Positions 1 to 39,520 of a stretch of DNA of 39,520 nucleotides are shown piece by piece. The translations under genes were made by a program, and so were the position numbers. The stretch is from Deltaproteobacteria bacterium. GTDB taxonomy: Bacteria > Desulfobacterota > Desulfuromonadia > Desulfuromonadales > Geopsychrobacteraceae. Within the stretch, counting starts at the first letter, position 1, and every line of letters begins with the position of its first letter. The notes beneath the pieces are model-generated. The model had not been told where the DNA came from, made no database searches, and worked only from the letters and a program-made list of their open reading frames with translations. Location of the stretch: assembly GCA_024276905.1 (NCBI GenBank), contig JAJRWF010000039.1:1-39520 (forward strand). Direction: 5' to 3'.

Positions 1-500
1 ACCGAAAAAACAGGGCAAAAAACCGGATCGGCCGCCTGAACTGCGAAAAACAGTTTAACTTCGACAATTTTCAGTTATCAAGGAACGCTCACCATCGCCG
101 AATCAAACCGGTTTGGGGAGTGGTGTAACTCTAAACTTCAGGATCTTAATTGATCGACCTGAAAATGACAAAAGCCCTGACGAGAGTATACAACAATCAA
201 CTTTTCGTAGCAGAACAGCGCGAAGTTGGTCAAAAGCAACAGGAATCTTACTCATTGAACAGCTGTGTATCGACACGCCCCTTGACGAACTACCCAGCAC
301 TATAGTTCCTCCGCTTGACACTGGTCCGATGCTTGTTAAGCTCAATTCATTGGCCCTGGCTAAACATTAAAATGAGGGCCTGTCCGTCGGACCGGACTCC
401 AGCATGAGGAACAAACCATCCCCCACCACCGATATCCAGATGTTCCGTTCAAAAATATTGGCCGTTCGGGTTCATATCTCGCCGAAAAAGGGAGAATAGC
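1..500. other. Non-coding or unassigned 5' stretch
   Basis: No convincing gene is seen. Two overlapping open frames on opposite strands (113-370 on plus, 103-345 on minus) have no ribosome binding site and no recognisable family features. A short palindrome, GTCCGTCGGAC, lies near 380-390 but has no T-run after it. The last bases carry a purine-rich ribosome binding site (GGGAGA) just before the chemoreceptor start at 501. I found no clear sigma-54 or sigma-28 promoter. Confidence 0.5.
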
Positions 501-2318
501 ATGGTCTGGTTTCGAAATCTGTCGATCACATTAAAAATAAGTCTGAGCTTTTTATTGCTTTTCGGGTCTATCGCTGGCTTCGGTATCTGGACCTACCAGT
601 TCAGCGGATCTGTGTCCACGAGCAGCACCCTGATCCTGGAGGAAAGTCAGCCATTTGCCCAACTTGCGGAACAGATGAGTCGGGACACTATTCAGGTTCA
701 ACAATGGCTGACCGATATTTCAGCAACACGCGCCCGCGACGGGCTCAACGACGGATTTGCCGAGGCGGAAAAAAGCTACAGGTCAATCATGAACGGCCTT
801 GATCGCTTTGAACAGATGTTCAAAAAGGAAAATGAATTAACCCCGTTGAAAACGATTCGACAATTACGTAGCGAATTTGCAACTTACTACAGGGTTGGCA
901 AAAGAATGGCACAAACATACATTGATGAAGGACCGGCTGGCGGCAACAAAATGATGACAGACTTTGATAAGGCCTCAGAGGTTCTCAGTACCAATCTCAA
1001 ACCCTTTCTGGATGGTCAAACCAAAGAACTTCGTGGAGCGTTACTCCATTTGCAGGAGAGTGCCAAAGAGTTAAAATCCGGCGTTATCATTATTTGCCTG
1101 ACGGTTGCTGTTTTTGCTGCCGCTATCGGTTTTCTGCTATCACGTTCTATCTCCGGACCAATTCGTCAGGGCGTCGTGCTGGCCGGAGAAATTGCCAAAG
1201 GTGATTTTTCTCAGCGTTTGAATCTCAATCGTGAAGATGAAATCGGCGTACTGGCGAAGGCACTTGACAGCATGGCAGCCAACCTGATGAAAAAGGCCCT
1301 CCTCACCGAAACTATCGCCGATGGTAATCTGGATGTCAAAGTTGAGCTCGCATCGGAAAAAGATCAGCTCGGAATTTCACTGCAGCGCATGACCGACAGT
1401 CTCAATGAAATATTCGACCAGATCCAGACCGCAACCGAGCAGATTGCCACCGGTGGCAGCCAGGTTGCCGATGCCAGCCAGTCTCTTTCACAAGGAGCGA
1501 CCGAATCAGCTGCGTCTCTGGAGCAAATAACCAGTTCCATGAACGTGATGTCAGGACAGACTCGCCAGAATGCTGAAAATTCGCATCAGGCAACCCTGCT
1601 CTCGGATGAGGCGCGTGGCGCGGCTGAAAAGAGCAATCAGCAGATGCAGACCATGGTGCTGGCAATGAGTGAGATCAATGATGCCAGCCAGAATATCAAC
1701 CGTATCATCAAAACTATCGATGAGATTGCGTTCCAGACCAATCTGCTGGCGCTGAATGCTGCCGTTGAAGCAGCCCGCGCCGGTCAACACGGTAAAGGTT
1801 TCGCAGTTGTTGCCGAAGAGGTGCGTAATCTGGCGGCACGCAGTGCCAAGGCGGCAGAAGAAACCGCCGAACTGATTGAAGGGAGCGTCGAAAAGACCAA
1901 CAATGGGACCCATATTGCCAGCAAGACCTCAGAAGCCTTGCAGGGCGTTGTCGGACACATCAACAAAGTCAATGACCTGGTTACCGAAATATCCGCTTCG
2001 AGCAATGAGCAGGCCGACGGCATCTCACAGGTCGATCAGGGCCTGACGCAAATCGATCAGGTTACCCAGAGGAATACGGCCAGTGCCGAAGAGAGTGCGG
2101 CCGCTGCCGAGGAACTCGCAGGACAAGCCGCTTCACTGCGCCAGCTGTTAACCCGCTTTACGTTACGCAATAAAAGTATCAGACCACAGCAGGTCCCGGC
2201 GACTCCAGTCTCTGCAGTCGGTTGGAAAAACATGGGACATCAACCCCTGCCAACAGAAACCGCAAGTCCAGTGTTGCCACCGATCGCACTCGATGACGAA
2301 GAGTTCGGTAAATATTGA
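501..2318 (+). CDS. Methyl-accepting chemotaxis protein
   Basis: A transmembrane chemoreceptor that passes ligand signals to the CheA/CheW array. The 605-residue protein has TM1 at about residues 8-30 and an extracytoplasmic helical domain of about 160 residues. TM2 ([20 protein letters not shown]) lies at about 193-212, a HAMP segment follows to about 270, and a long coiled-coil signalling domain comes next. The highly conserved hairpin tip is clear at about 404-450 ([18 protein letters not shown], then [15 protein letters not shown]). The C-terminus ends EEFGKY, with no NWETF-type CheR/CheB tether. The start is ATG after GGGAGA. cheD lies just downstream on the same strand, which fits deamidation of this receptor by CheD. 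The ligand cannot be told from sequence. The family call is secure. Confidence 0.96.
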
Positions 2319-2368
2319 ACTGCCCCAGTTGTCAGACAAACCGAACCAGTAGCGAACCTGCGAACAAC

Positions 2369-2399
2369 AAAGCCTTCTCAATGCGAGGAGGCTTTTAAT
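2369..2399 (+). terminator. Probable intrinsic terminator after the chemoreceptor gene
   Basis: An inverted repeat AAAGCCT..CTC / GAG..AGGCTTT with a short loop is followed by TTTTAATATTA. It lies 50-80 bases past the chemoreceptor stop and before cheD. The T-tract is broken by A residues, so read-through into cheD is likely. Confidence 0.6.
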
Positions 2400-2479
2400 A
2401 TTAGAGCGCTTTGACTTTTCTTCGACGGCTGATAGCTTTCTTTGCAGAAAACTCTGTATCGTCAACGGCGAGGGGAATG

Positions 2480-3055
2480 ATGAAATCACGCATCCGCACC
2501 ATATTTGTCAAACCGGGAGAACTGGTGATCATCGAGGGCGAGGCCCTGATCACCACAGTCCTCGGTTCTTGCGTGTCACTGGTTCTGCATAACGCCAGAA
2601 CCGGTATGGCCGGGCTCTGCCATGCAGTGCTGCCGCAATCAGACACCACCAATAGCGGTTATCATTTTGTCGATCAGGCTTTCGGCCATCTTCTCGATCA
2701 TTTTATCGCCGCCGGTATCTCGCGGCCCGAGATCAGGACCCATCTCTATGGTGGTGCAGATATGTTCATGGAAGGGCGGAGTCAAATCGGAGTCGGGGAA
2801 AAGAATATTGCCGCAGCCCAGGACGTTCTACGACGTTATAATCTCAAACCGGTAGCGAGCAATACAGGCGGTCTTCAGGGCCGCAAATTGATTTTTCATA
2901 CGGAGAGCGGCCAGGTTCAGATGAACCTGCTGCCCCGGCAGCCCAAACCGCCAGCGGTGAAAATCAATCGAGAGTTTCCCAGAGTTCGGCGGCCTCTTTC
3001 CACTTCATCGCCTCATCAACATCCTGAGGGACTCCGGTCCCGGTCGAATACATGA
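2480..3055 (+). CDS. cheD: Chemoreceptor glutamine deamidase CheD
   Basis: CheD hydrolyses glutamine side chains on chemoreceptors and, in several bacteria, binds CheC. The active-site pattern is complete. Thr lies six residues before the nucleophilic Cys in TTVLGSC, and the His in GLCH lies 17 residues after that Cys, the same spacing as the T21/C27/H44 triad described for Thermotoga CheD. An in-frame TTG at 2411 would add 23 residues, but the ATG at 2480 (or 2477) follows GAGGGG and begins where family similarity starts, giving 191 residues. The C-terminal 30 or so residues (Pro/Arg/Ser-rich) look non-conserved. Their codons overlap the end of the convergent Sel1 gene by 92 bases. The chemoreceptor upstream is the obvious substrate. 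Confidence 0.93.
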   Translation: MKSRIRTIFVKPGELVIIEGEALITTVLGSCVSLVLHNARTGMAGLCHAVLPQSDTTNSGYHFVDQAFGHLLDHFIAAGISRPEIRTHLYGGADMFMEGRSQIGVGEKNIAAAQDVLRRYNLKPVASNTGGLQGRKLIFHTESGQVQMNLLPRQPKPPAVKINREFPRVRRPLSTSSPHQHPEGLRSRSNT

Positions 3056-4064
3056 TCCCGAGACAGTACTGCGCCTTGGTATGGCCCTGGTCGGCAGCGC
3101 GGGTCCACCACTTGCGCGCCTCGGCATAGTCCCGCTCAACCCCCTTACCGTTGATATACATCACCCCCAGATTAAACTGGGCGTCGGAATTGCCAGCGTC
3201 GGCAGCCGTCAACCACCAGCGATGAGCCTCTTTGAGGTCGGCCTCAACGCCAAAACCCTTGGCATACAACTGGCCGGCAGCAACCATTGCCCGCAGGTGG
3301 CTATGCTTTGCTGCTTTCAGATACCACCTGAGAGCTTCACCGGGATCACGAATTTCGTCATTACCACGGGTCAGGATACTGCCAAGACTGTACTGGGCCT
3401 CAACATAGCCCTGATCAGCAGCCTTCAGCAACCACTTGCGTGCCTCGGTAAAATTTTGCAGAACACCGGTACCCCGGGCGTGCATCAACCCCAGGTGGTA
3501 CTGTGCTGTCGGCAATCCCTGGTCTGCAGCCTGCTTGAACCACTGTCGCGCCTTTGCATAGTTCCGCTTGACTCCCTTACCGATCAGGTACATATGGCCA
3601 AGAGTAAATTGCACCTTGGGGTTTCCCTGTTCCGCTGCCCTGCTCCACCAACGCTTGGCCTCGGAAAAATCTTTGGTGACCCCGTGTCCCTTGGCATACA
3701 TCAAACCGAGATTGTATTGGGCATCAGAATAGTTCTGGGCCGCAGCCAGGCGAAACCATTTCAGAGCCTCCTCAAAACTTGGCTCAACACCACGGCCCTT
3801 GAAATAGCACTGACCCAACTGATTCTCGGCCCGGGCATAGCTTTCCTTGGCCGCCAAACGATACCACTTGACCGCTTCTTCGGGGTTCTGCTCTGTCCCC
3901 TTACCGGTATCAGCCATTCTTCCCAGCATGAAAAATGCTCGTGAATAGTTCTCCTGAGCAGCCAGGCGAAACCATTTGAGAGCTTCGGGAAACCTCTGTT
4001 CGACGCCCTTGCCATGGTAATAATTCATGCCAAGACGATAATGAGATTGAGCCATTCCGGTCAT
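2964..4064 (-). CDS. Sel1-like (TPR-like) repeat protein, ten repeats
   Basis: Almost the whole 366-residue protein is ten back-to-back 36-residue Sel1 repeats of the form AQYxLGxMYxxGxGVxxDxxEAxKWWxxAAxQGx. Such solenoids are protein-protein scaffolds and no enzyme domain is present. The ATG at 4064 is chosen because GGAGGGG lies about seven bases upstream. The longer frame back to 4235 has no ribosome site and an unrelated N-terminus. There is no signal peptide from this start, so a cytoplasmic location is likely. The last repeat is imperfect (EAMKWKEAAELWETLD). It is the last gene of the minus-strand run led by the ECF sigma factor, 130 bases after the GAF gene. Its partner is unknown. Confidence 0.9.
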   Translation of the reverse strand: MTGMAQSHYRLGMNYYHGKGVEQRFPEALKWFRLAAQENYSRAFFMLGRMADTGKGTEQNPEEAVKWYRLAAKESYARAENQLGQCYFKGRGVEPSFEEALKWFRLAAAQNYSDAQYNLGLMYAKGHGVTKDFSEAKRWWSRAAEQGNPKVQFTLGHMYLIGKGVKRNYAKARQWFKQAADQGLPTAQYHLGLMHARGTGVLQNFTEARKWLLKAADQGYVEAQYSLGSILTRGNDEIRDPGEALRWYLKAAKHSHLRAMVAAGQLYAKGFGVEADLKEAHRWWLTAADAGNSDAQFNLGVMYINGKGVERDYAEARKWWTRAADQGHTKAQYCLGIMYSTGTGVPQDVDEAMKWKEAAELWETLD

Positions 4065-4194
4065 CGATCTACCCTCCCCTCCAAGCTCGATTCTACAGAG
4101 ACAACTATAGCTCATTAAACTAGCAGTAAATCCGCCAGTTTTCAACGATTCTGTTCTAAATCGGACGAAGGATCGACCTGCCGCAGAAACAACC

Positions 4195-4704
4195 TCAGAG
4201 ATGACGACCCAGAACCAGAGCGATCTGTGCAGCATCCTGCAGTTCGGCCCGGGTAAAATCCGGTCCGGCCTCAGTCAGATCCACAGCCTTACGGCAGATC
4301 TGCAGCACACCACAACAACCTTGCGAATGCCGGAGCGGAACACTGATGATTTTCTGGATCGGCAGGGCCTTGCCACCCTGTTCCTTAAGGGGAAAGGCTT
4401 CGAAAATAGACGCGTGACGGGTTGCGGAAAAACGATTATTGACCGTACCCCGACCTTCGCGGTAGGTCCGGGCTGCGAGAGATTCCTTGCTGGAAAAGGG
4501 GATCGACCCCGAACTCTGCAAACCGCGGGGCCAGAGAAAACGCAGCGCCTCATTCCCTTTATCCGCCAGGAAAAGGGCGATTTCACCACCGGAAACTCCA
4601 AGGCCCTGGCCAAGGGCTTTGATGGCAGTATCAAGACCTTCTCCGCGAAGATCACGACTCCCGAGCAGGCGGTCCAGTTTACGACAAAATTCGTTGATCT
4701 CCAT
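4195..4704 (-). CDS. GAF-domain-like protein
   Basis: A 169-residue soluble protein that looks like a single GAF-type sensory domain. A helical start (EINEFCRKLDRLL) leads into a beta-rich core (GEIALFLADKGNEALRFLWP). A middle stretch (SKESLAARTYREGRGTVNNR) and IISVPLRHSQGCCGVLQICR follow, the latter resembling the usual GAF pattern of a small-molecule-binding pocket and a final strand. The last residues (FTRAELQDAAQIALVLGRHL) resemble the GAF exit helix. The ATG at 4704 follows GGGGGAG. No output domain is fused, so it may work with a neighbour such as the Sel1 scaffold. The fold call is by pattern; the ligand is unknown. Confidence 0.7.
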   Translation of the reverse strand: MEINEFCRKLDRLLGSRDLRGEGLDTAIKALGQGLGVSGGEIALFLADKGNEALRFLWPRGLQSSGSIPFSSKESLAARTYREGRGTVNNRFSATRHASIFEAFPLKEQGGKALPIQKIISVPLRHSQGCCGVLQICRKAVDLTEAGPDFTRAELQDAAQIALVLGRHL

Positions 4705-4780
4705 CTATCAGGCTCCCCCTTCAGGCGACTTTCTCAGGGGTATCAGATAACACAGGGACGCGGTGCGGTCAAAAAAGTCA

Positions 4781-5272
4781 TCAACGCCGCCCACGGCTCA
4801 TCCCGCCTTGACGGCTGCCGTTGAAATACTTTCGGCGCAACAATTGCCGGCGCTGTTGCCGCTCGGCTGGTGGAAGATTGCGCATTTCACGGACATCTTT
4901 ACGTATTTCACGCTGTTTTTCCGGTGGTAACTGACGATAGGTACGGTAGCGGTCCCTTATCCGGGCCTGCTTTTCAGGCGACAGCTGCTTGAAACGGCGG
5001 TAGCTTTTACGCAGGCGCTGTTGCTGCTCCGGTGTCATCTGCCTGAAACGCTGCATGCGTCTCTTGAGTTGTTGCTGCTGCTCCGAGTTCAGTTTTTTGT
5101 ATCGCTGGTAGACCCGCTTGATCTGCTGACGTTCTTCCGGTGTCATCTGTTGCCAGCGCTGTAAGGCCTGTTGCGGCACTGCCGTCTGTCCGACAGATTG
5201 TTCCGCTGTCTCGGCCATCAGCGGTGAGCCGCCCAGTAAGATAAATATCAGTATCAGGACTATGTTTTTCAT
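4781..5272 (-). CDS. DUF3106-like basic, Gln/Arg-rich exported protein
   Basis: A 163-residue protein with a clear signal peptide (MKNIVLILIFILLGGSPLMA). Repeated 15-20-residue units follow, of the form (M/L)(T/S/P)PE(E/Q/K)RQ..I+..YRRY+.L, for example QQMTPEERQQIKRVYQRYK, RQMTPEQQQRLRKSYRRFK and KQLSPEKQARIRDRYRTYR. This is the hallmark of DUF3106-type periplasmic proteins. The protein is strongly basic and ends SRQGGMSRGRR. Its ATG overlaps the stop of the 69-residue acidic gene by four bases, so the two are translationally coupled. Position downstream of an ECF sigma/anti-sigma pair suggests it is a periplasmic member of that stress circuit. The repeats superficially resemble LTxxQ-type sensor proteins, but I do not claim homology. 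Confidence 0.85.
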   Translation of the reverse strand: MKNIVLILIFILLGGSPLMAETAEQSVGQTAVPQQALQRWQQMTPEERQQIKRVYQRYKKLNSEQQQQLKRRMQRFRQMTPEQQQRLRKSYRRFKQLSPEKQARIRDRYRTYRQLPPEKQREIRKDVREMRNLPPAERQQRRQLLRRKYFNGSRQGGMSRGRR

Positions 5273-5478
5273 TGTTCCTCCTCCATGGCGGAGAGGACCT
5301 CGATCTCTTCAAGCAGATCGAAATTCTGCAGCAGTTCGAGCACTGCCAGCAGTTGTTGCTCTTCCTCACTCAGCTGCCCGGTATCTTTTTCCGCCCCGGA
5401 CTGTTCCTCTTCGACCGCATATGCTCGGACGCTCATCAACAACAGGCAGAAAAGCACCAACAGGATCGTCCGTCTCAT
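5269..5478 (-). CDS. Small acidic exported protein in the ECF operon
   Basis: A 69-residue protein with a signal peptide (MRRTILLVLFCLLLMSVRAYA) and a very acidic, helical remainder rich in Glu and Leu. It ends FDLLEEIEVLSAMEEEQ. It overlaps the anti-sigma gene upstream and the DUF3106-like gene downstream by four bases each (ATGA junctions), so all three are coupled. Its last 20 or so residues resemble the C-terminal tail of the anti-sigma factor. I know of no named family for it. The tight overlap on both sides, the signal peptide and the shared motif make it a real gene rather than a chance frame. Confidence 0.8.
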   Translation of the reverse strand: MRRTILLVLFCLLLMSVRAYAVEEEQSGAEKDTGQLSEEEQQLLAVLELLQNFDLLEEIEVLSAMEEEQ

Positions 5479-5918
5479 CCCAAATCCTCTATCGCGGCCA
5501 GAACTTCGAAGGCCTCCAGCAAGTCGAGTTCTTCAAGCAGACCGATTTCCTCAAGGATCTCGGTCTGGGTCAGAATTGTCGTTGGAACTTCGGGCTGCGG
5601 CAAGGGGGCATCCGGCCGGAGGGTCAGCAACAGCAGCACCGCGATCAGGCTGCCTCCCAGTGCCAGTCCCGGCACAGCGAAGCGGAACCGGCGGTGATTG
5701 ATTTTCCCCAGAACTGCGGTCTCAATCCGCCGAACCGCTGGTTGATCGACAGTTGGCTCCCAGGATAATGTGTTCAGTAACTGCAGCCGCTCAAGCTCAG
5801 ACCGACATGGAGCACAATCTGCAAGATGGATCTCCAGCTCGGCTTTATGTCGTGGATCAATTTCATCGTAGTGATAAAGCGTCAGAAGCTCAAAATCACA
5901 ACCGGATCCATTTTTCAT
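5475..5918 (-). CDS. Zinc-finger (zf-HC2) transmembrane anti-sigma factor
   Basis: A membrane anti-sigma factor expected to hold the adjacent ECF sigma factor inactive. The N-terminal domain (about residues 1-50) carries the ZAS zinc motif HLADCAPC (His-x3-Cys-x2-Cys) after an acidic helix. One TM helix follows at about 79-99 (PGLALGGSLIAVLLLLTL). A Pro-rich linker then leads to an acidic helical tail, LLEELDLLEAFEVLAAIEDLG, on the outer face. At 147 residues it is small and has no periplasmic catalytic or lipid-binding domain. It starts 36 bases after the sigma gene and overlaps the next gene by four bases. The tail resembles the small acidic protein that follows, suggesting a shared periplasmic partner. 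Confidence 0.9.
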   Translation of the reverse strand: MKNGSGCDFELLTLYHYDEIDPRHKAELEIHLADCAPCRSELERLQLLNTLSWEPTVDQPAVRRIETAVLGKINHRRFRFAVPGLALGGSLIAVLLLLTLRPDAPLPQPEVPTTILTQTEILEEIGLLEELDLLEAFEVLAAIEDLG

Positions 5919-5954
5919 TTTGCGTCTCCCTTAACAGCCATCACCGGCAGGAAC

Positions 5955-6530
5955 TCACAGCTCCCGGGTTAACTTCAACTCACCACGCAGCAGACTGACT
6001 GCCCGATGCAGATGGGCTTTAACCGTCCCAAGTTCAAGCCCGAGGACCTCGGCGATTTCCTTAAGCGCCATTTCTTCAAAATGACGCAGACTGAAGACCG
6101 CGCGCTGCCGTGGCGACAGTTTCTGCAACAGTCTCAGAAGCTCCTGCTGCTGTTCACGCTGCAGCAGTAACTGCTGCGCTGATGGTGATTGGTCCGCGAC
6201 CTGCTCAAGGGGATCGTCCTGATCCTCCTTGCGCCCGCCGATAAAAAAGGTCCGCTTGAGTTTTTCCCGCCGTAACTGATCGATGGCCAATCGTGATACG
6301 GTCCGGTAAAGCCAGGTGGCAACCCGCGCCTCACCACGGAAACCGGCCAGCGAACGGTGCAGGCGGATAAACGCTTCCTGGGTCAAATCCTCCGCATCGG
6401 CGGTATTACCGACCATTCTCAGGGCATGGCGATAAACGGCGGCAGAATTGGCACGCATCAGCTGTTCAAAACCCTGTGCGTCTCCTTCTCTGGCCTGTGC
6501 CAGCAGGATCTGTTCGCTGCGAATGTCCAT
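5955..6530 (-). CDS. ECF-type RNA polymerase sigma factor
   Basis: A sigma-70 family extracytoplasmic-function sigma factor. Region 2 covers about residues 17-85 (FEQLMRANSAAVYRHALRMV, DAEDLTQEAFIRLHRSL, ATWLYRTVSRLAIDQLRR). Region 4 lies near the C-terminus (LSPRQRAVFSLRHFEEMALK, then EIAEVLGLELGTVKAHLHRA). The linker is short and charged. The start is uncertain. ATG at 6530 gives a standard N-terminus of about ten residues before the family-typical AREGD, but it has no strong ribosome site; ATG at 6557 or further upstream is possible. It heads the run that continues with its anti-sigma factor and two exported proteins, so it probably autoregulates. I could not identify its target promoter motif. 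Confidence 0.92.
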   Translation of the reverse strand: MDIRSEQILLAQAREGDAQGFEQLMRANSAAVYRHALRMVGNTADAEDLTQEAFIRLHRSLAGFRGEARVATWLYRTVSRLAIDQLRREKLKRTFFIGGRKEDQDDPLEQVADQSPSAQQLLLQREQQQELLRLLQKLSPRQRAVFSLRHFEEMALKEIAEVLGLELGTVKAHLHRAVSLLRGELKLTREL

Positions 6531-6698
6531 TGCCAGAAGGTAGCCGCCTGTCTTCATCCCGTCAACCCGTGAGATCCTGCTTTCTCCTGTTGGACGAATC
6601 GCTCGTACAAAAGGTTTACATCGATTGACCATTTTCCCCCACGGCACATGGTGCCAGGTTATGAGACTGGAAGAATTGCAGAGCTGAACGACAAGATG

Positions 6699-6735
6699 AA
6701 AAAAGGGCGGCTGTGATAACAGCCACCCTTTTATT
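6699..6735 (-). terminator. Intrinsic terminator of transketolase
   Basis: On the minus strand, AAAGGGTGGCTGT / ACAGCCGCCCTTTTTT forms a stem with one mismatch and a four-base loop, ending in a T-run. It begins 25 bases after the transketolase stop and separates it from the sigma operon. The plus strand also has a T-rich end, so it could act in both directions. Confidence 0.85.
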
Positions 6736-6760
6736 TCACGTCAATGCTGCACCATCAGGC

Positions 6761-8752
6761 TCAATCAAGCAGCGCCTTGGCTTCTGCGAGCAGGTTGGCC
6801 GCGGTAAAGCCGAATTGTTGCATCAACTCACCAATCGGCGCACTGGCGCCGTAGCTGGTCATGCCGACGATCCGGCCATTGCTGCCGACATAACGCTCCC
6901 AGCCGAAGGTCGAGCCCGCTTCAATCGCAACGCGCCTGGTACAGGCCGGCGGCAGGACTTCATCGCGATATTGTTGATCCTGGGCTTCGAACAGTTCCCA
7001 GCTTGGCAGCGAAACCACCCGGGTCCCGACCCCTTCATACTGCAGGGTTTCACGGACAGCCAACGCGTGCTGAACCTCGGAGCCGGTCGCGATCAGGATC
7101 ATCTGCAGTTCACCTTCTTCGGCCGCCAGGACGTAGCCGCCACGCTGCAGGCCGCTGGCCGCACCACAAAGATTACGGTCAATCGTCGGCAGCCCCTGGC
7201 GGGTCAGCACCAGCATGGTCGGTCCCTGACGGTTGGCAATCGCCGCCTTCCAGGCCTCAACCGTCTCGTTGGCATCGGCCGGTCGGATTACGGTCAGGTT
7301 CGGCATCGCGCGCAACGAAGCAAGATGCTCAACCGGCTGGTGAGTCGGACCGTCCTCGCCCAGACCGATCGAATCGTGGGTCATGACATAGATCGGTGCC
7401 AGTCCCATCATCGCCGCCAGACGGATCGGCGGACGCATGTAATCGGCAAAAACAAAAAAGGTCCCGGCAAAAGGAATAATCCCGGGCGTATGGCACAACC
7501 CGTTCATGATTGAACCCATTGCGTGCTCACGGATGCCATAATGAATATTTCGACCGCTCTTACCCGGCAACCAGGAATCCTCGCCTTTGATTTCGGTGTT
7601 ATTCGAAGGGGCCAGGTCGGCCGAACCACCAAGCAACAGTGGAATCTTTTTGGCCAGGGCCTGAATCGCGGCACCACTGGTCTGACGGGTCGCCTTGGCG
7701 CCATCCTCAACCGTAAACTCGGGCAGTTCACTCCCCCAGCCAGCGGGCAGTTCGCCATCGGCCACGGCCAGCCAGTCACTGACCTTCGGGTCAGATTTTT
7801 TCTCGTTCAGCTGCTGCTGCCAGGCGTTTTCAAGTTCGGCGCCACGCTGCAGACAACCGCGCATGTGCTCTTCCACTTCATTCGGCACGACAAAACTCTG
7901 CTGCGGATCGCGACCATAGGCCTGCTTGGTCAGCGCCAGTTCATCGCCACCCAGAGGAGCCCCGTGGGCGCCGGCAGTATCCTGTTTGTTGGGTGCGCCG
8001 ATCCCGATATGGGTGCGGGCAATAATCAGCGAAGGCCGCGGATCATTCTTGGCCCGTTCCATCGCCGCATCGATCTCAATCAGGTTTTCGCCTTCGACCC
8101 GCTGGACGTGCCAGCCGCAAGCCAGATAGCGCGCACCGACATCCTCGGTAAAAGCCAGGGAGGTATCACCCTCGATGGTGATCTTGTTATCGAGATAGAG
8201 ATAGTTCAGATTGCCGAGCTGCAGATGACCGGCCAGCGAGGCGGCTTCGGCCGATACCCCTTCCATCAGATCACCGTCACTGCAGATCACCCAGGTCCGG
8301 TAATCGAAAAGCCCGGCGTCAACTTGCTCGGCCAGAAACTGCCCGCCCATCGCCATGCCGACAGCCACCGCGACGCCCTGGCCCAGAGGACCGGTGGTGG
8401 TCTCTACTCCGGGAGTATGACCGAACTCGGGATGACCGGCGGTCTTGCTACCCGCCTGACGGAAACTCCGGATATCGTCAAGGGCAAGGTCGTAACCGGT
8501 CAGGTGCAGCATGCTGTAGATCAGGGTTGAAGCGTGACCGCAGGACAGGACAAAGCGATCACGCCCGGCCCAATCAGGATTGGCCGGATTGTGTCGCAGG
8601 TGACGACAAAAGAGCAGGTAAGCAATCGGTGCTGCCTCCATGGGAGCACCGGGATGACCTGATTTGGCTTTTTCCACGGCATCGGCCGCCAATAACCGAA
8701 TAGTATTGATCGATTCCTTGACGACAGGTGCAGCAGATTCTTGCGACAGCAT
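6761..8752 (-). CDS. tkt: Transketolase
   Basis: A thiamine-diphosphate enzyme that moves two-carbon ketol units between pentose-phosphate sugars, linking the pathway to glycolysis. At 663 residues it has the usual full length. The N-terminal TPP domain shows the metal/TPP motif ([20 protein letters not shown], then [17 protein letters not shown]). It also shows the family-typical GHPGAPM and GPLGQG segments. The middle pyrimidine-binding domain ([38 protein letters not shown]) and the C-terminal domain follow. The start at 8752 has AAGGAG five bases upstream. It stands alone between two terminators, with no other pentose-phosphate gene nearby. Nothing looks damaged. Confidence 0.98.
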
Positions 8753-8969
8753 GACAACTCCTTCGGGAACAGGCGCATGCCGCAGATTCTCAACAGCAGA
8801 CCTGATGAATGACTTAAATAACGGGAAAACGAAATGCAGGGCAGGGATTTCCGGATCCGGCCAAGCGGTGCCATTGAAACAGGAAAGCAGTTAAAAAACA
8901 AGGGATAAGCAGTGAGGAAAAGAGCTTTTTCTATCGGCCAAGAGCAGCGATTTCAGTCAGCGGAAAAAA

Positions 8970-9018
8970 GTATAAAAAAATGGGCCGGTTACGGAGGAGG
9001 CATTTCCGAAACCGACCC
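8970..9018 (-). terminator. Intrinsic terminator in the ligase-transketolase gap
   Basis: On the minus strand a long stem (GGGTCGGTTTCGGA pairing with TCCGTAACCGGCCC, two mismatches) has a loop of about nine bases and is followed by ATTTTTTTATAC. It lies about 180 bases after the glutamate-cysteine ligase stop. The rest of 8753-9195 holds a perfect hairpin ACTGTGC-GAAT-GCACAGT at 9172-9189 just past the ligase stop. No gene in it is convincing. Confidence 0.8.
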
Positions 9019-9195
9019 GTTCCACATGAATAGGAGGGTGTTGCTAAAGGTTCTGTTACCAACGAACCGACTGCCACACCAGCCCGTTGATGCTAGCCAG
9101 TCTAAGGCTTGCCGAAATGAAAGAACAGGGGTCTTTGCGCAAATATTCGCAGCCAGATAAACATGAATCGACTGTGCGAATGCACAGTGTACAGA

Positions 9196-10563
9196 TCAAC
9201 CCTGGCGCGCAAAGGAATAATCACACAGGCGCTGTAAATGACTGAACTTATCCTGCTGCCCCCCCTGCCAACCCTCCAGAACCTGCTCGGCCAGGGTTTT
9301 TCCTGAACGCAGAATCGGCTCCAGCGGATCAAGAAAGGTCGTCTCATCATCGGCATTATGGCCTTGCTGATGCTGACGTTTTAAACCAAGACGCGCTTCA
9401 GCAACTAACTCACGAGCCAGATCAAGCAGACATGCATCTCCGAACCGGGCCCGCAACCCCAGGCGCCAGGAATCACGATAGAATTCCAGACGGGCGGGCA
9501 CACTTAAGCCGTTGAGCAAACTTTCGGTCTGTGCAAGGGCGGCTTCGTCATAGAAAAGGCCCTTGACCAGGGCGGCAACTGCCAGCGCCAGATCGGGTGG
9601 TAAACTGTCTGCGGTACGCAATTCCAGCTGCGGTCGCAGGCGAACCTCGGGGAAAAGGGTCGAAAGGTGCAATTCCCAGTCATCAAGGCAGGCAATCTCG
9701 CCCTTGGCTCCCTGTTCAAGAAAATCGCTGAAACTGATGCGCCGATCAGTCATGTCGATCAGCGTTTCGCCACGTTGCAGAAAATAGACCGGGGTCGCAA
9801 GGGCATAATCGACATAGTCATCGAGACTCGCGCCCTCCTGCATAAAAGCGGGAATCAGACCGCAGCGATCATTGTCGGTTCGTGACCAGATTTCTCCGCG
9901 CACCGCCAGAAAACCACTATCGACACCATCGAGTAACGGTGAATTGGCAAACAGGGCATAAAAAACCGGAGCCAGCCATTGCAGCAAGCGCAGCTTGCGC
10001 ACACAATCAGCCGCGTCAAGATAATCGAGATTGACCTGGGTCCCGGCGGTTTGCTTCATCATCCGCTGGCCCATATCGCCGGTTTTCAGCATATAGGGTC
10101 CCATGACGCCGTAGCGCTTCTTGGGCAACCAGTCGATCTTCTCCAGCGGGGTAAAGGGCTGAATACCGAAACCGACCAAGCAGAGACCCAACTGCGGGGC
10201 AACTTCACTGACCTGTTTGACATAACGCAGCAAATCACGCCGGTTGCAATGCAGATCGCAGCAGAGACGACCGGACAGTTCGAGTTGCCCCCCAGGCTCC
10301 AGCGTCACCGAAGACCGCTTGCCCTGCAGACCGATCAGAGCCTCACCATCATAGATCCCCTGCCAGCCGGCAGTACCCTCAAGCTGCGCAAGCAACTCAC
10401 GTATTCGTGCATAACCGGCCGCTTCGCCGCTTGCGGCGTCAAGCACCAGTTTTTCAGTCTCAAGACCAATCCCCCACTCCTCGCGCGGTCTGGCACCGCT
10501 ACGCAGACAGTCCAGCAGATCATCCCTTGAGTTTATCGGTTGGTTGGCCGAAGAACTTTTCAT
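9196..10563 (-). CDS. gshA: Glutamate-cysteine ligase (GCS2 type)
   Basis: Catalyses ATP-dependent joining of glutamate and cysteine to gamma-glutamylcysteine, the first step of glutathione synthesis. The 455-residue length fits the plant/alphaproteobacterial-type class rather than the E. coli class of about 518. The N-terminal strand carrying the metal-binding Glu is seen in WGIGLETEKLVLD. Further family-like segments are LEPGGQLELSG, GTQVNLDY and LELRTADSLP, the last near the acidic/Arg active-site end. It starts five bases after the aminotransferase stop, so the two are one transcript and the alanine-leader attenuator upstream should affect both. No glutathione synthetase gene is in the window, so the final thiol product is unknown. 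Confidence 0.92.
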   Translation of the reverse strand: MKSSSANQPINSRDDLLDCLRSGARPREEWGIGLETEKLVLDAASGEAAGYARIRELLAQLEGTAGWQGIYDGEALIGLQGKRSSVTLEPGGQLELSGRLCCDLHCNRRDLLRYVKQVSEVAPQLGLCLVGFGIQPFTPLEKIDWLPKKRYGVMGPYMLKTGDMGQRMMKQTAGTQVNLDYLDAADCVRKLRLLQWLAPVFYALFANSPLLDGVDSGFLAVRGEIWSRTDNDRCGLIPAFMQEGASLDDYVDYALATPVYFLQRGETLIDMTDRRISFSDFLEQGAKGEIACLDDWELHLSTLFPEVRLRPQLELRTADSLPPDLALAVAALVKGLFYDEAALAQTESLLNGLSVPARLEFYRDSWRLGLRARFGDACLLDLARELVAEARLGLKRQHQQGHNADDETTFLDPLEPILRSGKTLAEQVLEGWQGGQQDKFSHLQRLCDYSFARQG

Positions 10564-10568
10564 TCTGA

Positions 10569-11894
10569 TCAGTCTAGCACCTTTGCTTCAGGAATCGCGA
10601 GGTAGTCACCAATCGAGCTGGCCAACATTTTAAAAACCTGGGTAAACTCACCCTCATCCATCTCCAGCAGGGTCACACGGAAACCACGCTCATCGGTACA
10701 GAATGAAGAGATCGGCACCACACAGATTCCGGTCGAGCCCAGCAGGTAGTAGACAAAACGCTTATCGAGGCTGATGCCGGGCGCTGTAATCAACTCCTCA
10801 ACCATGCTGCGCACCTCATCGTTCGCAATCGGCAGGACCTGCTGTTCAGTCAGGACCCCCGGCTCGAAAACCACACTCATGTAGAAAGCGCCATTGGTCC
10901 GGTTAACCTTGATTCCCGGCACATCCTTGAGTAGTTGATAGGCGATATTCGAATATTTTTCGTAGCGATTTCTGCGTTCTTCAAGATATTTCGGATATTC
11001 GGGATGACTGAGAATCGGCGGTATCGCCTTCTGCGGCAGGGTCGTTGAGCAGACCTCGACCATTTTGGAATTGACGATACTCTGGATGTATTGGGCAAAC
11101 ATCGGATCTTTGTCAGCATTATAGACTTCGATCCAGCCGCAACGTGCTCCGGGCCAGGGCAGTTCCTTGCTGATCCCCTTCATGGAGATCGCCGGCAGGT
11201 CACCGATCAGATCGGAGATCGGCTTGGTGCTTTCACCATTGTAGACCAGGTTATTGTAGATTTCATCGCAGATCAGAAACAGATCGTATTCCTTGCAGAT
11301 CGCAATAATCTCGGTAAGAATCCGCTCCGGGTAAACTGCCCCGGTCGGATTGTCGGGATTGATTACCAGAATTCCCGAAATTGTCGGGTTGTATTTGACC
11401 GACAGGCGCAAATCATCGAGATCGGGATACCAGTGATTGTCCGGATCGAGATAATAGGTCACCGGCTTCTGTCCGGCATGGGCACCCTCGGCCGAAGAGT
11501 GGGTCGAATAGGTCGGAGAGGGCCCTATGACCCGCGCCTCACGCCGCAGCAACCCGTAAACTTTCTGAATAGCATCCCCCAGGCCATTGAAAAAGATAAC
11601 GTCTTCCGCAGTGATCTGGGCTTTACCACGAGCATTGGTCTGATCAGCCAGAAATTGCCGGGTTTCGAGCAACCCCTTGGTCGCGCAATACCCGTAAGAG
11701 CAATCCGTCATCACCAGATCGGCCACAATCTCTTTCATCCACAAGGGAATTTTTTCCCCCTTGGCGATCGGATCGCCAATATTTTCCATATTGGTCTTGA
11801 TCCCGAAGCGATTCATCTTTTCTGCAATCTCGACGATTGCCCGGATCTCGTAGGTCAGTTCTCCGGCACCGATGTGGACAATATTGTTGCGCAT
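10569..11894 (-). CDS. PLP-dependent class I/II aminotransferase (possibly alanine aminotransferase)
   Basis: A fold-type I aminotransferase of 441 residues. Visible motifs are the PLP-stacking region (FFNGLGDAIQKVYGLLRREA), the NPDNPTGAVYP segment with the cofactor Asn, the Asp-Tyr region (LICDEIYNNLVYNGEST), and the Schiff-base Lys at about residue 243 in GISKELPWPGARCGW. The substrate-carboxylate Arg region is near the C-terminus. The N-terminus (about 80 residues before the PLP motifs) is normal for the AlaA/AlaT-like group. Its substrate is not fixed by sequence. However, the gene is preceded by a 25-codon leader peptide with five Ala codons in a row and a terminator, which favours a role in alanine formation. 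gshA follows at five bases. Confidence 0.88.
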   Translation of the reverse strand: MRNNIVHIGAGELTYEIRAIVEIAEKMNRFGIKTNMENIGDPIAKGEKIPLWMKEIVADLVMTDCSYGYCATKGLLETRQFLADQTNARGKAQITAEDVIFFNGLGDAIQKVYGLLRREARVIGPSPTYSTHSSAEGAHAGQKPVTYYLDPDNHWYPDLDDLRLSVKYNPTISGILVINPDNPTGAVYPERILTEIIAICKEYDLFLICDEIYNNLVYNGESTKPISDLIGDLPAISMKGISKELPWPGARCGWIEVYNADKDPMFAQYIQSIVNSKMVEVCSTTLPQKAIPPILSHPEYPKYLEERRNRYEKYSNIAYQLLKDVPGIKVNRTNGAFYMSVVFEPGVLTEQQVLPIANDEVRSMVEELITAPGISLDKRFVYYLLGSTGICVVPISSFCTDERGFRVTLLEMDEGEFTQVFKMLASSIGDYLAIPEAKVLD

Positions 11895-11914
11895 CTGCTT
11901 AACTCTCCCATTCC

Positions 11915-11950
11915 ATAAAAAGAAAGGCCATGAACACTCTGTCCATGGCC
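11915..11950 (-). terminator. Attenuator terminator in the aminotransferase leader
   Basis: On the minus strand, GGCCATG (11950-11944) pairs with CATGGCC (11932-11926) across an 11-base loop and is followed by TTTCTTTTTAT. It ends about 20 bases before the aminotransferase start. The stem's left arm and loop contain ATGGACAG (11946-11939), an exact complement of CTGTCCAT (12003-11996) inside the leader peptide. The terminator and that pairing therefore exclude each other. Confidence 0.8.
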
Positions 11951-11986
11951 TCGGTTGTTTATTGTAAACCCGTACAGCTCACCCCT

Positions 11987-12064
11987 TCAGGGATGATGGA
12001 CAGTTGAAAGGCGTAAGGTCGCCGCCTGAAACGCTCGTGCTGCCGCTGCTGCCGTGTTAATCAT
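11987..12064 (-). CDS. Ala-rich leader peptide of the aminotransferase attenuator
   Basis: A 25-codon frame encoding M-I-N-T-A-A-A-A-A-R-A-F-Q-A-A followed by ten residues and TGA. It starts at ATG with GGAG six bases upstream. Eight of the 25 residues are Ala, five of them in a row (codons 5-9: GCA GCA GCG GCA GCA). It lies 92 bases upstream of the aminotransferase start, before a terminator. This is the arrangement of known amino-acid leader peptides, whose run of one amino acid senses the matching charged tRNA. A ribosome reaching the stop would cover the CTGTCCAT segment and allow the terminator to form. A ribosome stalled on Ala codons would leave it free to disrupt the terminator. The mechanism is inferred from sequence. 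Confidence 0.72.
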   Translation of the reverse strand: MINTAAAAARAFQAATLRLSTVHHP

Positions 12065-12091
12065 GTGTTTCTCCGTCTTGCGATTATCAGA

Positions 12092-12119
12092 TTCATAGCC
12101 TGAATTATCACAGAGTCAA
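12092..12119 (-). promoter_or_regulatory. Candidate sigma-70 promoter of the leader
   Basis: TTGACT (12119-12114), 16 bases, then TATGAA (12097-12092) on the minus strand. A start near 12085 would place the leader ATG about 20 bases into the transcript. A second TTGACT just upstream gives an alternative with GATAAT at 15 bases. Either position fits an attenuator transcript starting after the transporter stop. Confidence 0.5.
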
Positions 12120-12175
12120 AAACAAGTCAATCCCCGACCGACAAATCCGGGCACCAAGCCGACAACCTCCGAAAC

Positions 12176-13081
12176 TCAGAGCAGAACCATCAACAGGGTC
12201 AGGGTCACCAGGCTGGCCAAAGTGGAGACAACCACGACCGAAGTCACAAAATCGGGGACGATATCGTTCTCCTTGGAGATAATCGCCACCAGAATCGCCG
12301 TCGGCATCCCCGCCTGCAAGATTCCGGCAGCACTCTCGACCGAACTCAAGCCGAAGGGAATAACCACGGCAAACGCGATGAGTGGAGCCAGCAATAACCG
12401 AATAGATGAGGTCAACAGGACATCGCCCGACAGTGCAACCCGTTTCTGCTCCAGCAGTTGCAGTCCCAACGCAAAGAGCATCACCGGAATCATCGCGTCT
12501 GCCAACAGCCCGATCATCCGGGAGAACGCCAGCGGAATACCCAGCCCGGTGGAAGAAACAATGACTGCCGGAACCGTCGCCCACAGAGCCGGGGTTTTCA
12601 ATACCCCCAGGAGCGCCCCATTGCGCCCTCCTCTGGCCCAGCCTGCGGCACCGACGCACACGACAAAAGCGGTAATGGTGATGGCGACAAAATAGATGGT
12701 TGCCGAAGCCAGCGCGACATCACCAAGACGAAAACGGATAACCGCCAACCCGTAATTGCCGACATTGCCGAACACCGCGATCATCACAAACGCTGCGATC
12801 ATTTCGCGGGAGCGGCCCAGCAGCCAACCGACCCCGCCGGCAACAACAGCGGTCAGCAGATGCACGGCAACGATGAAACAGAGCATCTTCAGGGTGCCGT
12901 CGAGCGAAACCTTCGAGCCACTGATCGCCTGGAAAATAAAGGCCGGGACAAACACATAGTAGGCGGCCCTGGTCAGGGTCCGCGCCTGCAACTCCAGACG
13001 TTCCCCCAGGAGGGAACCAAGGACAACAATCCCGAACACCGGCAGGATCACATTGAAAAAAACTGAGAATAATTCCGTCAT
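12176..13081 (-). CDS. AEC (auxin efflux carrier) family transporter
   Basis: A polytopic inner-membrane protein of 301 residues with about ten hydrophobic segments in two five-helix halves. It opens with FSVFFNVILPVFGIVVLGSL, typical of AEC permeases. The second half contains SSTGLGIPLAFSRMIGLLAD and LFALGLQLLEQKRVAL. It ends with the family-typical SVVVVSTLASLVTLTLLMVL. Bacterial AEC members move organic acids such as malate or malonate, or amino-acid-like anions; the substrate cannot be told. ATG at 13081 with GGATGA upstream is preferred over the longer frame from 13174, whose extra residues are not membrane-like. It stands alone between the PFOR terminator and the aminotransferase leader. 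Confidence 0.9.
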   Translation of the reverse strand: MTELFSVFFNVILPVFGIVVLGSLLGERLELQARTLTRAAYYVFVPAFIFQAISGSKVSLDGTLKMLCFIVAVHLLTAVVAGGVGWLLGRSREMIAAFVMIAVFGNVGNYGLAVIRFRLGDVALASATIYFVAITITAFVVCVGAAGWARGGRNGALLGVLKTPALWATVPAVIVSSTGLGIPLAFSRMIGLLADAMIPVMLFALGLQLLEQKRVALSGDVLLTSSIRLLLAPLIAFAVVIPFGLSSVESAAGILQAGMPTAILVAIISKENDIVPDFVTSVVVVSTLASLVTLTLLMVLL

Positions 13082-13156
13082 CAAATCATCCGAAAAAGAA
13101 AAGTGCAGAACTGCAGACATCAGCCTAACGTTTTCGCTGCCACAATACCAAAAAAA

Positions 13157-13190
13157 AGGCTCTCGACAAATCAATGTCGAGAGCCTTTTC
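13157..13190 (-). terminator. Intrinsic terminator after PFOR
   Basis: AGGCTCTCGACA and TGTCGAGAGCCT form a perfect 12-bp stem with an eight-base loop. It has seven T on the minus-strand side and four on the plus. It begins 23 bases past the PFOR stop. It ends the PFOR transcript and insulates the transporter gene. Confidence 0.92.
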
Positions 13191-13212
13191 TGCTCAGCGG
13201 TTGGAACTCCGC

Positions 13213-15741
13213 TTATTTACCGCAATCAGCCTGCATCTCTGCCAGCTTCTTGTACAGATCGTAGCGGGTGGCAACATCCTTGGCCGAGGCCTCCATCAAC
13301 GCCTCTGCGTGCTCCGGGTTGGCCTTCTTCAGAACCCGGAAGCGGTTCTGGTTCCCGGCATACTCGGCGAAACTGATGCTCGGGTCCTTGCTGTCCATCT
13401 GCAGCGGATTCTTGCCTTCCGCAACCAGGCGGGGATCGTAACGGAACAGCGGCCAGTGACCGCAAGCCACGGCCTCTCTGCAGTTGTCGACCGCCTTGGT
13501 CATGTTGATGCCGTGGGCAATACAGTGGCTGTAAGCGATGATCAGAGACGGACCATCGTAGGCATCCGCCTCGATCATCGCCTTGACCACCTGAGCCGGA
13601 TTCGACAACGCAACCCGGGCAACATAAATGTTGCCGTAGGTCATGGCGATCATCGACAGGTCTTTCTTCGGCATCACCTTGCCACCGGCAGCAAACTGGG
13701 CCACCGCACCAATCGGAGTCGACTTGGACGCCTGACCACCGGTATTGGAATATACTTCGGTGTCGAGAACCAGTACATTGACGTTTGCGCCGGAAGCGAG
13801 GACATGGTCGAGACCACCGTAACCGATATCATATGCCCAACCGTCTCCACCGTGGATCCAGACCGACTTGACCACCAGGTAGTTAACGTTGACCAGCAGC
13901 TGCTTGGCCGTTTCGTGGGTACAAGCGGAAAGAACCTTCGTCAACTGAGCGACCCGGCCGCGCTGGGCCTCGATCTCTCCTTGTGAATCCTGAGCGCTGT
14001 CAAGGATCTCATTCTTGAGACCTGCAGTCCCTTCACAGGCCTTGCAACCGCAATCGATGTTGCTCTTGAGCAGTTCAGTCGCGTAAGCGGCCGTCTTGTC
14101 GATCGCCAGACGCATCCCGAAACCGAACTCGGCGTTGTCTTCAAACAGTGAGTTGCTCCAGGCCGGACCGAGACCATCTTTACGCTTGGCCCAGGGAGTG
14201 GTCGGCAGGTTGCCACCGTAAATTGAGGAACAACCGGTCGCATTGGCAACCACCATCCGATCACCAAACAGCTGCGAGCAGAGTTTGACGAAGGGAGTCT
14301 CGCCACAACCGACGCAGGCGCCGGAAAATTCGAACATCGGCGGCAACAACTGACTGCCCTTGACGGTCGCACGGTTGAACAACGACTCGTCGGGATCAGG
14401 TAGAGCGAGGAAGAAATCGAAGTTCGCGGCTTCCTTCTCACGCAGGGCAGGCTGGGGAGCCATATTGATCGCCTTGATACCCTCTTCGGTCTTGCTCTTG
14501 ACCGGGCAGTTGTAAACACAAGCGCCACACCCGGTACAATCTTCCGGAGCGACCTGCAGGGTAAACTGCTTGCCGTCCATGTCCTTGCCCTTGGCCGCAA
14601 CCGACTTGAAGCTTTCCGGAGCGCCCTTGAGCTCGGACTCCTCATAAATCTTCATGCGGATTGTCGCATGCGGGCAGACAAAGGAACAGATGCCGCACTG
14701 AATGCACAGATCCTCTTTCCAGACCGGGATATGGACTGCGATATTGCGCTTCTCGACGCAGGCGGTCGCGGTCGGGAAGGTGCCGTCAGCCGGCATGGCC
14801 GAAAGCGGCAGTTTGTGGCCGAGGCCGTCGATGATCGGACCGAGGGTCGTCTTGACGGTCTCGGAGTGACCGTCCCATTTACCGGCCTGCATCTCGATAC
14901 TGCTGTCGGCCGCAGACGGAACAGAAACTTCGGCAATGTTCTCAAGCGCGACATCAACCGCCTGCTTGTTCATATTGACGACCTTCTCGCCCGCCTTGCT
15001 GTATGACTTGACGATCGCACCCTTGATCTCGGCAATCGCCTGGTCAAGCGAGATGATATTCGAAATCTTGAAGAAGGCGGTCTGCATGATGACATTAATA
15101 CGAGAGCCGAGACCGATCTTCTCACCCAGCTGAATACCATCGATGACGTAGAATTTCAGTCCCTTGTCGATGATCTGCTGCTGAACCATCTTCGGCAGAT
15201 GCGCCCAGACCTCATCCTTGCTGAAAGGGGAGTTGAGCAGGAAGGTCGCTCCCGGCTTGGCGTTCTTGAGCATGTCGTACTTCTCCAGAAAAGAGAAGTT
15301 GTGACAGGCGACAAAATCAGCTTCATTGTCGGAAAGCAGATAGGTCGACTTGATATCCTGATGACCGAAACGCAGATGCGAGGTGGTCATGCTGCCCGCT
15401 TTTTTCGAATCATAAACGAAGTAAGCCTGGACCTCATTGTCGGTGGTGTCACCGATAATCTTGATCGAGTTCTTGTTGGCGCCGACAGTACCATCGGAAC
15501 CCAGGCCGTAGAACATCGCCGCGAAGCCTTTGAACGGAACCTTGTAGTCGGCGTCGAACTTGAGGCTTTTGCCGGTCACATCATCCTCGAAACCGACGAT
15601 GAAATGATTCATCGGCTTGTCCGGCAGCATGTTGTCGAGCACCGACTTGCACATTCCGGCATTGAACTCAAAGGAACCAAGGCCATAACGACCGCCGACG
15701 ATCGACGGATAACCTTCGAAACTGGTGAAGCCCTCGACCAT
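13213..15741 (-). CDS. nifJ: Pyruvate:ferredoxin oxidoreductase, C-terminal two thirds (after in-frame amber)
   Basis: Carries the rest of the single-chain PFOR that oxidises pyruvate and CoA to acetyl-CoA, CO2 and reduced ferredoxin. It opens MVEGFTSFEGYPSIVGGRYG, part of the domain II end region. The gamma-like domain follows, then two 4Fe-4S clusters (CIQCGICSFVCP at about residue 346 and CTGCGACVYNCP at about 400). The TPP domain shows GACVGCGETPF (about 477) and DTEVYSNTGGQASKS (about 661). With the upstream piece it makes about 1193 codons, the normal size for the family. The ATG at 15741 lies three bases past the TAG in the same frame and has no properly spaced ribosome site. Separate expression would need coupled re-initiation; otherwise the gene is inactive or the TAG is an error. 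Confidence 0.9.
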   Translation of the reverse strand: MVEGFTSFEGYPSIVGGRYGLGSFEFNAGMCKSVLDNMLPDKPMNHFIVGFEDDVTGKSLKFDADYKVPFKGFAAMFYGLGSDGTVGANKNSIKIIGDTTDNEVQAYFVYDSKKAGSMTTSHLRFGHQDIKSTYLLSDNEADFVACHNFSFLEKYDMLKNAKPGATFLLNSPFSKDEVWAHLPKMVQQQIIDKGLKFYVIDGIQLGEKIGLGSRINVIMQTAFFKISNIISLDQAIAEIKGAIVKSYSKAGEKVVNMNKQAVDVALENIAEVSVPSAADSSIEMQAGKWDGHSETVKTTLGPIIDGLGHKLPLSAMPADGTFPTATACVEKRNIAVHIPVWKEDLCIQCGICSFVCPHATIRMKIYEESELKGAPESFKSVAAKGKDMDGKQFTLQVAPEDCTGCGACVYNCPVKSKTEEGIKAINMAPQPALREKEAANFDFFLALPDPDESLFNRATVKGSQLLPPMFEFSGACVGCGETPFVKLCSQLFGDRMVVANATGCSSIYGGNLPTTPWAKRKDGLGPAWSNSLFEDNAEFGFGMRLAIDKTAAYATELLKSNIDCGCKACEGTAGLKNEILDSAQDSQGEIEAQRGRVAQLTKVLSACTHETAKQLLVNVNYLVVKSVWIHGGDGWAYDIGYGGLDHVLASGANVNVLVLDTEVYSNTGGQASKSTPIGAVAQFAAGGKVMPKKDLSMIAMTYGNIYVARVALSNPAQVVKAMIEADAYDGPSLIIAYSHCIAHGINMTKAVDNCREAVACGHWPLFRYDPRLVAEGKNPLQMDSKDPSISFAEYAGNQNRFRVLKKANPEHAEALMEASAKDVATRYDLYKKLAEMQADCGK

Positions 15742-15744
15742 TCC

Positions 15745-16863
<1,119 letters not shown>

Positions 16864-16944
16864 TCAGTTCTTTTTACGCCGTTTTTCCCGCAGGCCTTAG
16901 GATAAAATACCAGTCAAGGGAAAACGGAAAGACAACTATAGAGG

Positions 16945-17544
16945 CTAAAGTTCACGCCGGCTGTCAATTGCCAGCTGTACAGTCGCCGAATCAATGTACT
17001 CCAGATCACTCCCCATTGGAATTCCGTGAGCCGGCCGGGTGACCCGAACACCGCACTCCTTAAGAATACGCGCCAGGTAAAGTGCCGTCGCCTCACCTTC
17101 TACCGTGAAGCTGGTTGCCACCACCACCTCGACGATTTCTTCGCTCTTGAGGCGTGCAAGCAACTGCGGAATTTTCAGATCGTCTGGCCCGATGCCATCG
17201 AGCGGTGAAAGTGCGCCATGCAACACATGGTATCGACCGCGATAACCATGACTGCGCTCAATGGCAATCAGGTCCTGCGGCTCCTGAACCACACAGATAC
17301 AACTTTCGTCGCGCGTGGCACTCGCACAGATGCTGCAAGACTCCCCCTCGCTCAGATTGAAGCAGCGCTGACAGAAAGACAGATTCTGCTTCATGGCGAT
17401 CAGCGCCGCCGCCAGAGCCTCGACATCTTCCTGCGACCTGCGCAGCAGATGAAAAGCCAGGCGCGTCGCCGTCTTGCCACCGATTCCCGGCAACTTGCCC
17501 AGCTCGGCCACTAATCTCGCAAAAGATGGGAGGGAGCCTAGCAT
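16945..17544 (-). CDS. recR: Recombination mediator protein RecR
   Basis: RecR works with RecO/RecF to load RecA at single-stranded gaps. At 199 residues it is full length. It has the N-terminal helix-hairpin-helix (LVAELGKLPGIGGKTATRLA) and a four-Cys zinc finger (CQRCFNLSEGESCSIC). The Toprim domain (CVVQEPQDLIAIERSHGYRG, then the conserved ARPAHGIPMGSDLEY-like end) follows. It comes after dnaX and ybaB on the same strand, the usual bacterial order. Here a 270-base gap with its own promoter and two palindromes separates it from ybaB, and it is followed by PFOR. That raises the chance that recR is co-transcribed with PFOR rather than only with dnaX. Confidence 0.97.
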   Translation of the reverse strand: MLGSLPSFARLVAELGKLPGIGGKTATRLAFHLLRRSQEDVEALAAALIAMKQNLSFCQRCFNLSEGESCSICASATRDESCICVVQEPQDLIAIERSHGYRGRYHVLHGALSPLDGIGPDDLKIPQLLARLKSEEIVEVVVATSFTVEGEATALYLARILKECGVRVTRPAHGIPMGSDLEYIDSATVQLAIDSRREL

Positions 17545-17638
17545 GAAAAAACCCCAAATTCCAACACTTTAAAATGCCGTTCTATTTTTTTCAGGGACGC
17601 TAAAAAAATAAAATCTCGCGAAAACACTCGTGGTTCAA

Positions 17639-17649
17639 TGGTCTGACCA
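17639..17649 (-). promoter_or_regulatory. GntR/FadR-type operator candidate at the recR-PFOR promoter start
   Basis: A perfect 11-base palindrome TGGTCAGACCA (minus strand). It matches the TGGTCNGACCA/TGGTnnnACCA core known for FadR, PdhR and related GntR-family regulators. It falls at about +1 to +11 of the promoter at 17657-17686, so a bound repressor would block initiation. The regulator and ligand are not known. A pyruvate- or acyl-CoA-linked regulator would suit PFOR, which lies downstream of recR. Confidence 0.55.
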
Positions 17650-17656
17650 AATGCCG

Positions 17657-17686
17657 ATGCTAGCACAGACTTTTTCTCCATTTCAA
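17657..17686 (-). promoter_or_regulatory. Sigma-70 promoter upstream of recR
   Basis: TTGAAA (17686-17681), 18 bases, then an extended -10 TGCTAGCAT (hexamer TAGCAT, 17662-17657). The start would be near 17650. It lies about 105 bases before recR and is flanked on each side by a palindrome, which suggests regulated rather than constitutive use. Confidence 0.55.
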
Positions 17687-17695
17687 CAGTTAATC

Positions 17696-17708
17696 GTATA
17701 CGGTATAC
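17696..17708 (-). promoter_or_regulatory. Palindrome upstream of the recR -35 box
   Basis: GTATAC-C-GTATAC (minus strand), set in A/T-rich sequence. It is centred about 16 bases before the -35 hexamer. It is a good size for a dimeric regulator and looks like TTGTATAC-type GntR operators, but no assignment is possible from sequence alone. Confidence 0.45.
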
Positions 17709-17767
17709 AATTTTCGGCAACACGGAAAAAGCAAAAGACCACCAGAACTGACTCCGATGGCCTTCGA

Positions 17768-17788
17768 CAGGAGCCTGACAGGCTCCTG
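17768..17788. other. Perfect hairpin past the ybaB stop
   Basis: CAGGAGCC and GGCTCCTG form an 8-bp stem with a five-base loop (TGACA on plus). It lies 27 bases downstream of the ybaB stop. On the minus strand no T-run follows, so it is more likely an RNA 3' end stabiliser or partial terminator than a full intrinsic terminator. Confidence 0.5.
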
Positions 17789-17814
17789 GTATTTAGTTTT
17801 CCGACCCGACCGGC

Positions 17815-18129
17815 CTAAAACATCCCGGGCAGATTCATGCCGCCGGTGACCTTGCCCATTTCCTGCTGCATCATTTCCTGGCTCTTCTTCAGCGCTTCAT
17901 TGACCGCAGCAGTCACCAGATCCTGCAACATTTCAACATCCTCGGGATCAACTACGTCCTTTTCAATTTTCAGACTCAGCAACTGCATCTTGCCGCTGAC
18001 CACAGCCGTGACCATACCACCACCGGCCGTCGCTTCGACTTCACGTCCTTCAAGTTCCTGCTGTATCCGAGCCATGCGCTGCTGCATCTGCTGCGCCTGT
18101 TTCATGATATTCCCAAGACCTTTTGCCAT
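17815..18129 (-). CDS. ybaB: YbaB/EbfC family nucleoid-associated protein
   Basis: A small DNA-binding protein (104 residues) that forms dimers and coats the nucleoid. The N-terminus is the family-typical [20 protein letters not shown] helix. The beta core follows ([20 protein letters not shown]) with [22 protein letters not shown] after it. The Gly/Met-rich tail ([13 protein letters not shown]) is also typical. It sits 43 bases after dnaX, the standard dnaX-ybaB pair. Nothing is unusual in the protein itself. Confidence 0.96.
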
Positions 18130-18172
18130 CGCTCTTCTCCTTAACTGGATTTTTCGTATTCTGCAGGATTAT

Positions 18173-19846
18173 CTACACAAAACCCTTATCAATCGGTCGA
18201 ACTTCTTCAACCTCGCCGTCAAATATTGTCTTAGCTGCCTTGATCATCGGGTGCTCAGTCGCATTTTCACGTAACTGCTGCTGCCGACTGGTCTGCTGTT
18301 GCTGTTGCTGTTGAGCAAAACTGGGAGCAACCTCGTCCTGTTCGACCATCCGGGTTATTTCCAACCTGACCGGCTGGCCGAAATACTCCGTCACCATCGC
18401 CTCAAGCGAACTGCGTGTCTCATTATCACTCAGCAATTGCAGGTTGAACGACCCCTCCGGGTAACCGATCTTCAGCTGCGGTAACGCGAGGTTCAAGGGG
18501 TGGGCATGCTCAAGGACCGAGCCGATCGCCCGGCGCTTGCGGTTGACGAATTCAACCAGCCCCGCCCAGTCTTGCTGCTGCGTCGCAACGGGCGAGGCTT
18601 CACGCTTTTTTGGCGGCGACTCTTCCTGTGGGGGGGGAGGAGATGGAGGCGCTGTCGAAATCTCGACTTGTGCCGGTAGCGGTTGAGATGGTCCCGCGCC
18701 AGCCAATCTCTTTTCCAGCAGATCGAGCTTATGAATCAAACTACCGACATCGGCACCGCTGGGCAGACTGGCCAGCTTGACCACCGCCATTTCCATACTC
18801 AAGCGCGGATAATTTGAATGCGCAATCTGTGATTCGGTCTGCATCAGCAGGGTCAGCATCCGTTGAAGACGATCAAGATCAGTAGCAGCAGCCAGCTGTT
18901 TCAGCTCCTGCAATTCGGACTCGCTGGTCTCAAGCAGGTCGGAAGAAGCATCAACCACGGCAATAAAAAGCAACGAACGAACCAGATCAATCAACTGCTG
19001 GCAAAACTGGCGAAAAGAATGGCCCTGCTCATCAACCTGTTGCAAAATGCCCAGGCCACGTCCACCATCACCGGCAATAATCGCCTCAACCAGGTTGATC
19101 AGTAGCCGCTGGTCAACGATCCCGAGCAGACTCTGAAGCTGGACATCTTCGATCTTCTCACCACAAAAAGCGATCACCTGATCGAAGGTTGAAAGAGCAT
19201 CACGCATGCTGCCACCACCAGATCTGGCGATCATCGCCAGCCCGGCATCAGTGATACCGATCGTTTCGGCAGCAGCAATCGACTTGAGCCGGGCCGCCAC
19301 CTTGCCGAGGGTAATTTTACGAAAATCAAAACGCTGACAGCGTGACAGGATGGTGACAGGAATCTTGTGCGGTTCGGTCGTGGCAAAGATAAACTTGGCA
19401 TGGTCCGGTGGCTCTTCGAGCGTCTTCAGCAGAGCGTTGAAGGCGTTGATCGAAAGCATGTGGACTTCGTCGATGATAAACAACTTGTAACGTGAATTTG
19501 ACGGCAGGTAGCGGATATTTTCACGCAACTCGCGGATGTCATCGACACCGGTATTGGAAGCACCATCGATCTCGAAAACATCAATCCCGCGGCTGGCGGT
19601 GATCTCTTCACAGGAGGGGCAGATCCCACAAGGAGAAACGGTCTGACCCTGCTCGCAGTTGAGTGCCTTGGCGAAGATCCGCGCCGCTGAGGTCTTACCC
19701 ACACCCCGGGCACCGGTAAAGAGAAAGGCATGGTGCACCCGGTCAGACGTAATCGCATTCTTCAGCGTCTGGCTGACATGCTCCTGGCCGATCAGATCGT
19801 CAAACTGCTGGGGGCGCCACTTGCGCGCCAGAACCATGTACGACAT
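18173..19846 (-). CDS. dnaX: DNA polymerase III subunits tau and gamma
   Basis: The clamp-loader ATPase of the replisome. The full product tau is 557 residues. Walker A is GARGVGKT at 45-52, zinc ligands are Cys64, Cys73, Cys76 and Cys79, Walker B is IIDEVHML, and the sensor/arginine-finger strand is TILSRCQRF. A Pro/Gln-rich linker and a C-terminal domain for DnaE/DnaB contact follow. ATG at 19846 (MSYMVLARKWRP) is the family start; upstream codons belong to leader and SRP RNA sequence. A -1 frameshift at codon 414 would give a 415-residue gamma form ending Lys-Lys-Ala. The C-terminus has a Gln-only stretch from CAG/CAA repeats. It lies downstream of tRNA-Ser and SRP RNA. Confidence 0.97.
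   Translation of the reverse strand: MSYMVLARKWRPQQFDDLIGQEHVSQTLKNAITSDRVHHAFLFTGARGVGKTSAARIFAKALNCEQGQTVSPCGICPSCEEITASRGIDVFEIDGASNTGVDDIRELRENIRYLPSNSRYKLFIIDEVHMLSINAFNALLKTLEEPPDHAKFIFATTEPHKIPVTILSRCQRFDFRKITLGKVAARLKSIAAAETIGITDAGLAMIARSGGGSMRDALSTFDQVIAFCGEKIEDVQLQSLLGIVDQRLLINLVEAIIAGDGGRGLGILQQVDEQGHSFRQFCQQLIDLVRSLLFIAVVDASSDLLETSESELQELKQLAAATDLDRLQRMLTLLMQTESQIAHSNYPRLSMEMAVVKLASLPSGADVGSLIHKLDLLEKRLAGAGPSQPLPAQVEISTAPPSPPPPQEESPPKKREASPVATQQQDWAGLVEFVNRKRRAIGSVLEHAHPLNLALPQLKIGYPEGSFNLQLLSDNETRSSLEAMVTEYFGQPVRLEITRMVEQDEVAPSFAQQQQQQQTSRQQQLRENATEHPMIKAAKTIFDGEVEEVRPIDKGFV
18559..18627 (-). promoter_or_regulatory. Programmed -1 ribosomal frameshift signal in dnaX
   Basis: All three classical elements are present and in phase. 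A Shine-Dalgarno-like AGGAAG lies at 18627-18622. Ten bases later comes the slippery heptamer A-AAA-AAG (18611-18605), read CCA AAA AAG in frame 0. Six bases after that a 9-bp stem GCCTCGCCC / GGGCGGGGC begins, with one G-U pair (18598-18590 with 18567-18559). After a -1 slip the next codons are GCG TGA, with the TGA at 18602-18600. This mirrors the E. coli dnaX site, where the -1 frame ends at a TGA one codon later. Confidence 0.85.
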
Positions 19847-19957
19847 GGGGAGAAACTCCGCTGGCGGCCTTCGTCCCTGAGGGGGGAGGCGTTGGGTGCG
19901 AGGAGAAAACTGTGAGGTCTGTGCACACTCTCCATCGCAACAAACATTGCAGACACA

Positions 19958-20065
19958 AGTGACAGCCAGGCACCCCCACGGCACACGAAACATGCTGCTG
20001 CCGCTGCTCCCTTCCGGGCCTGACGGGGTTCACAACCGCTCGTTGCGTGGGACCCGGCTGTCACT
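19958..20065 (-). ncRNA. ffs: Signal recognition particle RNA, bacterial small type (4.5S)
   Basis: About 108 bases that fold into one long hairpin. The ends AGTGACAGCC and GGCTGTCACT are complementary. On the minus strand the apex contains the conserved SRP core: TTGTGAACC, then GTCAGGCCCGGAAGGGAGCA, which binds Ffh. It lies between tRNA-Ser and dnaX on the same strand. The exact 5' and 3' ends are estimated from the outer stem. Confidence 0.93.
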
Positions 20066-20188
20066 TCTGCCGGCAAATCAAAACAAGCTGCAGGCAATCA
20101 GCAGCCCCCAAACATCAACCCAGGAAACTGTGCCCGGGCTGATCAAAAATGTCCAGCTGCAAGGCGCCCGAAAGCCAACCGAATAAGG

Positions 20189-20205
20189 CGTACCTCAATG
20201 GTACG
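20189..20205. repeat. Hairpin in a structured intergenic patch near SRP RNA
   Basis: CGTACC-TCAAT-GGTACG is a perfect 6-bp hairpin. The bases after it (to about 20257) are also rich in short inverted pieces, such as CCTCAATGG and GTTGAGG. The patch looks like dispersed intergenic repeats common in related genomes, but only one copy is in this window, so this cannot be shown here. The surrounding 20066-20264 holds no gene. Confidence 0.3.
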
Positions 20206-20264
20206 TCGTTGAGGTGGGCTGAGGGCAACGCCGCAGATGGGCGTTTTTCATCAGCCGAGTAGAA

Positions 20265-20287
20265 TATGGCGGAGAGGGGGGGATTCG
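20265..20287 (-). repeat. Copy of the tRNA-Ser 3' end (direct repeat)
   Basis: These 23 bases are identical to 20431-20453, which is the 3' end of tRNA-Ser(GGA) including CCA and two flanking bases. The copy lies 166 bases downstream of the tRNA in its own direction. A duplicated tRNA 3' end is what integrases leave as attL/attR, but only about 143 bases lie between the copies and no integrase gene is present. It may be the scar of a lost element or a broken tandem tRNA. Confidence 0.6.
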
Positions 20288-20430
20288 GTCACTCTGTCGT
20301 CGCCATCATGGCGACTCCGGCGTAACCTCCCCTGCACTCGCTGACGCGGCCATCCGGGCCGCTCTTCTGACATTAAGTCAGCGCTCGCTCCGCTTCGAAT
20401 CCCCCCAAGGGAGAATCCGTTGCTTATTGT

Positions 20431-20520
<90 letters not shown>

Positions 20521-20585
20521 GCAGGCTGGACAAGATACACCAAGGGTCTGTGGGTGTAAAGGGTTTTTCAGAACCACGAAAAGGC

Positions 20586-20882
20586 CTAAAGCTGGCCCGA
20601 ACGGGCCGCATAACTATTGTTGGCCTGATAGACAAAAGAGAGGATTTCGGCAACCACCTGAAATAGTTGCGGGGGGATCTCCTGACCGACCGGCACCTTG
20701 CCAAGAACCTCCAGCAGATCGGCATCCTCGACGATATCAACACCGGCACGGCGGGCGGCAAGCAGAATTTTCTCCGCAAGCTCACCCCGGCCGCTGGCAA
20801 CCACCCGTGGCGCACTGCCCGGCCGATGATCATAATTCAGGGCAACCGCCTGATCTTTTTTGTGTGATTTTTCCCTGATCAT
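20586..20882 (-). CDS. FlhB C-terminal-domain homologue (FlhX-like)
   Basis: A 98-residue cytosolic protein matching only the C-terminal domain of the flagellar export switch FlhB (EscU/YscU family). Segments are KKDQAVALNYDHRPGSAPRV, VVASGRGELAEKILLAARRA, GVDIVEDADLLEVLG and VPVGQEIPPQLFQVVAEILS. It begins just after where the self-cleaving NPTH site would be and lacks it. It also has none of the four FlhB TM helices, so it cannot be the full switch. ATG at 20882 has GGGA six bases upstream and starts at the family boundary. It follows fliK on the same strand. Related small proteins sit near flagellar loci in other bacteria; the function is only partly understood. Confidence 0.87.
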   Translation of the reverse strand: MIREKSHKKDQAVALNYDHRPGSAPRVVASGRGELAEKILLAARRAGVDIVEDADLLEVLGKVPVGQEIPPQLFQVVAEILSFVYQANNSYAARSGQL

Positions 20883-20963
20883 CTTGAGTCCCGTAAAAGT
20901 GAAACCGAAGGACAACTCCTTTGCGTGGGGCGCATCTCCCCACTTTTCACACCTCAGATTTTT

Positions 20964-22544
20964 TCAAACTCTGGCGTCCAGCATCCCCTGTGAACGCGGC
21001 ACAATTTTTTCGATCAGCTCGGTGGCGGGGGATTTGGCGCCGCTGGTGAAACTGATTCCGCGCACCGGCAAGTCTCTCAACCGTTCTTTCAGTTGCCCAC
21101 ACAAGGACTGTAGAAAGGTCGCCCGAGATTGATCCTCGCAGGCAACGCGCAACAACACCCCGGAAGATTCTGACAGCATATCAACCCGCAAACTCCCAAG
21201 GGCGGACAAACGCAGATATAACGACATGCGCACCATGTCCGTATCTTCCTTCTGTTGGTCCTTTTGTTGACCCTGCTCTTCGACCAGCAGAAAACCTTCC
21301 TCGAGGAAAGAAAACGGCAGAGGGATAAAAAACAGGTTCTGTTCGGCCAGACGAACACGACTGACCTGAAACAATTCGAGTCGTTGCAGAGCTTCTTCCC
21401 CCTTGGGACCCAACGACTCCCCCTCACCCAACAGGGCCAATTTGAGACTGCTGAGTGCTTCCCTGGTCCGTCCTCGCAGCAGTTCCGCCTCAAGGTTCAA
21501 TCCGAACAGTTGTGACAGCATCCCAAGATGTTCTCCGCGGACAATGAGTTCGGGACCACCCACCAATGGCTGCATCACATTCAGGACCTGCCGGACAACC
21601 TGTTGCAACTCCTGCGGCCAGACCGGTTTTGCCGCAGCGGCAATTTCCAGCTGAACAACCAGTTTTTTCAAATGGCCAAGCAGGGCCGGAGACAGTTCAA
21701 GATCTTCGACCGGAGGGCGGTTGAGGAGAATTTTCAGGTCCTGAGTTGTGCTCTTTAACGACTGGGGCAGAACGGCCTGCCTGGCTGACAATAGAGTTTT
21801 CAATTCTGCGGCCAACTGGCGAGCCTGTTGCGGCTGCAAGGGCTGCGGAGGCTGTTCAAGCTCGGTCAGAAGACCGGCAATCCGCTCCTGCTCAACGGCC
21901 ATGAACTGGCGCATCAATTCCGGCTGCTGGCGTATCTGCATAGCCATGACTTTTAATTGCTGCGGCAGATCAAGTGCCTCAACACGGCGACTGAGGACAG
22001 TAAGCACCCGGTCAAAAGCTGTCGCCAGCGCCGGCCCATTCACAACTGCAAAGAGTGCATCAGACTGTCTGAGCTGCCCCAGAGTCACGGCAACTGACGT
22101 CAATTCCTCCACCGGCAGATCAGCGACCGGCCTCATCATTGAAGACAACTGCTCAAGCACCTGTCTCATCGGCTCAGGTTGCGGCCCTTCTTTCACCTGG
22201 AGTCGTTGCAGCAAACCGCTCCAGTCAAAAGGTTTTGCCAACAAAGGCAGCAGGGTAGCAAACCGAGAGTCGAGAGGATCAGCGAGAATTTTAAATGAAA
22301 GCCGGGGATGGGTTGTCAGTACCTGCATCTCAAGCTGTTGCCCGGTCTGCAGCTCCTGCTCGGTCAAAATCTGAAAGCGCTGGTGCTTGAGCTCCAGCAG
22401 CGCCCGGTCAAGCCCCCCCTCGACAACAGTCGCCTGCACGATCTGCTCGACGCGCAGACTATGCTGTCGTTCTTCAGCTCGGCCGGAGGTTGCAGTCGCC
22501 TGCACCACCAGATTTGTTGATATCAACGGATTCACAATCGTCAT
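20964..22544 (-). CDS. fliK: Flagellar hook-length control protein FliK-like
   Basis: A 526-residue, Gln/Leu-rich protein with low complexity through the middle (many LEQ, QQP and LKTLLSAR helices) and a more ordered C-terminal domain of about 100 residues. That domain (MSLYLRLSALGSLRVDMLSE, GVLLRVACEDQSRATFLQSL, CGQLKERLRDLPVRGISF) matches the FliK C-terminal pattern that contacts FlhB to switch export from hook to filament. The neighbouring FlhB-C homologue supports this. The N-terminus (MTIVNPLISTNLVVQAT) has no signal peptide. It diverges from the GGDEF gene, with 288 bases between. The call rests on domain layout and context more than strong motifs. Confidence 0.72.
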   Translation of the reverse strand: MTIVNPLISTNLVVQATATSGRAEERQHSLRVEQIVQATVVEGGLDRALLELKHQRFQILTEQELQTGQQLEMQVLTTHPRLSFKILADPLDSRFATLLPLLAKPFDWSGLLQRLQVKEGPQPEPMRQVLEQLSSMMRPVADLPVEELTSVAVTLGQLRQSDALFAVVNGPALATAFDRVLTVLSRRVEALDLPQQLKVMAMQIRQQPELMRQFMAVEQERIAGLLTELEQPPQPLQPQQARQLAAELKTLLSARQAVLPQSLKSTTQDLKILLNRPPVEDLELSPALLGHLKKLVVQLEIAAAAKPVWPQELQQVVRQVLNVMQPLVGGPELIVRGEHLGMLSQLFGLNLEAELLRGRTREALSSLKLALLGEGESLGPKGEEALQRLELFQVSRVRLAEQNLFFIPLPFSFLEEGFLLVEEQGQQKDQQKEDTDMVRMSLYLRLSALGSLRVDMLSESSGVLLRVACEDQSRATFLQSLCGQLKERLRDLPVRGISFTSGAKSPATELIEKIVPRSQGMLDARV

Positions 22545-22709
22545 GCTCTTCTTATCGTCAATACCTAAATCCTTCTTTAATGAACATTACCGATGTCAGC
22601 TGTCAAAATTTCGGCATTCCCAAAGGCACGAATATCCTGCCATCACAACTGCTGTCCGGCAACAGCATAACCCACTGTTAATAAAGATTATTTCACTATA
22701 GAGATCTGG

Positions 22710-22727
22710 CTGGCACAATAATCGCTA
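22710..22727 (+). promoter_or_regulatory. Sigma-54 promoter of the GGDEF gene
   Basis: TGGCAC-AATAATC-GCT matches the -24/-12 consensus TGGCACG-N4-TTGCW at 11 of 12 or 13 informative positions, with GG and GC exactly 12 bases apart. It lies about 110 bases upstream of the diguanylate cyclase start, pointing toward it. On the minus strand, GCCGATAA at 22803-22810 equals the sigma-28 -10 box but has no good -35, so it is not called. Confidence 0.72.
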
Positions 22728-22832
22728 TCAGAAAAACTTAGTCACAGCTAATTTCTCTTAAGAAAAACCCTGATTCTGTCGATAGGTAATGAACAAATCG
22801 CCTTATCGGCATCCAGCGAAAGGGACCAAGCG

Positions 22833-23816
22833 ATGACAGTCACCGCCCTGATCATATCAACCAGCAACCCGCCCCGCGGAGCCCTGGAGAAAAAAGTCCG
22901 GAATACCGGCGTCTTTGACCGCACCATCGTTTGCAGTAGCGGCGAAGACGTGATAGCCGAACTGAAAAATCAGACGGTTGATATGATCTGCTGGGCATTC
23001 GGTATAAATGACGAACCGACCGACTGGCTTGAAGCCCTGCGCATAAATCCGGCTTGGGCCGACCTGCCGCTACTGGTTTTCACCAAAGAGGGCGATCAGG
23101 AACATCGCCTGCGCGGACTTGAACTGGGTGCCTGTGACAGCGTGACCTTTGTTACACCGACCGCCGAACTGGCGGCACGTATGCGTGGACACATCAAACG
23201 TTCGGAACAGATTACCCGTTTGCGAAATCGCAGGGCGGAACTGGCACAAATGGCATTGAACGATCCCTTGACCGGGCTTGGGAACCGGGCCTCATTCGAC
23301 CTGCGGCTTGGTCAAGAGATTGCCCGCAGTCGCCGCAGTGGAAATTCCTTCGGGCTGATGATGATTGATCTCGATCATTTCAAGTGGTTTAACGACTGCT
23401 ACGGACACCAGGCCGGCGACACGATCCTCAAAGCGGTCGCCAAGGTCCTCGCCGAAACAGTTCGTGATTCAGATGTTGCCTGCCGCTATGGCGGAGAAGA
23501 GTTCGCTATCATTCTTCCAGGCACAACCGCAACCAGTGCCCGGCGACTGGCGGAGCGCTTGCATGAAGCCATTTCCACCCTGTCGCGCGACCTCTGGCAG
23601 GACGAGAAATCCCTGACTGCCAGTATCGGCCTGACCTGCTTTGATGGCTCACGTCTTGCCGGCAGTGGCGAACTGGTCAGTGAAGCTGATGCCGCACTCT
23701 ACCGGGCAAAAAACAATGGTCGTAATTGTACAGAAATATACTTGCCGGAAACATCGCAGCTACCGCTGACCTTTGACTATCACCTTCAGGGGCCAACTCC
23801 TCTCCAGGCCCATTAA
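22833..23816 (+). CDS. Diguanylate cyclase with degenerate receiver domain
   Basis: Makes cyclic di-GMP from two GTP. The C-terminal GGDEF domain (about residues 140-305) has NDPLTGLGNRASFD, MMIDLDHFKWFNDCYGHQAG and the active loop RYGGEEFAIIL. RxxD (RDSD) just upstream is a product-inhibition I-site. The N-terminal 120 or so residues have a receiver-like layout but lack the usual phosphoryl Asp (the strand reads VDMICWAFG) and the conserved Lys (VTFVTPTAEL). It is therefore unlikely to be controlled by ordinary phosphorylation. Start ATG at 22833 follows GAAAGGGACC. The sigma-54 promoter and the place between FliK and PilZ genes point to motility control. Confidence 0.93.
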   Translation: MTVTALIISTSNPPRGALEKKVRNTGVFDRTIVCSSGEDVIAELKNQTVDMICWAFGINDEPTDWLEALRINPAWADLPLLVFTKEGDQEHRLRGLELGACDSVTFVTPTAELAARMRGHIKRSEQITRLRNRRAELAQMALNDPLTGLGNRASFDLRLGQEIARSRRSGNSFGLMMIDLDHFKWFNDCYGHQAGDTILKAVAKVLAETVRDSDVACRYGGEEFAIILPGTTATSARRLAERLHEAISTLSRDLWQDEKSLTASIGLTCFDGSRLAGSGELVSEADAALYRAKNNGRNCTEIYLPETSQLPLTFDYHLQGPTPLQAH

Positions 23817-23853
23817 AAAAAGCCCGCTGTCTCCCAGGAGATGGCGGGCTTTC
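23815..23853 (+). terminator. Intrinsic terminator of the GGDEF gene
   Basis: AGCCCGC-TG-TCTCC pairs with GGAGA-TG-GCGGGCT around a short loop and is followed by TTTC. An A-run precedes it. It starts right after the stop codon, so it is very close-coupled; the A/T tracts on both sides could let it work in either direction. Confidence 0.85.
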
Positions 23854-23864
23854 ACTCTGTTACC

Positions 23865-24007
23865 AGTGTTCCGTGCGGTTAATTCTGCCTTCTCATTCCG
23901 GCCCTTTTGGCTGCACGGCTTAACTCAGGCCAGGTCTGCGTCGGCGCTCCTTGTCCGCAGCTAAGATGACCCAGAATCAATTGACCCAACCAACCAAACG
24001 TGACACT
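23865..24007. repeat. Short TIR repeat (MITE-like), copy 1
   Basis: 143 bases beginning AGTGTTCCGTGCGGTTAATT and ending in GTGACACT. It is clearly homologous to 25149-25311 along its length but lacks about 20 internal bases. The ends are imperfect inverted repeats. It has no open frame. It ends five bases before the PilZ stop codon, filling most of the gap between the GGDEF terminator and that gene. No clear target duplication flanks it. Confidence 0.8.
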
Positions 24008-24012
24008 GCACT

Positions 24013-24681
24013 TCAGGACGAACCGACTCCCATCATATGCACCTTGAGCCGTAACTGCTTGCGCTGTTCGGCAAAACAGTAGGCGACGATTGCATCCTGA
24101 TCTTCCTCTTCGATATCAACATAGCGCAGAGCGAGTTGTGTCGCTCCAGCCAACGTGAAGGTGCGAATAACTATCGCGGCACATTCAATCACCCGCGGAC
24201 GCGGCGCATCAAGAATAATTTCCAGACCGACCTTACTCCCCTCGCGCATCTTTTCCTTGACCGGGATACGGATCCCGCCACCGCTGATATTCACCGGCGC
24301 CTGCACCGACAGCGCATTGGCATTCTCGATATCGATCGGCCAGTAACTGACCGACAGATCGGCATCAACTCGAAAGTAGGCACGTTTCTGGGTCTGGCTG
24401 AAGGATTCAAGTGCGCGCAGCTGTAACTTGGTGTCACTGACAACGCTGAGAACCTCGGCGTTAAGAGTCTGCGACGAACCGTTCGGAGCAAGAAAGGAGA
24501 TACGACAACCGGACTGGTCATCAAAAGTAGCTGGCTGAAGTTGGTCGGGGAGAAAAGTCACTTCGAACACCGGCGGCTCGCTCGCCAGGGCAACACCGTC
24601 AACAACTGTCGACTCAGCCCCGTTGCGCGGCAACGTCACTTGTACAACCCGGTATTCTTTAAGATGATCCAGTGCAGACAT
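24013..24681 (-). CDS. PilZ-domain protein (YcgR/DgrA-like c-di-GMP receptor)
   Basis: A 222-residue cytosolic protein with an N-terminal YcgR-like beta domain (FEVTFLPDQLQPATFDDQSG, CRISFLAPNGSSQTLNAEVL) and a C-terminal PilZ domain. The two c-di-GMP-binding motifs are seen: an Arg-rich RAYFR in SQTQKRAYFRVDADLSV, and NISGGG (D/NxSxxG type) in APVNISGGGIRIPVKEKM. Such proteins act as flagellar brakes by binding the motor when c-di-GMP is high. It is the last gene of the flagellin-fliD-fliS-fliT run, and the GGDEF gene converges on it from the other strand. Start ATG 24681; the gap to the FliT-like gene is 38 bases. Confidence 0.9.
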   Translation of the reverse strand: MSALDHLKEYRVVQVTLPRNGAESTVVDGVALASEPPVFEVTFLPDQLQPATFDDQSGCRISFLAPNGSSQTLNAEVLSVVSDTKLQLRALESFSQTQKRAYFRVDADLSVSYWPIDIENANALSVQAPVNISGGGIRIPVKEKMREGSKVGLEIILDAPRPRVIECAAIVIRTFTLAGATQLALRYVDIEEEDQDAIVAYCFAEQRKQLRLKVHMMGVGSS

Positions 24682-24719
24682 GAACGACCCGTGGCAGGAG
24701 CCAATAGTTGAATCAGGCG

Positions 24720-25136
24720 TTATCCAACCCCCCGAAGACCTCGTTGATCAGGGGCCGGAGACGCATAGCCGACAAGAAAAGTCCGACCACCCCGTAACTG
24801 ATCAAGCTCGGCGGAAGTAACGGCCATCATGCCATGGATTTTGGGCAAAAGCAACTTGTTGAGATCAAGGATCGTATTAATAAAACCCTGCCGTATCTGA
24901 TAGAGGCGATGTTCTTCCCAGAGAGACAGATCGTCCTTGAGCAGCGGCAATAACAACTCATCCTGGCGACTTGCAGCAACCTGCAACTGTTGTTGTCTGG
25001 CAATATGTTCATGCACACGAACCGGCTCACAGCCTTCCAGGATGCCGGTCAATTTTTCGGCATGCTGTAACAGTTCACGATACTGCTCAACCGAAAAAGC
25101 CAGCAGTTTTTCCGTCTGGGGGTTGAATCCGGCCAT
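24720..25136 (-). CDS. FliT/FlgN-like flagellar export chaperone (probable)
   Basis: A 138-residue all-helical protein in the slot after fliS where fliT usually sits. It has heptad-like helices (TEKLLAFSVEQYRELLQHAE, ARQQQLQVAASRQDELLLPL, RQGFINTILDLNKLLLPKIH) as in FliT/FlgN chaperones, but little fixed sequence. The C-terminal 25 residues are Pro/Gly-rich and look disordered. ATG 25136 follows GGGAGG at the right distance; the GTG at 25142 overlaps that ribosome site and is rejected. The site itself begins directly at the edge of the short repeat that ends at 25149. Function is by context and shape. Confidence 0.68.
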   Translation of the reverse strand: MAGFNPQTEKLLAFSVEQYRELLQHAEKLTGILEGCEPVRVHEHIARQQQLQVAASRQDELLLPLLKDDLSLWEEHRLYQIRQGFINTILDLNKLLLPKIHGMMAVTSAELDQLRGGRTFLVGYASPAPDQRGLRGVG

Positions 25137-25148
25137 TGTCACCTCCCT

Positions 25149-25311
25149 AGTGTCCCGTGCGGTTAATTCTACCTTCTAATTCTGGCCCTTTTGGCCGCGT
25201 GGTCTACGTTTCGCTTCCTCGGCTTAACTCAGGCTAGACCTACGTCAGCGTGCCTTGACCACAACCAAAATGTCTCAGAATTAATTGGCACAACTAACCA
25301 AACAGGACACT
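25149..25311. repeat. Short TIR repeat (MITE-like), copy 2
   Basis: 163 bases with ends AGTGTCCCGTGCGGTTA and, inverted, AGTGTCCTGTTTGGTTA. These match except at the marked few positions. It is homologous to 23865-24007, with about 20 extra bases near the middle. It lies between fliS and the FliT-like gene. One edge supplies two bases of the fliS TAG stop, and the other edge abuts the ribosome site of the next gene. It has no coding capacity, so it depends on a transposase elsewhere. I cannot name the parent IS. Confidence 0.85.
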
Positions 25312-25735
25312 AGAGGGCAGCAGCAATGCTGCTGCCGGTAGACTCGCTCGATGGCTGCTTTTCCCGGGCATAAATTTTGGCCGCCTCAACCCAGGCTTCA
25401 CGTAACTCAAGAAGAATATTCTCGACCGGTTTCAGCTTTTCAGCGTCGCCCCGGGCATTGGCCGCCGCCAGCTCACGGACCATAAAATCGTAGAGACGAC
25501 CCAGATCGACGGCAATCTCCCCCCCGATTTCGTAGTCGAGGGTATTGGAAAACTCGGTGATAATCGCCACAGCCTTGCCGATCGACCGGGTTCGCGCTGG
25601 AACATTCTTCTCTTCAATTGCTTGTTGAGCCTGCCTGACAAAACGGATTGCACCATCATAAAGAATGATCAGTACCTGCTCGGGAGACGCTGTCAGGATC
25701 TGGTTGTTCTGGTACTGGTTCATATAAGCATTCAT
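25310..25735 (-). CDS. fliS: Flagellin export chaperone FliS
   Basis: Cytosolic chaperone that keeps flagellin unfolded for export. The 141-residue protein shows the signature MNAYMNQYQNNQILTASPEQ, LILYDGAIRFVRQAQQAIEE and ALDYEIGGEIAVDLGRLYDF-type segments. The C-terminal helix EKLKPVENILLELREAWVEA is also typical. Start ATG with AAGGAG about eight bases upstream. The stop TAG at 25312-25310 lies partly in the terminal repeat of the short mobile element, so the last residues (SSIAAAL) may have been set by its insertion. The length is still normal. It follows fliD by 40 bases. Confidence 0.95.
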   Translation of the reverse strand: MNAYMNQYQNNQILTASPEQVLIILYDGAIRFVRQAQQAIEEKNVPARTRSIGKAVAIITEFSNTLDYEIGGEIAVDLGRLYDFMVRELAAANARGDAEKLKPVENILLELREAWVEAAKIYAREKQPSSESTGSSIAAAL

Positions 25736-25775
25736 ACCTTCGACTCCTTCGGTCTATTTAAAAAGGGCGCAATCG

Positions 25776-27113
25776 CTATCTCTTGTTCATACTGGAAAGA
25801 CTGGTCATCTGCTGCGATAAAAACGCGCTCTGGCTGTTCATGGCACTCACCAGCGCCTCCATCGCCGAAAACTGGCTGCGCAAGGTCTTCTCCCTGATCA
25901 CCAGTCGTGCCTCAAGCCTGACGATGCGATCATCGATACGCGAAATTGTGTCATCGGTACTCTTCTGCTTGCTGGCCAACAGCCCGTCGGCAGTGTCTGT
26001 CATACCGGTCAACAGATCAGCAAACTTTTTACTGATGCCGTCAACCCCGGTTTCTCCTGCAAAGACAGCGACCATACCCTCATAATCATTGTCCATCGCC
26101 TTGGTCAGAGTGGCACTGTTAAGGACAAGGGTTCCGTCTTTCTGAGTTTCGAAACCAAGTTCGGCAAGACTTGAATAGCTTCCGCTAAGGCCTGAAACGC
26201 TGGTTGTCAGTAAACTCTGAAGACCACGCTTGACACTGCGGAAACCGGCATCATTCCCCCAGTCGGCATCCTTCTGGGCGGAAATATGCGTAACGATGGC
26301 ATTATAGGCATCGACAAACCCTTGAATTTTGGTCTTGGTCGCATCCTGATCGACACTGACCGAAAGGGTTGTCGCAACCGCCGCATCAGCCTTGAGCAGG
26401 TCGATGGTGACCCCGGGAATTGCATCGGCAACCGTGTTGCTGTTGCTGTAAATATCGATATTGTCAACCTGAATATGCGCCTGTTGCGCCGCCTGGGTAT
26501 TGGTCATGGTCGGGTTGACATCCGTACCGCCGGTCAGTCCCGAAGCATCCAGGGTAAAGGTTTTGTCAACACTGTCGCCACTGAGAACCAGGCGATAAGG
26601 GGACGCGGTCCCATCGTTGATCACCGTGGCCGTCACACCCGTTGCGGCATCATTGATCGCCTTGGCAATACCATCGAGAGAATTATTCGTGGCATCGATC
26701 GTAATACTGGTCGGCGTCCCGCCAACGGTCAGGCTCATGGTGCCGGTGCCGAAAGTACTGGTCGTCTTGTCGGCATAGCCGCCACTGACATCCTTTTGCA
26801 CCTGGGCCAGAGCCATCACTTCGATCTGATAGGACCCCAGACCAGCAGTGCCGGTCGCAGTGGCCGAATAATAGAGATCCGAACTCTGCTTGAGTCCCGG
26901 CGAATCGATCTCGGCAGCTGTATCGATCGCCTCAGCCTTGGTCTGCAGGCCTCCCAGCAAACCATCAAGATCCTTGAAGACCTGCAGACGGCTGTTGAAA
27001 AAGTTCCTGTCATTCTCAAGGCGTGTAATCGGCTGGCGCTCGATCTTCATCAGCTCGCTGATAATCGCATTGGTATCGAGGCCGGTTGCCAACCCACCAA
27101 AGGTGATAGCCAT
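25776..27113 (-). CDS. fliD: Flagellar filament cap protein FliD
   Basis: The secreted cap (HAP2) at the filament tip that guides flagellin assembly. The 445-residue protein begins with the canonical MAITFGGLATGLDTNAIISE followed by LMKIERQPITRLENDRNFFN. It has FliD_N at about 1-100 and FliD_C at about 220-430, with the ending helices LEARLVIREKTLRSQFSAME, ALVSAMNSQSAFLSQQMTSL. The middle carries a Thr/Ala/Val-rich beta domain (about 100-215). A typical Gln/Ser/Met C-terminus is present. The start has GGGAGAAG upstream. It lies between flaG and fliS in the normal order. Confidence 0.97.
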   Translation of the reverse strand: MAITFGGLATGLDTNAIISELMKIERQPITRLENDRNFFNSRLQVFKDLDGLLGGLQTKAEAIDTAAEIDSPGLKQSSDLYYSATATGTAGLGSYQIEVMALAQVQKDVSGGYADKTTSTFGTGTMSLTVGGTPTSITIDATNNSLDGIAKAINDAATGVTATVINDGTASPYRLVLSGDSVDKTFTLDASGLTGGTDVNPTMTNTQAAQQAHIQVDNIDIYSNSNTVADAIPGVTIDLLKADAAVATTLSVSVDQDATKTKIQGFVDAYNAIVTHISAQKDADWGNDAGFRSVKRGLQSLLTTSVSGLSGSYSSLAELGFETQKDGTLVLNSATLTKAMDNDYEGMVAVFAGETGVDGISKKFADLLTGMTDTADGLLASKQKSTDDTISRIDDRIVRLEARLVIREKTLRSQFSAMEALVSAMNSQSAFLSQQMTSLSSMNKR

Positions 27114-27134
27114 GACTCTTCTCCCTTTTAGCCC

Positions 27135-27482
27135 TCAGCTCTCGGTATCGAGCAGAGAACCGCGCAGTTCCTTGAGATAGACACTTGAGTTGATCACTTC
27201 CTCGGGCGGAAGCTGACGAATGGTTTCGCCCGATTCCTGATCGACGATCGAAATAATCAGCTTGCCGATATCGGCATTCATTTCGAAACGTACCGAATGT
27301 TGCCCCCCGTCGGTCAGGCCCTTGATCTTGTTCAGAACCTCCTCGGGGGCCACCAGGTTTTTGTTTATGCTCGCCTCATCGACAGTATCTGCAACCCGCC
27401 GCCGATCCTGATCGACCTGCTGTCCAGTCGTTGCTGTGGTCGGAACTCCCGCCCCGATATTACCTACCGCTTCAACTCCCAT
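27135..27482 (-). CDS. flaG: FlaG family protein
   Basis: A 115-residue protein of the FlaG family, often encoded between flagellin and fliD and affecting filament length. The N-terminus is low complexity (MGVEAVGNIGAGVPTTATTG). The conserved C-terminal domain is SVRFEMNADIGKLIISIVDQ, ESGETIRQLPPEEVINSSVY. ATG 27482 is chosen because GGAGGAGA lies eight bases upstream. The TTG at 27500 would overlap that site. No signal peptide. It precedes fliD by 21 bases. Confidence 0.9.
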   Translation of the reverse strand: MGVEAVGNIGAGVPTTATTGQQVDQDRRRVADTVDEASINKNLVAPEEVLNKIKGLTDGGQHSVRFEMNADIGKLIISIVDQESGETIRQLPPEEVINSSVYLKELRGSLLDTES

Positions 27483-27513
27483 AATCTTCTCCTCCCCCAA
27501 TCAGGGGTATTCT

Positions 27514-27543
27514 GGTGGAGAGCGGCCTGAGCCGCCCTCCACC
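27514..27543 (-). other. Strong GC hairpin between flagellin 1 and flaG
   Basis: GGTGGAGGGCGGC and GCCGCTCTCCACC form a 13-bp stem with one mismatch and a four-base loop, directly after the flagellin stop. No T-run follows on the minus strand. It probably protects the abundant flagellin mRNA 3' end and lets only part of the transcripts reach flaG-fliD-fliS. Confidence 0.65.
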
Positions 27544-27557
27544 GGGATACTGACGAG

Positions 27558-28382
27558 TTACTGCAGGAGTGACAGTGCCAGATTCGGCGACTGGTTAGCC
27601 TGGGAAAGAATCGAGACCCCGGCCTGCTGCAGAATGTTCATCTTCGTCATGTTCGATGTTTCCTGGGCAATGTCGGCATCCAGAATCCGGCTGCGCGCCG
27701 CCGAGAGATTCTCGGAGATGTTCGCCAGATTCGAAATGGTCGACTCGAAGCGGTTTTGAACCGCACCCAGTTTACCGCGCAGTTTGTCGATACAACCGAC
27801 AGCACCATCAACCGCAGAAATCGCTTTCTGGGCATCGGCAAAGGTGCCGATACTGATGGTTGCCGAGTTGACACCGAGCTTCCCGACACTGGCAGCAGCA
27901 ATGCTGAAAGTGACCGTCTGGCCTTTATTGGCGCCGACCTGGAAGATGGCCGATTTCATCGAACCGTTAAGAATATTCTTGCCGTTAAACTGCGTGGTAG
28001 TTGCGACCCGCTGAATCTCCTGCTGCAGCTGGTTGAACTCCTGCTGCAAGGAAGTCCGGTCAGCGGTGCTGTTGGTGCCGTTGGATGCCTGAACCGCCAG
28101 TTCACGCATCCGCTGCAGAGCATTGGTACTCTCCTGCAGGGCGCCTTCAGCGGTTTGCGCCAGTGAGATCCCATCGTTGGCATTGCGTACCGCCTGGTTC
28201 AAACCACGGATCTGCGAGGTCATACGATCAGAGATCGCCAGACCGGCCGCATCATCCTTGGCACTGTTGATGCGCAGCCCTGAAGACAGGCGTTGCATCG
28301 AGCGGTTGAGCAAATTCTGCGACTTGCCGAGATTACGCTGGGCGTTTAGTGACGCAACGTTGGTATTAATGGTAAATGCCAT
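27558..28382 (-). CDS. fliC: Flagellin 1
   Basis: A filament subunit of 274 residues with only the conserved D0/D1 domains. The N-terminus is MAFTINTNVASLNAQRNLGK with SSGLRINSAKDDAAGLAISD. The C-terminus is ENLSAARSRILDADIAQETS then ILSQANQSPNLALSLLQ. The variable outer domains are absent, and about 50 residues (roughly 150-200) differ from its neighbours. It contains one Cys at about residue 197 (VGCIDKL), which is rare in flagellins. Its N- and C-terminal parts are almost identical to flagellin 2. The start has CGGAGGAA upstream. It is the flagellin nearest flaG-fliD-fliS. No own promoter was found, so read-through from flagellin 2 is possible. Confidence 0.98.
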   Translation of the reverse strand: MAFTINTNVASLNAQRNLGKSQNLLNRSMQRLSSGLRINSAKDDAAGLAISDRMTSQIRGLNQAVRNANDGISLAQTAEGALQESTNALQRMRELAVQASNGTNSTADRTSLQQEFNQLQQEIQRVATTTQFNGKNILNGSMKSAIFQVGANKGQTVTFSIAAASVGKLGVNSATISIGTFADAQKAISAVDGAVGCIDKLRGKLGAVQNRFESTISNLANISENLSAARSRILDADIAQETSNMTKMNILQQAGVSILSQANQSPNLALSLLQ

Positions 28383-28386
28383 AATT

Positions 28387-28429
28387 TCCTCCGTGAAATT
28401 TCTGCTTTTAATCGAGGCGTCCGTGCCTC
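28387..28429 (-). promoter_or_regulatory. Putative CsrA-responsive leader of flagellin 1
   Basis: On the minus strand, GAGGC-ACGGAC-GCCTC (28429-28414) is a hairpin with a hexaloop of the CsrA-preferred form ANGGAN. A second ACGGA (28394-28390) overlaps the Shine-Dalgarno GGAGGA. The two GGA sites are 30 bases apart. This matches the two-site CsrA control known for flagellin leaders such as Bacillus hag. The hairpin has no T-run on this strand, so it is not a terminator. Confidence 0.6.
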
Positions 28430-28532
28430 TTTTTTCTTGTCGTCACCTTCTTCCGATTTCTTAAATAAAACTGTCGCAAGAAAGCCGACTACACCCGAAA
28501 GAGCGTCAGCCCTTCCGAAGCAGGCTTTGAAC

Positions 28533-29354
28533 CTACTGCAACAGTGACAGTGCCAGATTCGGCGACTGGTTAGCCTGGGAAAGAATCGAAACCCCGGCCT
28601 GTTGCAGAATGTTCATCTTCGTCATGTTCGACGTTTCCTGGGCAATGTCGGCATCCAGAATCCGACTACGCGCCGCCGAGAGATTCTCGGAGATGTTCGC
28701 CAGGTTCGAGATGGTCGACTCGAAGCGGTTCTGAACCGCACCCAGCTTACCGCGCAGTTTGTCGATGTTACCGACAGCATTGTCGATGATGCCGATGGCG
28801 CTCTGGGCCTTGGTGAAGGTACTGACCCTCACCGTCGAGTTGATACTCAGGGCCCGAACACTGGCGGCGCCGATGCTGAAGGTCACGGTCTGACCCTTGT
28901 TGGCCCCAACCTGGAAAATGGCCGACTTCATCGAACCGGTCAGGACGTTCTTGCCATTAAACTGCGTAGTGGTTGCAACCCGCTGAATCTCCTGTTGCAG
29001 CTGGTTGAATTCCTGCTGCAAAGATTCGCGATCTGCGTTGCTGTTGGTGCCGTTGGATGCCTGAACCGCCAGTTCACGCATCCTCTGCAGGGCATTGGTG
29101 CTCTCCTGCAAGGCGCCTTCAGCAGTTTGCGCCAGTGAGATCCCATCGTTGGCATTGCGCACCGCCTGGTTCAAGCCACGGATCTGCGAGGTCATGCGAT
29201 CAGAGATCGCCAGACCGGCTGCATCATCCTTGGCACTGTTGATGCGCAACCCTGAAGACAGGCGTTGCATCGAGCGGTTGAGCAAATTCTGTGACTTGCC
29301 GAGATTTCGCTGGGCATTGAGAGAAGCTACGTTGGTGTTAATTGTAAATGCCAT
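28533..29354 (-). CDS. Flagellin 2
   Basis: A 273-residue filament subunit. Residues 1 to about 105 match flagellin 1 exactly, and the last 75 or so also match. It differs mainly near NSNADRESLQQ and in the central patch (residues about 160-195, VRALSINSTVRVSTFTKAQS). It has no Cys: flagellin 1 and 3 read GCIDKL where this reads GNIDKL. The start has ATGGAGGAAA upstream. A sigma-28 promoter lies 130-150 bases upstream and a CsrA-type hairpin is in the leader, so it is probably the main regulated entry for flagellins 2 and 1. The pattern suggests recent duplication or gene conversion. Confidence 0.98.
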   Translation of the reverse strand: MAFTINTNVASLNAQRNLGKSQNLLNRSMQRLSSGLRINSAKDDAAGLAISDRMTSQIRGLNQAVRNANDGISLAQTAEGALQESTNALQRMRELAVQASNGTNSNADRESLQQEFNQLQQEIQRVATTTQFNGKNVLTGSMKSAIFQVGANKGQTVTFSIGAASVRALSINSTVRVSTFTKAQSAIGIIDNAVGNIDKLRGKLGAVQNRFESTISNLANISENLSAARSRILDADIAQETSNMTKMNILQQAGVSILSQANQSPNLALSLLQ

Positions 29355-29360
29355 GATTTT

Positions 29361-29407
29361 TCCTCCATGAAAAGTATTTTTCGAAAAGGGCTTCCGTGTC
29401 CTTTTCG
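29361..29407 (-). promoter_or_regulatory. Putative CsrA-responsive leader of flagellin 2
   Basis: CGAAAAGG pairs with CCTTTTCG (29407-29382). Inside, a C-G pair closes the hexaloop ACGGAA, again ANGGAN. ATGGA at 29368-29364 overlaps the ribosome site. The two GGA motifs are 29 bases apart, nearly the same spacing as at flagellin 1 although the stem sequences differ. Conservation of loop and spacing without stem identity supports a functional RNA. Confidence 0.62.
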
Positions 29408-29438
29408 GGTCAGCGGCTACAGCGTGTAACTATTGATT

Positions 29439-29448
29439 TCACCTCCTT
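29439..29448 (-). promoter_or_regulatory. Orphan perfect Shine-Dalgarno in the flagellin 2 leader
   Basis: AAGGAGGTGA, a full ten-base complement of the 16S rRNA 3' end. It lies about 85 bases before the flagellin start with no ATG, GTG or TTG at a usable distance after it. It could be a standby ribosome site or a further GGA contact for CsrA. Confidence 0.45.
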
Positions 29449-29480
29449 TTCTCCACCTGGGTATTCAGCCGCCTGATCTC

Positions 29481-29508
29481 TTATCGGTTCAGTGACTAAA
29501 CTTCTTTA
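29481..29508 (-). promoter_or_regulatory. Sigma-28 (FliA) promoter of flagellin 2
   Basis: TAAA (29508-29505), 16 bases, then ACCGATAA (29488-29481). It matches the FliA consensus TAAA-N15-GCCGATAA apart from one base in the -10 and one extra spacer base. The start would be near 29475, giving a leader of about 120 bases. Confidence 0.7.
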
Positions 29509-29530
29509 AATAAAATTTGAAATTTTTAAA

Positions 29531-29566
29531 ATAAAAAAAACGGCAGAAGCCAAAAGCCTCTGCCGC
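29531..29566 (-). terminator. Intrinsic terminator of flagellin 3
   Basis: CGGCAGAGGC / GGCTTCTGCCG with a four-base loop, followed by eight T. It starts about 25 bases after the flagellin 3 stop, so flagellin 3 is a separate transcript from flagellins 2 and 1. Confidence 0.92.
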
Positions 29567-29589
29567 AGTGTTTCAGTGGGATGGAATAA

Positions 29590-30414
29590 CTACTGTTGCA
29601 GGAGTGACAGCGCCAGGTTCGGCGACTGATTAGCCTGGGAAAGAATCGAAACCCCGGCCTGCTGCAGAATATTGTTTTTGGTCATCTCTGAGGTTTCCTG
29701 AGCAATGTCCGCATCCAGAATCCGGCTACGTGCTGCCGAAAGATTCTCGGCAATATTCTTCAGGTTCGAGATGGTTGACTCAAAGCGATTCTGCACCGCA
29801 CCGAGTTTTCCGCGCAACTTGTCGATACAGCCGATAGCACCATCGATCGCCGACAGGGCAAGCTGGGCAACCCCGAAAGATCCGATACTGACCGTCGAAT
29901 TGATTCCGAGGGCCGCAAGGCTGGCAGTTCCGATACTGAAGGTAATAACCTGGCCCTTGTTGGCACCGATCTGGAAAGTCGCCGACTTCATCGAACCGTT
30001 AAGAATATTCTTGCCGTTGAACTGGGTGGTGGTCGCGATCCGCTGGATCTCCTGCTGCAGCTGGGAAAATTCCTGCTGCAAAGATGTGCGGTCGGCACTG
30101 CTGTTGGTTCCATTTGAAGACTGAACAGCCAGCTCCCGCATCCGCTGCAGAGCGTTGGTGCTCTCCTGCAACGCACCTTCAGCAGTCTGTGACAGAGAAA
30201 TTCCATCGAGTGCGTTGCGTGCAGCCTGATTAAGACCTCGGATCTGCGAAGTCATCCGATCAGAAATTGCCAGCCCGGCAGCATCATCCTTGGCGCTGTT
30301 AATGCGCAGCCCCGAAGACAGCCGTTGCAGAGAACGGTTAAGTTTCGCCTGAGACTTGCCCATATTACGCTGAGCATTCAGCGAAGCCACATTGGTGTTG
30401 ATGGTAAATGCCAT
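29590..30414 (-). CDS. Flagellin 3
   Basis: A 274-residue flagellin, more diverged than the other two. It has AQRNMGKSQAKLNRSLQRLS instead of NLGKSQNLLNRSMQRLS, NQAARNALDGISLSQTAEGA, and a C-terminal LLQQ. D0/D1 are complete and no D2/D3 is present. The central segment is AALGINSTVSIGSFGVAQLA. It has one Cys at about residue 196 (IGCIDKL). It has its own sigma-54 promoter upstream and its own terminator, so it may be expressed earlier than, or independently of, the sigma-28-driven flagellin 2. The start has AAGGAGGAAC upstream. It lies divergent to the legionaminic acid operon. Confidence 0.98.
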   Translation of the reverse strand: MAFTINTNVASLNAQRNMGKSQAKLNRSLQRLSSGLRINSAKDDAAGLAISDRMTSQIRGLNQAARNALDGISLSQTAEGALQESTNALQRMRELAVQSSNGTNSSADRTSLQQEFSQLQQEIQRIATTTQFNGKNILNGSMKSATFQIGANKGQVITFSIGTASLAALGINSTVSIGSFGVAQLALSAIDGAIGCIDKLRGKLGAVQNRFESTISNLKNIAENLSAARSRILDADIAQETSEMTKNNILQQAGVSILSQANQSPNLALSLLQQ

Positions 30415-30472
30415 GGTTTAGTTCCTCCTTGAATCTATTCTTTTTCGATTTCGTTGTCTGGTTCGATTTGCT

Positions 30473-30488
30473 CTCGTCCCCCGGCGAG
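30473..30488 (-). other. Small hairpin in the flagellin 3 leader
   Basis: CTCG-CCGGGGGA-CGAG, with GGA at the 3' side of an eight-base loop, 59-75 bases before the start codon. The ribosome site contains AAGGAGG. This is a weaker version of the leaders at flagellins 1 and 2: the GGA lacks the ANGGAN context and the spacing is about 51 bases. Confidence 0.35.
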
Positions 30489-30530
30489 GTCACTCTTGCT
30501 TCTCTCGTTACTACTCATCGGAGTAATTTC

Positions 30531-30547
30531 TGCATAGTTTAGGCCAA
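30531..30547 (-). promoter_or_regulatory. Sigma-54 promoter of flagellin 3
   Basis: TTGGCCTAAACTATGCA on the minus strand carries TGGC and TGCA with GG and GC exactly 12 bases apart, as in -24/-12 promoters. Three or four weaker positions differ. A start near 30519 would give a leader of about 105 bases. Confidence 0.6.
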
Positions 30548-30623
30548 GGAGTGTTTTTTTATTTAAACCTCCCAATTTTTGGCCGCTAAAACGCAAATTG
30601 GTCTATTATCTGCTCTAATCGAC

Positions 30624-30652
30624 TTGGCAGGGTGCAGAGTGTGTCATAATAT
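30624..30652 (+). promoter_or_regulatory. Sigma-70 promoter of the leg operon
   Basis: TTGGCA, 17 bases, then TAATAT, pointing into legB. The predicted start near 30659 lies about 40 bases before the preferred legB start. No other promoter was noticed further into the operon, whose genes mostly overlap. Confidence 0.55.
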
Positions 30653-30700
30653 TGTCCCGTCCTCGCCATCTCAAGCGTTATGACCCAACAGGAGAACTCC

Positions 30701-31691
30701 GTGACAAGCAACAGATCAAAAATTCTGGTGACCGGTGCAGATGGTTTTATCGGTTCTCACCTGACCGAAGCACTGCTGGAAACCGGCGCCGAAATCAGGG
30801 CGCTGTCCTGCTACAATTCCTTCAACGACTGGGGCTGGCTCGAAGCCATCGACGGACTCGATCAGATCGAGGTTGTCAACGGTGATGTGCGCGATCCGCA
30901 TTTCTGCCGTGAAATTACCCGCGACATCGATATCGTCTTCCACCTCGCCGCCCTGATCGCGATCCCCTACAGCTACCAGGCCCCCCAGAGTTACGTTGAT
31001 ACCAATATCCTGGGCACCCTCAATATCTGCCAGGCTGCGCTCGAACGGCTGCCAACGCGTGATCCATACCTCGACCAGCGAAGTTTATGGCAGCGCGCAA
31101 TACGTGCCGATCGACGAAAAGCACCCCCTGCAGCCGCAGTCCCCATACAGCGCCAGCAAGATCGGTGCAGACGCCATGGCCATGAGTTTTCACAACAGCT
31201 TCGAGCTGCCGCTGTGTATTGCCCGGCCCTTCAATACCTACGGCCCGCGTCAGTCAGCGCGGGCCGTTATCCCGACCATCATCAGTCAGATTACAGCGGG
31301 TAAAAAAACCATTCAACTCGGCGATGTCAGCCCGACGCGTGACTTCAACTATGTCAGCGATACCTGTCGCGGTTTTATTGCCCTGGCGGAAAATGCCGCA
31401 ACGATCGGCAAAACAATCAATATCGGCTCGAACTATGAGATCTCGGTTGCCGACACCCTTGATCTGATCCGCGAGCTGATGGACAGCAAGGTCGAGTTCA
31501 TCACCGACGACCAACGCCTGCGCCCGAAGGATTCGGAAGTCCAGCGCCTCTGGTGTGACAACCGTCTGATCACCGAGCTGACAGGATTCCAACCGCAGGT
31601 CGATCTACGTGAGGGACTGCAGAAAACCATTGACTGGTTCACCAACCCCGCCAACCTGGCGCGGTACAAAACCGATATCTACAATGTTTGA
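30701..31691 (+). pseudogene. legB: LegB-type nucleotide-sugar 4,6-dehydratase, frameshifted
   Basis: An SDR-family NAD-dependent dehydratase that would convert GDP-GlcNAc to its 4-keto-6-deoxy form in legionaminic acid synthesis. The first part has the Rossmann motif VTGADGFIGSHL, NGDVRDP and HLAALIAIPYSYQAPQSYVD. The frame then breaks at about 31043-31049. The rest (GCQRVIHTSTSEVYGSAQYV, then PYSASKIGADAMAMSF with the YxxxK catalytic pair) continues one frame over. Family spacing (three residues between QAA and GCQRV) fits loss of two bases, perhaps from a G-run. GTG 30701 has AGGAG six bases upstream; ATG 30680 lacks one. Its stop overlaps legC by eight bases. It may be a true mutation or an assembly error. 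Confidence 0.88.
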
Positions 31692-32826
31692 AACGATTTT
31701 TGAGCTGATCAATAACCAGTTTCCGCAAGACGGCATCCCGCTGCACGAACCCCGCTTTGGCGGCAACGAGCAGACCTATCTGGCCGAATGCGTTGAAAGT
31801 ACCATGGTGTCAAGCGTCGGGGCCTTTGTCGACCGCTTCGAAGAGGCCGTTGCGAGCTACACCGGCAGCAAATATGCCATCGCCGTGGTCAACGGGACCC
31901 AGGCACTTTTTGTCGCACTCAAACTGGCGGGAGTCGGACCCGGAACCGAAGTTCTGACTCAGTCGTTGACCTTCGTTGCTACCGCCAACGCCATCTCCTA
32001 TTGCGGCGCAACCCCGCACTTTCTGGATGTTGACGTCGAGACCCTGGGACTGTCGCCAGCCGCCCTGGAAGATTTTCTGGCCAACCAGACCGAAATTCGT
32101 GACGGCCAGCGGATCAACCGCACCAGTGGCCGTCCGCTCAGCGCCTGTCTGCCGATGCATACCTGCGGACATCCCTGCCGGATTGCTGAACTGGCTGAGA
32201 TCTGCCACACTTACGAGCTGCCACTGATCGAAGATGCCGCCGAAAGTCTCGGTAGCACCTACCAGGGGCAGCATACCGGGACCTTCGGTCTGTTCGGCAC
32301 CCTCAGCTTCAACGGCAACAAGATCATCACCACTGGCGGCGGCGGAATGATTCTGACCAATAACGCCGAGCTGGCTGCCGCAACCCGGCACCTGACCACC
32401 ACCGCCAAACAAGCGCACCGCTACGAATTTATCCATGACCAGATCGGCTATAACTTTCGCATGCCGAATATCAACGCCGCCCTCGGACTGGCCCAGATCG
32501 AACAACTGCCCGCCTTTGTCCGGGAAAAACGGCAACTGGCAACCGACTACCGTCAGACACTGGCAACACTGCCATTGACCCTTGTCGATGAACCGGCCGA
32601 CTGCCAGTCAAATTTCTGGCTCAACACCCTGCTGTTCGATAATCCGGAGCAGAAAATCTCTTTTCTTGAGCAGGCCAACCGGCGCGGCATCTTTGCCCGT
32701 TCCCTGTGGCGCCCAATGCACCTGCTTGAGATCTACCGGGATTGCCCGCACGGCGATCTGCCGATCACAGAGGACATTTACCAACGGGCAGTCAATATCC
32801 CGAGCAGTGTGAGGGTTACGCCATGA
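31684..32826 (+). CDS. legC: LegC-type PLP aminotransferase
   Basis: A DegT/DnrJ/EryC1-family sugar aminotransferase of 380 residues that would add the C4 amino group in the legionaminic acid pathway. Motifs: YTGSKYAIAVVNGTQALFVA (PLP phosphate), FVATANAISYCGATPHFLDV, PLIEDAAESLGSTYQG (Asp to the ring N), and the PLP Lys at about residue 213 in LSFNGNKIITTGGGG. The C-terminal helix region is RRGIFARSLWRPMHLLEIYR. ATG 31684 overlaps the legB end by eight bases. The open frame upstream to 31609 is legB sequence in another phase. The gene ends ATGA with legH, so translation is coupled. Confidence 0.94.
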   Translation: MFETIFELINNQFPQDGIPLHEPRFGGNEQTYLAECVESTMVSSVGAFVDRFEEAVASYTGSKYAIAVVNGTQALFVALKLAGVGPGTEVLTQSLTFVATANAISYCGATPHFLDVDVETLGLSPAALEDFLANQTEIRDGQRINRTSGRPLSACLPMHTCGHPCRIAELAEICHTYELPLIEDAAESLGSTYQGQHTGTFGLFGTLSFNGNKIITTGGGGMILTNNAELAAATRHLTTTAKQAHRYEFIHDQIGYNFRMPNINAALGLAQIEQLPAFVREKRQLATDYRQTLATLPLTLVDEPADCQSNFWLNTLLFDNPEQKISFLEQANRRGIFARSLWRPMHLLEIYRDCPHGDLPITEDIYQRAVNIPSSVRVTP

Positions 32827-33446
32827 AAGATCTGGTCCTGATCGGCGGCGGCGGCCATTGCCGTTCCTGTATCGATGTCATCGAACAGCAGAACGCATAC
32901 CGTATTGTCGGAATTATCGATCTGCCGCAGAATATCGGCACTGAGATCCTCGGGTATCCGGTCATCGGCTGCGATGATGATCTGGAGCAGACCATCGGCC
33001 GCTCTCCACATTTTTTACTCACCCTCGGTCAGATCAAAAGTCCGGACCGGCGCATCGCACTGTACAACCGTCTTCGTGCCTTTGGCGGCACGCCGGCATC
33101 CGTCATTTCGCCCCGGGCCCATGTTTCGCGCCACGCCCGGGTTGAGCCCGGTACCATCGTCATGCACCAAGCCCTGATCAACGCCGGAGCTCAGGTCGGA
33201 GCCAACTGCATCATCAACAGTTGTGCCCTGATCGAACATGACGCCCATATTGGCGACCACTGCCATATCTCGACCGCGGCCGTGATTAACGGCGGCGTCC
33301 AGGTCGGCAGCGAAACCTTTATCGGGAGCAACAGTGTGACGCGGCAGGAAATTCATATTGGCAAAAAAGTGATTGTCGGCGCCGGAGTCACCATCATGGA
33401 AGATGTCCCTGACGCCAGCGTCTATCTGGGCAAAAAGGCGAGGTGA
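32823..33446 (+). CDS. legH: LegH-type sugar N-acetyltransferase
   Basis: A NeuD/PglD-family enzyme (207 residues) that would acetylate the new C4 amine using acetyl-CoA. The N-terminus is a small Rossmann-like sugar-binding unit (LVLIGGGGHCRSCIDVIEQQ). The C-terminal half is a left-handed beta helix of hexapeptide repeats (IVMHQALINAGAQVGANCII, NSCALIEHDAHIGDHCHIST, GGVQVGSETFIGSNS). The catalytic His is in IEHDAHIG. It overlaps legC by four bases and is followed after five bases by the preferred legI start. The order legB-legC-legH is the standard one for the pathway. Confidence 0.93.
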   Translation: MKDLVLIGGGGHCRSCIDVIEQQNAYRIVGIIDLPQNIGTEILGYPVIGCDDDLEQTIGRSPHFLLTLGQIKSPDRRIALYNRLRAFGGTPASVISPRAHVSRHARVEPGTIVMHQALINAGAQVGANCIINSCALIEHDAHIGDHCHISTAAVINGGVQVGSETFIGSNSVTRQEIHIGKKVIVGAGVTIMEDVPDASVYLGKKAR

Positions 33447-33451
33447 CACCG

Positions 33452-34459
33452 ATGGCAGAGCATGTTTTCATCATCGCCGAAGCCGGAGTCAACCATAACG
33501 GCGATCTGGATCTGGCCCTGAAGCTGGTCGATATCGCCGCAGATGTCGGGGCTGATGCGGTCAAATTTCAGACCTTCAAGGCCGAAACCCTGGTGCGCAA
33601 AAATGCACGCAAAGCCGACTACCAGCAAAAGACCACCGGGAATGACGAAAGCCAGTTCGCGATGATCCAGCGCCTCGAACTCGACCTGGAAGCCCACCAG
33701 CGACTCAATCAGCACTGCAAGAAACGTGGTATCACTTTCCTCTCATCAGCATTCGATCTGCCGAGTATCGATCTGCTGGTACAGATGGGGATAAAAATAT
33801 TCAAGATTCCGTCCGGCGAAATCACCAATCTGCCCTACCTGCGCAAGATCGGTGGCCTGGGGAAACAGGTCGTTCTTTCAACCGGCATGTCCGACATGGA
33901 TGAAATCGGTGCCGCCCTGGAGATCCTGACCAGGGCGGGAACACCACGACAACAGATTTGCGTTCTGCATTGCAACACCGAGTATCCGACTCCGATGGCC
34001 GATGTCAATCTGCGCGCCATGCAGACCATCGCCCATAAGCACCGGGTCCGAATCGGCTATTCAGACCACACAACGGGAATCGAGATCCCGATTGCAGCCG
34101 TGGCCCTGGGCGCCGAATTGATCGAAAAACACTTCACCCTTGATCGCAATCTGCCCGGTCCCGACCATCAGGCCTCCCTTGAACCGGCCGAACTGTCCGC
34201 TATGGTCACAGCGATCCGCAATATTGAACTGGCTCTCGGCGAGGGCAATAAAACCCCGAGCCGCTCGGAACTGAAAAACCGTGAAGTAGCCCGTCGCAGT
34301 ATTGTCGCTGCCACAGCAATCCGCCAGGGTGAATGCTTCTCGGCAGAGAACCTGACCGTCAAGAGACCGGCTACCGGTCTGAGCCCGATGGAGTGGGATC
34401 GTCTTCTCGGCCGAACGGCGCAGCGGGACTACGCTGCCGACGAGGAGATCGACGGATGA
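33452..34459 (+). CDS. legI: N,N'-diacetyllegionaminate synthase (NeuB family)
   Basis: Condenses the 6-deoxy-mannose derivative with phosphoenolpyruvate to make the nine-carbon acid. The 335-residue protein has a NeuB TIM barrel (IIAEAGVNHNGDLDLALKLV, AVKFQTFKAETLVRKNARKA, VLSTGMSDMDEIGAALEIL, VLHCNTEYPTPMADVNL, IGYSDHTTG, IEKHFTLDRNLPGPDHQASL). A C-terminal SAF (antifreeze-like) lid follows (RRSIVAATAIRQGECFSAEN). ATG 33452 has GAGG eight bases upstream; the GTG at 33443 overlaps the legH stop. It is LegI rather than sialic-acid NeuB by context with LegB/C/H and PtmE. It shares ATGA with legG. Confidence 0.95.
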   Translation: MAEHVFIIAEAGVNHNGDLDLALKLVDIAADVGADAVKFQTFKAETLVRKNARKADYQQKTTGNDESQFAMIQRLELDLEAHQRLNQHCKKRGITFLSSAFDLPSIDLLVQMGIKIFKIPSGEITNLPYLRKIGGLGKQVVLSTGMSDMDEIGAALEILTRAGTPRQQICVLHCNTEYPTPMADVNLRAMQTIAHKHRVRIGYSDHTTGIEIPIAAVALGAELIEKHFTLDRNLPGPDHQASLEPAELSAMVTAIRNIELALGEGNKTPSRSELKNREVARRSIVAATAIRQGECFSAENLTVKRPATGLSPMEWDRLLGRTAQRDYAADEEIDG

Positions 34460-35628
34460 GAAAGATCTGCTGTTTTACCGGCACCCGCGCCGAATACGGC
34501 CTGCTGCAACCACTGCTGAATGCAATCAAGCAGCACCCCCAACTGCAGCTACAACTCCTGGTTTCAGGCAGCCACCTGTCAGAAGAACATGGCATGACCT
34601 GGCAGCAGATCGAAAATGACGGCTTCATGATCCATGAAAAGGTCGATATTGAGGTCGACGGCAATACACCGGTCGACAGCTGCCGTGCCATGGGCCTCGG
34701 CTTGAGCGGCTACGCCCTGGCCTTTGAGCGTCTGCAACCCGACCTGCTGCTGCTGCTTGGCGACCGCTACGAAGCCTTTGCCGCAGCAGCGGCGGCGACC
34801 CTGTGTAACATCCCGGTTGCTCACCTGCATGGCGGCGAACTCACTCAGGGTGCGACCGATGATGCCCTGCGTCACGCCATCAGCAAATTGAGTCTGCTGC
34901 ATTTCACCGCAACGGACGAATATCGCCACCGCGTCATCCAGCTCGGTGAAGACCCGGCACGCGTTTTCAACGTTGGTGCTATCGGTCTTGACGGCCTGGA
35001 AACCCGCCCGCTGCTCGACCGCAAAACACTTGAAGCCGAGATCGGTCTCGACCTGAGCCAGCCGACCCTGCTACTGACCTTTCACCCGACAACCCTTGAA
35101 CCGGGTTCAGCCAGCCTTCAGATCAAAGAATTGCTGCTCGCCCTTGACCAGTTGCAGCTGCAGGTCATTTTTACCGGCGCCAACGCCGATGCTGAAGGGG
35201 CGACGATCAACCGCATGATTGCCGACTACCAGAGCAGAAACCCTCAGAGCTGCGTCGTCTTCCCCTCCCTCGGTCAACAACGCTACTTAAGTGCAATGCA
35301 TTATGTCGCTGCGGTGGTCGGCAACAGCAGCAGCGGCATCATTGAGGCCCCGAGCTTCGGTATCCCGACGGTCAATATCGGCCAACGCCAGGCGGGCCGT
35401 CTGCGCAGTGCCAGCGTTATCGACTGCCCGGCCGAACGTGACGCAATCGTCGCCGCCTGCCGCAAGGCACTCTCGGAATCCTTTCGCGCCGGGATTAAAG
35501 ATCTGCCCAATCCCTACCGACAAAAGAGTACTGTACAAAAAATTCTGGAGATCCTGCTCAAGTCCCGTCTCGGCGGAGCACCCAAAGAATTTTATGACCT
35601 TCCACCAGCAACATCAGGGGATAAATAA
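34456..35628 (+). CDS. legG: Hydrolysing 2-epimerase, LegG (NeuC family)
   Basis: Removes the nucleotide and epimerises C2 to give the 2,4-diacetamido-mannose precursor used by LegI. The 390-residue protein has the GT-B-like epimerase fold with CFTGTRAEYGLLQPLLNAI at the start, LLLGDRYEAFAAAAAATLCN, then PVAHLHGGELTQGATDDALR. VFNVGAIGLDGL and VVGNSSSGIIEAPSFGIPTV also match the NeuC/WecB group. The start at 34456 overlaps legI by four bases; upstream frame to 34333 is legI sequence. It ends TAA directly against the ATG of ptmE. A GDP-linked substrate is inferred from PtmE. Confidence 0.95.
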   Translation: MRKICCFTGTRAEYGLLQPLLNAIKQHPQLQLQLLVSGSHLSEEHGMTWQQIENDGFMIHEKVDIEVDGNTPVDSCRAMGLGLSGYALAFERLQPDLLLLLGDRYEAFAAAAAATLCNIPVAHLHGGELTQGATDDALRHAISKLSLLHFTATDEYRHRVIQLGEDPARVFNVGAIGLDGLETRPLLDRKTLEAEIGLDLSQPTLLLTFHPTTLEPGSASLQIKELLLALDQLQLQVIFTGANADAEGATINRMIADYQSRNPQSCVVFPSLGQQRYLSAMHYVAAVVGNSSSGIIEAPSFGIPTVNIGQRQAGRLRSASVIDCPAERDAIVAACRKALSESFRAGIKDLPNPYRQKSTVQKILEILLKSRLGGAPKEFYDLPPATSGDK

Positions 35629-36678
35629 ATGCGAAATACCAGGAAAATTACCATCAGCCGCAAAGCGACTATCCGTGAAGCGATCAAGGCGATTGATAAA
35701 GGGGTAATGCAGATCGCACTGGTGGTGGATGGTGACCAGCTGCTCGGGACGATCACCGATGGTGATATCCGCCGCGCTTTTTTACAAGGCAAGGGGCTCG
35801 AAGATCCGGTCGACGGCCTGTTCAATGCGGCGCCGCTGACCGGCCGCATCAACCAACCGAAAGAAGATCTGGTCCAACTGGCCCTGGCCCACGGGGTCAA
35901 GCAGCTGCCGATGCTCGACGATGAAGAGCGCCTGGTCGGCATCGAATATCTCGACGACTGCCTGCTCAGCCCCAAAAAGAGCAATCCGGTGGTCCTGATG
36001 GCCGGAGGACTGGGGACCCGGCTGCGCCCGCTGACTACTGACATTCCCAAACCGATGCTGACCGTCGGTTCCAAACCGATTTTGGAGACCATCCTTGAAA
36101 GTTTCCTCCGCTATGGATTTGAAAATTTCTATTTCAGCGTCAACTACAAATCAGAAAAGATCCGCGAATACTTCGGCAATGGCGAACGCTTCGGGGTCCA
36201 GATCAGCTACCTGAACGAAAGCGAACGTCTCGGTACTGCCGGAGCCTTAAGCCTGCTACCGGAAGGGATTGACCAATCACTGATTGTCATGAACGGCGAC
36301 CTGCTGACCAACGTCAACTTTGAACATCTGATCAACTACCACCGGCTCGCCAGCAGCAGTGCAACCATGTGCGTCCGCGAATACCAGCTGCAGGTTCCCT
36401 ACGGCGTGGTTTATACCGATGGCGCCACCATCAGTGAAATCCGCGAAAAACCGACCCAGAAGTTCTTTGTCAATGCCGGGATCTATGTCCTGGAACCCGA
36501 AGTCTTGAAGCGTATCCCACAACAGACCTTTTTTGATATGCCGCAGCTCTACCAACAACTGATCGACGCCAGGGAGAAGGTCTGTTCTTTCCCGATCAAG
36601 GATTACTGGATGGATATCGGCCAGCCGACCGACTTCGATCAGGCCAACTCGGAGTATGGCGATGTCTTTGATTTCTGA
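35629..36678 (+). CDS. ptmE: PtmE-type GlcN-1-phosphate guanylyltransferase with CBS pair
   Basis: A sugar-1-phosphate nucleotidyltransferase that in the Campylobacter legionaminic pathway makes GDP-glucosamine. Residues 1 to about 115 are two CBS modules (ATIREAIKAIDKGVMQIALV, LLGTITDGDIRRAFLQGKG, VKQLPMLDDEERLVGIEYLD). The nucleotidyltransferase domain follows: VVLMAGGLGTRLRPLTTDIP with KPMLTVG, SLIVMNGDLLTNVNFEH, and a C-terminal DYWMDIGQPTDFDQA. At 349 residues the size fits PtmE. CBS modules suggest control by adenine nucleotides. The start immediately follows the legG stop. legF begins inside its last codons. This gene is the main reason to call the locus legionaminic (GDP route) rather than pseudaminic. 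Confidence 0.92.
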   Translation: MRNTRKITISRKATIREAIKAIDKGVMQIALVVDGDQLLGTITDGDIRRAFLQGKGLEDPVDGLFNAAPLTGRINQPKEDLVQLALAHGVKQLPMLDDEERLVGIEYLDDCLLSPKKSNPVVLMAGGLGTRLRPLTTDIPKPMLTVGSKPILETILESFLRYGFENFYFSVNYKSEKIREYFGNGERFGVQISYLNESERLGTAGALSLLPEGIDQSLIVMNGDLLTNVNFEHLINYHRLASSSATMCVREYQLQVPYGVVYTDGATISEIREKPTQKFFVNAGIYVLEPEVLKRIPQQTFFDMPQLYQQLIDAREKVCSFPIKDYWMDIGQPTDFDQANSEYGDVFDF

Positions 36679-37369
36679 CCCGCAAAAAACCCTGGTGCTG
36701 ATCCCGGCCCGCGCCGGCAGCAAGGGACTGCCGGGGAAAAATACCCGTCTGCTGGCGGGAAAACCCTTGCTGGCCTGGAGTATTGATACCGCCCGTGCGG
36801 CCGGATTAACCTGCGTCGAGGTCAGTACCGATTCACAGACTGTCGCCGACATCGCGATTGCTCAGGGAGCTCGGGTTCCGGGCCTGCGACCCGCAGAACT
36901 GGCCAGCGACACCGCCGGCAGTATTGAGGTAATCCTGCACTGCCTACAGCGGGCCGCAGAGCGCGGAGAAGAATACGAGATGGTCCTGCTGCTGCAACCG
37001 ACCTCGCCCTTGCGCAGCAGTGAGGATATTACAGCCGCCTTCCAGCTCATGCAGGCACAGGATGCAGGTGCCGTGGTTTCGGTGACCCTTTGCGACCATC
37101 ATCCCTGGTGGAGCAACAGTCTACCCGAAGATGGCAATATGGCAGGTTTTCTACGGCCGGAGGTCATCAACAGCAACCGTCAGCAATTGCCGCCTCATTA
37201 CCGCCTGAACGGTGCCATCTACCTGGCAAAGACGGAGGTTCTGAAACAACAGCAGGGTTTTATCGGTCCCGAAACCTACGCCCTGGTCATGCCGCCGGAG
37301 CGCTCGGTCGATATCGACAGTCTGCTCGATTTCCAACTGGCAGAACTGATCATCAACCAACAATCCTGA
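36662..37369 (+). CDS. legF: CMP-legionaminic acid synthetase (NeuA family)
   Basis: Activates the nine-carbon acid with CTP to the CMP sugar used by glycosyltransferases. The 235-residue protein has the CMP-sialate synthetase start LVLIPARAGSKGLPGKNTRL, CVEVSTDSQTVADIAIAQGA, LLLQPTSPLRSSEDITAAFQ, and the metal-binding end ERSVDIDSLLDFQLAELI. ATG 36662 is preferred over 36656 because GGAG lies seven bases upstream. It overlaps ptmE by 17 bases in another frame. It is the last recognised pathway gene; PtmF, PgmL and PtmA homologues are not in the window. A 23-base gap leads to the glycosyltransferase-like gene. Confidence 0.94.
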   Translation: MSLISDPQKTLVLIPARAGSKGLPGKNTRLLAGKPLLAWSIDTARAAGLTCVEVSTDSQTVADIAIAQGARVPGLRPAELASDTAGSIEVILHCLQRAAERGEEYEMVLLLQPTSPLRSSEDITAAFQLMQAQDAGAVVSVTLCDHHPWWSNSLPEDGNMAGFLRPEVINSNRQQLPPHYRLNGAIYLAKTEVLKQQQGFIGPETYALVMPPERSVDIDSLLDFQLAELIINQQS

Positions 37370-37392
37370 ACACAAATTTCCGGGGAACCTCA

Positions 37393-39520
37393 ATGAATAC
37401 TTCCTGGCAAGACAGCTACTTCTTTGATGCCGACCTGGCCTATCAGACCGCCATGCAACAAAACCGGGTTGAGCGCACCATGGCCGTTGATGGCCTGCAG
37501 GTCTGCTATCTCGGCACCGAAAATCCGCGGCCGGATGCCCCGCCGAACCTGATCCAGATTCCGCGCAAGGACACCCTGAATTTTTTCGCCAACACCAACC
37601 TGCGTCTGCCGACCAAAGTCGTTTTCAAGGAAGGTACCCGCAAGGATCTGGTGGTCCAGCAGACAAAAAACTTCAACCAGATGATCGCAAGCGTTCAACG
37701 TAAACGCCTGCAGACCGCCCAACTCTACGCCCAGGAAATCCTCAAGCTGCACCCCGAAATGCCGACTTCGGGACCCATGCGGATTTTTTGCGTTGCCAGC
37801 CGCCTGACCACGGTCATGCAATACAGTGCCAAAAGCCTGATGAACGCTTTTGCCGAAATGGGTCATACCACCCTGCTGACCATTGAACAGAACGAGATGG
37901 AGGAATACGACCAGCAAAAGACCCTCGCCGATCATCTGAAATTCAACCCGCACCTGGTCATCAACATCAATCACCTGAACAATTCTTACCTGCACCCGGA
38001 TGTCTACAACCTGACCTGGTGGCAGGATCCCATGCCCGAGATCACCTCGCAGCACAGGCTCAAATGGCGCTCACGGGATCTGGTCTTTTCATTTTCCGGG
38101 GTTCTGGATGATTATTTGTACGCGGCTGGCGCCCGGAAGATACATCGGCAGTCATTCTGCATCGATAAGACCTTTTTCCATTGCACAGATAGGTCAACTG
38201 ATGGACGACACAACAAGGTGGTTTTTATCGGATCCGGAGTTTCCCCACAGATTTTCGAGACCGAAAAGGGCCGGAAAATTTTTGCGGAATTGACGACCCT
38301 GATCGACAATGGATTGCTGATCACCAAAAATATTACGGCAGAAATCGCGCGCAAGTACGGATATACAGGAGATACCGTTTTCTGGCGTTTTCTCCATGCC
38401 GCACTGCGTGACCGGACTGTCACCTGGCTTTGCCGGCAGCAGGAACTTGAGGTTGAAATCTACGGCCGCTACTGGGAATACAACCAGGAGGTCATGCCTT
38501 TTTTCAAAGGTGTTGTGCCACACGGAAACGCGGTTGCCGACATTTACCGCTCCAGTAAATATGCCCTGGTCTGTCATCCGTTCGACTGTCAATCCCAGCG
38601 CCTGCGGGAGGTTCGAGCCTGCGGTTGCATTCCGATTATCTACGATTGCCGTGAGCTCTCTGATCCGCCCTTCTTTGAAGAACAGAGCTTGTTCTTTCGC
38701 ACCCCCGCTCAGCTGACAGAGGCCTGTCGCCAAGAACGGGGAATATCTCCGCAGCAGTTCGGCAAACTGTACAGCTACGACCACTTCGCCCGTGAAATCC
38801 TGCAGCATGTCCGGCCGGCGGCCCCGACGGCCGACAGCAGGGACCAACGTAAATTTGCCTTGATCCTGCCGATCGATGGTATCTACGCCCAGTTCGGCAA
38901 CGCCCTGCAGACAGAAATGGTCTCGCGGGGGATCGAGACAGCTTATATTGCGGCCCGTGGTTCCTATCCCAAAGCCTTCAAGAAACAGGACATCATAAAT
39001 CTGGCCAGTGAAATCAAACATTCCGGGGCAACCGATATTTTCACCATCAATTTTTACCGTAACGTCTTCAACTTCCCCGAGGAGCTCCGGGTTCATGTCT
39101 GGATGCAGGACCTGCCGCAACTGTTCGAGGGAGAAGTCGGCGACGAACGGATTCTGCCCTTTGCCAACAACTGGACCCATCTTTATGAAGGCGCCGAATT
39201 TTTTCCGCCCTTTACCGACTATGCCAACTATTACCAGGCGTCTGACAATAATTTTGACGTCGACATCTCCTTCGCCGGCTATCTGCCCAGACTACACTGG
39301 CCTCCATCCGGTGACCCGCAACAAGACCAGCAGGTTGAAACCCTGTTCACCCTGATCTGCGATATCATCCGCCGGGAAAAAATCTATGCCTGCATCTGGT
39401 CAACCGGCGAAGCATTGCTGTTTCGGGCTGAGATGGAAACCGGCATCTACCTTCAGGGCAAAGAGTTGCGCCAGGAGGTGGTGCACTACATTATTCAGAG
39501 TCTGGTGCGTCGGGTCCAGC
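37393..39520 (+). CDS. Large glycosyltransferase-like protein, CgeB type, 3' truncated by window end
   Basis: An uninterrupted frame of at least 709 codons from ATG 37393 (GGGGAAC upstream) to the end of the window. The first module resembles the CgeB/DUF3880 group. It has a Rossmann-like N half with TWWQDPMPEITSQHRLKW at about residue 208. A C half follows with CHPFDCQSQRLREVRACGCI at about 393 and PIIYDCRELSDPPFFEEQSL. A second, similar module starts at about residue 500 (KFALILPIDGIYAQFGNALQ) with its own HVWMQDLPQLF at about 569. It lies 23 bases after legF and near three flagellins. The best guess is a protein that uses CMP-legionaminic acid or another sugar on flagellin. No TM helices or signal peptide are seen. 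Donor and target are inferred. Confidence 0.78.
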   Translation, partial: MNTSWQDSYFFDADLAYQTAMQQNRVERTMAVDGLQVCYLGTENPRPDAPPNLIQIPRKDTLNFFANTNLRLPTKVVFKEGTRKDLVVQQTKNFNQMIASVQRKRLQTAQLYAQEILKLHPEMPTSGPMRIFCVASRLTTVMQYSAKSLMNAFAEMGHTTLLTIEQNEMEEYDQQKTLADHLKFNPHLVININHLNNSYLHPDVYNLTWWQDPMPEITSQHRLKWRSRDLVFSFSGVLDDYLYAAGARKIHRQSFCIDKTFFHCTDRSTDGRHNKVVFIGSGVSPQIFETEKGRKIFAELTTLIDNGLLITKNITAEIARKYGYTGDTVFWRFLHAALRDRTVTWLCRQQELEVEIYGRYWEYNQEVMPFFKGVVPHGNAVADIYRSSKYALVCHPFDCQSQRLREVRACGCIPIIYDCRELSDPPFFEEQSLFFRTPAQLTEACRQERGISPQQFGKLYSYDHFAREILQHVRPAAPTADSRDQRKFALILPIDGIYAQFGNALQTEMVSRGIETAYIAARGSYPKAFKKQDIINLASEIKHSGATDIFTINFYRNVFNFPEELRVHVWMQDLPQLFEGEVGDERILPFANNWTHLYEGAEFFPPFTDYANYYQASDNNFDVDISFAGYLPRLHWPPSGDPQQDQQVETLFTLICDIIRREKIYACIWSTGEALLFRAEMETGIYLQGKELRQEVVHYIIQSLVRRVQ

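Follow-up and report, generated by a model that had tools for sequence, protein, structure and literature searches.

An open question raised by this locus is whether the short alanine-rich reading frame which precedes an aminotransferase gene is part of a regulatory switch and, if so, which signal that switch reads and which gene it serves. In this study, we addressed these questions using the window, i.e., the whole stretch of 39,520 nucleotides that was analysed, together with orthologous loci from across the class Desulfuromonadia. The initial annotation of the window had described a leader of 25 codons with a run of five Ala codons, eight Ala in total and a good ribosome site, a terminator (11915–11950) between that leader and the aminotransferase gene, and an exact complementarity between CTGTCCAT (12003–11996) and ATGGACAG (11946–11939). 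The coordinates and sequence agree with the leader as described, a hairpin and U tract were found at the terminator, and the two segments are indeed exact complements. The comparisons below indicate that the element is real and class-wide, and very probably an attenuator of the classical type with a new amino acid specificity. The features of the locus, all on the minus strand, are as follows.

12104–12130 (approximate), minus strand: sigma-70-like promoter, TTGACT...TGTGATAAT, from the sequence
12071–12074, minus strand: leader ribosome site GGAG, six bases 5' of the ATG
11987–12064, minus strand: leader peptide ORF, MINTAAAAARAFQAATLRLSTVHHP, 25 codons (ATG at 12064–12062, TGA ending at 11987), with eight Ala, five of them consecutive
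12035–12052, minus strand: segment 1, the central part of the run of Ala codons, including a conserved CGA at 12037–12035; sequence and orthologues
12042–12046, minus strand: 5' side of helix P0, GCGGC within the Ala codons, with its partner at 11978–11974; 25 relatives
12010–12028, minus strand: small hairpin P1 within the leader, GGCG:CGCC; 25 relatives
11996–12003, minus strand: antiterminator strand CTGTCCAT, in the last part of the leader ORF; sequence and class-wide comparison
11980–11995, minus strand: hairpin P3 around the leader stop codon, CATCC:GGGTG; weak on its own
11974–11978, minus strand: 3' side of helix P0, directly past the leader stop codon; 25 relatives
11926–11950, minus strand: terminator hairpin GGCCATGGAC...GTTCATGGCC, with the U tract next to it
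11915–11925 (about), minus strand: terminator U tract, from the sequence
10569–11894, minus strand: PLP aminotransferase, PRK06855 (NF005334), the putative regulated gene; profile match
9196–10563, minus strand: plant-type glutamate-cysteine ligase (gshA), second gene; profile match

Conservation of the leader and terminator across the class

Orthologues of the aminotransferase are present in 254 of the 277 genomes of the class. Upstream regions from 100 orthologues (loci from the window's own family, plus about one for each genus in the other families) were analysed with a classifier which looks for an ORF of 10–50 codons closely followed by an intrinsic terminator and scores the maximum number of Ala residues per 16 codons. 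An Ala-rich leader with a terminator, at a threshold of at least four Ala per 16 codons, was identified at 94 of the 100 orthologues, in 24 of 25 families and in both orders, with the terminator 19–47 nt past the leader ORF. At least five Ala were reached in 92 of the upstream regions and at least six in 86; the window's own leader scores eight, and the leaders with the fewest, at four, include L087 and L089. A block of the form TTGACT...TGTGATAA likewise lies 5' of the leader at orthologous loci. The base rate of such leaders was gauged with shuffled sequences, the 39.5 kb window and orthologues from outside the class. None of 500 dinucleotide shuffles of the 100 upstream regions reached five Ala or more, nor did any of the 41 orthologues from outside the class, which are mostly from Desulfobulbales (Desulfocapsa, Desulfoprunum and others), and a single one of the 100 reverse complements did so. 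Elsewhere in the window no score above five was obtained on either strand, the sole five being at the end of a transketolase gene.

With this near-complete coverage of families, the element looks to be ancestral to the class, with few losses. Two loci, L054 and L071, have no leader in up to 790 nt upstream of the gene. Four others without the element (L095, L099, L100 and L106) have DNA directly upstream that resembles the end of another gene, which suggests that the aminotransferase is under a different promoter there. A covariance model built on the element identified one strong site (E < 1e-9) in each of 32 genomes of the window's family, with no second copy at a convincing score elsewhere in those genomes. 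All but one of the 32 sites are at the aminotransferase, the remaining one being in G020, an incomplete assembly in which the aminotransferase was not found. The distance from terminator to gene is usually ~30 bases, versus ~100–285 bases at L017, L018, L021, L029 and L032, and the gap in L029 holds repeat-like DNA.

Competing pairings in the leader RNA

The fold of the window's sequence taken singly is ordinary (z −1.04), and the case for an attenuator therefore rests on the relatives. In an alignment of 25 close relatives the terminator stem has 99.6% of its cells paired. The antiterminator helix, formed by CTGTCCAT and the terminator's left arm and loop (11946–11939), is present in all 25, with 92% of cells paired and six of its nine pairs invariant. 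An exchange from C-G to U-A is seen in four sequences at column 56:124 of the window family's alignment, and as column 124 lies within the terminator loop this exchange is not attributable to the terminator stem. When the helix was slid out of register as a control, the paired fraction fell from 84–93% to 23–40%. Across the class, an antiterminator helix of at least eight pairs was found in all 90 scored loci, and most helix positions show at least two Watson-Crick pair types between families, including loop positions that the terminator stem does not use. The two strands have been rewritten jointly, as is evident from CTGTCCAT:ATGGACAG in the window, CTTGTCCATTGCCTT:AAGGCCATGGGCAAG in L057, TATCCGCTGCC:GGCCGTGGGTA in L080 and TACCCACGGCC:GGCCGTGGGTA in L087. 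Leaders paired with their own terminators have a mean energy of −17.4 kcal/mol versus −15.0 (sd 0.25) when permuted, and none of 5000 permutations was as low; this permutation test ignores common descent, while the exchanges named above are visible one by one. An alignment of Ala runs and compensatory changes had been proposed in the initial annotation as the check on its attenuator reading, and that check, when run across relatives, was passed: conservation of the Ala codons extends over the whole class, as does that of the antiterminator pairing, and the paired bases covary.

A further helix, which was absent from the earlier description, completes the switch. This helix, P0, pairs Ala codons (12046–12042) with GCTGC/GCCGC at 11978–11974 and has 94.4% of its cells paired in the 25 relatives. 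Because P0 crosses the antiterminator helix, the two are mutually exclusive. In the 94 loci the Ala run pairs with the later part of the leader better than with shuffled sequence (p 4e-11), and the helix varies in form and in its bases between lineages. In the compact leaders L082, L083, L089 and L091 of the Geobacterales, the Ala run is close to the stop codon, and a single segment, GCCGCCACTGCT, is complementary to both the Ala codons and the left arm of the terminator and can pair with one or the other. The hairpin P1 has 81% of cells paired among the 25 relatives, with A-U replaced by C-G and G-U at column 32:50. For P3, ~71% of cells are paired in an alignment with gap shifts, and a counterpart, CGTCC/GGACG, was recognised by eye in L009. 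Helices other than the antiterminator differ strongly between lineages.

A probable ribosome-mediated switch and its alternatives

We consider it highly likely that the element is a ribosome-mediated attenuator which senses the charging of Ala-tRNA and controls an aminotransferase that most likely functions in alanine synthesis. Its parts are conserved, they co-vary, and the pairings they form are mutually exclusive; their operation in the cell, by termination and read-through with alanine as the signal, is predicted from this arrangement. If Ala-tRNA were scarce, the leading ribosome would stall within the Ala codons and block P0. CTGTCCAT could then base-pair with the terminator's left arm and loop while they emerge from the polymerase, which would read on into the aminotransferase. 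If Ala-tRNA were plentiful, the ribosome would reach the stop codon and mask CTGTCCAT, the terminator would form and transcription would end. We modelled folding of the RNA as it would be just before the right arm of the terminator is made, for two ribosome positions, one within the Ala codons and the other at the leader stop. For the first position the antiterminator had a median probability of 0.96, and for the second 0.00; this contrast is partly built in, given that the antiterminator strand is covered when a ribosome sits at the stop codon. A shift of at least 0.3 towards the antiterminator with the ribosome in the Ala run was obtained for 61 of the 94 sequences, and for none in the opposite direction. 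As modelled, therefore, the layout is right for a switch. At equilibrium, nearly all of the full-length RNAs favour the terminator, regardless of where the ribosome is placed. Owing to this greater stability of the terminator in the finished RNA, the switch would have to be kinetic, with read-through arising from timing.

Several features of the reading frame suggest that the leader is translated. In all 94 leaders the 16-codon Ala window is free of stops when read in the Ala frame, compared with 56 and 64 of 94 for the other two frames; this comparison is supportive but not independent, as the ORF was picked for its Ala content. Alanine makes up 36% of leader residues and all four of its codons are in use (GCG 305, GCA 295, GCC 187 and GCT 107). 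Within the Ala run of the family alignment A2 the third codon position is the most variable (entropies of 0.45, 0.28 and 0.75 for the three positions). At the loci of the other order (L080–L107) the ATG of the leader is at the expected transcript start, right after the −10 box, and the leader peptide of these loci is probably made from a leaderless transcript.

There is a slim chance that the leader is instead an arrest peptide of the TnaC type, in which a specific nascent chain responds to a small molecule by halting its own ribosome. A short leader followed by a terminator would also fit that mechanism, as would the VHHP C-terminus, which is conserved inside the window's family. However, the C-terminus varies within the class, where it can be VHHP, CLAM, PAAR or CPAC and has 15 kinds of last residue, whereas its complementarity to the terminator is kept class-wide, and it is Ala content that is the feature common to all leaders. 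It is very unlikely that GC-rich repeats were selected as RNA structure, with the Ala run as a by-product and the terminator under the control of a ligand-binding RNA or a protein. Although the Ala codons do sit in helices and the CGA element described below is conserved at the nucleotide level, the uniformly open Ala frame and its third-position variation both argue against this explanation, as does the lack of a match to the element in Rfam (the best being 19 bits versus a cut-off of 59). Moreover, the strong variation by lineage of the helices besides the antiterminator is unlike an aptamer, and it is this variation, together with the retention of the Ala frame, that led us to reject a riboswitch or protein-bound leader. 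The probability of a plain constitutive terminator beside a chance short ORF, free of any regulation, is negligible, for while the ordinary single-sequence fold would suit it, the class-wide conservation with empty controls and the covarying antiterminator pairs do not.

One feature, a near-invariant CGA codon, is unaccounted for by the attenuator model. The Arg codon before Ala is CGA in 65 of the 66 leaders that have Arg there. In the orthologous genes, by comparison, CGA accounts for 4.6% of the Arg codons. Several of the leaders without that Arg read CAA or CAG at the site, as judged by eye. The distance from the CGA to the terminator has a median of 85 nt (quartiles 82–89). In one complete relative, for which 30 of 42 tRNA matches were typed, the Arg anticodons are TCT, CCT, CCG and ACG, and with such a set CGA may be read slowly by wobble. 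No consistent RNA partner was found for the CGAGC element. The codon may be a ribosome pause or an RNA element. More tentatively, the fixed rare CGA could be a built-in default pause which synchronises the ribosome with RNA polymerase and against which the supply of alanine would be read. If this were true, the CGA would do at the level of a codon what the pause hairpin does in the trp leader.

Known attenuators and the putative regulated gene

The element resembles the trp, his, leu, ilv, thr and pheA attenuators of proteobacteria in having a leader rich in one residue, a terminator and an antiterminator strand within the leader. As in the trp and his attenuators, the regulatory codons pair with a later segment, following the 1:2 / 2:3 / 3:4 logic. 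It differs from the classical systems in its repeated residue, alanine, in the gene that it precedes, a PRK06855 aminotransferase, and in the ATG of the Geobacterales leaders, which is about at the expected transcript start. To our knowledge, the established set of leader-peptide attenuators did not include alanine. In Firmicutes the alaS T-box responds to the charging of tRNA-Ala through a structured RNA that binds the tRNA directly, with no leader peptide. The proposed signal is the same here, but a leader peptide is present, and the T-box covariance model gave no match at either the gathering or a relaxed threshold.

The initial annotation could name no attenuator of this kind for alanine, and in this it needs amending, as one earlier proposal exists. 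In Streptomyces lividans TK24 the AlaL leader on alaS, MNVIGRNIFATARATSSPVAAA with six Ala, was put forward as an attenuator and called new by its authors (PMC8079986). AlaL is likewise an Ala leader peptide with a proposed attenuator role, but it is from another phylum, another gene and a single genome, and the part of that report available to us does not describe conservation or an antiterminator pairing (PMC8079986). The phrase "alanine attenuator" was not found in the literature searched, a search that most subscription papers fall outside. In the attenuator survey of Naville and Gautheret neither alanine nor Geobacter appears in the main text (PMC2965389). A 2024 search of 50 genomes, one Geobacter included, yielded eight upstream-ORF candidates, with ilvB and fthC named and alanine not mentioned in the main text, to which our statement is limited (PMC11109978). 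AlaL is thus the nearest prior claim that we found, and alanine attenuation appears barely to have been proposed before. Since the element is retained through most of the class, including Geobacter and Desulfuromonas, it is testable in culturable strains, and the natural variants of the leader offer a ready series for studying how such switches evolve.

The aminotransferase belongs to the NCBI family PRK06855 / NF005334 (747 bits; cut-off 443), which has no assigned substrate. The next-best model is that of an alanine aminotransferase, PRK08363, at a score below its cut-off, and among solved structures the nearest in sequence is that of E. coli AlaA, a glutamate-pyruvate aminotransferase (4cvq, E 8e-48). 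This likeness to AlaA is suggestive only, because other aminotransferases of the same genomes score as well as the enzyme, or better, against the alanine aminotransferase model, and nine of the 11 genomes tested, including the window's own, also encode an alanine dehydrogenase. An assignment as the alanine aminotransferase by exclusion fails on the same two counts. The attenuator offers a strong hint to the role of this widespread family with its unassigned substrate, in that the PRK06855 enzyme probably forms alanine from pyruvate.

An operon of the aminotransferase and gshA had been proposed as the target of regulation, of which the aminotransferase part stands and the gshA part does not. 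In the window's order, 18 of the 21 families include one or more loci with gshA 3' of the aminotransferase. In the other order (families f22–f25), gshA is absent from this position at all 28 loci, most of which retain the attenuator. The attenuator tracks the aminotransferase rather than gshA, which is therefore ruled out as the regulated target; at the window's locus gshA, probably co-transcribed with the aminotransferase, is likely carried along.

Upstream neighbours on the minus strand, named from their translations, are an auxin-efflux-type transporter (12176–13174) and a split pyruvate:ferredoxin oxidoreductase-like pair (13213–16794). Pyruvate would be the amino acceptor for alanine. Farther along the same strand, a small SRP RNA (19961–20059) and a tRNA-Ser (GGA; 20433–20520) lie near each other.
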